Source of the DNA: Apostichopus japonicus
Lineage: Eukaryota; Echinodermata; Holothuroidea; Aspidochirotida; Stichopodidae
Direction of reading: 5' to 3'
Assembly (NCBI RefSeq): GCF_037975245.1
Contig: NC_092562.1
Coordinates: 21,841,054-21,905,053 of the forward strand
Length of the DNA: 64,000 nucleotides
Shown: piece after piece, positions 1 through 64,000 of the stretch
How positions within the stretch are numbered: the stretch's first letter is position 1
How the letters are laid out: each line of letters opens with the position of its first letter
Notes under the pieces: model-generated
The model's input: the letters and a program-made list of their open reading frames with translations, nothing else
Told to the model about the DNA's origin: nothing
The model's database searches: none
Program-made: the position numbers and the translations under genes

Positions 1-345
1 CTTTTTCATCCGGGCGACGTAAGTTAACTCACATCCTCTTCAATTTTTCCCCAAAGACCTATGTATTTTTCTGACACACGAACGCAAGGAAAATAATCCT
101 GCATACTAGTTTAACGTGGCTGTATTTCCGGCGGTATTATCGTACTCTACAAAGTATGACAACTGGTTGCCGTACCTTACACACTATACATATAATACAC
201 ACAAGTCCAAATACCTTGCATACACTGTTCTTTTCAATCTGAACCCCAAACATGTGGCGTTCTCGTAAGATTGAAGACCAATTGTGTACACCTATTGGTT
301 AATAGTGACAAGTAGGCGGGAGTTATTTACGTGTGTGGGCGGGGT

Positions 346-381
<36 letters not shown>

Positions 382-620
382 ACACAGGGTTAAAGAAAAT
401 TTTGTATTTTTACCGAAGAATACCGGCAGATAGGACGCCTGTGCCAAGACATAATTTTACAGTGGTTTGTGAAAAACGGTGCGACGTTTATGTACAGGTA
501 CATAAACATTGTTAATTCACATTGTTATTTTCTGTTAATTAACGACATGTGTAGTGCAACATTTCCTTATTATATCAAGATGTTTCCCCCCCCCCATTTT
601 TGTGCTTGTATGTCATTGAT
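1..620. other. Intergenic, no gene seen; (TA)n run
   Basis: No coding exon, tRNA or transposon signature can be supported here. There is a pure TA dinucleotide run at about 349-378 and a short poly-C run near 587-595. The 60-codon ORF across the TA run is low complexity. Confidence 0.6.
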
Positions 621-659
621 GTGTAAGGCCACCATTAACCCTTAGCAGCTTAATGGATA

Positions 660-1022
660 CCGCGAGTGGTAAATCATTTTAAGAAAAGTCACCCAAGAAA
701 GAACCTGGCCACGCAAACCAAACAAGCAAACGACTGATCCGCTCTCAACCCCCAGTCCCCTTGCATCGAGACTTTGACTGTGTGATCATCGTCAGGCTTG
801 TATCACGATTCCGTTAGATAGAGAACAAATGCTACACATGATCTTAGCCAAAAGGCCGAACGAGTGGTACTTTTTAAGAAAAGTCACCCAAGAAACGAAC
901 TTGGGCACGAAAAACCAAACGTCCTGTCCGCGCTAAACCCCAGTCCCCTTGCATCGAGATTTTGACTGTGTGGTCATACAAGTGAAACATAATGCTACTC
1001 TTGATTTTAGCCAAAAGCCTAC
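660..1022 (-). repeat. Tandem pair of U2-snRNA-like repeat units
   Basis: Two diverged direct copies lie head to tail, at about 660-858 and 859-1022. They share the blocks AAGAAAAGTCACCCAAGAAA, CAGTCCCCTTGCATCGAGA and TTTGACTGTGTG. On the minus strand each unit contains a stretch resembling the 5' end of U2 snRNA: GGCCTTTTGGCTAAGATCA followed by GTGTAGCAT (821-866) in the first, and a more decayed TTTTGGCTAAAATCA (991-1020) in the second. The U2 branch-site pairing region, Sm site and 3' hairpins are not recognisable, so this is not a functional U2 gene. It is best read as an snRNA-derived repeat or tandem pseudogene. The resemblance to U2 is from memory of the conserved 5' end. Confidence 0.6.
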
Positions 1023-4000
1023 TTGAAATACATTTACAGCCATAGGGGGCTATATACGGTTGGTTAAGTATATATGCCAACTTTGTGTGTTTGCGACAAT
1101 TTGTGAAAACCGTCACTTTATTTTTACACATGCAACAATAGTTTTCACACAATAAACATGCACATGCATTCATACCAAATGCACTATTTCTAACAACCTA
1201 AATGATTAGTTTATTTACATTATGTGCATACGTATATAGGCTCCTCAATCACCTAATGAGAATGTGTAACCCACAAAAGTTTGGGTAACACCTTCACAAT
1301 GAATATGCAAATTGACAGTGTCCCGGTGTGTGGTAAATGATACAAAACTCCAATTAAGTGTAATTGTATAGTCACACTAAGGTTAAATAATGAGTGTGTC
1401 GTCATTGTATATCCAACAATTAAACACAGTTTACTCTACAACTATACAATATAAGTGCGTTCTAACTGCTATTCTACGACGAATCAGTGAATGTAAATTT
1501 ACGGTATTACGGCACTTTTACATTCATTACATTCTGCTATTTTACATGACGGGGTTAATGAAGGTTAACTAACGATGAATGCACATGCTAAATAACGTTT
1601 CACGTTATTTCAAAACACTGTCATATTGTACAAACGGCGTGCCACAGTAATATTACGTCAACAATTCAACTTAATTTTTTTATTTAACAGTATACATAGG
1701 TCTCATAATACCGGGCGGTACTACGCATATGTTACCGATTACATATTACGGACGCAATAATGAAACGTTTTTGTCCTACGTTTTTACAAGTCATGGAAAA
1801 AAGTGTCTTCATGAGATGCTGCCGAGGAAACAACGGTGCGGCCTACCTGACGTTCTGTTGGCAAGATCGTGTAAACTGACCATGTGTGCTCCGTATGGGA
1901 GACTTAATCATGTTTTCGCATCGTAAGGGAGAAGAAGGTGAAGGTCGTTGCACGCATCATCTTCATTTTATTTAGACTTTTGAAAACTGCGTTTGTTTGC
2001 CAATTCCCGAATGAACACTGCAACTCAAGCTTTCCACGGGGGGGGGGGGGGTATTACGCAACCACTAAAATAAAGATGAATGAATGAGTTCTTCCTTTGA
2101 CCCAGTGAACCATACCGAAACATTTATTTATTTATTTACTAATGTGGGTGGGAGGAAAGTGACTGAGGATGTGTTTTTAGAGGGATTGGGGTCATGGAAG
2201 ATGGTGAAAATATTTGCCCCGCAATTCTTAGAAGCAAAGATAATATACATTTGTTTCAGTTGCTTGTCTAGGCTAGGTGTAGCAGAAATGGTTACCACTT
2301 CTCAATCGAATCAACGAGAAACTTTTTCTTCCTTTGTATAACTGAAGTATCTTATTGAACTTTCTCCAATATATGTTGATAATACAGAGGATCAGAGATT
2401 CCAGAGAAAAAAAAACACATTTTAAAGTTTAGCAAAGTTAAAGTTTTAAACAATTTTTAGATGGCTGCAATTTTTTGGGATTAATTACTTCTGGCCTTTA
2501 AAGAGGTTATGAAGTGGAAATTTTTTTTCTTCATCATCGTATTCTGTACACTCGTAGCTTTCCAATGATACCCAATTTGTGTCAAACGAAGCTTGCATCC
2601 TCGAGGAATAAACGATCAAAAATTCGAGGGTAATAAAAACTTTCTAAAAATTGTTGTATTTAAGATCTTTCACTGACAAACACAATATCCCTCACATGTA
2701 CCGTGATAGTTGTACGTACTTTGTACAAGAACATGCGCACAGTGAGACGGTTTGGACAATATTCCATATATGAAGAACATTTTCCATATTCATCCGGTAG
2801 TATTTTGCTTTAAGCTTTCAAAAAATCATTTATAATTTTCTCTGTTTTTCTCTGTTATTATTCACCTGTCAATAAACCCAAGTTTCTCTTGAGCTCACTT
2901 TCCTGCCATTTGCTGGGTTACATTCTAATTAAGTGAAAATTGCATGTGATGCAAACAGCTATACGAGCCTAACATAGGTATAACTATGGTAGGCTCGCTT
3001 AGCTATTTGTATGATACCATTCACTCTAGAGCATATGGAGGGACAACCCCCACCCCACACCCCCATATTTGACTTGAAGTGCACTTTATGTATAGTTGTA
3101 ATGTTACCAAGGAAACGCATTGCTTTTTGCATCCAACTATATAATATGTGCGCAGTGATTATAACGAGCAAACATCTGACATTAACCTAGTTAGTGGTTA
3201 ACATTTATTAGGTCAATGTGTTGGGTGTACCGCAAAGTTACCACAGTCTTGGAATTTGAGCCTACACTTTGTTTCAAGCTATGTCTGTATCTATATACGT
3301 GTCAATATTATATCACGTAATCATACATCCTCTTTGTAGAGAGATCATACCGTTAGTTATCTATGTTGATTAATGAATCAACATTCATATTTCCGATTAA
3401 ATTACCGGTTATTCATGTACGTGTTGTATGCATATATACACTGTGTGTCATGCAATATGCACATGATATAGTCCACGCATTGACAGCCTTTATATACTCA
3501 GTCGTACTCAGTACATTGAACCGGACTTATTCATGTTTATTTGCAATGTGTAACAAACGAACATTCAAAACTTGTATACATTTTATGAATGCACATACAT
3601 TTTATTTATTTTATTTATTATACTCAACATTTTCCTATTTATGAACTGTATTTTATGCAATTTATACTGGAATAAACGAAACGAAACGAAACCAGGCACG
3701 TTCTTTGTTTTTGCTTCGAATGAGGTACATTCCTTAGACTGTACATGTCGAAGGATACGTTTCTCTAGACTCTTATTGCCAATATCATACAGCCTATTCC
3801 CTCCTACGTCTTTAATAAAAAGTGTTGCATTCTACTTATATATGGCCGCAATTGGTAAAGAAATTATTCCACATCATACTTCTATAATATATCCTGTATG
3901 CACGCCCATGCACTTGAGGGGACTTGGGGTCAAAAGATGTCTCCCGTCCGAGTCAGTATCGCGGATATAATGAGGGAACAATTCATGCGGGTGGCACACG

Positions 4001-4560
4001 CCCCCATCTTTACATATCGACAGGAAATCTCTACCAATGCTAGACATGTGTTTAATCTTTACAGACAGATCAGGTTGAGCCAATGCACCAATCACATCCG
4101 GGTCTTCCATGAAATTCTATCACTTTTTGTATAGTCGTTTTTGGTCTTCTGCTGAAATATACTCTCGTACAACTTTTACTTTATGTCTTTTTGTTATTAG
4201 AAGGACCATCGTTCGGTACAGGAATGATCATATCCAGTATGTGGTAGTAATAGAATGGGCCCCAACCCACTTCCACCCCCTCTCCATCCCTCTCTAGTAA
4301 CTCGAGATAATAACTGCCGTATTTGAACCGAAGAGTGAGTGGGCAAAGGTGGTCAGGTAAGGAGGTGTCAGGATGGAAGTAAGCGACTGGAGAAATCTAT
4401 AAAAGGGGCGTCACCAATAGGCAGCTTAGAAAGTGAACAACGCCCCTTTTTGCGTTGAATTATCTGACGTCTGCCTTTAATGACACGACTGGCAATGCGC
4501 ATTCAAGTAGCGCGTATCTATATCAAATCGCTTGAGATTCAATTTAAAAATCCCTCATGT
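1023..4560. other. Intergenic, no gene seen
   Basis: No exon with family similarity was found on either strand. Small structures present are a 12-G run near 2039-2050, a hairpin at 2964-2997, and a pair of inverted 11-mers AAAAGGGGCGT / ACGCCCCTTTT at about 4399-4451. ORFs of 60-130 codons in this stretch have no recognisable domain and look like chance. Confidence 0.55.
2964..2997. repeat. Short inverted repeat (hairpin)
   Basis: CGAGCCTAACATAG and CTATGGTAGGCTCG face each other across a 6-nt loop, with one mismatch in a stem of about 14 bp. There is no poly-U tail or gene next to it, so it may be a decayed MITE core or a chance hairpin. Confidence 0.6.
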
Positions 4561-4593
4561 TTAACATTTTAATATATATAAAACCTATGTATA

Positions 4594-4670
4594 TATATAG
4601 CCCGGTGGAGGCTGGGATTTTTTCACTGTTCTGCATGGACTTTCCAACTCACTTCAATTTCAATTATAGG
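4594..4670 (+). repeat. SINE-tail fragment
   Basis: The stretch GGTGGAGGCTGGGATTTTTT followed by CACTGTTCTGCATGG closely matches the region just after box B of the SINE at 4901. It is a truncated copy that lacks the A box and keeps only the junction and the start of the body. Confidence 0.6.
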
Positions 4671-4900
4671 CCTATATATATTCATTTGTTGTTTGCCTCC
4701 ATTTCATTAACCAAAGTCTTTCGAGATCCGGCTTTCGGAATCACAAATGATTTTCGAGTTGGTTAGCATCATGTTTGATCACTAGAGCAAGGCAAATACG
4801 TCAACGAAACAGAATTAGTATTGTTCGATACAGGTGACAAGCGCCTACAGTGGAATTACGACCTTCCTTACCGGTTTCGAACCTCTGCACATACAATCAG

Positions 4901-5040
4901 CGTCCATAGCCTAGTGGTTAGGGTGTCCGCGTACAAAGCGGGAAGCCCGGGTTAGAATCCCGGCGGAGGCTGGAAGTTTTTTCACTGTTCTGGATAGGTT
5001 CTATAGGTGTGTATGTATGCTATAGTACATCTGTGTCATT
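4901..5040 (+). mobile_element. tRNA-derived SINE
   Basis: A tRNA-like head begins at 4901. An A-box (TAGCCTAGTGG, 4907-4917) and a B-box (GGTTAGAATCC, 4950-4960) stand at tRNA-like spacing, with CCCGGG/CCCGG around box B forming the T-stem. After the tRNA-like part the sequence runs into a unique body (GGCTGGAAGTTTTTTCACTG...), part of which also occurs at 4594-4670. A real tRNA would end soon after the T-stem with an acceptor stem matching its 5' end, which is not convincing here. It is therefore called a SINE, transcribed by Pol III from the internal promoter. The 3' boundary is approximate. Confidence 0.72.
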
Positions 5041-8000
5041 TATGTATGGTTGCTGGGTTTTGAATTATTGATTTACTTTATCTATTTGGTTTTCGATAAC
5101 CTCCAACGATTTTCATGTTCTTCTGTTTGCTGCTGGGTAAGGATCATTTCTTGTGTAAAGATTGTGTGATGTTGTCGTGATGTTTTGTCGTGATGTGTAC
5201 TTACTACGTGAAGACAATGTAGCTAAACAAATGTTGTAACAAGATTTCAACAAATAATATTTTATATCGTAAAAACAATTATGTTTGCTTATTAAAAACA
5301 TGTGGTTGACCTTTGACCAAGGATATACAAATGAGATTTCAATGCCAGCTGTCAGTAGAGTAAGCCACTGTGAACTTGAAAGTGTCATTAGTTCCCGATC
5401 AAATTCAAATACGGTTTCGCATTGTCATATTGGAAACAATACTTGTCTACACTTGTGTAAGGGAAATCACAACAACTTTCAGACAACCTTCGATAAAATA
5501 CGTGTGTCTGTTGAGACCCGCCGACGGATTGGGAATGTTTTCTACATCGTCAGTTTCTATGGTCGTTACACTGATCTAAGTTTCTTGTAAAATCGGCAAT
5601 TACACTAGTTCATTTAACAAACACATCACAAAGTACCGGGATCACCAAAAAAGATGAGATTGCAAATTATTAAAACTTAGACATCCTCCTATGTGATAAG
5701 TCTCCATCTATAGTGATTATATTATTGACATACGTGTGTGCGCAAAGGAGGAGGAGGCGAAGGAGGAGGAGGAACGGGCGATATTTCTTTGCGACTTTAA
5801 AGTTGTATAGTGGACCACATCATTATGTAGATTCGGTGTTCCAGCGAACGGCGTCATGTACGGCACTGTAGCTTCTCAAACGCTCGCAGCCATGGGAGTC
5901 GGTTAGGCTTGTCACTTGCATGAGCCCTATGGGGGGATTTGAGAGCAGTGTAATTTCATGGCTGGATACGTTTCATGGGTTAACGGTTTCAACTCATTAA
6001 ATATCATTATTATTAGCCTTCGAAAAATTCTTTGGACGACATATTTTCGGCCTCGATATGGATGATTCGTCTCGGCATTCATTCTGCACCCTCTTCACTC
6101 CCCGGTGACGTCACTATCTACCGCGTCTACCCAAGAAAATAATACGTGGATCCTTTAGGTACGCCATTGGTGGGCCTTTCCATATATATGACTCGACAGA
6201 ACATAGCAAACAACCACAACATAGAGCAATCTTGTTTATCAGTAAAATGTCAGAAACTTTAGTAGGCCTAAACGATTGATGATGTATAGAGCTTTCAGCA
6301 ATCACCAGATGAATTTAAACCAGTTCCAAAATCTCCCAAAAACATTCAGAGAAAAAAAAAGAAAAGATTCAGACGTTACACAGGATGTCACGTAGTCATA
6401 ATTTAATATTTCCGTTTATGTTGGCAGATAGACTACAAGAAACAAATAGAGGTATCAAGTAAACTGCATAAATTATAATGATGAATCTCATTTTTCGGCT
6501 CCTTGCACAAATAAACAAGAAGGATACATTTATTAAAAAAACAAAAGAAAAAAGAGAGAAAGAAAGAAAACGAATACAGTATCTGTTCGTCTAAATGTTA
6601 ATTTATAATCTAACCGAGCTGATCGTCAGCCATGCAGGTGCCTGCTAGTTACTAATGAATTATATTGAAGATCAAAAGATCAAGCAGGCGACTCAAGAGT
6701 TTATAAAGAGGGGTGCGACCCTGGGCACGTTGAATGTTGAATGTAATTCAATCCTCAACATTTTGAATTTTGCTTCACTACTTGGAAATGATTTTTTTTT
6801 TCGAAATAGGATTGACTAACCCAACTTATGACTTACTTCGTTATGCAAGTTGCTTTTACTGTGGACTAAAGCATTGAAATATTGATCAATTTCAACTCAA
6901 AACAGTTGCTTAAAGAGGTAAAATCGGACCGAGAGAACTTATGACATAAAGATCAAACTTTGACCCAAAACGGTCATCACTCTTCGGGTTACGGGTATTT
7001 TTTTCATGGATCGGGGGGGGGGGCGAGCGAGGGGGTGGGTGGGAATGCTAATTTACTCTATAGTGTGTCTCAAATTAACCCCGAATGAGTGACATGTAGC
7101 AGTTTCATGATCAACTCACAGATCTCACGAGAGGCACCTAATGACGTCATATATAATACCAACTCGAAGAACGATTGATTTTAGGATTTAGGATCAACTT
7201 GTGAGTTAGGTCAAAGGTCGTTTTGCTTTCGTACAACATATAGTAGGAGGTCTGTAGGTTAACATGCAACAAGGAATACCGACTTTAAGGGATTTTCATC
7301 ATATGGTGGATGAAGTGCATTGTTTAACCAAGTTGCTGAAGGTTTCTGCATTTTTAGGATAAACCCACGTCCTCTTATAGCATTTGATTTCATGCACGGA
7401 GATACAAATGTTCTTTTTTTTTTAATTTAATGAAACTTTCTGAATACATCAGACATCAGCAGCGTTGCACAGACGTATACAACACATATGCTTATGTCAT
7501 ATCTGCAACCGGTACAGTAAGCAGAGGCGGCAAGGGCCAATTCGGGGCAATAGACTGTTATATCACCGGCCACGATTTTTTACACTTCGTTTTCCTTAAA
7601 GATATTGGGGAAAATGCAAAAAGGACCTACAACATTCATTATCCCATATTTTCCTGTCCTCTTTCATATTTTCCCCGGGCCCCCTACTTCACCCCGGGCC
7701 CGAAGTTGTAACCCTCTCTGAGTCTCTTTCGTTAGGTCCTGACAGAGTTTACGGTATAGATCCATTTCGGTATATCATCATCATCGTATACGCAAGGTCA
7801 AACATGACATTTATATTTCTGTTAGAAATAAGAGAGAAGAAAAAAAAACCCCTCAAAATGGCGATACTTGTTTACTATGGGTTATCTTCAAAAGTATAGG
7901 TACCGCTTGCTCCCCCTCCAATCTCTGCCACTATGTACCCTTGTACCCATAATCTCCTTGTGTATGTATGACTCACCTGAAATGACAGTGATGATTACTT

Positions 8001-11000
8001 CCGATTCCCAATATAAAACAAACAACACTTTTCGAACAGGAGAAAAAATGTCCATGCGTCGATTTATCTGTTTGTGTATAAGACTGTATGACAGTGTGGT
8101 GACCCATACCTACGGACGGTGACATCTTAAAGTGGTTTGACTAATAGCCTTTATTTACTGACAACAACTCTTCAACAAACTTTGACCTAGTGGAAGTCCC
8201 TTAGTGAACTTGTCTTTAAAGAGTTTAAGTAATTGATAAGGACATGATTTGCCTCTTATGTGAACACACATCAGCCCTTTTATCACTAACGCAGGACACA
8301 TGCGAGTGGTGACTGTGACGCTGTGTCCGCCTGCCACCGCCTAGTTTCCCTCCCCCTCCCCCTCACCTCAGGTCCCCTCCATGGCGCATGCACACAAGCC
8401 ATACTTTCAACATACATCTACGCTTTCATTTTGAAGTAAATACGAAACATGTTGTTTGTGTAATATTAAATCAGATTGAAACATCATAAAAGTGCGTTTT
8501 TTTCTTCAAATAAAAACGTCAAAGGCTTCTACACAAAGTACAAACAATGTAATGGTTAATCACCAAACAAACGATAACATTCAGGTTATTAGCATCAGTC
8601 TTTGAGTCTAGGTTAAATTGCAGTTTAACTTTGGTATTAGTTCGATGATATGTACCAGAATACCAGAAACATGACTAGAAAACTTTTTTTAGCTCTTGTG
8701 CGCATTGGATGACCAGCAACATCAAGTCTGATATCGATAATGTCAAACCGTCCAAAGAGCATTACCGGTAACCGCATTTTGAGATAACTACCGTATACTT
8801 GTTGTTCCGTCGTATCTAAACCTGGTATTTCCGACGTTGTCTTATCAAACGTGACGTCACGGTTGACTAAAGATCACTTTGGAGTTACATGGAGGGCTTA
8901 TCAATCAATAACCTCTAAATCACCGCCGTCAACTCACGGTGCTTTTTTTTCTTTCTTTAAAACGATTGCGAAATCTGGCACGCGTACAAGATAACTATAG
9001 TTTAGAGGATTCGGAGACACGGTGACCTCTTTGGATAGTTAAAGCATTTTTACCTCCATGGTTAAAGCAAGCAAAGTTGACAAGTTTGTGTCTAGTTATT
9101 CTCATACTTGGATAATACTAATCTATCAACAGTCTGTTATCCAACCTAATGATTACATAGCCGTCTTCCCTTCAGTGTTAAGTCTGTTGACATTATTGAA
9201 CGCACAGTGATTTTTTTAATGAAGCTGTTCTATTACTTTACCTTACCATGGACATCATTAATATATTAATTGACGGGAACTTGACGGAAGGGTTAACACA
9301 GGAACTATAACCACAAGCGTTTAATTAAAGAATCGTATCGGTGACCAGAATTTACTCTTATTTTATAGCCAGAATGGACATGTGAATAATAGGCTATTTG
9401 ATGTGCCATTTCCTTCGCCTTTCTTTTTTACGCTGCGTCCAATGAAATGACAACATATATTATCAAGTCATGGTCTTAGTTCGAACAATATTTAGCATTT
9501 TTAATTTTCCTGAAAATTATTTTGGAACTTTTTTTATCGGAGGACCTTTTCGCACGCCGACGTGCGACGAATTGGTAAGCGACGGGAGTGGAAGGGGTCA
9601 GTGAGGGGAAGTACGAGGGAGTGGATAGGGGGTGAGGTGCAGGGTGGGGTGACGGTGACGGTGTGATGAGAGGAGGGAGAAGTACACAGGTGATACGGTG
9701 GACGAAAATTCTCCATAGAGTTTAGTAACGTATAAGGTTCCTGTTTTGTTCTAAAATATATAACAATCATGACCGTACGTGTATCCTGATGTAGGATTTT
9801 ATGAACACCCAACACATCTTTCCTACGATCCATACCTTTTTCCTTTTTGTTGGGGGGGGGGGGGAGGGGGGATGCATGAAACTATGGACGTGATGTAAAC
9901 ATCACTCCGTCCACAGCTCGCTCCAGATACGGTTGATACATTTTCCGACGTCTTGAAAACCCGTCGAGACCCACCGATAAGGTATTATATTTCGACAAGT
10001 CTTCGTGGAAGTATCTCTATCTAAATATGCCAATGCGTGTCGGGTGCGATGGTGTGGGGGGGGGGCATGTCACAGTGTTCGGTCTTAAAATCCTGTCCCC
10101 CACATCAAACAAGAAAAGGAAAGAGTCGAAAGTAAATATTTATACATGTATAATCAGCGTACATAGTCAATTGTATATAACCCCCTACCCTCCATGAAAA
10201 AATATATATATACCACGTTATACCTTATTATAGTTTTGAAAATCTTTTCATTCCAGTTTTATAAACTCACTCTACATTTAAATAAAGCCACAGTTAATTG
10301 TACCTATATTTGGGTCTATCACTTCATGCGTATATAACATGCATTGCGTAATTAACTCTTTATATATATATATATAGCCTAGTCGTGATTTAGTAACCAC
10401 ATCGCCAGTAATCAAGCATGAAGATATAATGTACACGGGGCCCTCCTAAGCACGTCTTTTGTTTATGAACGGATTTGGTGCTATAACCTCAAACTTGAGT
10501 CACACCTTTGCCTTGAAATCCCATTAAGACGAAATGGCTTTAACATTGTTCTACCAGGGAGTGGCCGTTACAACAGCTCCATGGTTTTACACTTCAATAT
10601 ATGACATGTGGGTACACGCCCAATTGAAAAATCTGGCGCCAGGATGGTGTAGTCGTCTTTTTATTTTGGCAACGTTTGCTGAGATTTCAACATAATTTAT
10701 GCATATTCATGATGTTGGTCCATTATTGGTATGAAAAGTAGTAAATGATTTATGATAATAAAAAATAAACTCTTCACAAAGATAGTGACAAATTCAACAT
10801 TTAATGGTCGTGAGAGCAGTGTAGCCTATTAAAAAACCGGTTAGCAAGAGGAATGACCCAATTGTATAATAGTTAACCCCCTCTCCGGTCTATCACCCCT
10901 ATACTTGGCCATCTTCCTCCATCTCCAACTCCCGTATGTATACATTGCTGTTCTACCAATCCTTTATGATGCTGATAGTCTCGAAAACATGTTCTCTGTT

Positions 11001-12380
11001 GAATTAAATTAATGAATTTCTTTTGCCCACATTGAGTCCCCATGAGCCTCAGTTGGCCACCCATGTAGTGTATGATATTATACTATACACAATATTACTG
11101 AATGTATTCTCTCTAGAAAGCTCAACCACAGACATGTGATATGCAATCATCAATTTACGATACCCAGGACCACTATATAACCGGTCCGCAGGTTCGAATA
11201 GAAAACTTCTGGACATCTTATATACTCATAACATATATATTTCCGAATACAAGTGAGAGAAGTGGTACACCGCTCGGCCTAATTGATTCTATCGTAGGAC
11301 CAATAATATGATTTTAGCACTATTATACACTTGACTATTTTCCTAATAACAACCGCATAATTCCAGGTTTGTTCTCTCATTCATGGTATTCTGTTGAGCA
11401 ATAATTGAATAACCACAGTATCAAGCGTATTGCAGCACATCCGATCAGGGGTATATATAACACACGTGACTCCTGTATTGAAGGGGTAAAAGTTATTGAA
11501 ATATAGTGTCATTTATTTCTTTTATCACGACAACTAATTCCCCATAGATCCCTCTTTGAAACTACCCGGAGCGTTCAAGTAAGTCCTACGGCCACTTCCA
11601 TCGGTTCGATCAAGAGGCTTTTTTTTTGTCATGACAATAGGATTTCAACGACCGTTGTCACTTTCGTTGTTACCCATCAATTCAAAAGTACAAAGAAACG
11701 GAAACTACAATAAAGCTACAAACGTGGCGAAAAACCTCTCTGACAGACCACAATCCTTTGATACAGTCACCTGCTACCATAGCCTCTGATTTAAACAACA
11801 AATGAATCTCGACAAATGATGAGGCTTCGTCACGGTTACAAACTGGGGATTTCTAATGCGTCATACCGCATCATTGCTGTTTTCGTCGTCCAATATGAAT
11901 TAAAGGGAGAGAGTGAGAGAGACGACCTTAATGGCCATATCGTATCGGTATTACCTCAAAAACATACATGCTACAAATAAAGACCTTGCTTGCCCCCCCC
12001 CACCACCCCCTGGGATGGTACTTTTTTCATCGGAAGCAAATCAACAACTGAAACTTATTAGTGCCTATATGCAGACTCGTTTCTAGGCTAATGCTATACA
12101 TATTCGAGTTAGAAATACTGCGGCTACAATGTGTCTTGTTCTTGCTTGGACACTATATATGGTGAATATATTCGCAATACCCACAAAAGTATGCTTCTAA
12201 ACATTCAGCACAGTGACTCTCGTAGCTAGAAACCCCAAACTGTCTCCCTGAAATCAAAGTGCTCTCGTCCTTTCTGTTTTAATGGTACTTTCGATATTGG
12301 ATTAATCTACATGTCGGCGCTACGACATGGACGCGTGAAAATACTGTGCGTCACATGGGTTGAATATTTTATACGCTATT
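5041..12380. other. Intergenic, no gene seen
   Basis: Both strands were read for exons without a supportable hit. Contents are low-complexity patches: GGA repeats at about 5745-5775, poly-G runs near 7013-7022, 9854-9866 and 10056-10067, a (TA)n run near 10362-10376, and an AT-rich background. ORFs at 7430, 7868, 8155 and 9534 are short, have no known motif, and several cross low-complexity sequence. Confidence 0.5.
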
Positions 12381-12455
12381 CACAATGTTACGAACCGTTA
12401 TTAATTTAAATTTTATTGTATTTGTCCCTTTTGTTACTGTTACTTGTCATTCAGC

Positions 12456-12491
12456 CTCTGAAGCAGATCTTGCTAGGATCGAAACGTCAGG
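12456..12491 (+). ncRNA. Hammerhead-ribozyme-like motif, copy 1
   Basis: The core reads CTGAAGC, then a hairpin GATCT-TGCTA-GGATC (stem II, one G-U pair), then GAAACGTC. Flanking GCCT and AGGC can pair as stem I. Hammerhead consensus is CUGANGA, stem II, GAAA, stem III, with cleavage after UH. Here the last base of CUGANGA is C rather than A, so this copy is probably inactive. ACGT in the GAAACGTC segment is self-complementary and could form stem III only between two molecules. It belongs to the same repeat as 12775-12810. Confidence 0.45.
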
Positions 12492-12774
12492 CCCTCTAAC
12501 TTTTACACGTTACTATAAGCCAATGTATGGTCACATTATAGTAACAGTACATGTTCTGCATAGTTGATATTGTCATTAGTAACATTCATGTGCCGAAAAT
12601 GATTCATGTACTTATGATAACATATGCCCCTGTTGGTTTCTTTCTTCTCTACATTCATTGTCTACTAGTCCTCTTAAATATATATCTCCTTTGTGTTCAC
12701 CCTGCTCATTAACCTGTCTGCTGTCAGGCTGTGCGTGTTTTTGTTCCTTCTGTTAATGTTACTTGTAATTCAGC

Positions 12775-12810
12775 CTCTGAAGAAGATCCTGCTAGGATCG
12801 AAACGTCAGG
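12775..12810 (+). ncRNA. Hammerhead-ribozyme-like motif, copy 2
   Basis: This copy has an intact CTGAAGA (fits CUGANGA), a perfect 5-bp stem II hairpin GATCC-TGCTA-GGATC after one extra A, and then GAAACGTC. CCT before and AGG after can form a 3-bp stem I, and the palindrome ACGT could form stem III in a dimer. Minimal hammerheads of this kind are known in Penelope-like retroelements and retrozymes. Activity here is inference only: stem I is short and the extra A precedes stem II. Confidence 0.5.
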
Positions 12811-12860
12811 ACCTCTTACTGTTACACATTCTCTTACACGGGCTCTTTAGTGGATACGCA

Positions 12861-14679
12861 GTTTGCTACCAGTTTTGTTTCACTATGAATATAAATAAGG
12901 ATAAGAACAAATTAAAGAGTAAAAACGCACGTTGATGCCGCTTTAAAGCATTTCCACTCGTAATTGCAAAGCGGTTTAGGTCACTTAATATAGATTTAGG
13001 AAACTGTGAAGAGTCATCCGTGTTCTCACAGGCTGCCAGGTGAAAGCTTCCTTTATAAAACTCACGATGTACTCGAGATGATCTATACCTTAATATAATA
13101 CATCTCTGGTTCCGGGGATAATGTTTCAAGTAAAGTCACATTGAAGAAAATGAAAGGAACGAAGTCATACGGCACTTACTATAATACAACGTTTCTCTGT
13201 CATGTTTTTTTTTCTTCTTTTTCTTTTCATTTTGTGATTTAAAGCAGATTTGTGTGAATGTCTTGTGTTTTGCGTTTGCTAAATTATGTTTTTAATAATT
13301 TGATTGTCAAACCCTAATAAATTGTACTTCATTAGGCTTTCATGATTTTATGATCCATTTCTGTGAAGAAAATATTCAACTATCGCAAAATTTCTGAATG
13401 TTAATGTTTCTTAATTTGCTCTTTACATGTGCTTAATAAAATGTGAAGAAAATTTGATTGAGTGACAATATTTTGTTATAATAAAGTTGAACGGAGTCAT
13501 GAACTACTTGCTATATACCGTATATTAACACACAGATTGTGACAAATCTAGGACGTGTATTACAACTTGGATCAATATGGCTTGATATTATCAACAGATT
13601 TACTTAATGTCTGTTAAGTTTGGTATAACATATCCAGAAGTTAACGAACGAATTAAAAACAAAGGCACTGTTCATCGAATACCTCATTGATTTGTGCCCT
13701 GATATGTCGAAGGTAAAATATACCCAAACGAGCTAAGACATCACCGGGCACAACATAAGGATCCTTCTCGCAGTGCCATCCCTTACCGTTGTATGGAACT
13801 GTAGATTAAAGCTAGTACTGCAGTTTTAAGAAGCGAAAACTGTTTCCCACATCGAATTGAACTATTTGAGTAGGAGAGGGAGGGAGGGTGGGGGAAGGGG
13901 TGGGGGCGATATTTACATTTTTGATATGCATGATTGGGTTATGGGTAAGGGATCTTGACGTTTTAAAGATGATACCGGTCTACTAAGAGTAAGTGTATAA
14001 CCATCTACCCCTCTTATTTTATAAATATTGTACATTTGCTGTAAGTTTAGGATGTATGAGCAACATACCGCTTCATACTTGTTGCCATACTCTGATCGTG
14101 TATATGTGTGAATATGTGCGCATTATGTATTTGTATGTACGTACATGATACATGTATAAAAGTCCATGACGTGTGAGTTCTAATGACCGCTTCCGGCACA
14201 TCTTCAAATTCAGAGAATCCCGGACGAGCACAGATTTATTTTAATGTAGTTGGCAAAGCTACGTGGTAACAATTGATCATAAACAAACATTTAATTTATA
14301 ATTAACTTCTAATGTTATCTGTTTTGTTGTTTCCTCTCTCCTTACATTGTGTTGGTGTTTACACAGCTTTACCTAGTCAATATTTACTCAATGTGTTTTT
14401 CTTCTGAGCAACAGCAAAAGCGACTTTATTTAAGAGTCAGAAATTAGTGTACAAGATTTCAAAAGTACGCGGAGTGCCAAATTCAAAATGTTCTCAGACT
14501 GATTAAGGTATGGCGCTGAACTTTAGTGGATGGCTAGAAGCGAATGACGGATTTTATATCCGAGGGGCTGCTCTTGGGTCATTGTCGCCGACACTTATGA
14601 AGGGGGTGGGGTGGGGCTAGGGGCTCTCGAAAATTTAAAGTTAAGAAAGTTATCAATTTGAAGTACATTCTGAGGCATA
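12861..14679. other. Intergenic, no gene seen
   Basis: AT-rich sequence with a G-rich patch near 13871-13908. I found no exon, RNA gene or terminal repeat that I can support. Confidence 0.5.
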
Positions 14680-14687
14680 AATTTAGG

Positions 14688-15020
14688 CAGTGGCGTAGGA
14701 TGGTACTTTTGAGTGGGGGGGGGGGGGGCTGAAGACTGATGGCCGGCCTGGGGGAGGGGTCTAAGGGGAGGGGGTGTCCCCCTCCCCTTTGGATTTTTTT
14801 GCATTTCCAGGTGGCCTCAGATGCAATTTGGTGCAATATAGCACACTTCAACACCCACTCCATTTTGTAAACTTAAATGAGATTTTTTTTCTTATTTGGA
14901 AATGAAGAAGGGGTTTTCTGACTTGCGAAGCGGGGGGGGGGGGGCGGAATGATACTTCCGCCCCTCCCTTTTTTCACTGGGGGGCTGGCGCCCCTCAGCC
15001 CCCCCGTTCCTACGCCCTTG
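14688..15020. mobile_element. hAT-type MITE, 333 bp
   Basis: The element begins CAGTGGCGTAGGA and ends TCCTACGCCCTTG, giving a 13-bp terminal inverted repeat with two mismatches. It is flanked by a perfect 8-bp target-site duplication AATTTAGG (14680-14687 and 15021-15028), the signature of the hAT superfamily. It has no transposase and contains two poly-G tracts (about 14716-14728 and 14931-14943) and a CCCCTC-rich 3' part. The two G-rich ORFs on the minus strand inside it are artefacts. Confidence 0.88.
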
Positions 15021-15028
15021 AATTTAGG

Positions 15029-15532
15029 TGTATAGTAGCAGTGGCCTATTCTTCCCCAACAGAATGTATAGACCTACCGTGACCCGACTGAATCATTTCT
15101 CCCAACTGACGATCGGAGGTAGGGTGCCCCTCCCCCATGATCATGAAGATGTTACGTCTTATATGATTTAATGATTGCATATTCAGTAAATGCTGTGTTA
15201 AATTGTTATTGAATTTGACATTACTAATTTAACCTAAATTTAAAAACACACAGGGTTTCTACTACGTTTTGCTACGTTTCAGATTCATTTTGGTGTTTAG
15301 AAACTGAAAGACGGAACTCCTTAATTAAAGTCCCCCCCTCTCCCCCCTCTCCCCCAACACCACCTTACAAAGACGCATGGTTTCATCCGGGATTTCTAAG
15401 AGAAGTGTCAAAACGCTAACAGTACAGGCGTTTAGCAGCAATATGATTGCCAATGAGCATAATATCTCTAGCAAAAGTCGGAGATTATGATTTGGCCACA
15501 CTTTATTAAATTGACATAAAAAGAGAAAAAAG
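15029..15532. other. Upstream region of TRAPPC5
   Basis: This is about 500 bp of presumed promoter and 5' UTR for the plus-strand gene starting at 15533. A CT-rich tract lies at 15331-15356 and a CCAAT sequence near 15449-15453. No TATA box is placed convincingly, and the transcription start cannot be seen. Confidence 0.45.
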
Positions 15533-15598
15533 ATGGCAGACAAGAAGTCCCAAAAGGCCAGTATTGTCGACAGACCTCTTAGCAAAGGGAGAGGAGAA
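15533..15598 (+). CDS. TRAPPC5: TRAPPC5 coding exon 1
   Basis: Encodes residues 1-22, a basic N-terminus ending in the family-typical VDRPLSKGRGE. The donor is GTAAGA in phase 0. It joins in frame to INISTFALLFSEM of exon 2. This 66-nt exon is too short to stand out as an ORF and is supported by its join to the conserved second exon. Confidence 0.9.
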
Positions 15599-18500
15599 GT
15601 AAGACACTTTGTTTGCGTTGAAAATAAGAAGTTTGTTTAAAGAACTAAGCTATTTTCTGTCGCCGTAGAACTCGGTCTTTGGTTGCAATTAACGTATCAT
15701 TTAGCGAGTGAAACATTAATGAACGAAATTGCATTTGAAATGCATTGGTACCTAATCCACGAACTCCACCCTATTCTGTGTAACTGTATTGTAAAGTCGT
15801 CCGTACTCGGCCTGCAAACGAATAATGGAATGTGTTAGCCTATGTTATTGCCCACGCAGCCGGATTAATAAGAATTGGAGTAATTATAGAATACAGGGCC
15901 ACTCGATGATCTATCTGAGCATCCGGATGCGCGGATGCTTAGTCTCACCCCAGTACGTATGTGAATATAAAATGTCAAAGTCCCAGTTCTTTCTTTTTGA
16001 GTGGATGCGCGGATGCGTGGATGCGGAGTGTCCTTTCCTAGTACTTCTGTGGTGGAATTTTAGAGGGCGTCACACATGTACGGATGCCTTTTAAGAACGA
16101 CACACTATTGATGTGGAATATCTTCGTACATACGGGACTTTCAGTATTGGAAATACGTGATGGTATATGTCGAAACTTTTCGAAAATTGTAAGTCCATTC
16201 CTAGTACTCCCGGGGTGGATGCGCGGATGCGCGGATGCGGAGTCAAAATGAAATACGTGATGGTGTATCGTATATGGGGAAACTTTCGAAAATTATCTAA
16301 GTCCTTTCCTAGTACTCCCGGGGTGGATGCGCGGATGCGGAGTCAAAATGAAATACGTGATGGAATTTTAGAGGGCGTCATACGTGTACGGACATGTACA
16401 GACACACCGCGCATCCGCGCATCCGGATGCTGGGAAGAGTTAATGAATGGCCCTGTATTCTATAATTGTACCTAAAAATTAATTCAGCCTAACACTACAC
16501 TTTACCCCTGTCTGCAGACAAACAAGAAATACATTATGTTATTCACCATGTAGCCAGAAAAATAAGGACTGGTGTATGCTACTGTATTGAATAGCATGAA
16601 ATGAAACGAAGCATCAAAGCAGCCAGTGTTTACATGAGATTTTATGAGGAATAAATAACTATAGCTAGTCTTTAAAGAAGCCTACATCGTATTTAAACAA
16701 TATTCTATCCCACACAATGCTTTGCATGTACTGCCTAGTGGGACATTTGAGTTCAACATTTTATGATATGAGACATTTGCAAAGAGTATCAACTTGAAAC
16801 CTGACTTCTTCCTAAATTTTGTATTTTTGCAGATCAACATCAGCACATTTGCCCTTCTGTTCTCAGAAATGGTACAGTACTGTCAGAATCGTGTATCCAC
16901 AGTTCCAGAATTACAAAGCAAGTAAGTAATACATGAAGCCAGGAAATCTCCTCATAAGTTTAATGTTACAAGGAAGGTGATTTAGCTTAATTATTGATCT
17001 GCTAATAACTTTTGAAATAATGAAATTTACCATTACTAAATGCTTTCTGTATTCTTTATGCAGAAAAAGAGTTTGGAATACACCATCAGTAAGGAGGACT
17101 TCACATACAATATTTCTAAGCAGAAAAATGTTTTAACGCTGTTTTGATGTTAATGTATTTATAGGAACCGCAGTACTTTCATTTATTGAACGTGCAGTGA
17201 AATGTAAAAGCCTTTCTCTTTTTTAATCTGTTGTAGGTGACAAATGCTCATATTTTTTATGACCAAGTATCACTTATTTTTCTTTTTGGTTGAAATTGGA
17301 TATTCTTTTGAGGGAAGCAAGCTATTGAATGTGTAACTAAAATTCTTGGAATTGATCTGACTGACAGATGACAAAGATTGATCTCTCAGTTCAATTACTT
17401 TGTACAATGTTCGATATAAACAGTATGAAGAAAGGTGTTGTTAAACTGACAGTGAGCCTCACCTGTTAATTAGGTAAACAGGTTCTCTCCAATTAGTATC
17501 CAAATTTGGCAAGGATTGGTCAAGTGGTGGAAGATGTTACACTACAAAATTGAGTCAGCTGGTACATGTATGCTAAACAGACACTTGATTTACAGGGACT
17601 ATCATTATTATTTCATGATACCAGTATGCTTCCCTCACAATATTCATGTTCCATAATCTTCCATTGTCCTGCAACAATACTGATTTCTTACTTACTGTAG
17701 ATATTAAATTCTTCTGTCCCAGACCATACCCATGACACTTTTCAATAGTAGAATTTACTGATATGGTCAACTTGCGTTGCTACCAGACAGGTACTGTATG
17801 CTGGATGAACTAACTATAGTCATCTATGAACTGATTCTCTTTGATTTCTCAATAGATTTTTACAGATCAGTAAGATTGTAAGTTTTCAATACATATCTAG
17901 TACGTACTTTTCTGTTTTTCTCAGACTTTCTGAACTGGGTTACCATGTTGGAATACGAATGTTGGATCTCATTTTCATCAGAGAGAAAGGACTAAGAAGA
18001 GAAACAAAACTCTTAAACATTCTTTTGTTCATCAAATCCAATGTTTGGAAGGTAAAAATTGATAAGCCTTTATAGAAGAATAAATACTTGAAAATGGCAC
18101 ATTGTTTATTTAGAATGTACAGTAGTTACAGTAATTATGCTTGGGAACCTTTTCAAGTTCTTTTATTTCTGGTTGTCCCTCTGACAACCAGGTGTCACCC
18201 TTTGGTATTCGGAAAAGCTGCTTTGGTTGTCTGATAAAGTGTACTAAGAGCCAACAATATGTACACTGTAGGAGAGATGTGTAGGTTTGATGAATGGAGC
18301 AGCAGGGTTTGGGCCAGTAAAACTTTCTTCAGAGGATCATAGGCCTGCCACTAGTTTTGTTTATATTTCAGTATCTCCAAAGTGATGGCAAGAGTTCTAC
18401 TAATTTATCATTTTTGGGGGTTTCAATGCATTCTGAATTTGATGTAAACAACTAGTGATCCGCCAGACAACCCCCAAATCTGATTTTGCTTGTCCAAACA

Positions 18501-21500
18501 AGAAGTTTCATAGTCTTTTTCTATCGCATGACCGTTCAAAATTTGCCCCGTTGTGACAAACTGGACTGCTAACAATTAGCATTACTGAACTTTTCGTAAC
18601 TCACATTGGGAACAAATATTTGCCTGAATATGGTCTAACTGTTTAATTGTAAAGGCATAGTGCTGCATAGAGGTTATCCCCATGGGGTTGAAGGTGCAGA
18701 GAGGGGCATGGGGGATTGTTGTTCAGGGATTCATAAATGAAGGGAGTGTTTATAAAGAACGTAGTTTTATTCAGTATTGTTTAGTAAGTGTCTATGGTAG
18801 CAACTTGCATGTCTCTCCAATAGTTCTTTATTTCCAAAAGAGTTGCTTCTACATTTCGTTATATAATAGTAAATGGCAATCTATATCTTTGCAGATAGTG
18901 GTATATTTTGATGGATTTGTGATGGTGTCCTTTTCCTTTTTACAGGCTCTCTTTGGCAAGGAGGCCGACAAGTTGGAACATGCTAATGATGAAGAACGGA
19001 CTTGTATCCTTTTGCAGTTTCTTGTTTCATAAAAACAGACATTTTCAATCATTTCCTGTCTGAAAATTTCAAACTGACGTATACAATGTATTTTGTGAAT
19101 TTTGAAAATGGGGAGGACTACAATGGAGGAGGGGAGGGTGGGAAGGGGTGGGGTTGTGTGGGGGAAGTACAGTAAGATAGAAACTGTGGTCAAAGTGTAA
19201 AGCAAGGCAAGAAGTCCTACTTGTATTCTTGTTTGTCCTTGTTTTTAAGTCATTCTAAATACTAAAATTTGTTGTTGTTTTTGTTGTTGTTGTTGTTGCT
19301 GGTAGGAGATTTAATGGAGCAGCTACGTAAGGCCCAGTTGTGAAATCAACAAGCAGTTGATATCTCAAACCTTATTTCTTACCAACTCATAAGTTATGCC
19401 CACTTTAAATTGGGGCTAGTAACACCATGTTTAGTCGGCAATGTCTTATACCTCTATTTATAGTGGACATGATATCTGTTTCTAAGTGTAAGGTCTTCCT
19501 TGACTTACTCTAAATAGATTACATCATTGAACAAGAATCCTTGGTCAACAGGTTTATTTCAGTTCCAAAGGATAAAGGTAAGTAGCTTCCTTTTAAGGAT
19601 CAATAAAGTTATTCTTATTCTTACTCTTAAGTAGCTACAGCTCAAAGAACATTTCCTTCAAAACAAGACTTTAAGTAAATGAATATGATGTAATGATTTT
19701 TAAAAATTTCATATATTTTCATTAGATTGTTCACTATCTCAACAGCGTAATGTCTTGATGACATTGGCAATGAAATCTTCTTGGTTGCATATTACCAATT
19801 GTACAAAATCTTCATAACTGTATGATTCATTTTGCAAGATGTTTGTCTGTATCGAAATACTGCCTTCTGATTTGGATTTATCAAGATGTACATCTGATCC
19901 CCTCCCCCCTCTATACCTGACCCTATCCTTCTCTTCTCCTCTAATCTTCCTGTCATCTATCCTCTTCCAGTTGTACAACAAATTTGATCTTACTGTTATG
20001 TTTCTTGGAAGCTTTGTTTGCCTTCAATTGGTTGTGATGACATCCCTACATAAAGGCACCTGTTATCTTGTTTGTGTGGATTTCCATAAGTTTTACTTCA
20101 TACCCATAAATTCATCACTAGAAAGTTATAAACACTAAAGAAATCATATACTTTACAAATATTAGTTCAATATTGATTCATTGCGCTTGTTTTGTTTCAC
20201 TGTCTTACTATTGTTCTTACCATGTATTTAAGCTAGTTATAGCATTTGGCATTGTTATTGTTCTCTTTTTGTTTTATTTATGTAATTTTGTAACATTAAA
20301 AAAGGTAATAGTGTTAGAAATGTTCCTCCTTGTTCCAGTTCTGAGTAAAAGTTTCTCCAGTAATGTATTAAATGATCGTCATGATCAGTGAGATAGACAC
20401 ATTACTTCTGGTTTTAATCATGGAATCATTACGAAACTTTGATATTCCTCTTGTACGCAAATAAGCGACTCCTCATCACCTCAAATGGTGATTCTTAGCT
20501 GTGATTATTCTCTGGCCATCCTCTTACTCATACTGCATACTGCATAGCAATGTGTTACACAGACTATATTAATGAGACATTGAACATGATAGCATATCAC
20601 TTATACTGTGGTTGGGTGTCAATAGACTTGTCCCAAGTCCCAGCAGCTCTGTATTGTATGTTATACACACATTGTACATGATAGCATATCACTTTTACTG
20701 GGGTTGGATATCAATAGACTTGTCCCAAGTCTCAGCAGCTCTGTATTGTATGTTATACACACATTGGACATGATAGCATATCACACTTATACTGGCGTTG
20801 GGTATCAATAGACGTGTCCCAAGTCTCAGCAGATCTGTATTGTATGTTAAACACACATTGGACATGATAGCATATCACTTATACTGGGGTTGGGTATCAA
20901 TAGACTTGTCCCAAGTCTCAGCAGCTCTGTATTGTATGTTATACACACATTGTACATGATAGCATATCACTTATACTGGGTTGGGTATCAATAGACTTGT
21001 CCCAAGTCATATCAGCTCTGTATTGTATGTTATACACACATTGGACATGATAGCATATCACTTATACTGGGGTTGGGTATCAATAGACTTGTCCCAAGTC
21101 TCAGCAGCTCTGTATTGTATGTTATACACACATTGGACATGTAGCATATCACTTATACTGGGGTTGGGTATCAATAGACTTGTCCCAAGTCTCAGCAGCT
21201 CTGTATTGTATGTTATACACACATTGTACATGATAGCATATCACTTATACTGGGTTGGGTATCAATAGACTCGTCCCAAGTCTCAGCAGCTCTGTATTGT
21301 ATGTTATACACACATTGGACATGATAGCATATCACTTATACTGGGGTTGGGTATCAATAGACTCGTCCCAAGTCTCAGCAGCTCTGTATTGTATGTTATA
21401 CACACATTGGACATGATAGCATATCACTTATACTGGGGTTGGGTATCAATAGACTTGTCCCAAGTCTCAGCAGCTCTGTATTGTATGTTATACACACATT

Positions 21501-24500
21501 GGATATGTAGCATATCACTTATACTGGGGTTGGGTATCAATAGACTTGTCCCAAGTCTCAGCAGCTCTGTATTGTATGTTATACACACATTGGACATGTA
21601 GCATATCACTTATACTGGCACTGGGTATTAATAGACTTGTCCCAAGTCTCAGAGGCTCTGTATTGTACTGTATGTTATACACTCATCGGACATGATAGCA
21701 TATCACTTATACTGGGGTTGGGTATCAATAGACTTGTCCCAAGTCTCAGCAGCTCTGTATTTTGTGTTATACACACATTGGACATGATAGCATATCACTT
21801 ATACTGGGGTTGGGTATCAATAGACTTGTCCCAAGTCTCAGCAGCTCTGTATTGAATGTTATACACACATTGTACATGATAGCATATCACTGATAATACT
21901 GGGTTGGGTATCAATAGATTTGTCCCAAGTCTCAGCAGCCCTGTATTGTATGTTATACTCTCCTCTATACTGATTGCAGTATTGGTTTATGCAGTCTCAT
22001 TTACCTGTTTGTGCTCTATATGACTTTTTAATCCCAGTCATTAGCAATAATTATTTCTTCTTGCCCCAATTTCTGGGTTAGAGATAGCTTTCCAGCTTCT
22101 TTCAGATGAATATCCACTGTTTGTGTTTTTCAATGACTAATCAATCTAATGATTAAAGAATACCTTACAAGTGTATCTATAAATCTGTTCTTTGTCTTCT
22201 TGAAAAGGTGACCTAATCCTTACATCCATGACCCTGTCCCTGCGTTTTATTCCACCCTGTTCTCATAAACCCTCTTATGCCAACGCTGCTCAGTAACGAC
22301 CATGTGATGTTTAGAATTGTGTCCAAATAAAAAGCAGAAAAAGATTCCAAAATGTATTGCTTGTTTTTCTTAGACAACATTCCAGTGTAAATGCAAGGGA
22401 CGAAATAACTGGGTTCGCATAGCAATTTGCTACCCAAGAATTGCCAGTTGCTAATCAATATTACTTTTGATTAGCAAAAGATGCAGTACCTGCTAATGCT
22501 AATTGCTATTTCCAAGAATTGTCGAGCAATTATTGCTAATCAATTCTCTAAAACTATTTCGTCCCTTGAAATGGTATGACCAAGTTTTCATCAATCAGTG
22601 GTCAAAATTAGAGAGTAAAAATGGTAATTTCTGCATAGATTCAATGATTGTCTCATGATACAATAGAAGTAGGGTAAACATTTTAAAGAAGGGCAAATAT
22701 CAAGGGTAAGACTAATCTTTAAATAACCTGTCTGTAACCTCTTTTCATATTTGTGTCATGCTTCATTGGTTGCATTTATAACAGCGACAATGGAGTGTAT
22801 TCTATTTTTCTACGCCCCTTCAAAGCTCGTTGAAAATTCGTTTCTGGGAACTTGAGGTTCTGAAAGCATTATTTGGAGATCTGTCAAAAACTATTAAAAT
22901 TGAAGTATTGTTGTAACAAACATGTTTGATGATTAGATTGTTCAGGACAAGGTTTCATGTCGTGCAGAAACCCTTTAAATTAGGTATTTTTTAATACCAA
23001 ATTAATTTATTTTACCTTTACTTGGGGATAAGCATATTTGAAGATGAAAGACTAAATTTGAAGACTGGAAGAAAAGTTAGGTTGCACATTTATGACCCAT
23101 GATTTGGATGGTTTGATTGACTTCCGTAAACCTACATTGATTTGTGCAACCCCATGATTTGGTAGACTGCTGCAGTAGACTACACTGGTTTGAGTCAAGA
23201 GTCCAGCCTTAAAGTGGAAGGTCAGTTCCATCTCTCCTGCCTGAATGAATAATGTTTCACATCTGAGGTCCTCGTCAGAAGATTTCACTTGTTTCAGACT
23301 TCGTTGAGACACATAAACATTACCTCCCCCTCCTCTGTCCCTCACTGACCAAATTCCTGGTAAAACTGCTCTCTATTTAACATTTAGTTTACACAAGGGT
23401 TAAATCGTGTGTTGATATTCGTATGGTTTCCTCTTTTCTAGGTATTTTGCAATTCACAAACATTCATGTGGTGAAATTTGGGCATATTGACACAGACTGA
23501 AATCCATATCTTTGTTGATTTTTCATGTGCTTTTATTCCTTAATCACACTGTGCCAAGACTACATCAACATTTTAATTTCAAATTCCCCTCAAGCAGGAA
23601 ATTCTAATCGGATATCATTCATGACATTTTTGGTCGAATGTTTTGAGAACAAGTATTGCCAACAACAGTATGATTTAGACCTGACTACCAGCCATGCATA
23701 GTCTTCAGATGTACATATGAGTGTTACATCATTTCTGAGATACTTTTGAACAAGTAACTAAAAAGAGAAAATAAAAAAAAATCAAAAAGCTTTATTGAAT
23801 GGACGATTGATATCATCCAAACTATTTGGTGTGTAGTTTCAGTTGCAACTAAAATGGAAAGAAATTTATGATTTTGGTTTGATCAAAAGAACTTGTGAAT
23901 TTCCTGAAATGACTGAGTATGTTGTAGAACAATGTATTTGAGACTGTATCAGTGACTATATTTACTAGATTTTCCAAATGCAGAGCTCAGGTTCTTATTT
24001 CCCCTTGAAGAACCCTGCTTAGTAATAATATTGTGAAAAAATAATGTGAAGAAAATGAGATTTAAGAAGATGTTTAGGAACTGATCAAGTGAGTCCAGAG
24101 AAATAAGATCTACTAGAAGTGAGTTCCACAAACAGGGGGCAGCATTTCGAAAGCTGTGATCCCCTATCGGATTCAAATGAGACACAGGAACAATGAGCTG
24201 GTTAAGATATTGTGATTTAGATGGCCTATTTTTAGTTTGTTGATGGAAGATATCACATAAAATACTTAAAGGCATTTAGCTACAACTATGACAATGTCAG
24301 GCAGGAACACATCCTACATTCCAGTGACACTTCCTACAGTCCTACATTGACACGCCCTACACATCCTACAGTGAACATGTCCTACACATCCTACAGTGAA
24401 CATGTCCTACACATCCTACAGTCTTACACATCCTACAGGGAACATGTCCTACAAATCCTACACACCCTACAGACCTACACATCCTACAGTGAACATGTCC

Positions 24501-27500
24501 TACACATCCTACAGTCTTACACATCCTACAGGGAACATGTCCTATAAATCCTACACACCCTACAGTCCTACACATCCTACAGTGAACATGTCCTACACAT
24601 CCTACAATCTTACACATGCTTACACATCCTACAGGGAACATGTCCTACACATCCTACAGTCTTACACATCCTACAGTGAACATGACCTACACATCCTAAA
24701 GTCTTACACATCCTACAGTGAACATGTCCTACACATCCTACACACCCTACAGTCCTACACATCCTACAGTGAACATGTCCTACACATCCTACAATCTTAC
24801 ACATCCTACAGGGAACATGTCCTACACTTCCTACAGTCTTACACATCCTACAGTGAACATGACCTACACATCCTAAAGTCTTACACATCCTACAGTGAAC
24901 ATGTCCTACACATCCTACACACCCTACAGTCCTACACATCCTACAGTGAACATGTCCTACACATCCTACAGTCCTACACATCCTACAGTGAACATGTCCT
25001 ACACATCCTACATACCCTACAGTCCTACACATCCTACAGTGAACATGTCCTACACATCCTACAGTCTTACACATCCTACAGTGAACATGACCTACACATC
25101 CTAAAGTCTTACACATCCTACAGTGAACATGTCCTACACACCCTACAGTCATACACATCCTACAGTGAACATGTCCTACACATCCTACAGTCCTACACAT
25201 CCTACAGTGACATGTCCTACACATCCTACAGTGAACATGTCCTATAAATCCTACACACCCTACAGTCCTACACATCCTACAGTGAACATGTCCTACACAT
25301 CCTACAGTCCTACACATCCTACAGTGAACATGCCCTACACATCCTACAGTCCTACACATCCTACAGTGAACATGTCCTACACATCCTACAGTCTTACACA
25401 TCCTACAGTGAACATGACCTACACATCCTAAAGTCTTACACATCCTACAGTGAACATGTCCTACACATCCTACACACCCTACAGTCCTACACATCCTACA
25501 GTAAACATGTCCTACACATCCTACAGTGACACGTCCTACACATCCTACAGTCTTACACATCCTACAGTGACATATCCTACAGTGACACACCCTACACATC
25601 CTACAAGTCCTACAGTCCTACACATCCTACAGTGAACATGTCCTACATTCCAGTGACAAAAAGTGTAATCTTGCAGAGAGTTAGTGGAGACGTTACAGCA
25701 ATTTACTTTATTGTTACTTGTTGTTTGGCCACCCAAAAAGTACAAACTGTACTTTATAATTCCTAATTTTTTCTCACAAAGAAAGAAAAACCCTCAGAAA
25801 TGAATGAAAGGCTCCAATGTTGTCTTCTATAAAAGAACAAACCAAAAGTATAGAAAACATATCACGATGATGGAAATCAGAAATAAAAGCCCCAAATTCT
25901 GCATTAGAAGAAGCTGGTTTCGTCTCGTGGAAATTGTTTCTCTTCATGTTAAATCTTTACCACAAAATGTGTTATTTTATTGACATATTGACATTAACAT
26001 AACTGATTGGGAGACGATTTTATGAAGGGAGAGAGGGAGGGGGGGGGGGGTGAGGGAGGGGAGAGGAGAGAGGAGGTGGGGTTGGTGGTGGAGACATAAT
26101 CCTTCAACTGTTTTTATGCGGGGTGTTGAAATTGCCATCCTCCCCCTCTCCCTAGTTCCCCCCTCCCCTCTTCTCCCCTCCCGCATTGTGGTGTCCTACA
26201 TATTCTACAATATTCACATTCAGGTCTGCATTAGCATTGCTTCTGCTGTGGACACATTTTGCTTGAACTGCAAATCTTTTGATATATTGTACTATGTGAT
26301 GAACAATTAACAAATGATTCTCAAAGTGGTAATATAAAACCAGACAGAATAAAATGGGTCACTGGTTGGAATCATATTCTAGCTGTAAAATTGTTTGCTC
26401 TTTTCCCTGTCAGTGTTCAGTTAATATAAGACAAAGATAAATGTCAGCAGTCAATTGGTTTCCGGGAAGCTGAAAGTGAGGTGTAAACTGTGAAGATAAG
26501 TGATGACTGGTGACATCTGGTACAACCAATCTGACATACTTGTGAACTCGGAAGCTCGTAATGACTAGCATCATTTCAGTTTTCAAGTTCAGGGAGTCAA
26601 TAATGACTTTAAATTATGGCAAAATGCCACAAAATTTTGCCTGAATTTGTCAGTCTTAGAATTGTTTGGCATATGGAGTAAAATTTAATGGTTAAACTTG
26701 ATCAACCAATTGGCCTTCAAAGCAATGTCCCTCTTTGCGACGTGTCTTTCTTCTGTTCAACACTCATTAATATATGACACAACTTGTGTTGATGAAGTAC
26801 CTTCCTGTAAAATAACTTTGAAAAACCGTTAGCAACTGTTTAGTAATTTCTTGGTTGAAATTGACCTTTAACTTTTAATGGAACAAAAAGTTACATATGT
26901 ATAGACATGCTGCAGTACAACAAAACTCAAACACAGGTAAATCCCATACTCTGTCCACCCCCTATTACCCTCCTCCCTCTTGCCCTCCTGCCTCCTCCTC
27001 CCCTCCCCCTCCTCCCCTCCCCCTCCTTCCCCTCCCCCTTGTTCCCAATCATTATGTGGACTATCATCTTTAATTGATCAAATGACCTTCATTTCTTTTG
27101 GAAAATTAACTTTAAGGACAAAATTAGCTGAACATTTCAATGAAATACATGGTGTTCTTGTGTTATTGGAGTATACAGATTCAGTTGTTATAGAAAGATT
27201 TGGCAACTGTGTTAATACCCCATGGCTCCTAGTACTCTATATTATATACACACTGGTTTGGTCCATTTTACAGTTCATAGGTTATTCCTAGTTATGAGTA
27301 AACACGGTGTATTGTTATTTGTTTCCTTTGTTTTAATAGAAAAAACGAGGAAGAGCCAAGTGGTTTCATTGATACCGACTCGGTTCGCTGGATTTGCTCA
27401 AAATTGGTATTTGAAAGCAAGCCAAGAATTTGGTTGTCTCATTATGATGATGAAAAGAAGGGGGAAGAAAACCCTATTTACCGTTTAAATTTCACAGAAA

Positions 27501-30500
27501 CATAAATATTGCACACTGATTATTCAAGTTTTTGAAAGCTCTTTGTAAGTTTGAATTGTCTGAATAGTAAACTATAGTTCTGTTAGATCACATGACCAGT
27601 ATAGAGCTGGTGAAGGTCTGAAGGATGATAAAAATTTCTTAAATTGCCTCCATAAACTTTCTCACGAGTACGGGACCATTTTGTTGTTAAGAAACTCGTC
27701 AATGTTCTAGATTAAAATTCGCGTAATAGGAAGTACGTATAAATTTTACTTTTCATGGATTATGAAATAAGTTTGAATTTGAGACCTTGTCGGTTGGTAA
27801 TAATTTATAATTATTATTATTATTATTATTTACAGGTGATTTCCGTTCATTTTGCTATTTCTGTATGTATATGATATGTGACTCTCACGTCTTGTATGAG
27901 AAGGTTCTGGCGCAAACAAATCACTCCATGAGAATCCTACTAAAACAAAAACAAATTTCTTCAACTCTTATGTATTATAGCAGAATCACGTTCTGTTAGG
28001 TCAGAGTGGAAAATGCAAGTGAAAACTAAAGGTCTTGTTTGTTTTGAACAATTTGCTAGTTAGCAGTGTACAGACCTCTCTGTAAGAGTGCATAACATCA
28101 GTGTTCTTTATTCCTCGTTACATTGTCAGAGAGAGAGAAAGAGAGAGTCATTAGGAAGACAGAGTGAATTGAAAAATGAGTACAAAACAGACATTGAATT
28201 CAACATCAAGATTGTATTTTGGGAAATAAACATTTCGTGAAAATTTCGATTGATCTCATAATCACCTCAAAGATCTCAGGCAAAGCCCAAAAACTGTGAA
28301 AGTACTTAGTGAATAGGAAAAACCACTACTTCTACCAACATGAGTAAGATCCTAAATGGGACCACCCTGATGGAAAGTCTGGTCCCACAACAATGGGAAA
28401 ATCAGGGAACAATGAGTAAGCGAGAAAGGAGTCATTTAAGGGAGGAATAATGAACCAGTTCACCCCTAAGTCACTCCTAGAGATCTTTATTGTCATTTAT
28501 TTGTGCCCTGTTGGCTTTCGATCCTCTCACAGAATAGAAAAATAGGGGTTTGTATTGGTACAGAAACATGCTGTTAGTTTTGAATTTTACTTTCTTTGTT
28601 TCTCCACCCCCCCCCCACCTTTTCTTGTACCATCTTCTTTTTACGATGTTGCTTTTCTCCTTAAGCGAGAAAAAAAAAAAGAAGACGAAAAACAGGAAGA
28701 TTTAAAATGTCAGACGTGTGTGTTTCCCTTTCTAACCTTTCTCCTGTTGGAAATTCAAAATTTGGGTGGTAGGTTATTGACAGGACCCCACGGTAGTGCT
28801 GCCTATATAACAAGAAGAGATTCATTGTGCCGGTCTTGATAACCTACTGGTAAATCTTACTTCAATTATAGACGAAGTGAAAAGACATGAGGGGAACACA
28901 AAGATTGGAGATGAGAGGTAAAACAACCATGGTACTATGGTGTTAGTTCACTAGTAATACAAAAGTGTTTTTTTTTTCTTCGTCTTTTTTTCTTTCTTCA
29001 AATGGTTCAAATACTAGACAACAAATGTTCAAAATGGTGTATCACAATGTACAGTTTATCTGTAAGGAATAAGAAAAGAAGGTAACAACCAAAAGAACAT
29101 TAATTTTACCTAAGTTTAAAGATTGGTCCTTGACGGAAAGATGACACTTATTCTGACTTCAGGGAGGTTTTATTCTCTGGTCGTTGTTGTTGCGTTTATC
29201 AAGTAGGATCGCTCTCATTGGTTAAAGATGATGTCATCATGGGGGGAAGGCATTTTTTTTACTCATTTGAGATATACAGTACTTGGCTAGAAATGATGAC
29301 AGCAACCTTAATACTATGTGTCCTAAAATGCTTGACAAATTTACCAAATATTACTCCAAATATTTGCATTGGAAGATTTTGTGGAATTTACACACAGTGA
29401 CGCACACAGATATCATATATTGTTTTTGTAAAGAAGGGGATAGGAAAACGAAAACGTTGGACTACATTTATTTACACTGAGACTGATACAATAAAATGAT
29501 TCAAATAATATTAACGACACACTGTTATGTAAATTAGTAACTATAACAGCAGCGCATCCTCACTATATCCTGCACTACTGCTCGGGACCTCTCACCCTCC
29601 CCCACCCTCTCCCACCTCCCCCAAAAGAAAACAGTATGTCTCGGAAACCTCCCTGTATATTGATAACTTGTGTATAACCTGTCCATTAGACTGCTCTACA
29701 GGTAGTACGTGGACTTTCGACGAACAAATGATCTCCTATTCAGTATTTAACCCCATGATCATATGAAATTTGCTACTACCGTGAAACGATAAAATACATA
29801 GACAATCTGTAATCTTTGGCCAATCTCCGGAACAGTTAAAGAATTACCCATTATTTTGGCTGATGTTGGAAATAGCTGAAGAATTAGCCAAAATAAACCT
29901 TTGCTGAATTTGTCCCTCCAAGGGCAACAGCTCATGACAGATATAAACACCATTGTTTTTGGAATTGTCAGATCTCTGTCCTCCAAAATCTGACCGCTTT
30001 TTGAACCCATTCATAACCTCCAAATTTGTGGAATAAAAGAAAACGTACCATCCCAACTGGTTCGTCACTTGTTGCATTCTTCCAGCTACCAATACTCTAG
30101 ACTCAACTATAAACACAGCTCTACAAATTAGTACGCTATACTATAACACATGTGCACACTGAATAAGTACTGTTTTAGCAATAAGAGTATTTTGAGAGAT
30201 ATACATGTATATTGAGGGTACTCTGATCATTGCAAGGTACCCTTTACTTATTGTGGACCACAACAATATGTGTTGCAGGTTGGGTGTAACTTGGGTGTAA
30301 CATGAAAAGATGGGTTGTCTGGGATATATGTGGCACATTTGGTATGTAGTGTACATACTGTACCTGTTGGCCAAATTACACATGTTTCAGCTACAATGTT
30401 AGATTGTGGGTTACATGTGGCACATTTGGTGTAGAGTAACATGTTGGTAAAATGACACATGTTTCTGGAACATTCTGCTATAATGATGGGTTGTGGGTCT

Positions 30501-33500
30501 TATGTGGCACATTTGGTATAGTGTACCTGTTGGCCAAATGACACATTTCAGCTACAATGATGGTTTGTGGGTCATATGTGGCACGTTTGGTACAGTGTAC
30601 AGTACCTGTTGGCCAAATTACACATTTCAGCTACTGTACAATGATGGGTTGTGGGTCATATGTGGCACATTTGGAAATACAGTGTACCTGTTGGTAAAAT
30701 GACACATGTTTCTGTTACAATGATGGGTTGTCTTGGACCTCTTGGCCATATGTGGAACCTGTTGTCCATATTACACATGTTTCAGCTACAATAATGAGTT
30801 GTGGGTCATATGTGGCACATTTGGTATAGTGTAAATGTAACTGGTAAAATGACACATGTTTCTGTTACATATACTGTACTTTTCTTACTAATGACACACA
30901 AGGATTACCTATAAAGCCATTGTTCACATGTATTCCTCTGTCTCAGAAACGAAGCCATAAAACACACCCAGCCTCCAGTGGACCAGTGGAGCCTTTTACT
31001 TCATCTTGCCACTCCTTTTTTTTCTGTGATTTTTTTACACTGTATTTTTAGAGCATATAATCCCTTACATTCGGTTGGATACAAACAAGCCAATTCTATG
31101 ACCGTCTGGTTAGTTACGGTCTTTAACTCTTTATAAATCCACCAGTAGCAGGTTTCTTTCTTCCTTTTTGCTCGAATCCATTTCTTCCACTTTAATTGTG
31201 ATGAAGGTAAAAAAAAAGAGACAATCGGAGATAACTAGAGCAAGGAGAACGACCACCCAGTCAGATGAAGGACCAGTTGGTAAGAGAACAGACAAGGTCT
31301 CCTCCTCCAAGAAGAAGCAAGGCATCCATCTCATTGCCAGATTTTGAAAGATCTCTCCACCAAACTCAAGTTATTTATTTGCTCTTTAAAACTTTTAATA
31401 GAGATCAGACCCATAATCAGGAGTAATTAGTTGGAGGGGATGCAACAATTCAAGGAGGGGCACAAACAATTTAAAGAGATGCACAATACTGTACTGTAAC
31501 ATGTGAATCTTTTGCACACATGATCATGGCTCATATGGGAGGTGGAGGGAGATTGGTGGAGATGGGCACAGAAGGCCCCCACACCCCAATCATGAATCAC
31601 TGAATCATCATTGAATCATCATTTATAACCCTTAGTGTCAACTTTACTTGGTATACGTTTTGCAAGAATGTCGGAAATCAGTGAATTCAATGCATACCGC
31701 TACTCTGAATAGACCAACCGACAAAATTATTCTAGAATTTGGGAATGTTAATGCTACGACATATCAACATATAGATGACAATTGATTCCATAATTGTAAA
31801 TATATATATATTACTGTACCTCTGCATATTGTCTATGAAGTATTAAGTTTAACAATACAAGCTCTTCAAAATGTAGGGAGTTTTATTAATCCTGATCAAT
31901 GTTCAATTTAATATTTGTTAATATTGTTATAGCTAGCTGTGCAGGAAATTTAGACCTTCTAAGTATGTCAAATATCTTATTTCATTACAAAAATTCTCTT
32001 TCAGCCCCAAGTGCTGAAAAAACACTAATTACCACTTTTAAGCCCAGTTTAATATAATTCTGATTTTAACCCTGTTTTGTATGCTCTCATCATGGGAGTG
32101 TTAAATTGATTTGGACTAACCAAATTTAATTCCAGCCAGCCCTCTCACCTCACATCGGTGGTCTGGAACCAACATACTGAGAGGTTTCCATAGCAACTAG
32201 TGCTGCCGGTTGGAGTTTACACTGTCTCTGTAATAGATTACATTAATCCTGTAACAGCTTAATACAATTTCCCTTCTATGATGTCGTGTTCATTCAAAGA
32301 ACTTTTTTTGCACCCGGAGGCAATATTTCGGGGTCAGACTATATCCTGTTTACCCCCCCTCCCTCCTCGTTGTCAAAAGGGATTCATTCTCTCCCTTTGT
32401 AAGGTGGTGGTTTAAGGTTCATACTGTTTGTTACATGGTGAGATTTGCTGTCATGAATATGAAATAATCTAAATCGCACAGAACAAAGGGCTCGTTTTAA
32501 CAAATTTTGAGTCAGAAAGTGTTAGCTGAAACTACTGTATCTGTGGATCGGATCACATGTTCTGTGTTTAAGTTTGTAATGTAACGGCAACCTGGAGTCG
32601 ACCCAGGGGTCAGCTGTTGCCTGTTTACATCCGTTACATTGTTTGTTCCATGCGTCATTTGACATGATAGACGCACATGAAGGTCGCTTAGAGTTTTCAT
32701 GCCTTTTCTTCAAAACAAGGAAACATTAAATTCCTCTTCAGTAATAATGAGCCTGGGGTCTGATACCAAAAATGGGGCTCCAATGTAAAAGCTCAGAGGC
32801 TTAAAATCAACTTATATGTTATTAATGCCGAGCAAGGAGAGCAGGATGTGATCTCAGAGATCTGTGATGTAAATGCTGCCTGGGAGTCTTCAAAACTGTT
32901 TCTTTACTTCACTCCTCTCTTACCTGTCTCCTACCACACTAATACACTTTCCTAGTCTACCAAAGACGCCACTGGTATAGTTTTTCATTGCGCCCTCGGT
33001 GACCTCTCCTACGGGTCACCGCACACTATCTCTATACCTTCAGAATTTACCATTCCGAAGTGATACACGTGTTTTTCGACTCCGTTTTCATATGTTCAAA
33101 ACTGTTTTCCTAAATTTATGTTGATACACTTCTAGGACAAGTGAAAGCCTGAAGTATGAGGAGGGACAAAATATTTGAAATTTAGAGCATAAATTACTTG
33201 ATTTTTAATTGCAGCTATTCATGTGTATTTGCCTTAGCATATATGGTTGAATATTGACAGTGCTATTTTAAGTAATATTACTCAATTTGATGGCATTGCT
33301 GTGTTAGTCTAGACCAATGACAAAAAAATATTGCTCTTTTATGATAATGGTAAATGGAACTACTTGTTGTGCTGAACTGCTGATCATGATGTCAGCTTAA
33401 TAATTGTTGATTTGTCATATATATGGTTGAGGGAGGATTTATAAATCTCACAGCGTGACCTGAAGTAAACTCTTAATCAACCATGTCTTTTGTCCACAAA

Positions 33501-36500
33501 CGGTAAGAAAAAAAAAAGAAAAAAAATCAGAGAGAAAAGTTTGAAAAAAAGCAAAATATGAAATGTTGTAACAGGTGATAGCACTGGTCATCTTGGAAAC
33601 TGATTTAAAGAAGAAGAAGAAAATCAAGGGGAACCATTAAATGAAAACATCAACCACAAGGGTTAAAGAATGAAGGGTTTTACACCCAACTGGTTAAGGT
33701 TAATGCGCTTGATATTAAAGTGCAAGTAATCCCTACTGTGAGGAGAAACCAACTAAAAAACAGTTTGACTAATTTGTCTGTAATATTGGCCAACAGTACA
33801 CTATGATGTCATCATCAGGGTACTAAAATGATGGAATTATGGAAGATGGAACAATTTTGTTTTTCCGTATATATATGTGCCCATGATATAACATTTTTTC
33901 TTGGGAAGCCATAAATACGTACATGCCATGTATAAATGTTGTGAACGTTAATTGAACAGTGAATATCACAATGTGTAGGTTCATTTAAGAATGATAGTAA
34001 AACAATATAAGATCCTGTAGGGAACAAATTTTACAGTGTATTGCATATAGCAAAAATCTCTGCATTAATGTTCAAATTAATTACAAGTCTATATTTAATT
34101 CAAAGATGTGTAATATTACAGTTGTGCAGTAGTATATACAGGATTTAATGTTAGTACTCATATATATACCATATCAGAAAACTCAAACTTGCTATAATTT
34201 TGTAAAATTTGGTTTGAATATTTTGTAAATTTAGAGAACCTGCAGACCTTTGGAATTCATGTTAAAAAGATTTCAATAATTGTGACATCTTTTATATTCT
34301 TCAAAGAGAGCATTTAAGTGTAACATTGTATCTCCATAGCAACAACATACCACAACATAACTTGTATACATGTACTCTACAGATGTAAATTGTGTTTTTA
34401 GTTTGTGGTTTTGGCATTATTTCTTACCTAGAGCTTTTCTCAGCAGGACACTGTACTGGAATTTGCCAAACTAAATTTTCTTATGGATCTCAGCACGTCA
34501 GGTTAACTTTCATATTTCCATTCCACTTATTTTGTTTCTCTTCAGTTTATTGATCTTTAAGAATTTGTTTTTTGTAACATGAAATTATTCCGTTTCCAGA
34601 AAATGTTTGTGCGAGACACTTTTGTGGTGCTGTTTTCTCCAATACCTCGCTATATATCTACAGTTAAAGAATTTTGATACTTTGGACAAGAACATCCGAT
34701 AAAAATTGAATTATGAAACCTAAATTATGCCTAAGGCTGAGAGTGTACTTTCAGTGGGTGTACGCTACTTACAATAAGTTTGGAATTGGTGTCGTTGCGT
34801 GCAGACCAAACCCCACATGTGACACACTTAACTCTGTGGGCTATTTGGCTCAGGCTAAGAACTACTTTTTTTCAGATCAAGAAGCAAACTTCTTGCTGTT
34901 TTCTGTTTAGAGTGTCTGAGAGTTGTTCATGATTACAATGACATTGTGAGTGGCTCCCAATGTTTAGATTTGATATTGTAGAATAACTTTGTGTTGACTG
35001 ACTTCATACAGGATATTCACAGTACAGTTTGTTGTTGAGATCATGGAGGATTTACAGGGGAAATTGTAGCAGGGTAAGAATAACAGGGGGATTAGGGGAT
35101 TATGTAAAGAAGCCACAACTTCATTCTATGTTTCCAGGATTACTGTATCTTGACCTTAAGTTAAGTTGAGCTGTTAGGATATGGTAGTAGTCTTGTTATT
35201 TCCTAATGTTAAATGTAGAGCATACAATGAAACCAGTGAACTGTACATGGATAGAGTGTAATAGCTACATCCACTTGACAAATCTTATTAAATTTCTGTC
35301 GATCAGATTGCTTCCCCTCTCCCCCCACTCTTCCCCCTCTCTCCTCCTCTCCCCCCATTAATCTCCCACACCTTCTCTAACCAAAATATATACTTTATTC
35401 CACAACAAGTATTTTCTAAAACGCATGTATTCTATAGACAAAGTGACACCTTAATTTAGTACTATTTGGCAATTCCTGATTTTTTTTTAGCAAACTGACC
35501 AACACCACATAAAGCAAGCTTGATCATAGCAGTAATTTACAAGGTATCGAAGTAATGGTACCCCTGTGATACATAAAGTTCTAGTAAAATACCTTTGGTA
35601 CCCACAGTAGGAACTGTACAATCTTTGTGTTTACACACATTCAACAGTTTTATGGGCATCACCTGATGATTTGTTCAGGGTTAAACATTGACATCTGTAT
35701 GTACTGAGCATGGACAGGAGAAAATGGAAAAGAAAAGGTTAACTTGCAAGATTTGATGTCAAGTAACATGTTATAGTTGACCATTCACACTGATAGGGAG
35801 GGAAGGAGGGGAGGGGGGGTGGTTGTGGTGGGGGAGGGGAGAGGAGGGGAAGTGGTCACTGCTTCTTATATCCCTCTTTTAGCTATAAACCAACTGACTC
35901 AAACCTCTCCATCTGAACTTTTGAACTAAAGAACATGTTTCAATAATTCAAATATTTTATCCTTGAATACAGCAAAGTAACATTCTGTCTCCATAGCAAC
36001 AACTATACCATGGCTTAACTTTTCTATATACTGACTTAAACTATCAATTTGAACTGTTGAAGTTTAAGGACATGTTAGAAGTCAAGCGTTCAAATTTGAA
36101 GAGCTCCAGTATATATATATGTGAATTCCTTTAATACAGTGTACGTACCTCTGCTTGAAGATCATATTTTCATGACGATTAAATATTGGAATAATCTATG
36201 CTGGTTGATACTGTATGTCAGGATTGTCATTTATCCCCCTATTGATTCCTCTCCTTTTGGTGTGTGTGTGTATTTGGAGGAGGGGGCAGGGTGGGGGGGG
36301 GTGAGTGGGATGGGTCAAAAGGAGATGCGGATACCATTCCCTGAATATTCCCTCTCCATAAGCAGCATACTGTACTCAGTCCAAAAATACACATAAGAAA
36401 AGTAATTAGTTCTGTTGCATAACGTTTGTTAAGTCATGGAGCCATAAACCTGGGAGTTAATAGCTCCATGGTTAGGTTTAACATCTCATGCTTAATTCAG

Positions 36501-39495
36501 CCTTATAATTGATTAATTAAGCTTTTGAAGCTTTCCAATTAAAACTTAAGAAAACAAAATTGAAACAATTGAGGTGAGATAACGATTCAATACAGCATTT
36601 GTTTTGTTTTTGGTTCAAATGAGAAAGTCCTGGAAGGAAATTTCTACTGCCATTAAAATATTTTTTATTTGGCATTTATGCCAAAATTTGGTCGTTTTTT
36701 TTTTTTTAATATGTCTCAGACCATTTAAAAACAGGTGGTCTCCATGGTGATTGCAGATTGAGAGGTGATCAGCAAAATTTCCATCAAAATAATAAAGTCA
36801 ACATTCCAGCCGTCCTGAGAGTGGCACTGTGTCGTAAATTACAAAACTTAAAAAACAAAAACCCACAAAAAAGTGAGCTTCAAAGGGACAGACCTGATTA
36901 ACAAAAGTGGAACGGATGTAACGAATTACGGACAATCACTAAAATAATTATTACCTGGAAGTGATATTATCCACTGATACTAAGAAATTGGAGAATTGAT
37001 AGTGTTTTGGTGACCAGAAGCCAGTAATGTTTTTTGCTATCTTTGTACTAGATAAACTTTGTCAGAAAGGAATGATTTTTATATTGCTACTTTCTTTCGT
37101 ACCAAGAAAATTGAGGTGTTAGAGAGGGATGGGGAAGGAGGACACATGAGGCTGTTTAAAAAATTGGGGCGAAATTCCCACACCGTGTGTTACCACTGTC
37201 ACACATTCATTCCCTTTGTCTTTTGTTTAATATCAGATTTACAATAGAGACAAAAATCATCAGCTTTGTCAGATCATGATGAAATCATATCTTTACCTTC
37301 AATTTTACTCTTAAAAATCTCATTCTGTTTTAAATGGATGACCTTTGACAGAATTTTAGTCTTGAAATTTTATAGTCTATGAAAAGAGAAATATTTAAGT
37401 GCTAGTATAAATGTTTCTATAGCTTTCCAGGTTTTCAAGAAGATTCACACAAAATATGCGAAATCTCTGGAATGGTCCTTTAAGGCTACACTGACAATGC
37501 CATCGGCTCCTCAGTGCAGGACTTAATGTTAATATTAATATGTTCGGGTTTAAATTTTTTTAATAACTCATCCAATATATGTTCTTTTTACCATTGAACA
37601 AATGAATAACATAGCATACTTGTAAGACATTCAACACTATATAATCCTTCACAAATCTAATATATTTGTAAATATATTATTTGAGGAATATATATAGAAA
37701 ATTCATGTTTTCCAATAGAGTTTTATTGTTGTCATCTATCTGAGGAATTGAAGTAAATGGTCTGTGTGTTAGACTTAATAGTCCAGCCATTTTAATTGAT
37801 GAGCCTCAGATGTTTAAAGGGTCATTTCTCGAAAATTGAAAGTGGTGTGGAAACTTGGACAAACAGCAGAGATTATTAACGTTCTACAATAGATCAGACT
37901 TAATATATTGTGTATGGGAAATATTGTGTGCCTGAAATCACCCTTTAAGCTGTTTCTGTATTACCAAGTAGCATTTATAGGCAGACAGATAACAGAAACA
38001 TTGAAGCCAACCAGTCAGAGGGATGTCCAAGGGGAAGGAGGGAGGGGGGGGGGGCGGTTGGGTTAGGGATGTGGTGGTAGAATAAACTAGGTGCAACTTT
38101 ATATCGGGAGAGAGTCTTCCCGTCATGACCACACTGTCTCAACATGTCATACTAGCACTTGTTTCTCTTCTTAGTTCCTTCTTTATTTATTTGATATTTA
38201 CCACATTTTGTTAAAAACAATAATTTTTTTGTCGTTTCATTTTATTATAAAGACAAAAATTTGGCCATTTCAGTTCCTTCCTTCAATAACAGGAAAATAA
38301 ACTGAAAATGTGAGATAATTTGACATTCAGCAGTGCTCACAACTTTGAGAACAAATCCAATTTGAAAATAGGATTTTCTGGTGGATTATAAGTTGATTGC
38401 TGAACATTTTCTGAATTTAACCGTGAAAACCACATCCTCATAGCGTTTTGTATTGCGAAGATACGTTTTTTTTTTTTTTAATTTAGTGATATTTTGTAAA
38501 TGTCATCTGGCAACAGCAGGATGGATGATGTCATCAAGGCGCTCCATCTGAAAATGTCTTGTTTGTCTTTATAATTTGTCAATCATTGATTCACAGAGGA
38601 AAAGAATATTTCTACCAAAAAGATACATTTTGATGGAATTCTAGAAGTATAGAGAATGTTGACAGCTTATGCAAACAATCCAACTGTATCAGGTTTCAAG
38701 GATAAATCAACAAGAAGATTATAATAGCTTCCAAGAAAAGCATTTGCCAAGATGACATCACAAACCCCCTACTGTGATCCAACTTCCTGGAGTAGTTTTA
38801 GCCGGTCAAAAAAAGGTTACATTCTATTAAAGATATCTCCAGTTAGGGGCATGCTATTGAGATGGGGTGACAACTAGCAGTGTGGAATATTTTTCTCTTC
38901 GATATAAGTTTCACATTGTTTGTCACCAGCATATCCTTTTAAGTAGGTGGGAATAAGTGGACATTTCCCTCTCAGATTTCAAAGATATTTTTCTGATGTC
39001 TTCATTTCAGGTAGTCTTAATTGTGCATCATTTACTGCTGGTATTGTAGAAGCCATTCTGGTCGGAAGCAATTTTGTAAGTACATTCTTCAAATTAAAAG
39101 TAAAATATTCCCTATTTTTAAAAAGTAATAACAATCTTGGGTGTAGGGGTACTGACATGTACAAGATTTGCAGAGGTAATATTTTTAATATTTGCAATTT
39201 TAATATTTTGAAAACTCAAAGGAATTCATAAACCGTCAAACTTGCCAATCAAAAGTTGTTGACTAAATAAGCAATGCATCACCTTGTGACTAACCATTTT
39301 CCAATGAGAGGATTGCTAGTGCTATAGCCCCCTCTTTTTTGACAAGTTTAAAAGTTTGCATGAAAAAAAGGGTTAATTTCTATTTTCCCTCCACAGCCTG
39401 CTAAAGTCACAGCTCATTGGCACAAGGGGACAACTTTTATGATTAAATTCGAGGATTCTGTCATTGCCAGGGACAAGTCTCTTGAGCAACGATAA
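15533..39495 (+). CDS. TRAPPC5: TRAPPC5, TRAPP complex subunit 5 (7 coding exons)
   Basis: Core subunit (yeast Trs31) of the TRAPP tethering and Rab-GEF complexes, cytosolic, acting in ER-Golgi and Golgi traffic. Coding exons are 15533-15598, 16833-16921, 17925-18051, 18946-19003, 19518-19577, 39011-39075 and 39397-39495. Spliced together they give 187 codons, against 188 residues in human. All junctions have GT/AG and matching phase. Recognisable Bet3-family blocks are TFALLFSEMVQYCQNRV (exon 2), REKG and RRETKLLN (exon 3), LFGKEADKLEHANDEERT (exon 4), ISVPKDKGSLNCASFTAGIV (exons 5-6) and PAKVTAHWHKGTT (exon 7). The start ATG has A at -3 and G at +4. Intron 5 is 19,433 bp, very long for this gene. 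No frameshift or missing block is seen, and the gene looks intact. Confidence 0.97.
15599..16832 (+). other. TRAPPC5 intron 1
   Basis: 1,234 bp, GTAAGA donor and TTTTTGCAG acceptor. It contains the inverted-repeat element at 15882-16467 and is otherwise AT-rich without further features. Confidence 0.9.
15882..16467. mobile_element. DNA-transposon-like element with perfect 20-bp inverted ends
   Basis: Left end AATTATAGAATACAGGGCCA (15882-15901) is the exact reverse complement of the right end (16448-16467). The interior has no transposase. It is built from GGATGCGC hexamer-like runs (near 15929, 16004, 16216 and 16324), the same motif inverted at 16409-16430, and a direct repeat containing CCTAGTACTCCCGGGGTGG (about 16199 and 16306) followed by GGAGTCAAAATGAAATACGTG. 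No clear target-site duplication is seen. It is a non-autonomous MITE-like element of unassigned superfamily that carries its own minisatellite. Confidence 0.78.
16833..16921 (+). CDS. TRAPPC5: TRAPPC5 coding exon 2
   Basis: Encodes the first helix of the Bet3 fold (TFALLFSEMVQYCQNRV) and continues to VPELQSK. The donor GTAAGT is a perfect match, and phase 2 joins to the first base of exon 3. Confidence 0.95.
17925..18051 (+). CDS. TRAPPC5: TRAPPC5 coding exon 3
   Basis: Encodes LSELGYHVGIRMLDLI, REKGLRRETKLLN and LLFIKSNVWK, all conserved TRAPPC5 segments. The acceptor is TTTTTCTCAG and the donor GTAAAA, ending in phase 0. Confidence 0.96.
18946..19003 (+). CDS. TRAPPC5: TRAPPC5 coding exon 4
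   Basis: Encodes ALFGKEADKLEHANDEERT, the best conserved block of the family. The donor is the weaker GTATCC. The split Tyr codon with exon 5 gives TYYIIE, as expected. Confidence 0.96.
19518..19577 (+). CDS. TRAPPC5: TRAPPC5 coding exon 5
   Basis: Encodes YIIEQESLVNRFISVPKDK. The acceptor is AAATAG and the donor GTAAGT, ending in phase 1. The next coding exon is 19.4 kb away. Confidence 0.95.
20566..21956 (+). repeat. Tandem satellite array, ~93-bp unit, ~15 copies
   Basis: The unit runs CATTGGACATGATAGCATAT, CACTTATACTGGGGTTGGGT, ATCAATAGACTTGTCCCAAG, TCTCAGCAGCTCTGTATTGT, ATGTTATACACA. About 15 copies follow head to tail with small indels (for example CATGTAGC in place of CATGATAGC). Identity is high in the middle and lower in the first and last units, as usual for unequal exchange. 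The 60-95-codon ORFs here repeat the same peptide and are not genes. Confidence 0.95.
22394..22568. mobile_element. Small MITE, 175 bp, 14-bp inverted ends
   Basis: CAAGGGACGAAATA at the left is the exact reverse complement of TATTTCGTCCCTTG at the right. AAATG is repeated directly on both sides (22389-22393 and 22569-22573), a likely 5-bp target duplication. The interior is rich in TTGCTAAT/ATTAGCAA words and can fold on itself. It has no coding capacity. Confidence 0.82.
23949..24275 (-). mobile_element. 5'-truncated non-LTR retrotransposon, reverse-transcriptase tail
   Basis: A 108-codon minus-strand frame ends with the C-terminal signature of LINE-type (CR1/L2/jockey-like) reverse transcriptases: a stretch like LIVPVSHLNPIGDHSFRNAA followed by PCLWNSL and a hydrophobic tail with LDSLDQFL. 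In known elements this reads roughly GxxSFxxAAPxLWNSLP...SLxxFK, just before the ORF stop. Everything upstream (RT core, endonuclease) is missing because the frame runs into the minisatellite at 24291. It is a dead fragment; the clade is not determined. Confidence 0.75.
24291..25650 (+). repeat. Minisatellite of CCTACACATCCTACAGT-type units
   Basis: About 1.36 kb built almost wholly from CCTACACAT, CCTACAGT, CTTACACAT and GAACATGT blocks in a higher-order pattern (typically CCTACACATCCTACAGT followed by GAACATGT). The blocks lack stop codons in some frames, which produces ORFs of 283 codons on the plus strand and 329 on the minus strand. Both encode only the repeat peptide and should not be annotated as genes. 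Confidence 0.96.
27340..27505 (+). CDS. Candidate orphan terminal exon (weak)
   Basis: After a plausible acceptor (CTTTGTTTTAATAG) a frame opens in phase 2 and runs 54 codons to TAA. It has protein-like composition, including GFIDTDSVRWICSKLVFESK and PRIWLSHYDDEKKGEENPIY. I recognise no family. The alternative frame that would continue TRAPPC5 exon 5 (phase 1) is also open to a stop at 27486, so the open frame may be chance. No partner exon was found. It could be the last exon of a nested gene, an alternative TRAPPC5 end, or noise. Confidence 0.2.
30300..30875 (+). repeat. Degenerate tandem repeat, ~80-110-bp unit
   Basis: Six or seven diverged copies of a unit containing ATGATGGGTTGTGGGTCATA, TGTGGCACATTTGG, GTGTACCTGTTGGCCAAAT and TACACATGTTTCAGCTAC, with length variation between copies. 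It lies within TRAPPC5 intron 5. It is older and less homogeneous than the array at 20566. Confidence 0.88.
39011..39075 (+). CDS. TRAPPC5: TRAPPC5 coding exon 6
   Basis: Encodes GSLNCASFTAGIVEAILVG, the conserved Bet3-family strand-helix. The acceptor is TTCATTTCAG and the donor GTAAGT, ending in phase 0. The first Gly codon is split with exon 5 across the long intron, and the phase agrees. Confidence 0.96.
39397..39495 (+). CDS. TRAPPC5: TRAPPC5 coding exon 7 (terminal)
   Basis: Encodes PAKVTAHWHKGTTFMIKF and the C-terminus SVIARDKSLEQR, then TAA. Length and ending match the family. The acceptor is TTTTCCCTCCACAG. Confidence 0.97.
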   Translation, partial: PAKVTAHWHKGTTFMIKFEDSVIARDKSLEQR

Positions 39496-39739
39496 ACGGA
39501 GGTCAAATGACAAGACTGTCGTCTGTTGTGCAATACTCTCACCAAGCTTAATCATGTATGGACTGCACTGTCTAGTAACTCTGAACCATGCGCAGGTCTG
39601 GTTTAGGCTCTACAGCAGCCTCTACGTACTATCAGTGATCTAGAAAGGGAAATCACGTTTTCTATGTCAATGGATCCAACAGATCTAGCAGTATAGCCCA
39701 GCAAACTGTAAACCAGACTTTGAGCTGATACACAGTACA

Positions 39740-39914
39740 GTGTGTGGCTGAGCTGTCTGATAATTATTAAGGAGGATCTCTCTGATTATTATTAAGGAGG
39801 TGTGGCTACCTTGTTTACAAAGCAGTAAAATGTGCGGCTGAACTCTCTTACAATTATTTAGGGGGGGATCTCTCTGATAATTATTAAGGGAGTTCTCTCT
39901 GATAATTATTAAGA
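39740..39914 (+). repeat. Short tandem repeat with TGATAATTATTAAG units
   Basis: Four or five copies of a 25-45-bp unit containing ATCTCTCTGATAATTATTAA with GGAGG or GGGAG spacers. The leading GTGGCTGAGCTGTCT is repeated as GCGGCTGAACTCTCT. It lies in the likely TRAPPC5 3' UTR or just beyond. Confidence 0.75.
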
Positions 39915-41067
39915 GTCGCTGACATATTATTTAAATATGCTGCCATGTCAGTTAGTTAATGTTGTCCTGGTTTGAAAGCTGACAGCATCATTTGGGTGAA
40001 GCATCAGAGAGTTAAACATATCTCCAATTGTGTCTAGGCACTGCTATATAAGAGATGGTAATATGTTGCTCCCTGAGGTGTATACACAGGCATGGTGCAT
40101 AGGATGAAGGCGAGGGGGAGGGGGGGGGGAGGGGGTGGAGGGGGAGCATTGAGAGAGACATATTTGGGATCATACAGACCAAATATCAAAATGTTTATTG
40201 TAAAGTTGTTAAATGTATGGAGCCCATCTATACGCTCTGGAGAATACTGAGCGGATATTCAATGACAAAACATCAATCACTTAACCTGTCAATGTGTCTG
40301 TGTGTTCAGTTGTCACTCGCATCAGTTAGAAAGAAAAACTGAGAAAAGGTAGGAATAGCAATAAACATTTAAAATTCCATTATAAAACTGAATCTTTCTG
40401 CTTTCTTTAATAATTCAAATAATCAAGAACATTTAGGCTGTACATGATTCAGTGTTTCTTTGGGGTTTTGGTTACAAGCAGCTTCCTTGAGCCAGGAATC
40501 AGACCAGTCTTCAACGGGATGCTAATTTCCCCCTGTGAAAATCTTTACTGTTTAAATTATAAGTGAGGCCCTTGCTCCTTAAAAGTTGAATAAAAGAAGA
40601 AAGTTTCTGTCACTTTGTGTTTGACCAAATTTTACTGCGAAGGTTAAGTTTAGAAAAGGCTCCCATCAAGTTTGCATACAGTTACCTAACTGAGGATATT
40701 TTTAGATCATGCCAGGCCATTAATATTGATCATGTTTATTAAGTTGCTTGTTCGAATTGCCGTTAAAAATTTGTTTCAAATGACATCTTTTAAAAATAAG
40801 TCTAACATTACCTGAATCTGAAGATTATATTTTGGAAGTTTTACATGCAGAATAGTTAGACCAATTAATTATTTTGGTTGTGATTTTATAAAGATGAATG
40901 ACAGGCACAGATTTGCTTTCTAACAGAGGGAGCATGTTACATTGATTAATTTGATAATGCCTGGTATACAAGTGAACTTTTAAAATAAGTGTGTATGGTT
41001 TCTCATTTGTTCAAGTACAGTGTACAGTCTTCGGAGTAGGAACTGAAAATTGATCAATGTCTATATT

Positions 41068-41310
41068 AGAGGGCGCTATGTATGAATGTAACTTTTCAAT
41101 AATATTTAGGCCTGTTTACAAGCAAATTTGAACCCCCCCCCCATAAAAAAGAAAGTTTTGTATTTGTTTTCTTAAAGAAGTTGCTAGTTGTTTTAATCTG
41201 GATAGCTCAGTAGGTAGAGCAACAGAATTTGATATCTGAAGTAAGACATGGTAACGAGAAATAAAAAAGAGGGCGCTATGTATGAATGCATTTTTTCAAT
41301 GATGTTTCTG
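41068..41310 (+). repeat. Direct repeat pair 200 bp apart, with tRNA-like segment
   Basis: AGAGGGCGCTATGTATGAAT occurs at 41068 and again at 41268, followed by diverged TTTTCAATnATnTTT in both. Between them, at about 41202-41240, GGATAGCTCAGTAGGTAGAG resembles a tRNA D-arm/A-box. No convincing B-box follows (only GGTAACGAG), so a decayed tRNA-derived SINE is possible but not shown. Confidence 0.55.
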
Positions 41311-43188
41311 TCATGTCTGCAGAAATCGGAAGAAAAAAAAGAGAGCCAGTCTTAAAGCAGCGGTATACATTGATATTTTGTTAAACTTTGGATACAATTG
41401 GATTCTGCAATTTTGTAGAATTGCAATTTTGTAAAATTGCAGTTTATCAGATTGGCTGGGGACTTTGCTATTCTTGCATGTCCTAAATACCAATATGCTA
41501 ATATGTTCTAGTCGACAACACTGTTTGGTATGAAAGGAAATCATTTCTTATTCTGGCATAAACATTCGTCTGGTGATAGTAAATGTAGGAGATTGCATAT
41601 ATGCCAAATTCTGTGGAGAAGTTTTGAACAAATTTGGAAAAAGTTGTTGGATAATTGGCAGCAACATGCAGACAGCTGCGCAAGTTCATTTTTGTGATGA
41701 TAATTAAATTCTTTGTTACTTCCTTACATATGTTTTGACAAAGTTCCTTCATTTATTAATAATTGAAATCTATCTGAAGGTGATTTTGTGGTGGGGGGAG
41801 GGGGGTGTAATGTTATATTCGTCTTCTATATTTTGTTGTCCAGTGTTATAAAACTTCACATGTAAGGAATGGAAATCTACGATGTGCACTTATGTTCTTT
41901 TTTGATGCTTTGAAACAACCAGAACAATCGTTGTTAACACATAACACATAGATGCTTCGAAATAACTCCCCATCCCCTCCCCCACTACCACCCCTCGACA
42001 GGCAAGGAAGATCTCATTCTATTTTACTACAATCATTCAGAAGTTACTTCATATGCAAGACCAAATGATTACAGGGATCCTTGAAACGACTCAACAGAAA
42101 CATAATGGTGGAATAATTCATGTTCATATTTCGATGTGACTGGTCCATGCCTTCTATAAAGGTTGGGATGAAGGGCTAAGAATAGATGGAGTGTTCAAAG
42201 AAGATTCACCGGACGCAAAATAAAAACAACTAGCATAGTTTGCAGCTTGGTTAATATTTTCTTTGCTCTGTGAAATCGTTACATGTGATGTATGATATAT
42301 AGAATGAAATTTCTTGTAATGTAATAGTTTAATAAGAAATAATTATACGGAAGTCTCAAAGTGCAAGCCATTTCTTTTATATATTATATAAAGATTTCGG
42401 GTACCTCCCTTGGGAACAATAGTCTGGGAGCTTTACAAAGCAAATCATGAAGGTATTTGCCAGGTTTTAGTGACATAGGCTACAACCCCCAACCAGTTAT
42501 TCCTTTTAGCCTATCATCCGAAAGGTTCAATACTATTCGTTACAGGTAATATTTTATTACAAATTATATTAATAAAATCTATAATAATTATTGATAATAT
42601 TGTTGATGCCTTTTCAACTTGAGATGATGATTGATATAATGACTGGTGGTATTTGTGTGGACTTAACCAACAGATGCCAGTAGGGCAGGTGATGGGGTGG
42701 GGGGGGGGGATTTCCCACAGACATTGAAACAGGGATGGCAAAACAATAACCATGATATACTGTACCGTCTTAGATAGTGAGCGACAAGTGAGAGATCATT
42801 TAGTCAACCAAAGCTGACATAAACCTACCTCAGGTCAACAGAGACTGAAGGAAGGCTTCCGTCATTTACTATAAGAAGCATACAACGAAATTTCTCTCAA
42901 CACCTCAATTGATTGCAACTTTTCAATATAGTGGCATCTAACTCAAATTAGTAATATTTATTTTGTGTATGCTAGTGTCTTTCATATTTCCTTTACAATT
43001 CCTGCAATGTTACCTTTATGGTAGTAATTTTCCGAATCTTAAAATGATGCGCCTACGTCAAAATGAAACCTTAATGTCAGACAGCTCTCTTGAATTCCTG
43101 ATCACATGATATATTAGAAGCCAAAAAAAACGTGAATAGTGAGTAAAAATAGGTTGCGCTTAATTAACTTGGTTTTTTTATTTTCTTT

Positions 43189-43371
43189 CTAAAACGTAGT
43201 CGTTTCGGTGGTCATTTGGTCTCCGCCATCGACACTTTCATAAGCATCATTAACAACGCCCTCATTTTTACTGGTATCAGAACCTGAGCTGGTGGCGTCA
43301 GGCTCTTTACTGATGGCATCAGGCTGCGTCTCAATCACTGCTGTCGTTTTGTCTATATCGCTTGGCCTCAC
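43189..43371 (-). CDS. Collectrin-like gene, coding exon 7 (C-terminus)
   Basis: 183 nt including TAG. It encodes a Ser/Thr/Asp-rich segment, then VVNDAYESVDGGD and the end ETTTF, a class I PDZ-ligand form (S/T-x-hydrophobic). TTGTCTGTACAG acceptor. AATAAA occurs 7 nt after the stop and again at 42957-42962; the latter is the more likely poly(A) signal. Confidence 0.88.
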   Translation of the reverse strand: MRPSDIDKTTAVIETQPDAISKEPDATSSGSDTSKNEGVVNDAYESVDGGDQMTTETTTF

Positions 43372-46300
43372 CTGTACAGACAAGCAAAAAAAAAAAAAAA
43401 ATTAAACTAATCAATAACAAGCGAATGAATGAATCAAACAGTGTAATTGCTTGTCTTGCTCAGGCCCGTGTAGTCAGAGATTGAACTCTTTTGCGGAGGT
43501 GGGGAAGGGGTTGGGGGGTGGGCACAAAATTATGGCTGATGTCAGTCCAGGGAAGGGGTTTAAGGGGCGGGGCGTCCCGTCAACCTTTGAGAAATATTTG
43601 ATTTGGATACGGGGGTTTCGATGCAAAATGGTGCCATCATTTTAGTTACATTTTGTGTAGTGTATTAATAGCGGTATTAATTTTTAGTATGTTTTATTAA
43701 ATGTTCACTAGTTGGAAGAGAGCCCCCCCCCCCTATCAGTCCACCTCACCCCTTTGGCTACGGACCATGTCATGCTTTAACTTTGACAGACCATTAAAGT
43801 TTTCTTGTACCAGTAAGTAGAGTTGTCATGGTTAACAGTGACATCGCATACATGCGTCATTTGTTTGTTCTTTTCACATTCCTCTCCATATCAAGGAGCT
43901 AAATTTTCAACATGCCAGTTCTCCACCCCACGAGCAAAGAGAGATATAAACGATTATTAATGCTTCGTTATGATTCGATCTGAGTCAGACACAGTTGGGA
44001 CAATTTTGCTAAGCTAATACCACTCTCTTATACTTACCTCTCACACCATGCTTCAAAGCACAACTACCGACAGTATGAACAGTTCCTAACCATCACCTGA
44101 TATCAACATGAATATTCATACTGCTCGTACTGTCAGCACAAGTGCTTTGAAGCATGACATGAAAGTACAGTACATAACAATTGTCCCAACAGATCTTCAA
44201 AGTTGAAGACCAGATTAAGCTACTCAGACTTTCATTTTGTTGCCTAATGTTAAAGGTAAGCAATACGTCCGCTACTTTTTCATTTCTGTGTCTCGAATAT
44301 CGAAGCAAGGGTCCGCTTACTGACGTGTTAACGACACGTACCACCCATATCGGCACATCAACTACCTATTCTCACCTGCATCGCTACTGTCCGCGGAGTT
44401 TGCATGGCGCCATCTTGTGTATTGTTTTTCTTGACGATATCGTAATCATTCTGGTTCGGGTCTGTGGCCACTTTCCGGGTAACTGTCGAGTAATCGTCGT
44501 CGTCATAGGACGTGTAGGTTTTGTTAACCGGTTCTGTACCTTGGCTCTCGACGTCCATACTGCCCGATTTGTCATCTCTAAGAATAAACATAAATATGAC
44601 AATATCATTAAAAGCAAATGGCTAGAGATTTACAAGGTTAATATCTTTAATCACCTGAATAGGTAATATTAGTCAAAGAAATATTGCTAGCACTGAAATG
44701 TTCCTTTTCTTCGATTACTCAGACATATTAAGACAAAAGGTCTGCTTAAAGCGGCTGGGTTTGCTTCTCATTTAAGCTGGCTTCAATCCACGTAACGACT
44801 GACGGGACCACCTTTATACTACACCTGGGCGACAATTATCGGCTTTTGCTTTTAAGTCGAACGGAATCAAGTCTTAATCTGTTTTATCAAATGAACATAA
44901 CTTAAATATGTAAAATCCTGGACATTGGGAGACGTTTACACTGTGACCGTAGAACAAAATGGAGGCGCTATGCAGATTTGATCTTTTACGAGTAAATAAT
45001 AGGAGTAATACATCAAAGAATCTTTATGAAGTAATGTTCGAAAGAAAAATGTGTGTACCCCCCTCCCTCTCCCTCATCCCCCAATGTAGTCTACATTGTA
45101 ATAAGAACGTTTGAATAAGGATCTATTCGATTTTCAATATTTCAATATTCATTTCTTCACTCTTTCTTCGATATGTTTTTTTCATCTCCTAATGGAACAA
45201 TTTTAAAGACGTTTCGGACAGGTTGAAAGTTTCACTTTAGCAGTGATGCATAGTAATGCAAATGTCACAGTGTAACTATATATATATCTTTATAGCAGGG
45301 TTGTCCAACCTACGGCCCGCGGGCCACAGTCCGGCCCGCCTCAGGGTTGCGTCCGGCCCGCCAGAGATGCTCTACGGTGCGAAATTTTAGTGAGCAGATT
45401 TATTGATAACAATTTGAAGCTATATAATCGATCATTCGAACCTTCTGCGGTCCAAAAAAACTGCATACAGGTCAGTTTGTGTGACACTCTCTCAGCGGAG
45501 GGGGGGGGGGGGGGCGGCTGAACTTTATTCATCTGTTTTATCAGGAAGGAAAATAAATCAGTGCGCTCCGCGCACAGTTTTCACATTTTGTTGCCTTGGG
45601 CTTCGGGCAAAAAATCGAAAAATCGAGCGTAGGGTTCATTTGGCCCGGCCTACTTCATAATCATTCCATGTGGCCCTCCTCTGCAAAAGGTTGGACAACC
45701 CTGCTTTATAGCTTATCAGCCCACATTGAAATAGACTTTGCCGTACCTGCCCTGCCATATTCCACTTTTTTTTATACTTCTTTCCCTCTGTAATTACCCC
45801 GTCGACAGAGGGGGAGCGAACCAGCCTTGCAACAAGTGTTTTTATTGTACGATATATGTTTCTGGGGTTACATATTGGGATATTAAAAAAAAAAAAAAAT
45901 TGGAATTTGAGAAAACTTAAAATCATTATATGTATATGAGAAATACATACGGATTGTTTGACTTACTTCCAGTTTCTGCTGGCCAAGACAATGAGGAAGA
46001 CAATGAGAACAATGACCAGATAAACAATAATTACGATCGCCCAGACCGGAAAGAAAAGAGGATAATCGTCCTCGGGAGGCCGAGCCTCGATGGTATAAGG
46101 CAGTCGATCATTGATAGCATCCATGTTTAACTCCATTAGCAGATGTAGTTCCTTTGTTCGGAAGAGAATCGGAAAATACTCGGATCCCGACGGATTCATA
46201 ATGAAGAAAGACAAAATGAGGACGCCCTCTCGATTTTCGAACAATTCCACGATAGCGACGTTTTGCGGTCTATGCATAAAAACAGAGATTGTGAGAATGA

Positions 46301-49300
46301 ATGAAGAAATTGAACAGTCCTCTTCAGAGATGATGGAAAAATTCATAAGGTAGCACCAGGAAATTGTCAGGATGGGCTGATTATCAAACCTTGGGGGGGG
46401 GGGGTTGGGATGGGTGTATGTGCGTAGGAGGGGAGGGATTCGCTCGTGGACAGATTTACATAGGTCCTATATATTGGACTTTACATTTGATTGTATGTGT
46501 TTTCAGTGCAATACCTATACAACTATTTCAAGAGGAAATCAGAGTTAGATTTAGGTTCCAGAAACACGCTAAGAGGCATATGCCTACGTAGCAACACATG
46601 CTGTATATGCAAAGGAATTTGGGAGGTAATTCAGAAGATAGCCTATATGAATGTTACTAGGCCTATATTGGTATATTGTAGGGACGACGTAAAAAAGTTA
46701 ACATCGATGGATTTATTTTCTAACTAGATTCCTGCATGATGAACATTCTGATATTAACATATAAAACTCATAACGTTCTGTGCCACACCATCTTTCATGA
46801 ATGATGCAGAATGACTTCCATGTTATTCTTGTTCATCATTGGAGTTCCAAAATATCCTTCTTTTAACATATTCATACAAGAATAAAGTCCCATCTCGCTC
46901 TCCATGCGAAGTGATATATTTACCCCACTATCAATAGGTTGTGCTGTACGTTTTTCACTGACTGTTGTATTTTGTTACCTAATCCCTACTGGATGGATGT
47001 AAGTCTATGTTTAGCGTCATACGAGCAAAGATGAGTTTACTCAACAAGTTTAAGATTGTCGCCTATCAGTTCATGCATACACTCTTGTCGTAAATCACTT
47101 CAATAAGCCATCAATTGTTCAAACAACACTATTGATCTAAGCTAAATATATTTGCCGTCTTTGAAGGCATTTAACAATTCGTTTGATGGGTTCAGTCAGT
47201 CATAATAACTACCAACTAAATCATGACTCTCCCACTGCAGCTCCCTTATCAAGTTATAACGGCTATTTGCTGCTCCTAGCCTGCAAGCGAAACTAGATTT
47301 AGCGGGAAATTATACAACATGGCGGTCAAAGTGGAAGGGAGTGGCGGTGGGGTGCTTTTTGCCCGGGTGACATGCCCACTGGCTCCATGTGGACGCCCAT
47401 GGGTCTAGCAATTACTCTTCTCAAATATTTTTAATACTGCATGTCACCGACGAGTTATTTTCTTTTCAGTAACAGAAATATTTATCAGAAATTTTCTCCC
47501 TTTCTTCAAATGATGTTGTAACTCAACTTACTCAATTTTGATACTTGGATAATACTTGTTTGATATGTTCGCAAGGACGACTCGAAAAATTTCTTGATCG
47601 TCATCGGAAAACTAAAGAAATAGAGAAATCAAAACGAGGAGATATTAAACCGCATTTTATAGTATAGTATAATATAGTAATTAAGTAGTTTCATACAGGC
47701 CCGGCGGAACGGGAAAATTATTGGGGGGCTAATATGTGGAGACTATCTAAGCGGAGCGCCACCATCGGTTGGCGCGGAGCGTACAAGAAAATTTTGGGTT
47801 TTTCAAACCCCCCAGATGGCCGGAAACGGCACTTCCCGAGTGTTTTATGCTATGAATACCTAGCCCTAAAACATGAGTCTCAAGCCTGCAATTTCTCAGA
47901 TTGCACGTAAAAATCTGTAAAAACATTGTAATTTGTATATTCGATGGTGTTTTAAGAGATTAGCTGTTACTCGACGTGTACTCGCAAAGACGTTTTTGAG
48001 TGTAGTAAATTACTACTTGCAATTAAATGCAATAATTACAAGGGCGTCGGAAGCTATTTTTGATTGGTACGGCGGTTCAGAGTGTGGCCAACTATCATAA
48101 TTATCGGGGGGACGTTTGGTAGGTCAAACTACGCTACGCGCCACCACGGTTGGCGCGTAGCGTAATGGAGAAAATTTTGAAAATATGCCTCCCAGATTGC
48201 AGGAAATGGCACTTCCCGAGCTTGAAAACAAGACCTCTGCCATGCCAGAGTAGTCACATTTAGCCTACTTACCGTCATCATTATTGAAAATTATTGAAAC
48301 ATATACCTCCGAGATTTTTTTCTCCATTTTTTAGTCCTACTTTTTTTTTTGGCGTCGTGAATATTTGCCCGTACCGGCTCCGACGCCCCTGAATTAAATA
48401 AATGTCACAAGAAAACACAGAAAGCATTTCATTATGTCAACAAATGGGTAATTCCAAAACCATGTGCAGTTGCCAACAAATTTCTATGACCTAGCACTGT
48501 CATCATGTCATGAATGCATGCACCCTATACAGTACAGGTGAAATGCTAATATTGTGTTTTTGTTCGTTTAATAATTGATTGCGTTTAAACATAAAGCCAT
48601 GTTCCACGCCTTGCGTGTACTCGTAGACGGTGTAAACGCAAATGTTGATGAGTGTAGCGTTTAGCTTATTACCCTCTCATTTAAAACACAAATATTCGAT
48701 GAGGCATGATACAGACAATCAATTATCATATTTAATTATTACACCTATATAGTATACGTGTGCATCGGACAGATCAACAAGTATGCATTAAAAAATGGGC
48801 AGATGCACGTTTCGGAGCCTTGGTAAATATTGGGGGGGCTTATCATGCATTTGCCCTCTCAACTTTTTCATTGGGGGGGGGGGTGAGCCCCCCCAAGCCC
48901 CCCCGGTTCCGCCGCCACTGGTATCATATAGCATAGCATAGCATAGCATAGCATAGTATAGTACAGTATAGTTAATTAGTATCGTATAGCATAGCATAGC
49001 ACAACACAGTACAGTACAATACAGTACAGTACAGTATCTTTTGTCCCTGATTCTATAACAGAAAGAGTGTGGCAGCCACTGACTCGCCTATTGACCTCGA
49101 CACGCAGACTTCTTTGCTTATGAAATATACGTGATGGCATTATTAAAATCGTTATGCAACAGATGTTAATAACATTTTAATGACATATACGTTTGTCTGT
49201 TATACTTACTCTATTAAGGGCTATTCTTTCTACTGCGACATCGGCAGCTCCATAGGCAACATAGTCCTTACACTGTAACGAAATGAATATACGCAGGAAG

Positions 49301-51076
49301 TGACATTTTGTATCGACCCGTAAGTGATTGCATTATTTGTAAATTGGGGGGGGGGTAGAAGCGAACGAGGGCAGTGGGTTCCCCAGCTTCTCATATCATT
49401 TGACACCCCCACCCCCATCCCCACCCCCATCCCTCAATATCCTCTCTTTCATTGTCACCAAAGCTATATACTCAAACTTCACAGTATGTGATGGTGTCAT
49501 ACCTATCAACTATAGTTGTTTAAGCATTCTAATCATTTTACATATGTAGACTACATTGCTGTTCTACAATTTTTAATATTAAACGTATACACCATTTTGT
49601 ACCATGACTTAGAAAGTATTCCGTGCGAATGCTATCTAATACAGTCCTTTCGTTCTTCCGAAACTAGCATAAAAAACCCAACTCAAAGCAGTACACATTT
49701 CGAGCATCTAGTATTACATCACACCTGTTTGCCTCAAGTTCAGATGCAGTTGGTGAAAATTGAGAAAAGAAATATTGCTTTTTTTCCAGAAAACGACGGG
49801 TCGGAATTGAATGCAACTTTCATCTGAGTTCCTAGCTTAAAGTGGTAAAGACTTGGTCTGATCACTATTACTGATAATTAATTAAATACAATAACCCGAT
49901 GATTTTGACACCTCACTCCCACCTGCTCCCAAACCAAGCAAGTTAACTGATACAACTGTTCTTGGAACTCACCGTGGTTGTCGCGGGGATATTCAAGCCG
50001 GAGCAATCGATTACTAAGGTTAAACGAAACATAAGAAATATCCGTGTAAGTAGAGAAGTGAAACAGAAAACTGTTTGTAATTAAGAGTACGGTTAACATA
50101 TTATCTTACCCCCACGAATCAGCAATTACCAGTTCAGATGGGGAATGGGGGTGGGGTAGGTGATTGTGTGTGTGTGTGTGGAGGGGGGGGGGGCTGACGG
50201 TGCATAGAGTTATGCCATGTTTTCTTGTGTAGCACTATAAAATTGTAGCGTCATATCTTCACCATCAATCAGAATCAAACAAAAGCAGTGTGTAAGAGGC
50301 ACCTAGCACTTGGACTTGTTAATACCCACTACATCCTTCATAGAATTCCGAGTTTAAAGCTATAACGAGTCTCGCCTGGATTTATGGTTGGTCTATCATA
50401 TATATGACGTCATGACAAACTAATGCGATACTTTAATTTAGTGGTATTTTAACTTTTGAGTGATAATCGTTGCTACACAACAACACTACCGTGAGGCGAC
50501 ATCCTCAGACACGGGGTCAACTAGTGTGGGGGGGGGGACGTTGTTTGAGTAAGGATGGATCAGGTCACCCCCCATCACAGAAAATGTCGTTATTCGCCTA
50601 TGATTGAAGTTATGACAACTCCAAAGAGGGGGACAAAGTGACTTCGGGTTCGGGGTTCCGGGGGTTATAACTGGCTCTCGACGTTCATGGTTTCAGCAGA
50701 TATATTAATAGTTACGGTAACAATGCAGCGTAACGGTAAGACATGATACAGTATGAAAAAGACCACTACCGAAAATCTAAATCTAAAATATACATATTAA
50801 TAAACATCGAAAAAGGTAAACCACATTCACATTGTTATATATAACTAGAAAACCATTAAAGTTGACAAATAAAGTGGATAAATGGACCATTGACGTGTTG
50901 TAGTTATGGAGGTCCACCTGTTCTGAAATGTTGGATTTTTCAAACGAATCAATGTTCAATTATCGAGTGAGCAATATAGCTACACAATGTCATGTGACGG
51001 GAGACTTACCTGCCGCTGCCGCATCAAACAGCACTAGGAAGGTGCACAGAGCTATTGCAGACTTCATCAACGCCAT
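43189..51076 (-). CDS. Collectrin-like single-pass membrane protein (7 coding exons)
   Basis: Coding exons in order are 51076-51010, 50013-49973, 49272-49210, 47611-47532, 46269-45967, 44577-44376 and 43371-43189, giving 312 codons with all phases consistent. Domains: signal peptide (1-22), small ectodomain with sequon at Asn72, one transmembrane helix (about 156-180), and an acidic Tyr-rich cytosolic tail. The segment from DDDQEIFRVV to MDAINDRLPYTIEARPP lines up in spacing with the collectrin domain of vertebrate collectrin and ACE2 (xxEYLFKAxxAF ... RxNDAFxLxD), next to the membrane. The tail ends NDAYESV...ETTTF, like NDAF in collectrin and the PDZ-binding QTSF end of ACE2. There is no metallopeptidase domain. 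Vertebrate collectrin chaperones amino-acid transporters; that role here is inference. The gene structure is strong and the family call moderate. Confidence 0.72.
43452..43769. mobile_element. Probable decayed G/C-tract MITE
   Basis: In the last intron of the collectrin-like gene. The layout resembles the element at 14688: G-rich left part with TCCAGGGAAGGGGTTTAAGG, middle GATGCAAAATGGTGCCATCA, right part with a C tract and CTACGGACC. The end sequences are too diverged for a secure inverted repeat or target duplication. Confidence 0.45.
44047..44156. repeat. Imperfect palindrome, 15-bp perfect outer arms
   Basis: CATGCTTCAAAGCAC (44047-44061) is the exact reverse complement of GTGCTTTGAAGCATG (44142-44156). 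A second inner pair, GACAGTA (44069-44075) and TACTGTC (44128-44134), is in register. The whole could fold into a hairpin of about 110 nt in the intron between coding exons 6 and 7 of the collectrin-like gene. It may be a small foldback element; no target duplication is evident. Confidence 0.75.
44376..44577 (-). CDS. Collectrin-like gene, coding exon 6 (cytosolic tail)
   Basis: 202 nt encoding an acidic, Tyr-rich tail with YTSYDDDDYSTV and NDYDIVKK, possible phosphotyrosine or endocytic sites. TTATTCTTAG acceptor, GTGAGA donor in phase 0. Confidence 0.87.
45296..45703. mobile_element. hAT-family non-autonomous transposon, 408 bp
   Basis: The ends CAGGGTTGTCCAACCT and AGGTTGGACAACCCTG are exact inverted repeats (16 bp), flanked by a perfect 8-bp target duplication CTTTATAG (45288-45295 and 45704-45711). 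The interior starts ACGGCCCGCGGGCCACAGTC, a GGCCCG-rich style known from many animal hAT MITEs. No transposase. It sits in the intron between coding exons 5 and 6 of the collectrin-like gene. Its perfect ends and target sites suggest a fairly recent insertion. Confidence 0.93.
45967..46269 (-). CDS. Collectrin-like gene, coding exon 5 (domain core and transmembrane)
   Basis: 303 nt encoding the collectrin-like core (PQNVAIVELF, then VLILSFFIMNPSGSEYFP, LHLLMELNMDAINDRL), a Pro-rich juxtamembrane linker (EARPPEDDYP) and the helix VWAIVIIVYLVIVLIVFLIV, followed by a SRNWK stop-transfer. GTAAGT donor in phase 2. Confidence 0.92.
47532..47611 (-). CDS. Collectrin-like gene, coding exon 4
   Basis: 80 nt encoding FSDDDQEIFRVVLANISNKY and YPSIKI. 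It includes the only N-glycosylation sequon of the ectodomain (NIS). CTATTTCTTTAG acceptor, GTAAGT donor in phase 2. Confidence 0.85.
47696..48920. mobile_element. Compound hAT-type MITE, 1.2 kb, with a related element inside
   Basis: Begins CAGGCCCGGCGGAAC and ends GTTCCGCCGCCACTG (imperfect inverted repeat). It is flanked by GTTTCATA (47688-47695) and GTATCATA (48921-48928), an 8-bp duplication with one mismatch. The interior repeats a motif of about 100 bp (GCGCCACCA...GGTTGGCGCG, then GGCACTTCCCGAG) at about 47750-47850 and 48130-48215; the second copy belongs to the inner element at 48039-48391. Both flanks are ATAGT-type microsatellite. It lies in the intron between coding exons 3 and 4 of the collectrin-like gene. 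Confidence 0.72.
48039..48391. mobile_element. Inner MITE nested in the 47696-48920 element
   Basis: The ends CAAGGGCGTCGGAAGC and GGCTCCGACGCCCCTG form an imperfect inverted repeat. Direct AATTA lies on both sides, and no clean 8-bp duplication is found. It includes a perfect 14-bp palindrome TACGCTACGCGCCA / TGGCGCGTAGCGTA (48130-48143 and 48151-48164) and the word GGCACTTCCCGAG shared with the outer element, so the two are relatives. Confidence 0.65.
48926..49036. repeat. ATAGC/ACAGT microsatellite
   Basis: Repeats of ATAGC then ATAGT/ACAGT (period 5) with interruptions. A shorter related run, ATAGTATAGTATAATATAGT, lies just left of the MITE at 47660-47680, so the transposon sits within or next to this microsatellite. 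Confidence 0.85.
49210..49272 (-). CDS. Collectrin-like gene, coding exon 3
   Basis: 63 nt, phase 0 at both ends, encoding CKDYVAYGAADVAVERIAL plus NR. TTTCGTTACAG acceptor, GTAAGT donor. The other two frames are closed. Confidence 0.8.
49973..50013 (-). CDS. Collectrin-like gene, coding exon 2
   Basis: 41 nt encoding the start of the mature protein (IDCSGLNIPATTT). The acceptor AACCTTAG and donor GTGAGT give the phase needed by exon 3, which is open in only one frame. An upstream acceptor (ACAAACAG, exon from 50078) keeps the same frame but adds a second hydrophobic stretch, so the short form is preferred. Confidence 0.6.
51010..51076 (-). CDS. Collectrin-like gene, coding exon 1 (signal peptide)
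   Basis: MALMKSAIALCTFLVLFDAA is a typical cleavable signal peptide with a basic n-region, hydrophobic core and small residues at the end (AAAA). The donor GTAAGT is a perfect match, in phase 1. Confidence 0.85.
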
Positions 51077-54000
51077 GTTTAACATTTCCTTTTGTTTCCA
51101 CCTTTGTATGGTAGTTATTTAAGTATATGGTAGTATGGTTAGTGAGTTACGCCTGTTGTTCTTTCTCTAACACTGCCAAGATAAACGACATATAAATTCC
51201 TCGAGAAACACGCACAGGCTGAACCATTTGTTTTCTCTAGGGAAACACATTTTCCAGAAATTATGTCATCTCAAAAGTACTAGTACCTTTTTACTTTTAA
51301 ATATCATTTGCGGAAATATCACCATCTGTTAAAATCAGTTTAAACATTTAAAAAAATTAATAGGTTATTTCCTGTAAGAAATACACGTTGATCATTTCCT
51401 TAATTTAAGAAATATTAGAAAATTCAGACGATACCACTTTTCAAAAGGGTGAATGATTCCATTGAGACTTTGAACTCAAACATCGCTTTTACTAAATAAG
51501 AATGCAGACACGTACCCCACCTTTGTAAGAGCAAAGATCTTGCCAACGTTTGGTGATTGTCATAAACGAAGAAAACAAATATTGTCAGCGATCTTCTAAG
51601 TCAAACATAAATACTATTACACCGTCAGATATGGGCAGAGATCAATGACTTAACTTGAGATGAAAGCTCGAAGTTTAAAGGCATTGAAGACTCGCCCCAA
51701 ACAGCGTGGCGCCATCTTTAAAAAGAAAAGTTTCCGTTGCTTGCAAGTGAGGGTTTTCTCTTGTCGCTACAAAGTGAAGACAGTAATGAAACGTGATACC
51801 TTGTTACCTTTAGCTGGACCTGAGATGTCCATTGCTGTATCGTTTGTGGGTATTGACCGTAGCTGTATATACTGACTGTACACTAGTGTCTAATTACTGA
51901 CGGTAGCCAGCTGTGTGTGTGTATTTTCTGGGATCGATGGTGGTGTCTAACACTTCTATTACATCTCATTCGAAACTAGATCAGATTACCGGCATTAGAC
52001 GTTTCTTTTTGCGCTAGTCTTCACACCCTTTAAATCGCTGTAGTTTGTCATTTTCTCATACATAACCAATTAAAGTAAAACATCGCCTTTTGTTGTGGAA
52101 TACACAGTCAAGAAACGTATTATATATTGCGGGCGTGGGTGTCTATATGTATCTTTCAAGTCGTTCTGAAATTTACTTTGTATTCAGTGGTATATGCTCA
52201 AGGTATAGGGGAGGGGGTTGTGATCCCCTCCTCCATCGACAGTCAGGGGTAAAGCGTTTAGTCAGGGAATATTTTAGAGCCTAGACCAATTCTCCGGGCT
52301 CGGGGCGCCCTTCCATGATAGTTCATACCTTACCTTAATCAACCGGGGGTGGTGGGAGGGGGAAGGGTGGATGGGCAATACAGAATTTGATCACTACCTC
52401 TGAAATCCTGTGCGCGTTATTGGTCATATTGCATTGTCCTCCCATATTGCCGATTTAGTTCAGCGACCCTAACATCTTCCTGGTACGAGCAGCCTCGTGC
52501 TAGGTACCCACCACAACCCACTTGGGCTACACCGGCTTTATAAATGTCAGATGTAAACCAATGTCAGTATGTTAGTCTCCGTGCACCACATTAGTGTACA
52601 CATATTTTCTTAGTATCACTATTGTTACTTAATTATGTAGTTATTATCCTTCGACCAATTGAACGATCGGTAACTATAAACATGTCTTCTGTTATATTGA
52701 TAATTGAATTTAAAGCAATTAAAATAAAAAAATGTTATCCAAATGTTGTTATTTATTATCTAATCTGCTGAGTGTCACTTAAAACCACGGCTATAATTGA
52801 TCAAACTAGCACCTCTCTAATAGGTTTACCAAATAATCGCTTATCAGCGAGTCGTTACTATTCAATTGGATAATCAACTGAAAACACAAGAATTATTTAT
52901 CAGAAATTCTACATAATCATGAGTTTTTCTTCATTAGTTCAACTTGAAAAGTTAGTGGGGATTTTCAAATCGCATGACAAATTCAACGCAGACTATAGAA
53001 TGTTACAATTGTTTACAGCTTGGTTAGCTTACCCGTATTACCACGGTCTACATTGAGACCGACAAATCGGGCTAATATCTAAAATTGAAGCGTTGGTTTA
53101 TCCTTTCAAGACGATATTATATCACTGATACTCAGCAGGAATACTCCACCTCTTCACCCCTCTCCTCACCCTCTCCTCTCCTCCCCTCTCCTCCCCCTCT
53201 CCTCCCCTCTCCTCACCCCTCTCCTCACCCTCTCCTCACCCCTCTCCTCACCCTCTCCTCACCCCTCTCCTCACCCCTCTCCTCACCCTCTCCTCACTCC
53301 TATCCCCACACCATCTCCTCACCTTTCTCTTCACCCTTCTCCTCACCTCTCTCCTCACCCCCTCTCTTCACCCCTCTCCTCACCCTCTCCTCACCCCTCT
53401 CCTCACCCCACTCCTCACCCCTCTCCTCACTCCTATCCCCACACCATCTCCTCACCTTTCTCTTCACCCTTCTCCTCACCTCTCTCCTCACCCCATCTCC
53501 TCATCCCTCTCCTCACCCCTGTCATCAGCCTCTCCTCTCTCTACCACCGAGTGTGGCTTCACATTCTTCTTCTTCTTTGCAGAGAAAGTTTAGCTATAGT
53601 CTAAGAAAAGTGGTAACTTTCCTGACATAAGATGGTCGAAGAAACACATAATTCGCATAAAAGATTAGATGGTGCCTGTATGAATAGACGTAGGCTAAAG
53701 GCAATGCCTTCAGCTAGTGTATATTCTTGTCTTAAAGTGCGTCCTTATTTAGTAGAAATATCAATCCACGCTGGACGAACAGTATGCGTGAAATAGTCGA
53801 ATTTATCAAGCTTTATCAAGCCTTTATCAAGCGGCCTTGATTGTCTGTGGTGGATCCACATACTAAATGTGAAGTTCCATCCACGCTTTACTGTCATGGT
53901 TCTCATATATACCAGGTTTTCATCATTCGATAACTCAAGTAATTGCTAGCATGAAGTTCGCTCCTAGAATGTCAATCCACTTCAGGAAGTACATGGACGG

Positions 54001-54270
54001 TATTATTTTTCGGTCATTTGAGTCACGTGGGGCGGGGGAGAGGGGGCTGGGAATTTAAAAAAGCGTAGATTTAAGGATTAATATGAGGGCAGGGCTGGAT
54101 AAGAATCTGGAAGTCATCGCCACCTGGTCTCCTTGTTTACATCACTTATTCGGTTACACCTGCTCACCTCAGTTACGATGTAATAAAATACATAACAGTG
54201 ACCGTTTGGGAAATTCAAGTAAATATATAAGATAGCGAAATAATCCACTGAAGACAATAACTCATACATA
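51077..54270. other. Intergenic between collectrin-like and selenoprotein genes
   Basis: Presumed promoter of the collectrin-like gene at the left, then no supportable exon. It holds the CTCCTCACCCCT minisatellite at 53146-53546 and some G-rich patches. The 181-codon ORF across the minisatellite is low complexity. Confidence 0.5.
53146..53546 (+). repeat. CTCCTCACCCCT-type minisatellite
   Basis: About 400 bp of pyrimidine-rich tandem repeat, core unit CTCCTCACCCCT with variants and a longer repeated block (TCCTATCCCCACACCATCTC at about 53299 and 53431). Strongly strand-asymmetric: one strand is nearly free of G. Confidence 0.93.
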
Positions 54271-54292
54271 CGTTTTTTAAGAAGTCGTCGTT

Positions 54293-54298
54293 TTTATT
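54293..54298 (-). terminator. Poly(A) signal of the selenoprotein P-like gene
   Basis: AATAAA on the minus strand, about 70 nt downstream of the SECIS element at 54365-54437. It is the expected order for a selenoprotein 3' UTR (SECIS, then poly(A) signal). Confidence 0.65.
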
Positions 54299-54364
54299 TA
54301 TACACCATTGTAGCTGGAAATCTATTCACATCAAAGGATTGTATTTGTAAATTTAGCTCGCGTA

Positions 54365-54437
54365 GATGCTGGCTCATTTAGTCGAGTACACCCTGGCCTG
54401 TGGTACTAGGTTTAAAGGGAGACCGTCATTAAGCATT
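54365..54437 (-). promoter_or_regulatory. SECIS element 1 (selenocysteine insertion)
   Basis: Minus-strand RNA. The 5' quartet strand is ATGAC (54429-54425), then 11 nt (GGTCTCCCTTT), then an unpaired AAA, a mini-stem CCT...AGG, the return strand AGGGTGTACT and the 3' quartet strand CGAC (54384-54381). Helix II pairs CCCT with AGGG, then GGT with ACT via small mismatches; G-A/A-G pairs form the quartet. Below, GCTTA can pair with TGAGC. The extra mini-helix makes it a form 2 SECIS. It lies 2 kb downstream of the TGA-containing gene on the same strand, and a second copy at 63285 keeps the fold with compensating changes. Confidence 0.87.
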
Positions 54438-54440
54438 ATT

Positions 54441-54767
54441 ACGAGAAAAATATACAGAATCGGTTGATGAAGAGATTTGGCAACACTTGTAAATAAAATG
54501 AGAAAAGGCATAGCTAATTGCCCAATGCTGTAAACAATTATGAAGTACAATCTAATCTACACATAAGCAGAAGACTGTTTAAGGCTTAATTGTCGAAATG
54601 AAAAACGAGAAAAATTATATAAAATCGGTCGATGATGGAAAGATTTGGCATCAGTTGTAAATAAAAATGAAAAGGCATAGTTAATTTTTCAATACTGTTA
54701 ACAATTATAAAGTACAATCTAATCTACAAATAAGCAGATGAATGTTAAAGGCTTAATTGTCGAAATG
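54441..54767. repeat. Tandem direct duplication, 2 x ~160 bp
   Basis: Copies at 54441-54600 and 54605-54767 both start ACGAGAAAAAT, share AATCGGT, AGATTTGGCA, TTGTAAATAAAA, AAAAGGCATAG, AAGTACAATCTAATCTAC, and both end GCTTAATTGTCGAAATG, with about 15% difference. They lie directly upstream of SECIS 1 on the transcript, so part may be 3' UTR or the last intron. Confidence 0.9.
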
Positions 54768-56368
54768 AAAAAAAAAAAAATCTTTAGAGCAAGATCACGC
54801 AATATTAATAGGTCACTCGAAGGTAATTAAAGGGAACACAACTACAAAAAAAAACAAAAAACAATCGCCTCTGAATATCTCGACTATAGTCCAACATATG
54901 ATTGTTGAATTAAAGGTAGAGATGTTTTTTTCTAGATAAATCCTTTGTTACTTCAGGATAGGATATTCATGGCAGGTATATGACGTCATCATACCCTACG
55001 TTCTCTTAACAATACCTTGAAAGGCACTGTAATAATGTCTTCTTCGTATAAACCTTAATACGTTTGAAGATAATGTTCAGCTCTGACTGTTCTCTACGCT
55101 GGGCTAATAATTTCGTCAAAATGCTAAAATGGAAGTATATTACCTGGCAATATGGATAAACGATTGTACACAGTGTAAAGAAGGATACATAGTGTGAGCT
55201 CTATGGCCAAAAATGATGACGTCATTTACTCTGATGTTGCCAGCTGCATTCGTAAATTTATGAAGCTGAAAATTCAATATGATTGAAATAACACATGCTT
55301 TTTATGATGTGATCCTCCGTTAATAACCTGCTTTCCACCCCATCCTGATACTCTTTTAATGCTTTTATGAGGGAGTCGGAGTGGTGGTGGTGAGGGAAGG
55401 GGGGGGGGACGAGGAGGTTAAAGGGGTAGATAAATGTTCACTTACTTTCAGTTAATAGGCAGTGTAGGAAGTTCCTAAGACTGTTAAAACTATTGTTCAG
55501 AGTCGGTACCTAGGATTTATCAAAACCTATGATAATTCCAGATGTATGGTTTCGAAACTTTTGGAACAAATCGAGGAGAGGGGAAAGAGAGCAAAGTAAC
55601 CTCTTTAAAAACGAGTTTACAAAATTGGTGAGCGCCTATGGGTGTCAATACAGATAAACAATTGTGTGTTTACTTTGTTACTTTGGTGTTTACTCCGAGT
55701 TAATTTTCATGTAGCTGCAAACTTGATTCGGAAAGGAGACGGTAATCACGTGACGATGACGACGAGTTATCAAATGCTGGTTTACTATCACATATTTATC
55801 TGCAATGCAATCAGAAATAAGTATCTGAGGAAGATATGCGAGAAAAGAAAGACTTAGACATTTTTATATTACAAGTATGGAACGATTTCCTTATATATAA
55901 GTGAAGGCTTCTATGTTCTATGTCATTACACCATGGGGCATTCACGTATACGTGTGGATAAGTATACGATTAAATCATTGGATAATTACGTTAATTATAT
56001 GATAACGACCGGTAATTATCCTCAACTGATAATTATAATTGATTCAAAAGAGTAAGGTTACTTACTTGGGTGGAATGTATGATTATGAATATTAATCGTT
56101 ATGCCATTTTTCACTGAATGACGTCATGGCGCATTGTGCCACGTTGATGTTACTAAGGTTACCATCTGTCGACGATGTCTGTGTACATATAGCCTATACA
56201 AATGTCACAAGTTGGATCTATCGTCTGCTCAAATTGTGCACACATTCACATGTTGTACTGCCAAGTGACTGAAGTCATCTATTAGTAATTGTGTTTGATA
56301 TACAGTAATAACGTTGTAAATACAACTAAATCTTACCGTTAATATTGGCTGTTCTGTGTACTTTCTTA
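54768..56368 (-). other. Probable 3' UTR intron of the selenoprotein P-like gene
   Basis: The stop codon at 56373 is followed at once by a strong donor (TAATGA|GTAAGA, GT at 56369-56368), with another (ACG|GTAAGA) at 56336. SECIS 1 lies 2 kb further on, so an intron between stop codon and SECIS exon is likely. The acceptor is not fixed; TTGTTTACAG at about 54530 is a candidate. No coding exon is seen within. Confidence 0.5.
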
Positions 56369-56372
56369 CTCA

Positions 56373-56484
56373 TTAGGTGCTGTCGCATGTACACTGACTA
56401 TTCCCTGTGATGGCGCTCCTCACTGCATTCTCAACATCACTATTGCCGTAGGGTAACCTGACACGTGTGATGAGCTGCCCACAT
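56373..56484 (-). CDS. Selenoprotein P-like gene, coding exon 3 (terminal)
   Basis: Completes the split Arg codon and encodes CGQLITRVRLPYGNSDVENA, VRSAITGNSQ and the end CTCDST, then TAA. It corresponds to RCGRLVYHLGLPFS...VEEAI in human. A CxC pair near the end may stand for the CGNC-type pair of the family. Confidence 0.9.
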
Positions 56485-59400
56485 CTGTCGGAAACAAATT
56501 TTAAGTGAAATAGGAAAATATGCCTCTGTATGTCATTATGATATTACTACATTGGCAATTTCTTGCAATGTGTCCGTATACAAACGAATTATGCCAGACA
56601 CTTATGACGCAAGATCTTGTTGAGCGCCATCTACTTTTTCCGGGGATTTATTGGAACGCGTCCTCCATTCTCCGCAAAATTACTGAGAGAATAGTTGAGG
56701 AGGGATAAAAGCGAGAGAGGTAAAAGCGAATGTCGTAATCTTCTATCATTTCGACTCGTGGAATATGTGATGATTTACGCAAAGTATTGGCCGTATAATA
56801 AAGAACATTGCACATATTTTATAAGAAAACAGTTCGCGGTTGAAATGAAAATGAAGACTTATTTTGCTATAAACTGCGTTGCTGATTTGAGAATCCAAGA
56901 TGCTATCATTTTTTTTACGACACTGCAGACAAATTAATAAAATAGAAAATAGTTTGAAGGTGTCGGAATACTGATCCTTCTACGTCATATAATGTTCCAT
57001 TATATAGTTTCAATTTCTAACTGACAAACCACAGCTTCTCTGTAGACCAACATTTAAAGGCCTTCTGCATGTTTTGTTATCTCTACGGTATATACTTTAC
57101 GTATCAAAGAGTATAACTTATGAATTCCGATCTTAGGTAAGTTGACTGTTAACATATGGGGTGCTATATAAGTGAATTCCAGGTCGGATACGATCCGAAA
57201 TTAGAAAACATTTAAAAAATAATCATAAGTTGCCTTTCTTCTTTCTTAAAGCCATCATTAAAATGACAAGAAAATATTTGCAATGGAGTAGATGTAGTAT
57301 TTCAATTTCATTTTTCTAAAGGAGGTTTTGCAGAGAGTAAAAGTGATGATGATGTCAGCCCAACTACATACCAGACTGAACGTAACTCGAGTACATTTTG
57401 CCATACTCGTACGCGTACTCTTAGGTTTGTACTCATTGGTTTGTACTTATTGGTTTGTACACATGGGTTTGTATCATTATCAGTTATGAATAATAATGGA
57501 AACATTTTAATTCATACGAACAAATTCATATATTATAGTAGGACAGTATATATCGATGCGTCCCTATGTATGAACCAACTAGTCCAACCCGGCAGATTTC
57601 ATACTAAATTGAACTATATTAATGACAACCAACGATGAACTAATTGGTTTATAATTAACTTTCTATCAGTTTTAATGAGAGATTACATTGATAACGTCAT
57701 TGTATCCTCCTTCCTGTAGCAGAATTACCTCTTACCTATCATATATAAGGACATCATCTTTTTCCCCGTCCAGTTTAGTCCAGATGTCGAGAGCATCTGT
57801 ATCTTGATAAACAGGGAAGCTGACACGTCCTTCAAGAATTGAAATGTATCTGGAGGTCCAAGAACCCTTCAAGTTTACACCCATAAATGTGACGTCAGAA
57901 TAACTTTCTCCGACAAGAGCCGATCGGAGCGATTCCAACCTATTGGATGGAGAATATTTTAATGGGAATCGAGAATATAACAATCATGGGAAAACATTAG
58001 CGATCAAGAAGCCTACTAGGTATGACTTCATTCATTGAATATTTAATTAAAAGGATGACTCTTCGCCTATACTTTTAGGTTCGCTAATTCAAACAAAAAA
58101 CAAAATAATGTTGAGGGCTGGTCACCTTATGTTCAATATCTAATATGTCTTTCGTTACAGTGATATTTAATATATATTAGATGTCTGCAATGTTCCTGCA
58201 TTCGAAACAAGCGTACTCTAAACGATAAACGCTGCGGAGTTTTAATAGAGCAAGTGTAGGAGTTGATCCATCGGTCTTGTTTGAGACTCATGAAACAAGA
58301 CTCCCACCACCACCCGCCCCCTTTTTATTACACATTCTCGTCTACAAAGGTTGTATATTAAATTTTCAGATTGAAGACATACATAACGAAAGAGTAGTGC
58401 GAAGTTACGTGCCCTATACTACTGCCAGAAGCATTCACAAAAACTAGAGCACCAATGGTGCAGAAGCTCATACCTTTTCGAGCTGAAAAATGTAGGGCCC
58501 ACAAAACCAATTTTGGGCCCATGAGGGATACCCCCCCCCCCTCCGTTAGCAGAATCCTGGCCACACCACTGGCTATATTTCCTATTTTCCCCTTTAAATC
58601 CTATTTTACCCACTCTCTCAAACAATACCACTGACCTACCCTATTAAACTTTCTCCCCTCTACCTTAGCAGACATAACTTCACAAGCACTCCCTACAAGA
58701 TATAACTTCACAAGCTGCCTACATACATCAGGCTCAAAGACTTCTAAGAATCGGCAAGTGCTGATTGGCTATAGGGCTCTCATGCTTACAGTTCAACAGT
58801 TAATAACAACTCCCAGTCCTGCTTTAATTCCACTAACAGCCTCTGCAGAGCTTAACCACAAATGTAAACAAACACTGCAGACACTGGGAGACAAATTAAA
58901 GGAGCTTTGGCAAAAAGTGAAGGCGCAGATTTTTTTAAACAATGGTGATTAATTGTAATTAACTAACTTTTGACCAAAATTTTTTAGGCATCACCTTATT
59001 CATACACAATCCAACAATCATCAGTTCAACTTTGAATATGATCCATCAAAATCTTGAGGAGATTGAGATATTTGAAAATATTACAAAGAATGACCCCCGA
59101 TGACCCCCTAAATGACATTTGACCTCAATTTTCTGAACACCCCTCGTAACTCTCATCCCGAGGAACATTGTGACCAAGTTTCATTATAATTGGCCATACA
59201 CTGTACGAACAGGAGCAATTTGAAAATATAGGGCCGCGGCCCGGGCCACAAAAGACCCCTAGTTGATCTTTGATCTCAAATTCATGAACACCCTGAAGGT
59301 AGAACTACCATAGTACTATCGTGACAAACCCTCAACATTGTACCATGGAATCTGTAGGAGAAGAAGCATTTTGCGTATTTCCACAAAATGGCCCATTACG

Positions 59401-60129
59401 GCCCACAGGTGACCTTTGACCCCAAATTTTGGACCATCTCTGATGGCCCTATACCCAATGGTCCTTGTGTCCAAGTTTCATGAAATTCCATCAAACACTG
59501 TGCGCGGCGAGTGGGAGCGGTTTTACCAATTGTTGACGGATAGAGTGATAGAGTGATAGAATGATAGAGTGATAGAGTGATAGACGCCGCACTGTAACAA
59601 TAGCTCACACCAGCATGCTGGTATGAGCTAAAAAACCCATTAAATTTGTACCTTCGCCATAAAAAAAAATACTACGAAGATGTGCATGGTTCGAACTAGA
59701 GATACAGAAAATTTCCAGTATATTTTTTGATCAGTAATCAACTTCGGCCACCGGGATATCCCTATAACACTCGAACTAAAGTATTTCCCTTGAGGGTGAT
59801 TATATACTCAAACAATAAAAGTGGTAATACTATGCAACCGTCGGAGAGAAAGGTTTCCTTTAAATTTAAAATTATCATTTGTTTTTCCTCCCTAATTCAA
59901 TCACTTCACTAACTTTTTTAAATCCAACTTACCTCGAGGATCTCCAAATACTGAAACCTCATGTGGACTTCATGAGCATGACAACCACAAAGTCACCTCT
60001 CGCAGTAACCATGGGATCGTCACCACCTGTTATGGTCCAGGTTGGAGGAAGCTGGCACTCGCCCCCAGTGTCCTGGGCATGGCTCAGGAGGGGCAACAGA
60101 GCCACCAGAAACGGTAGGAGATTCACCAT
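56373..60129 (-). CDS. Selenoprotein P-like secreted protein, one Sec (3 coding exons)
   Basis: Coding exons are 60129-59933, 57939-57736 and 56484-56373, giving 170 residues plus TAA, phases consistent. Signal peptide MVNLLPFLVALLPLLSHA, then CQLPPTWTITGGDDPM, GDFVVVMLMKST and codon 57 = TGA, followed by GFSIWRSSRLESLRSAL. This matches the selenoprotein P N-terminal thioredoxin-like domain column by column (human: CKQPPAWSI, ...ASU, then KLEDLR, GYSNISY, DDFLIYDRCG). Exons 2-3 give SYSDVTFMGVN, WTKLDGEKDDVLIYDR and CGQLITRVRLPYG. The TGA is therefore read as selenocysteine, served by the SECIS at 54365-54437. The redox motif is UxxS rather than UxxC. The His- and Sec-rich C-terminal half of selenoprotein P is absent. 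Likely an extracellular redox protein rather than a bulk selenium carrier (inference). Confidence 0.9.
57736..57939 (-). CDS. Selenoprotein P-like gene, coding exon 2
   Basis: Encodes LESLRSALVGESYSDVTFMG, then SRYISILEGRVSFPVYQDTD and WTKLDGEKDDVLIYDR, matching selenoprotein P residues after the Sec site. Acceptor CCAATAG, donor GTAAGA, phase 2. Confidence 0.93.
57940..59932 (-). other. Selenoprotein P-like gene, intron 1
   Basis: 1,993 bp, GTAAGT donor and CCAATAG acceptor. It carries the interspersed repeat at 58975-59640 and, near 58490-58575, the right end of a G/C-tract MITE (C run, then CCTGGCCACACCACTG). Otherwise no feature is seen. Confidence 0.85.
58975..59640 (+). mobile_element. 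Interspersed repeat with variable (GATAGAGT)n and palindromic end
   Basis: The sequence has the character of a non-autonomous element common in marine invertebrates: repeated GACCTTTGACCC / GACCTCAA words, CAAGTTTCATGAAATTCCAT, CACTGTGCGCGGCGAGTGGG, then GATAGAGT repeats (59538-59585), GACGCCGCACTGTAACAATA, and a 30-bp near-perfect palindrome (59601-59630, one mismatch; core CCAGCATGCTGG). The 5' limit is uncertain. A terminal hairpin followed by CTAA is compatible with a Helitron-like 3' end, but no Helitron 5' TC end is identified. Confidence 0.6.
59933..60129 (-). CDS. Selenoprotein P-like gene, coding exon 1 (signal peptide and Sec)
   Basis: Signal peptide, first Cys of the mature protein (Cys25) and the Sec codon at 59961-59959. 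Donor GTAAGT, phase 2. The ATG at 60129 is preferred over the one at 60180, since it starts directly at the signal peptide. Human selenoprotein P has its first Sec at precursor residue 59, against 57 here. Confidence 0.9.
59959..59961 (-). other. In-frame TGA read as selenocysteine (Sec57)
   Basis: The codons after the TGA stay open to the GTAAGT donor, and the frame they set is the only one that joins exon 2 in frame with the family sequence (R then LESLRSAL). The spacing from Sec to LE equals that of human selenoprotein P (U plus 9 residues). The Cys normally three residues later is Ser here (AGT). Confidence 0.88.
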
Positions 60130-63100
60130 CTTTGGTTGTCTTAATACGTGTAAAAACAATGAAAACCAAATGAAGCACAAGAAGAAGAAAGTAATATTAT
60201 CATAGCATCAGGTAGAAAGATGAATTTTATTTGACTGGTTCCGAAACATATAGGGCTTTAAATATAGCAGTCGGCTATTATGACCGCTGATCAATGAAAG
60301 TTGTTTCGTGGTAGCAAGCTGAAGAGGTCTAAGTTTGGCAGTTCAACGCTACAGTTTGATGGTTACATATAATCGACCATCCATGCAGGGAAGTAGTACC
60401 CAAAACCAGGAGCTGTTAGCGATGACAAGTTATTGGCGTAGAAAGCTACCAAAAGGTGAGGCGGGTGGGGTGGGGTGGGGTGGGGAGGGGGCACTATTCC
60501 TGCGCCTGTTCTTGCGTCTACATACATCTGTTACTGTATAGTGGTCAACATTGCGTAAGGATATTCAATATTGGGTTAAACAGTTAAAATTGGAGTCGGA
60601 ACGTATCGGTAGACTTTTGTATGCCTATTTTTCTAAGATGTCTCAATTACTATATTACAAGTGATGTCTCAGTCACTGTGTTGCTACATGATACTTCGAA
60701 CTGCTTTTACCTCATTGTACTATTACAATACTATTTGTGGGCGTATTCAATGAGAAAACCCCTCTATGGAAGGGGTGGTGAGGTGGTGGGGGTGGTGGGG
60801 AGGTGGGGCGGGAGTGTCGAAATGAAGGAACTGGAGTGACACCCAACGGTATAATGCTAAGTACCACAATCAGGACAAAAAAAAATATTTCAGACAACAA
60901 AGAAGCGAGGTGCAGTAATGAATAACGGGAGTTCATAAAGTAAGTTTTACCTTACGTTAATATTAAATATCTCCAGGTTTTCAAAGCAGATCAGGTTCCC
61001 AGAATTTAAAGCTTTTTAAGCTTCAGTTATTGGCATCCCTTCTCTAGTTAATGTTTTCATCACATGACTTCGCATTTGGGTTAATTAAACATATTTGAAA
61101 TTATTTAATCATACATGACATTTTACCTCAAGTTTGTTCAACTTGACTGCTGTAGAAGGAAATGTATTCACAGACAATTTCTCTGTCCAAGACTAGGAGA
61201 CTATATGAAGCGGAAGTTCAAAGGTGATAGTAACCCCCCCCCCCCCGTTAATGGAACAAGATATCCCCTCCCTGTTACTGGAACAAGATACAGAAAACAC
61301 TTAATTATTTCCTTCACCGAAAACACGCACCGCATATGAAGTTCATTGAAATATCTCTATCAATCTCATAAAATGTCTACTTTTCAAATTTTAATTTCAT
61401 ATTTGGAAACTGGAATGGTACAGCCTTATTTCTGTGTACTTTTCTTTTTTTCCTATTGGGAAATCAATCATTAGTAAAGGAAGAAGGTCCTCTCAGTGGA
61501 GATAAATTATGAGATTGCACGCACATAGATGTCTAACAATCTCACGTTATTGGGATAAATTTAAAAAAAAAAATTAATTGTCTGCCCTTCGCTATTAACC
61601 AACAAAACGGTAGCATTCCCCTACTTGTTGATTTCATACCTGGACAGAACACAGCATAAATCAAATGACTTTTCTAAAATTATCTTCAACAAATAGGACC
61701 TACAGCACCGAGTATACTGCATGGTTCGTGTATAACTTCCGTGATTACCGAGTAGCATAATACCACAGCTTCAGTTGCTATTTAATTGGCTACGAAAAGG
61801 TGTAGCAACCAACATCGCAACATACTGGGCTACGTATGATTTTAACACCAGAACAATAAGAAATCTTGATAGTAGATAAATAACCAGATATAAATTTTAA
61901 ATAAAATCGGAAAAGATATTTACCTCTCCTTGGTTTCTTATATTATATCTCTCTTTCTGACTGAATCATTCAACTCGTCGTTTACCACTGAACGAAGTTG
62001 TTGAAATCTGTCTGGACCTCCTCTGAGAGAAACTTACCTCGTTTCGTAAGCCAAACTGCAAATTTATGTAATGAAATGTTCATGGTGACCTTTAGATCAC
62101 GTGTCATAGCAACGTGATTTGTTTCCATGGTGAAAGAAGGCACAGCTGATGGTTTGGATTGTAGAAAAGAGCCTAAACAATCGATCCAACTGCTGTGGTA
62201 GTGACCTTGTCCCTATGACGTGTGATTGTCTAACTTATCGTTGGGTCATTTACCTACGTAGCTGTTTAGAAATTATTCGGCACTGTCGCATTTTCAAGGC
62301 AAGCAGAGTAGTCAGCAGTCGCGAAGCAGGCAGTGTCCAAGTTGAGTTACGAAAGTTCCTATTTTGAAGTTACAAAACCAGACAGTTCAAGGAAATCCAT
62401 TGACTATGAATACATGACAGCCGTCTGTTATATCACGTCAGAGCACAGCATGACACAGAACGTACTTGAATTTAGAAAAACAGTTCCTGCGCTTTCGCTC
62501 TTCCCAGGGAGATGCTGTATACAAGAACCCCCTGCACTATACCAGAGCCCTTCAGCATACCCGACGGTGAAGGGGTCACTTCTCCCCTCCCACCTCCCTC
62601 TCTCATATCTTGGATGTGATTGGAAGAGGCAACGGGGTCTTCAGACTTTATACGATAGAAAACTTAATATTTTTATTTTCCGCGGGAATTTGATGAGCAA
62701 CCATAGATTTCATATTAAAAGCTGGACTATTAAAATGTACCACACCCACACATGAGCAAGAAGCTTCGATTTCACCTCCGACATATCAGATTAACTGATG
62801 TCTGAGGAAGAAAGGAAGGGAGGGCGTGAGGGGGGGGGAGGGGTCTAAGAGGGGCATTACATAAGATTACGTTTAAATGTGATCCAAGTTATAAATGGGT
62901 AAGTGTAGAGAAATGGATTGCCTTTGGATATTAAATGAATATGAAGGTATGACTGTTAAGTGTGACCGAATCTGAAGTTTCTTGTTGGTTCTGAGAGTCA
63001 ATTCAATGTTCATTCTATTCGGTGTTATCAAAATCACTTGGTGTTATCAAATTGAACTATAATTAGACTATCATACCCATCATTCCCCTCTCACCATCCG

Positions 63101-63284
63101 CTGAATAACTTCCCTGATTCAAACGCAACGCTAAATGTTTATTTGAAATTTCTTACATGGAAACAAGAAACAAAGTACAACATTTCTTTTTTCTGTTAGC
63201 TTTTATATTTATATATATATATATTTCATGTCTGGAAAAGTAGCAAAATTAAGCAACAAAGCCGTGTACTCTATGTACGTTGTG
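60130..63284. other. Upstream region of the selenoprotein P-like gene
   Basis: Contains the presumed promoter of the minus-strand gene. No coding exon is supported. G-rich tracts lie near 60460-60490, 60770-60812 and 62820-62842, and a 13-C run near 61237-61247. The 140-codon plus-strand ORF at 62333 has no recognisable motif and no splice or repeat support. AATAAA on the minus strand at 63138-63143 may be the poly(A) signal of the next gene. Confidence 0.5.
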
Positions 63285-63355
63285 GATGCTGGCTCTTTTA
63301 GTCGGGTGCACCCTGCCCTGGATACAGGTTTTAAGGGTGACCGTCATTAAGCATC
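63285..63355 (-). promoter_or_regulatory. SECIS element 2
   Basis: Minus-strand RNA. ATGAC (63347-63343), 11 nt (GGTCACCCTTA), then unpaired AAA, mini-stem CCTG-TATC-CAGG, return strand AGGGTGCACC and CGAC (63304-63301). Helix II is near perfect: CACCCT with AGGGTG, a bulged C on the return strand, then GGT with ACC. Helix I can form from GATGCT with AGCATC. It is homologous to SECIS 1 (same ends, same quartet, same AAA). It is upstream of the gene at 60129, so it must serve a further minus-strand selenoprotein gene lying beyond 64000. Confidence 0.85.
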
Positions 63356-64000
63356 ATTACGAACAAAGAGAAGTAGGTTTCGTTGGTTGATGAGCTGTAT
63401 TTCGTAACAGTAAACTATCTACTCATGAGTCTTGTATTGAAACTACACATTTAAAAAAAAATTCTTGAATATAATTTTACTAATTTTTTTTCAACAAAAC
63501 AATTTAGTATGGGCCTGTTTTCAGCACAGTACACGAAACAGTGATTCGCTATCATTGGTGGCGTTAGTATTACAAAGGGAAGGTGTACAGAATGTTATAC
63601 GAAATGTTACAACCTTGGATATAAATGTTCACTTCTGTGCAGTGTGCAGTAAATTCAGGAACATTTTCTTCTGCTAGTACCTTTGTTTAGGATACTTATA
63701 TATTATGGAACGCGAAATGGATAAAATTCATTTAAAACATCCTGATATGTAGCAACGGGATGTAAAACTCGTGAACAACGTGATTTGTAGCAACGGCCCC
63801 TTCAAAAGATTTTTTGGAGGCGTGGCCTACAGTAGTTATGATCTACGCATGCTCATATCAAAAAGTCTGGTTGTTTGGCTTGACGACATGGGAATGGTGA
63901 TGGTCACTGCTGTACAGTTTAGCAACATAGTTGGAATTCTAATAAGCGAAAGTACAGGAAAGCTTTAGCTTTCTTTCCGAAATGACCATTACCCCTGCCT
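63356..64000 (-). other. 3' part of a presumed second selenoprotein gene
   Basis: On transcript logic this stretch should be 3' UTR or last intron of the gene that owns SECIS 2. No selenoprotein-type coding exon is recognisable here. By analogy with gene 1, where stop codon and SECIS are 2 kb apart, the coding exons would lie outside the window. Confidence 0.4.

Follow-up and report, generated by a model that had tools for sequence, protein, structure and literature searches.

An Apostichopus japonicus gene very probably encoding a small secreted selenocysteine protein akin to the N-terminal part of selenoprotein P

The window, the whole 64,000-nucleotide stretch of Apostichopus japonicus DNA analysed here (contig NC_092562.1, positions 21,841,054 to 21,905,053), contains a minus-strand gene that resembles selenoprotein P (SelenoP) and is crossed by an in-frame TGA. 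Is this gene, hereafter W, a working selenoprotein gene, and what might its product do? On our analysis, W very probably encodes a small, secreted protein that contains selenocysteine (Sec) and is akin to the N-terminal part of selenoprotein P. Its features are given below in window positions, with P denoting a tandem paralogue.

59933-60129, minus strand: W coding exon 1, recognised by its start codon, candidate Sec codon, phase-2 donor (TCGAG/GTAAGT), frame and SelP_N match
59959-59961, minus strand: in-frame TGA, codon 57 (U57), aligned with the TGA of P (P codon 60)
59950-59952, minus strand: AGT, giving Ser at the Cys position of U-x-x-C; TGC, giving Cys, in P
57736-57939, minus strand: W coding exon 2, recognised by the joined frame and the genome SelP_N match
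56373-56484, minus strand: W coding exon 3, with the C-terminal CTCDST followed by the stop TAA at 56375-56373
54362-54444, minus strand: block kept in the P 3' region, including the putative SECIS (54437-54365), with UGAC at 54428-54425, AAACC at 54413-54409 and CGAC at 54384-54381
54293-54298, minus strand: AATAAA, the first on this strand past the stop codon, beyond the SECIS

W is a real gene, as its joined frame, its SelP_N match and its paralogue establish. Once joined, the three predicted exons give a 170-residue frame with a single TGA and a TAA stop, and both introns have GT/AG borders and lie in phase 2. Thus, the sequence-only reading, an earlier account of this DNA, had the three-exon coordinates and the length right. 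The Pfam profile SelP_N (PF04592) matches the W protein over residues 21-167 (121.7 bits, E 4.2e-35, cut-off 23.2). The TGA aligns with that of P and with what we take to be the first Sec of human SELENOP, in agreement with the earlier claim that it occupies the Sec position of the family. By profile score and Sec position W belongs to the SelP_N family, with a motif that departs from U-x-x-C. Read as a stop, the TGA truncates W at residue 56 and P at residue 59, and a gene finder would end there, as had been predicted. The W protein contains four Cys (25, 135, 165 and 167), a single His (residue 17) and no N-glycosylation sequon; its N-terminus is hydrophobic and, judged by eye, a likely signal peptide.

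P was located by a SelP_N profile search of the genome. It occupies C2:21906795-21905667, just past the window end (21905053), about 5 kb from W on the same strand.

C2:21906795-21906590, 21906328-21906125 and 21905841-21905667 (stop included), strand of W: P exons

The P frame is 194 residues long, with its only TGA at codon 60; exon plan and phase are as in W, and the SelP_N score, 142 bits, exceeds that of W. The P motif reads UGFC and that of W UGFS. P contains three His and five Cys and, like W, lacks a sequon; the two proteins are 51% identical over 151 residues. The compact one-TGA SelenoP-like gene with a putative SECIS described earlier is supported, while that description overlooked both the Ser in the motif and the tandem copy, which lies beyond the window. 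One AATAAA of P is found 47 bases past its stop (21905620-21905615), before the SECIS, and a second after it (21904196-21904191); if the first is used, the mRNA would lack the SECIS and the TGA could not be read as Sec.

Across the whole genome (671.6 Mb, 35 contigs), SelP_N gave four matches, namely W exon 2 and the three P exons. Protein searches of the genome with P and with W listed six matches each, every one a W or P exon. The genome apparently holds two SelenoP genes, neither of them Sec-rich, within the limits of these searches (gaps, masked stretches, exon-by-exon matching). A search of solved structures returned three matches for W (E 0.54 to 0.79), which we took as chance, and none for the P protein.

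Is the stretch beyond the TGA coding? Over the 113 codons past the TGA, W and P differ 42, 27 and 71 times at codon positions 1, 2 and 3 (chi-square p 2.2e-5), and over all 170 codons 62, 38 and 102 times. Between them dN is 0.36 and dS is saturated and not computable; from two sequences, dN/dS is in any case not lineage-specific. With the human protein as the third sequence, 21 changes are specific to W and 15 to P (p 0.41), so W is not visibly decaying faster than P. As far as sequence can tell, both W and P look maintained, and a tandem copy that shares exon plan and TGA, and whose SECIS block is 87% identical, is more than chance.

Comparison of the two 3' regions gave a single alignment at E<=1e-3, the SECIS block, in which 72 of 83 positions are identical (W 54444-54362, P 21904415-21904335; E 5.6e-22). 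When the whole gene regions were compared, exon 2 alone aligned as nucleotides besides this block (67%), and the W block, used as a nucleotide query against the genome, hit nothing besides itself and its counterpart in P. The proximity of the copies on one strand might suggest recent gene conversion between them as the source of this likeness, and not long constraint. However, the alignable tract is only 83 bases long and is bounded by helix I, its flanks are unalignable, and conversion would copy a SECIS anyway. We consider this explanation very improbable.

How good is the W element on its own terms? The Rfam model SECIS_1 gave it 13.1 bits (E 5.9, with 121 bases given) against a cut-off of 35. 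A score below threshold had been set beforehand as refuting, and on this check the earlier proposal fell short. In our view, homology to the P element, which scores 28.8 bits (E 2.9e-4 in 121 bases) and is also below the cut-off, rescues the W SECIS despite the failed threshold. The element first proposed thus owes its standing to homology and not to its own score, and is probably weaker than that of P. The putative poly(A) signal lies 3' of the SECIS on the same strand, as stated earlier. At gathering thresholds, Rfam reported for the whole window a tRNA alone (plus strand, 4900-4971, 46.5 bits) and no SECIS; at E<=10 over 7.5 kb, SECIS_1 was not listed, and it appeared only with the 121-base input. 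Genome-wide, where 150 of 13789 candidates were scored, seven SECIS_1 matches were listed, with P sixth and W absent. Three of the matches that outscore P share one repeat (94.9% and 97.2% identical, ~2 kb), and the model is consequently not discriminating at genome scale.

The folds differ as well. The P SECIS folds with all 19 pairs at a minimum energy of -21.3 kcal/mol, and 9 of 200 shuffles fold as well. The minimum-energy fold of the W block differs from the SECIS fold (-13.6 vs -8.5 kcal/mol) and is no more stable than that of shuffled sequence, 139 of 200 shuffles being as stable or more so. Of the 19 base pairs in the P structure, 16 survive in W, and 27% of 20,000 random mutants do as well; the idea that substitutions in W spare SECIS base pairs therefore failed. 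The core letters UGAC, AAACC and CGAC are all retained in W, as they are in 8.9% of random mutants. TGAG, which the sequence-only reading took for the 3' core, reads AGAG in P, and CGAC is kept in both genes; thus, CGAC is more likely to pair with the 5' UGAC.

These results bear on whether W is decaying or regulatory, its SECIS weakened and TGA 57 mostly a stop, with P as the sole working selenoprotein. The frame is open, the splice sites are intact, the differences past the TGA follow codon structure and W-specific changes are not in excess, all of which argues against this; the retained core letters do so too, though random mutants sometimes retain them. The weak score and fold of the W SECIS, the loss of the motif Cys and a SelP_N score below that of P would fit decay, which on balance we regard as unlikely. 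We favour with good confidence the reading in which W is one of two tandem SelenoP genes reduced to the N-terminal domain, its TGA read as Sec and its product secreted and redox-active.

A full-length SelPa or SELENOP has a Sec-rich C-terminal part, which W lacks, its TAA lying in exon 3. Could such a part be encoded further downstream? Frames open when TGA is read, from exon 3 to the SECIS, were listed from at least 30 codons and compared from at least 15. Between exon 3 and the SECIS of W and P we found no convincing Sec-rich exon and one weak hint, a 14-base word with a TGA that W (55443-55430) and P (21904687-21904674) share away from the SECIS, a length attained in 5 of 300 shuffles. The frames holding the word are open if TGA is read (83 codons with one TGA in W; 76 codons with three TGA, two of them after Cys, in P), and the best match between frames other than exon 3 spans 15 residues at 67% (E 0.002 for one query, uncorrected for many queries). 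This might mark a hidden last exon with more Sec codons, joined by alternative splicing from a point ahead of the exon 3 stop and yielding a longer SelenoP. Yet the likeness ends abruptly, a few residues beyond the shared TGA; the word lies about 1.0 kb from the SECIS in W and 0.27 kb in P; by eye, no exon 3 donor common to both genes was seen; and the remaining listed frames are not Sec-rich. We judge a hidden exon quite unlikely and treat the shared word as a weak loose end. The earlier statement that the Sec-rich half is missing thus stands in that no convincing exon emerged, and is qualified by the 15-residue hint. PF04593 gave no match in the genome, and the controls likewise gave none.

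Our model for the tandem N-terminal-domain pair starts from what is observed, namely the anatomy of the gene, its family, its one TGA, the SECIS block kept in both copies and the constraint past the TGA; from these we predict Sec readthrough, secretion and Sec nucleophile chemistry. The ribosome would decode TGA 57 as Sec via the 3' UTR SECIS, with the weaker element of W suggesting a lower output, and the likely signal peptide would export the protein from the cell. In the thioredoxin-like domain, the lone Sec may be the nucleophile that attacks peroxides or mixed disulfides. We hypothesize that in P the Cys of U-x-x-C is able to resolve the selenenyl intermediate, and that in W, which has Ser instead, resolution would fall to a low-molecular-weight thiol, a second protein or a Cys farther away. 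Lacking the resolving Cys, W could not run a thioredoxin-like U/C cycle within the motif. The N-terminal domain of mammalian SelP is reported to act as a peroxidase once it is reduced via thioredoxin reductase (PMC5133445). For W, the label 'secreted redox enzyme' that the earlier account had suggested remains an inference. With one Sec and no Sec-rich or His-rich part, W does not qualify as a human-type selenium carrier.

One-Sec forms of SelenoP are already on record in vertebrate SelPb (including that of fish) and amphioxus Bf.SelP_a, and the W type is therefore not new, although its active site is derived. Zebrafish SelPa is reported to have 17 Sec and SelPb one, with a His-rich region in both vertebrate forms (PMC2397514); for SelPb a single UGA and a single SECIS are described, along with the proposal of a parental gene consisting of the N-terminal domain only (PMC5133445). 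SelPb (Sepp1b) is like W in its one UGA, one SECIS (putative in W), N-terminal SelP domain and lack of a Sec-rich tail. It differs in having a His-rich region and in being longer (279 residues in trout; PMC6301783), whereas W has 170 residues, no His past residue 17 and U-x-x-S. W thus shares the single UGA of SelPb and not its His-rich region (one His in W, three in P), and since SelPb is reported as vertebrate-specific (PMC3316567) we do not assign W as its orthologue.

In amphioxus, a one-Sec SelP lies in tandem with a three-domain SelP (PMC3473315). Bf.SelP_a is like W in its one Sec, N-terminal domain, tandem arrangement with 3NSelP and three-exon domain plan, and unlike W in carrying a His-rich region and a pair of SECIS elements. 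The adjacent 3NSelP comprises three domains with five Sec, whereas each gene of the present pair encodes a single domain with a single Sec. Sea urchin selenoprotein P, likewise from an echinoderm, shares the conserved SelP N-terminal domain and is reported to contain 28 Sec (PMC2397514), borne on a Sec-rich tail, against one each in W and P. An independent origin has been suggested for that tail (PMC5133445), and Sec content in invertebrates is described as varying widely (PMC8744743).

Two points stand out: the resolving Cys is missing from W, and an echinoderm apparently has no Sec-rich SelenoP. Among the echinoderm SelP papers listed in our searches we found no description of W; Baclaocos et al. 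2019, the main survey of metazoan SelenoP, lies outside this set and may include such genes. More tentatively, and at somewhat less than an even chance, this echinoderm may have no Sec-rich SelenoP at all, with the tail-less one-Sec P, a U-x-x-C enzyme, and W, resolved by outside thiols, splitting roles. Some other factor would then have to transport selenium. An echinoderm whose detectable SelenoP genes both lack the tail helps to date when the Sec-rich transport part was acquired or lost, and W and P offer a natural test of the role of the U-x-x-C Cys.

Turning to the Sec machinery of this genome, SepSecS is present, in three stretches. Nine GPx-family matches were obtained, four with an in-frame TGA; two of the four are strong (E 3.4e-21 and 4.6e-18) and two near threshold, one of the latter also having a TAA. 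The tRNA-Sec model RF01852 gave 13 matches, all under its cut-off, and its control matched in 14 of 14 genomes, so this search is uninformative.

Elsewhere in the genome, C29:14745-31219 holds several COX1 pieces with in-frame TGA, besides an intact COX1 on C35; they are perhaps fragmented mitochondrial DNA on another contig. The mitochondrial COX1 on C35 is open under genetic codes 9 and 5; under table 9, where AAA = Asn, Asn returns at sites conserved across animals, such as STNHKDIG, and an echinoderm host is thus the most likely. Within the window, positions 24396-25599 carry long frames on either strand, built from short repeats (on the minus strand, for example, HVHCRMCRTVGCVG), which by eye form a tandem-repeat array and not a gene.
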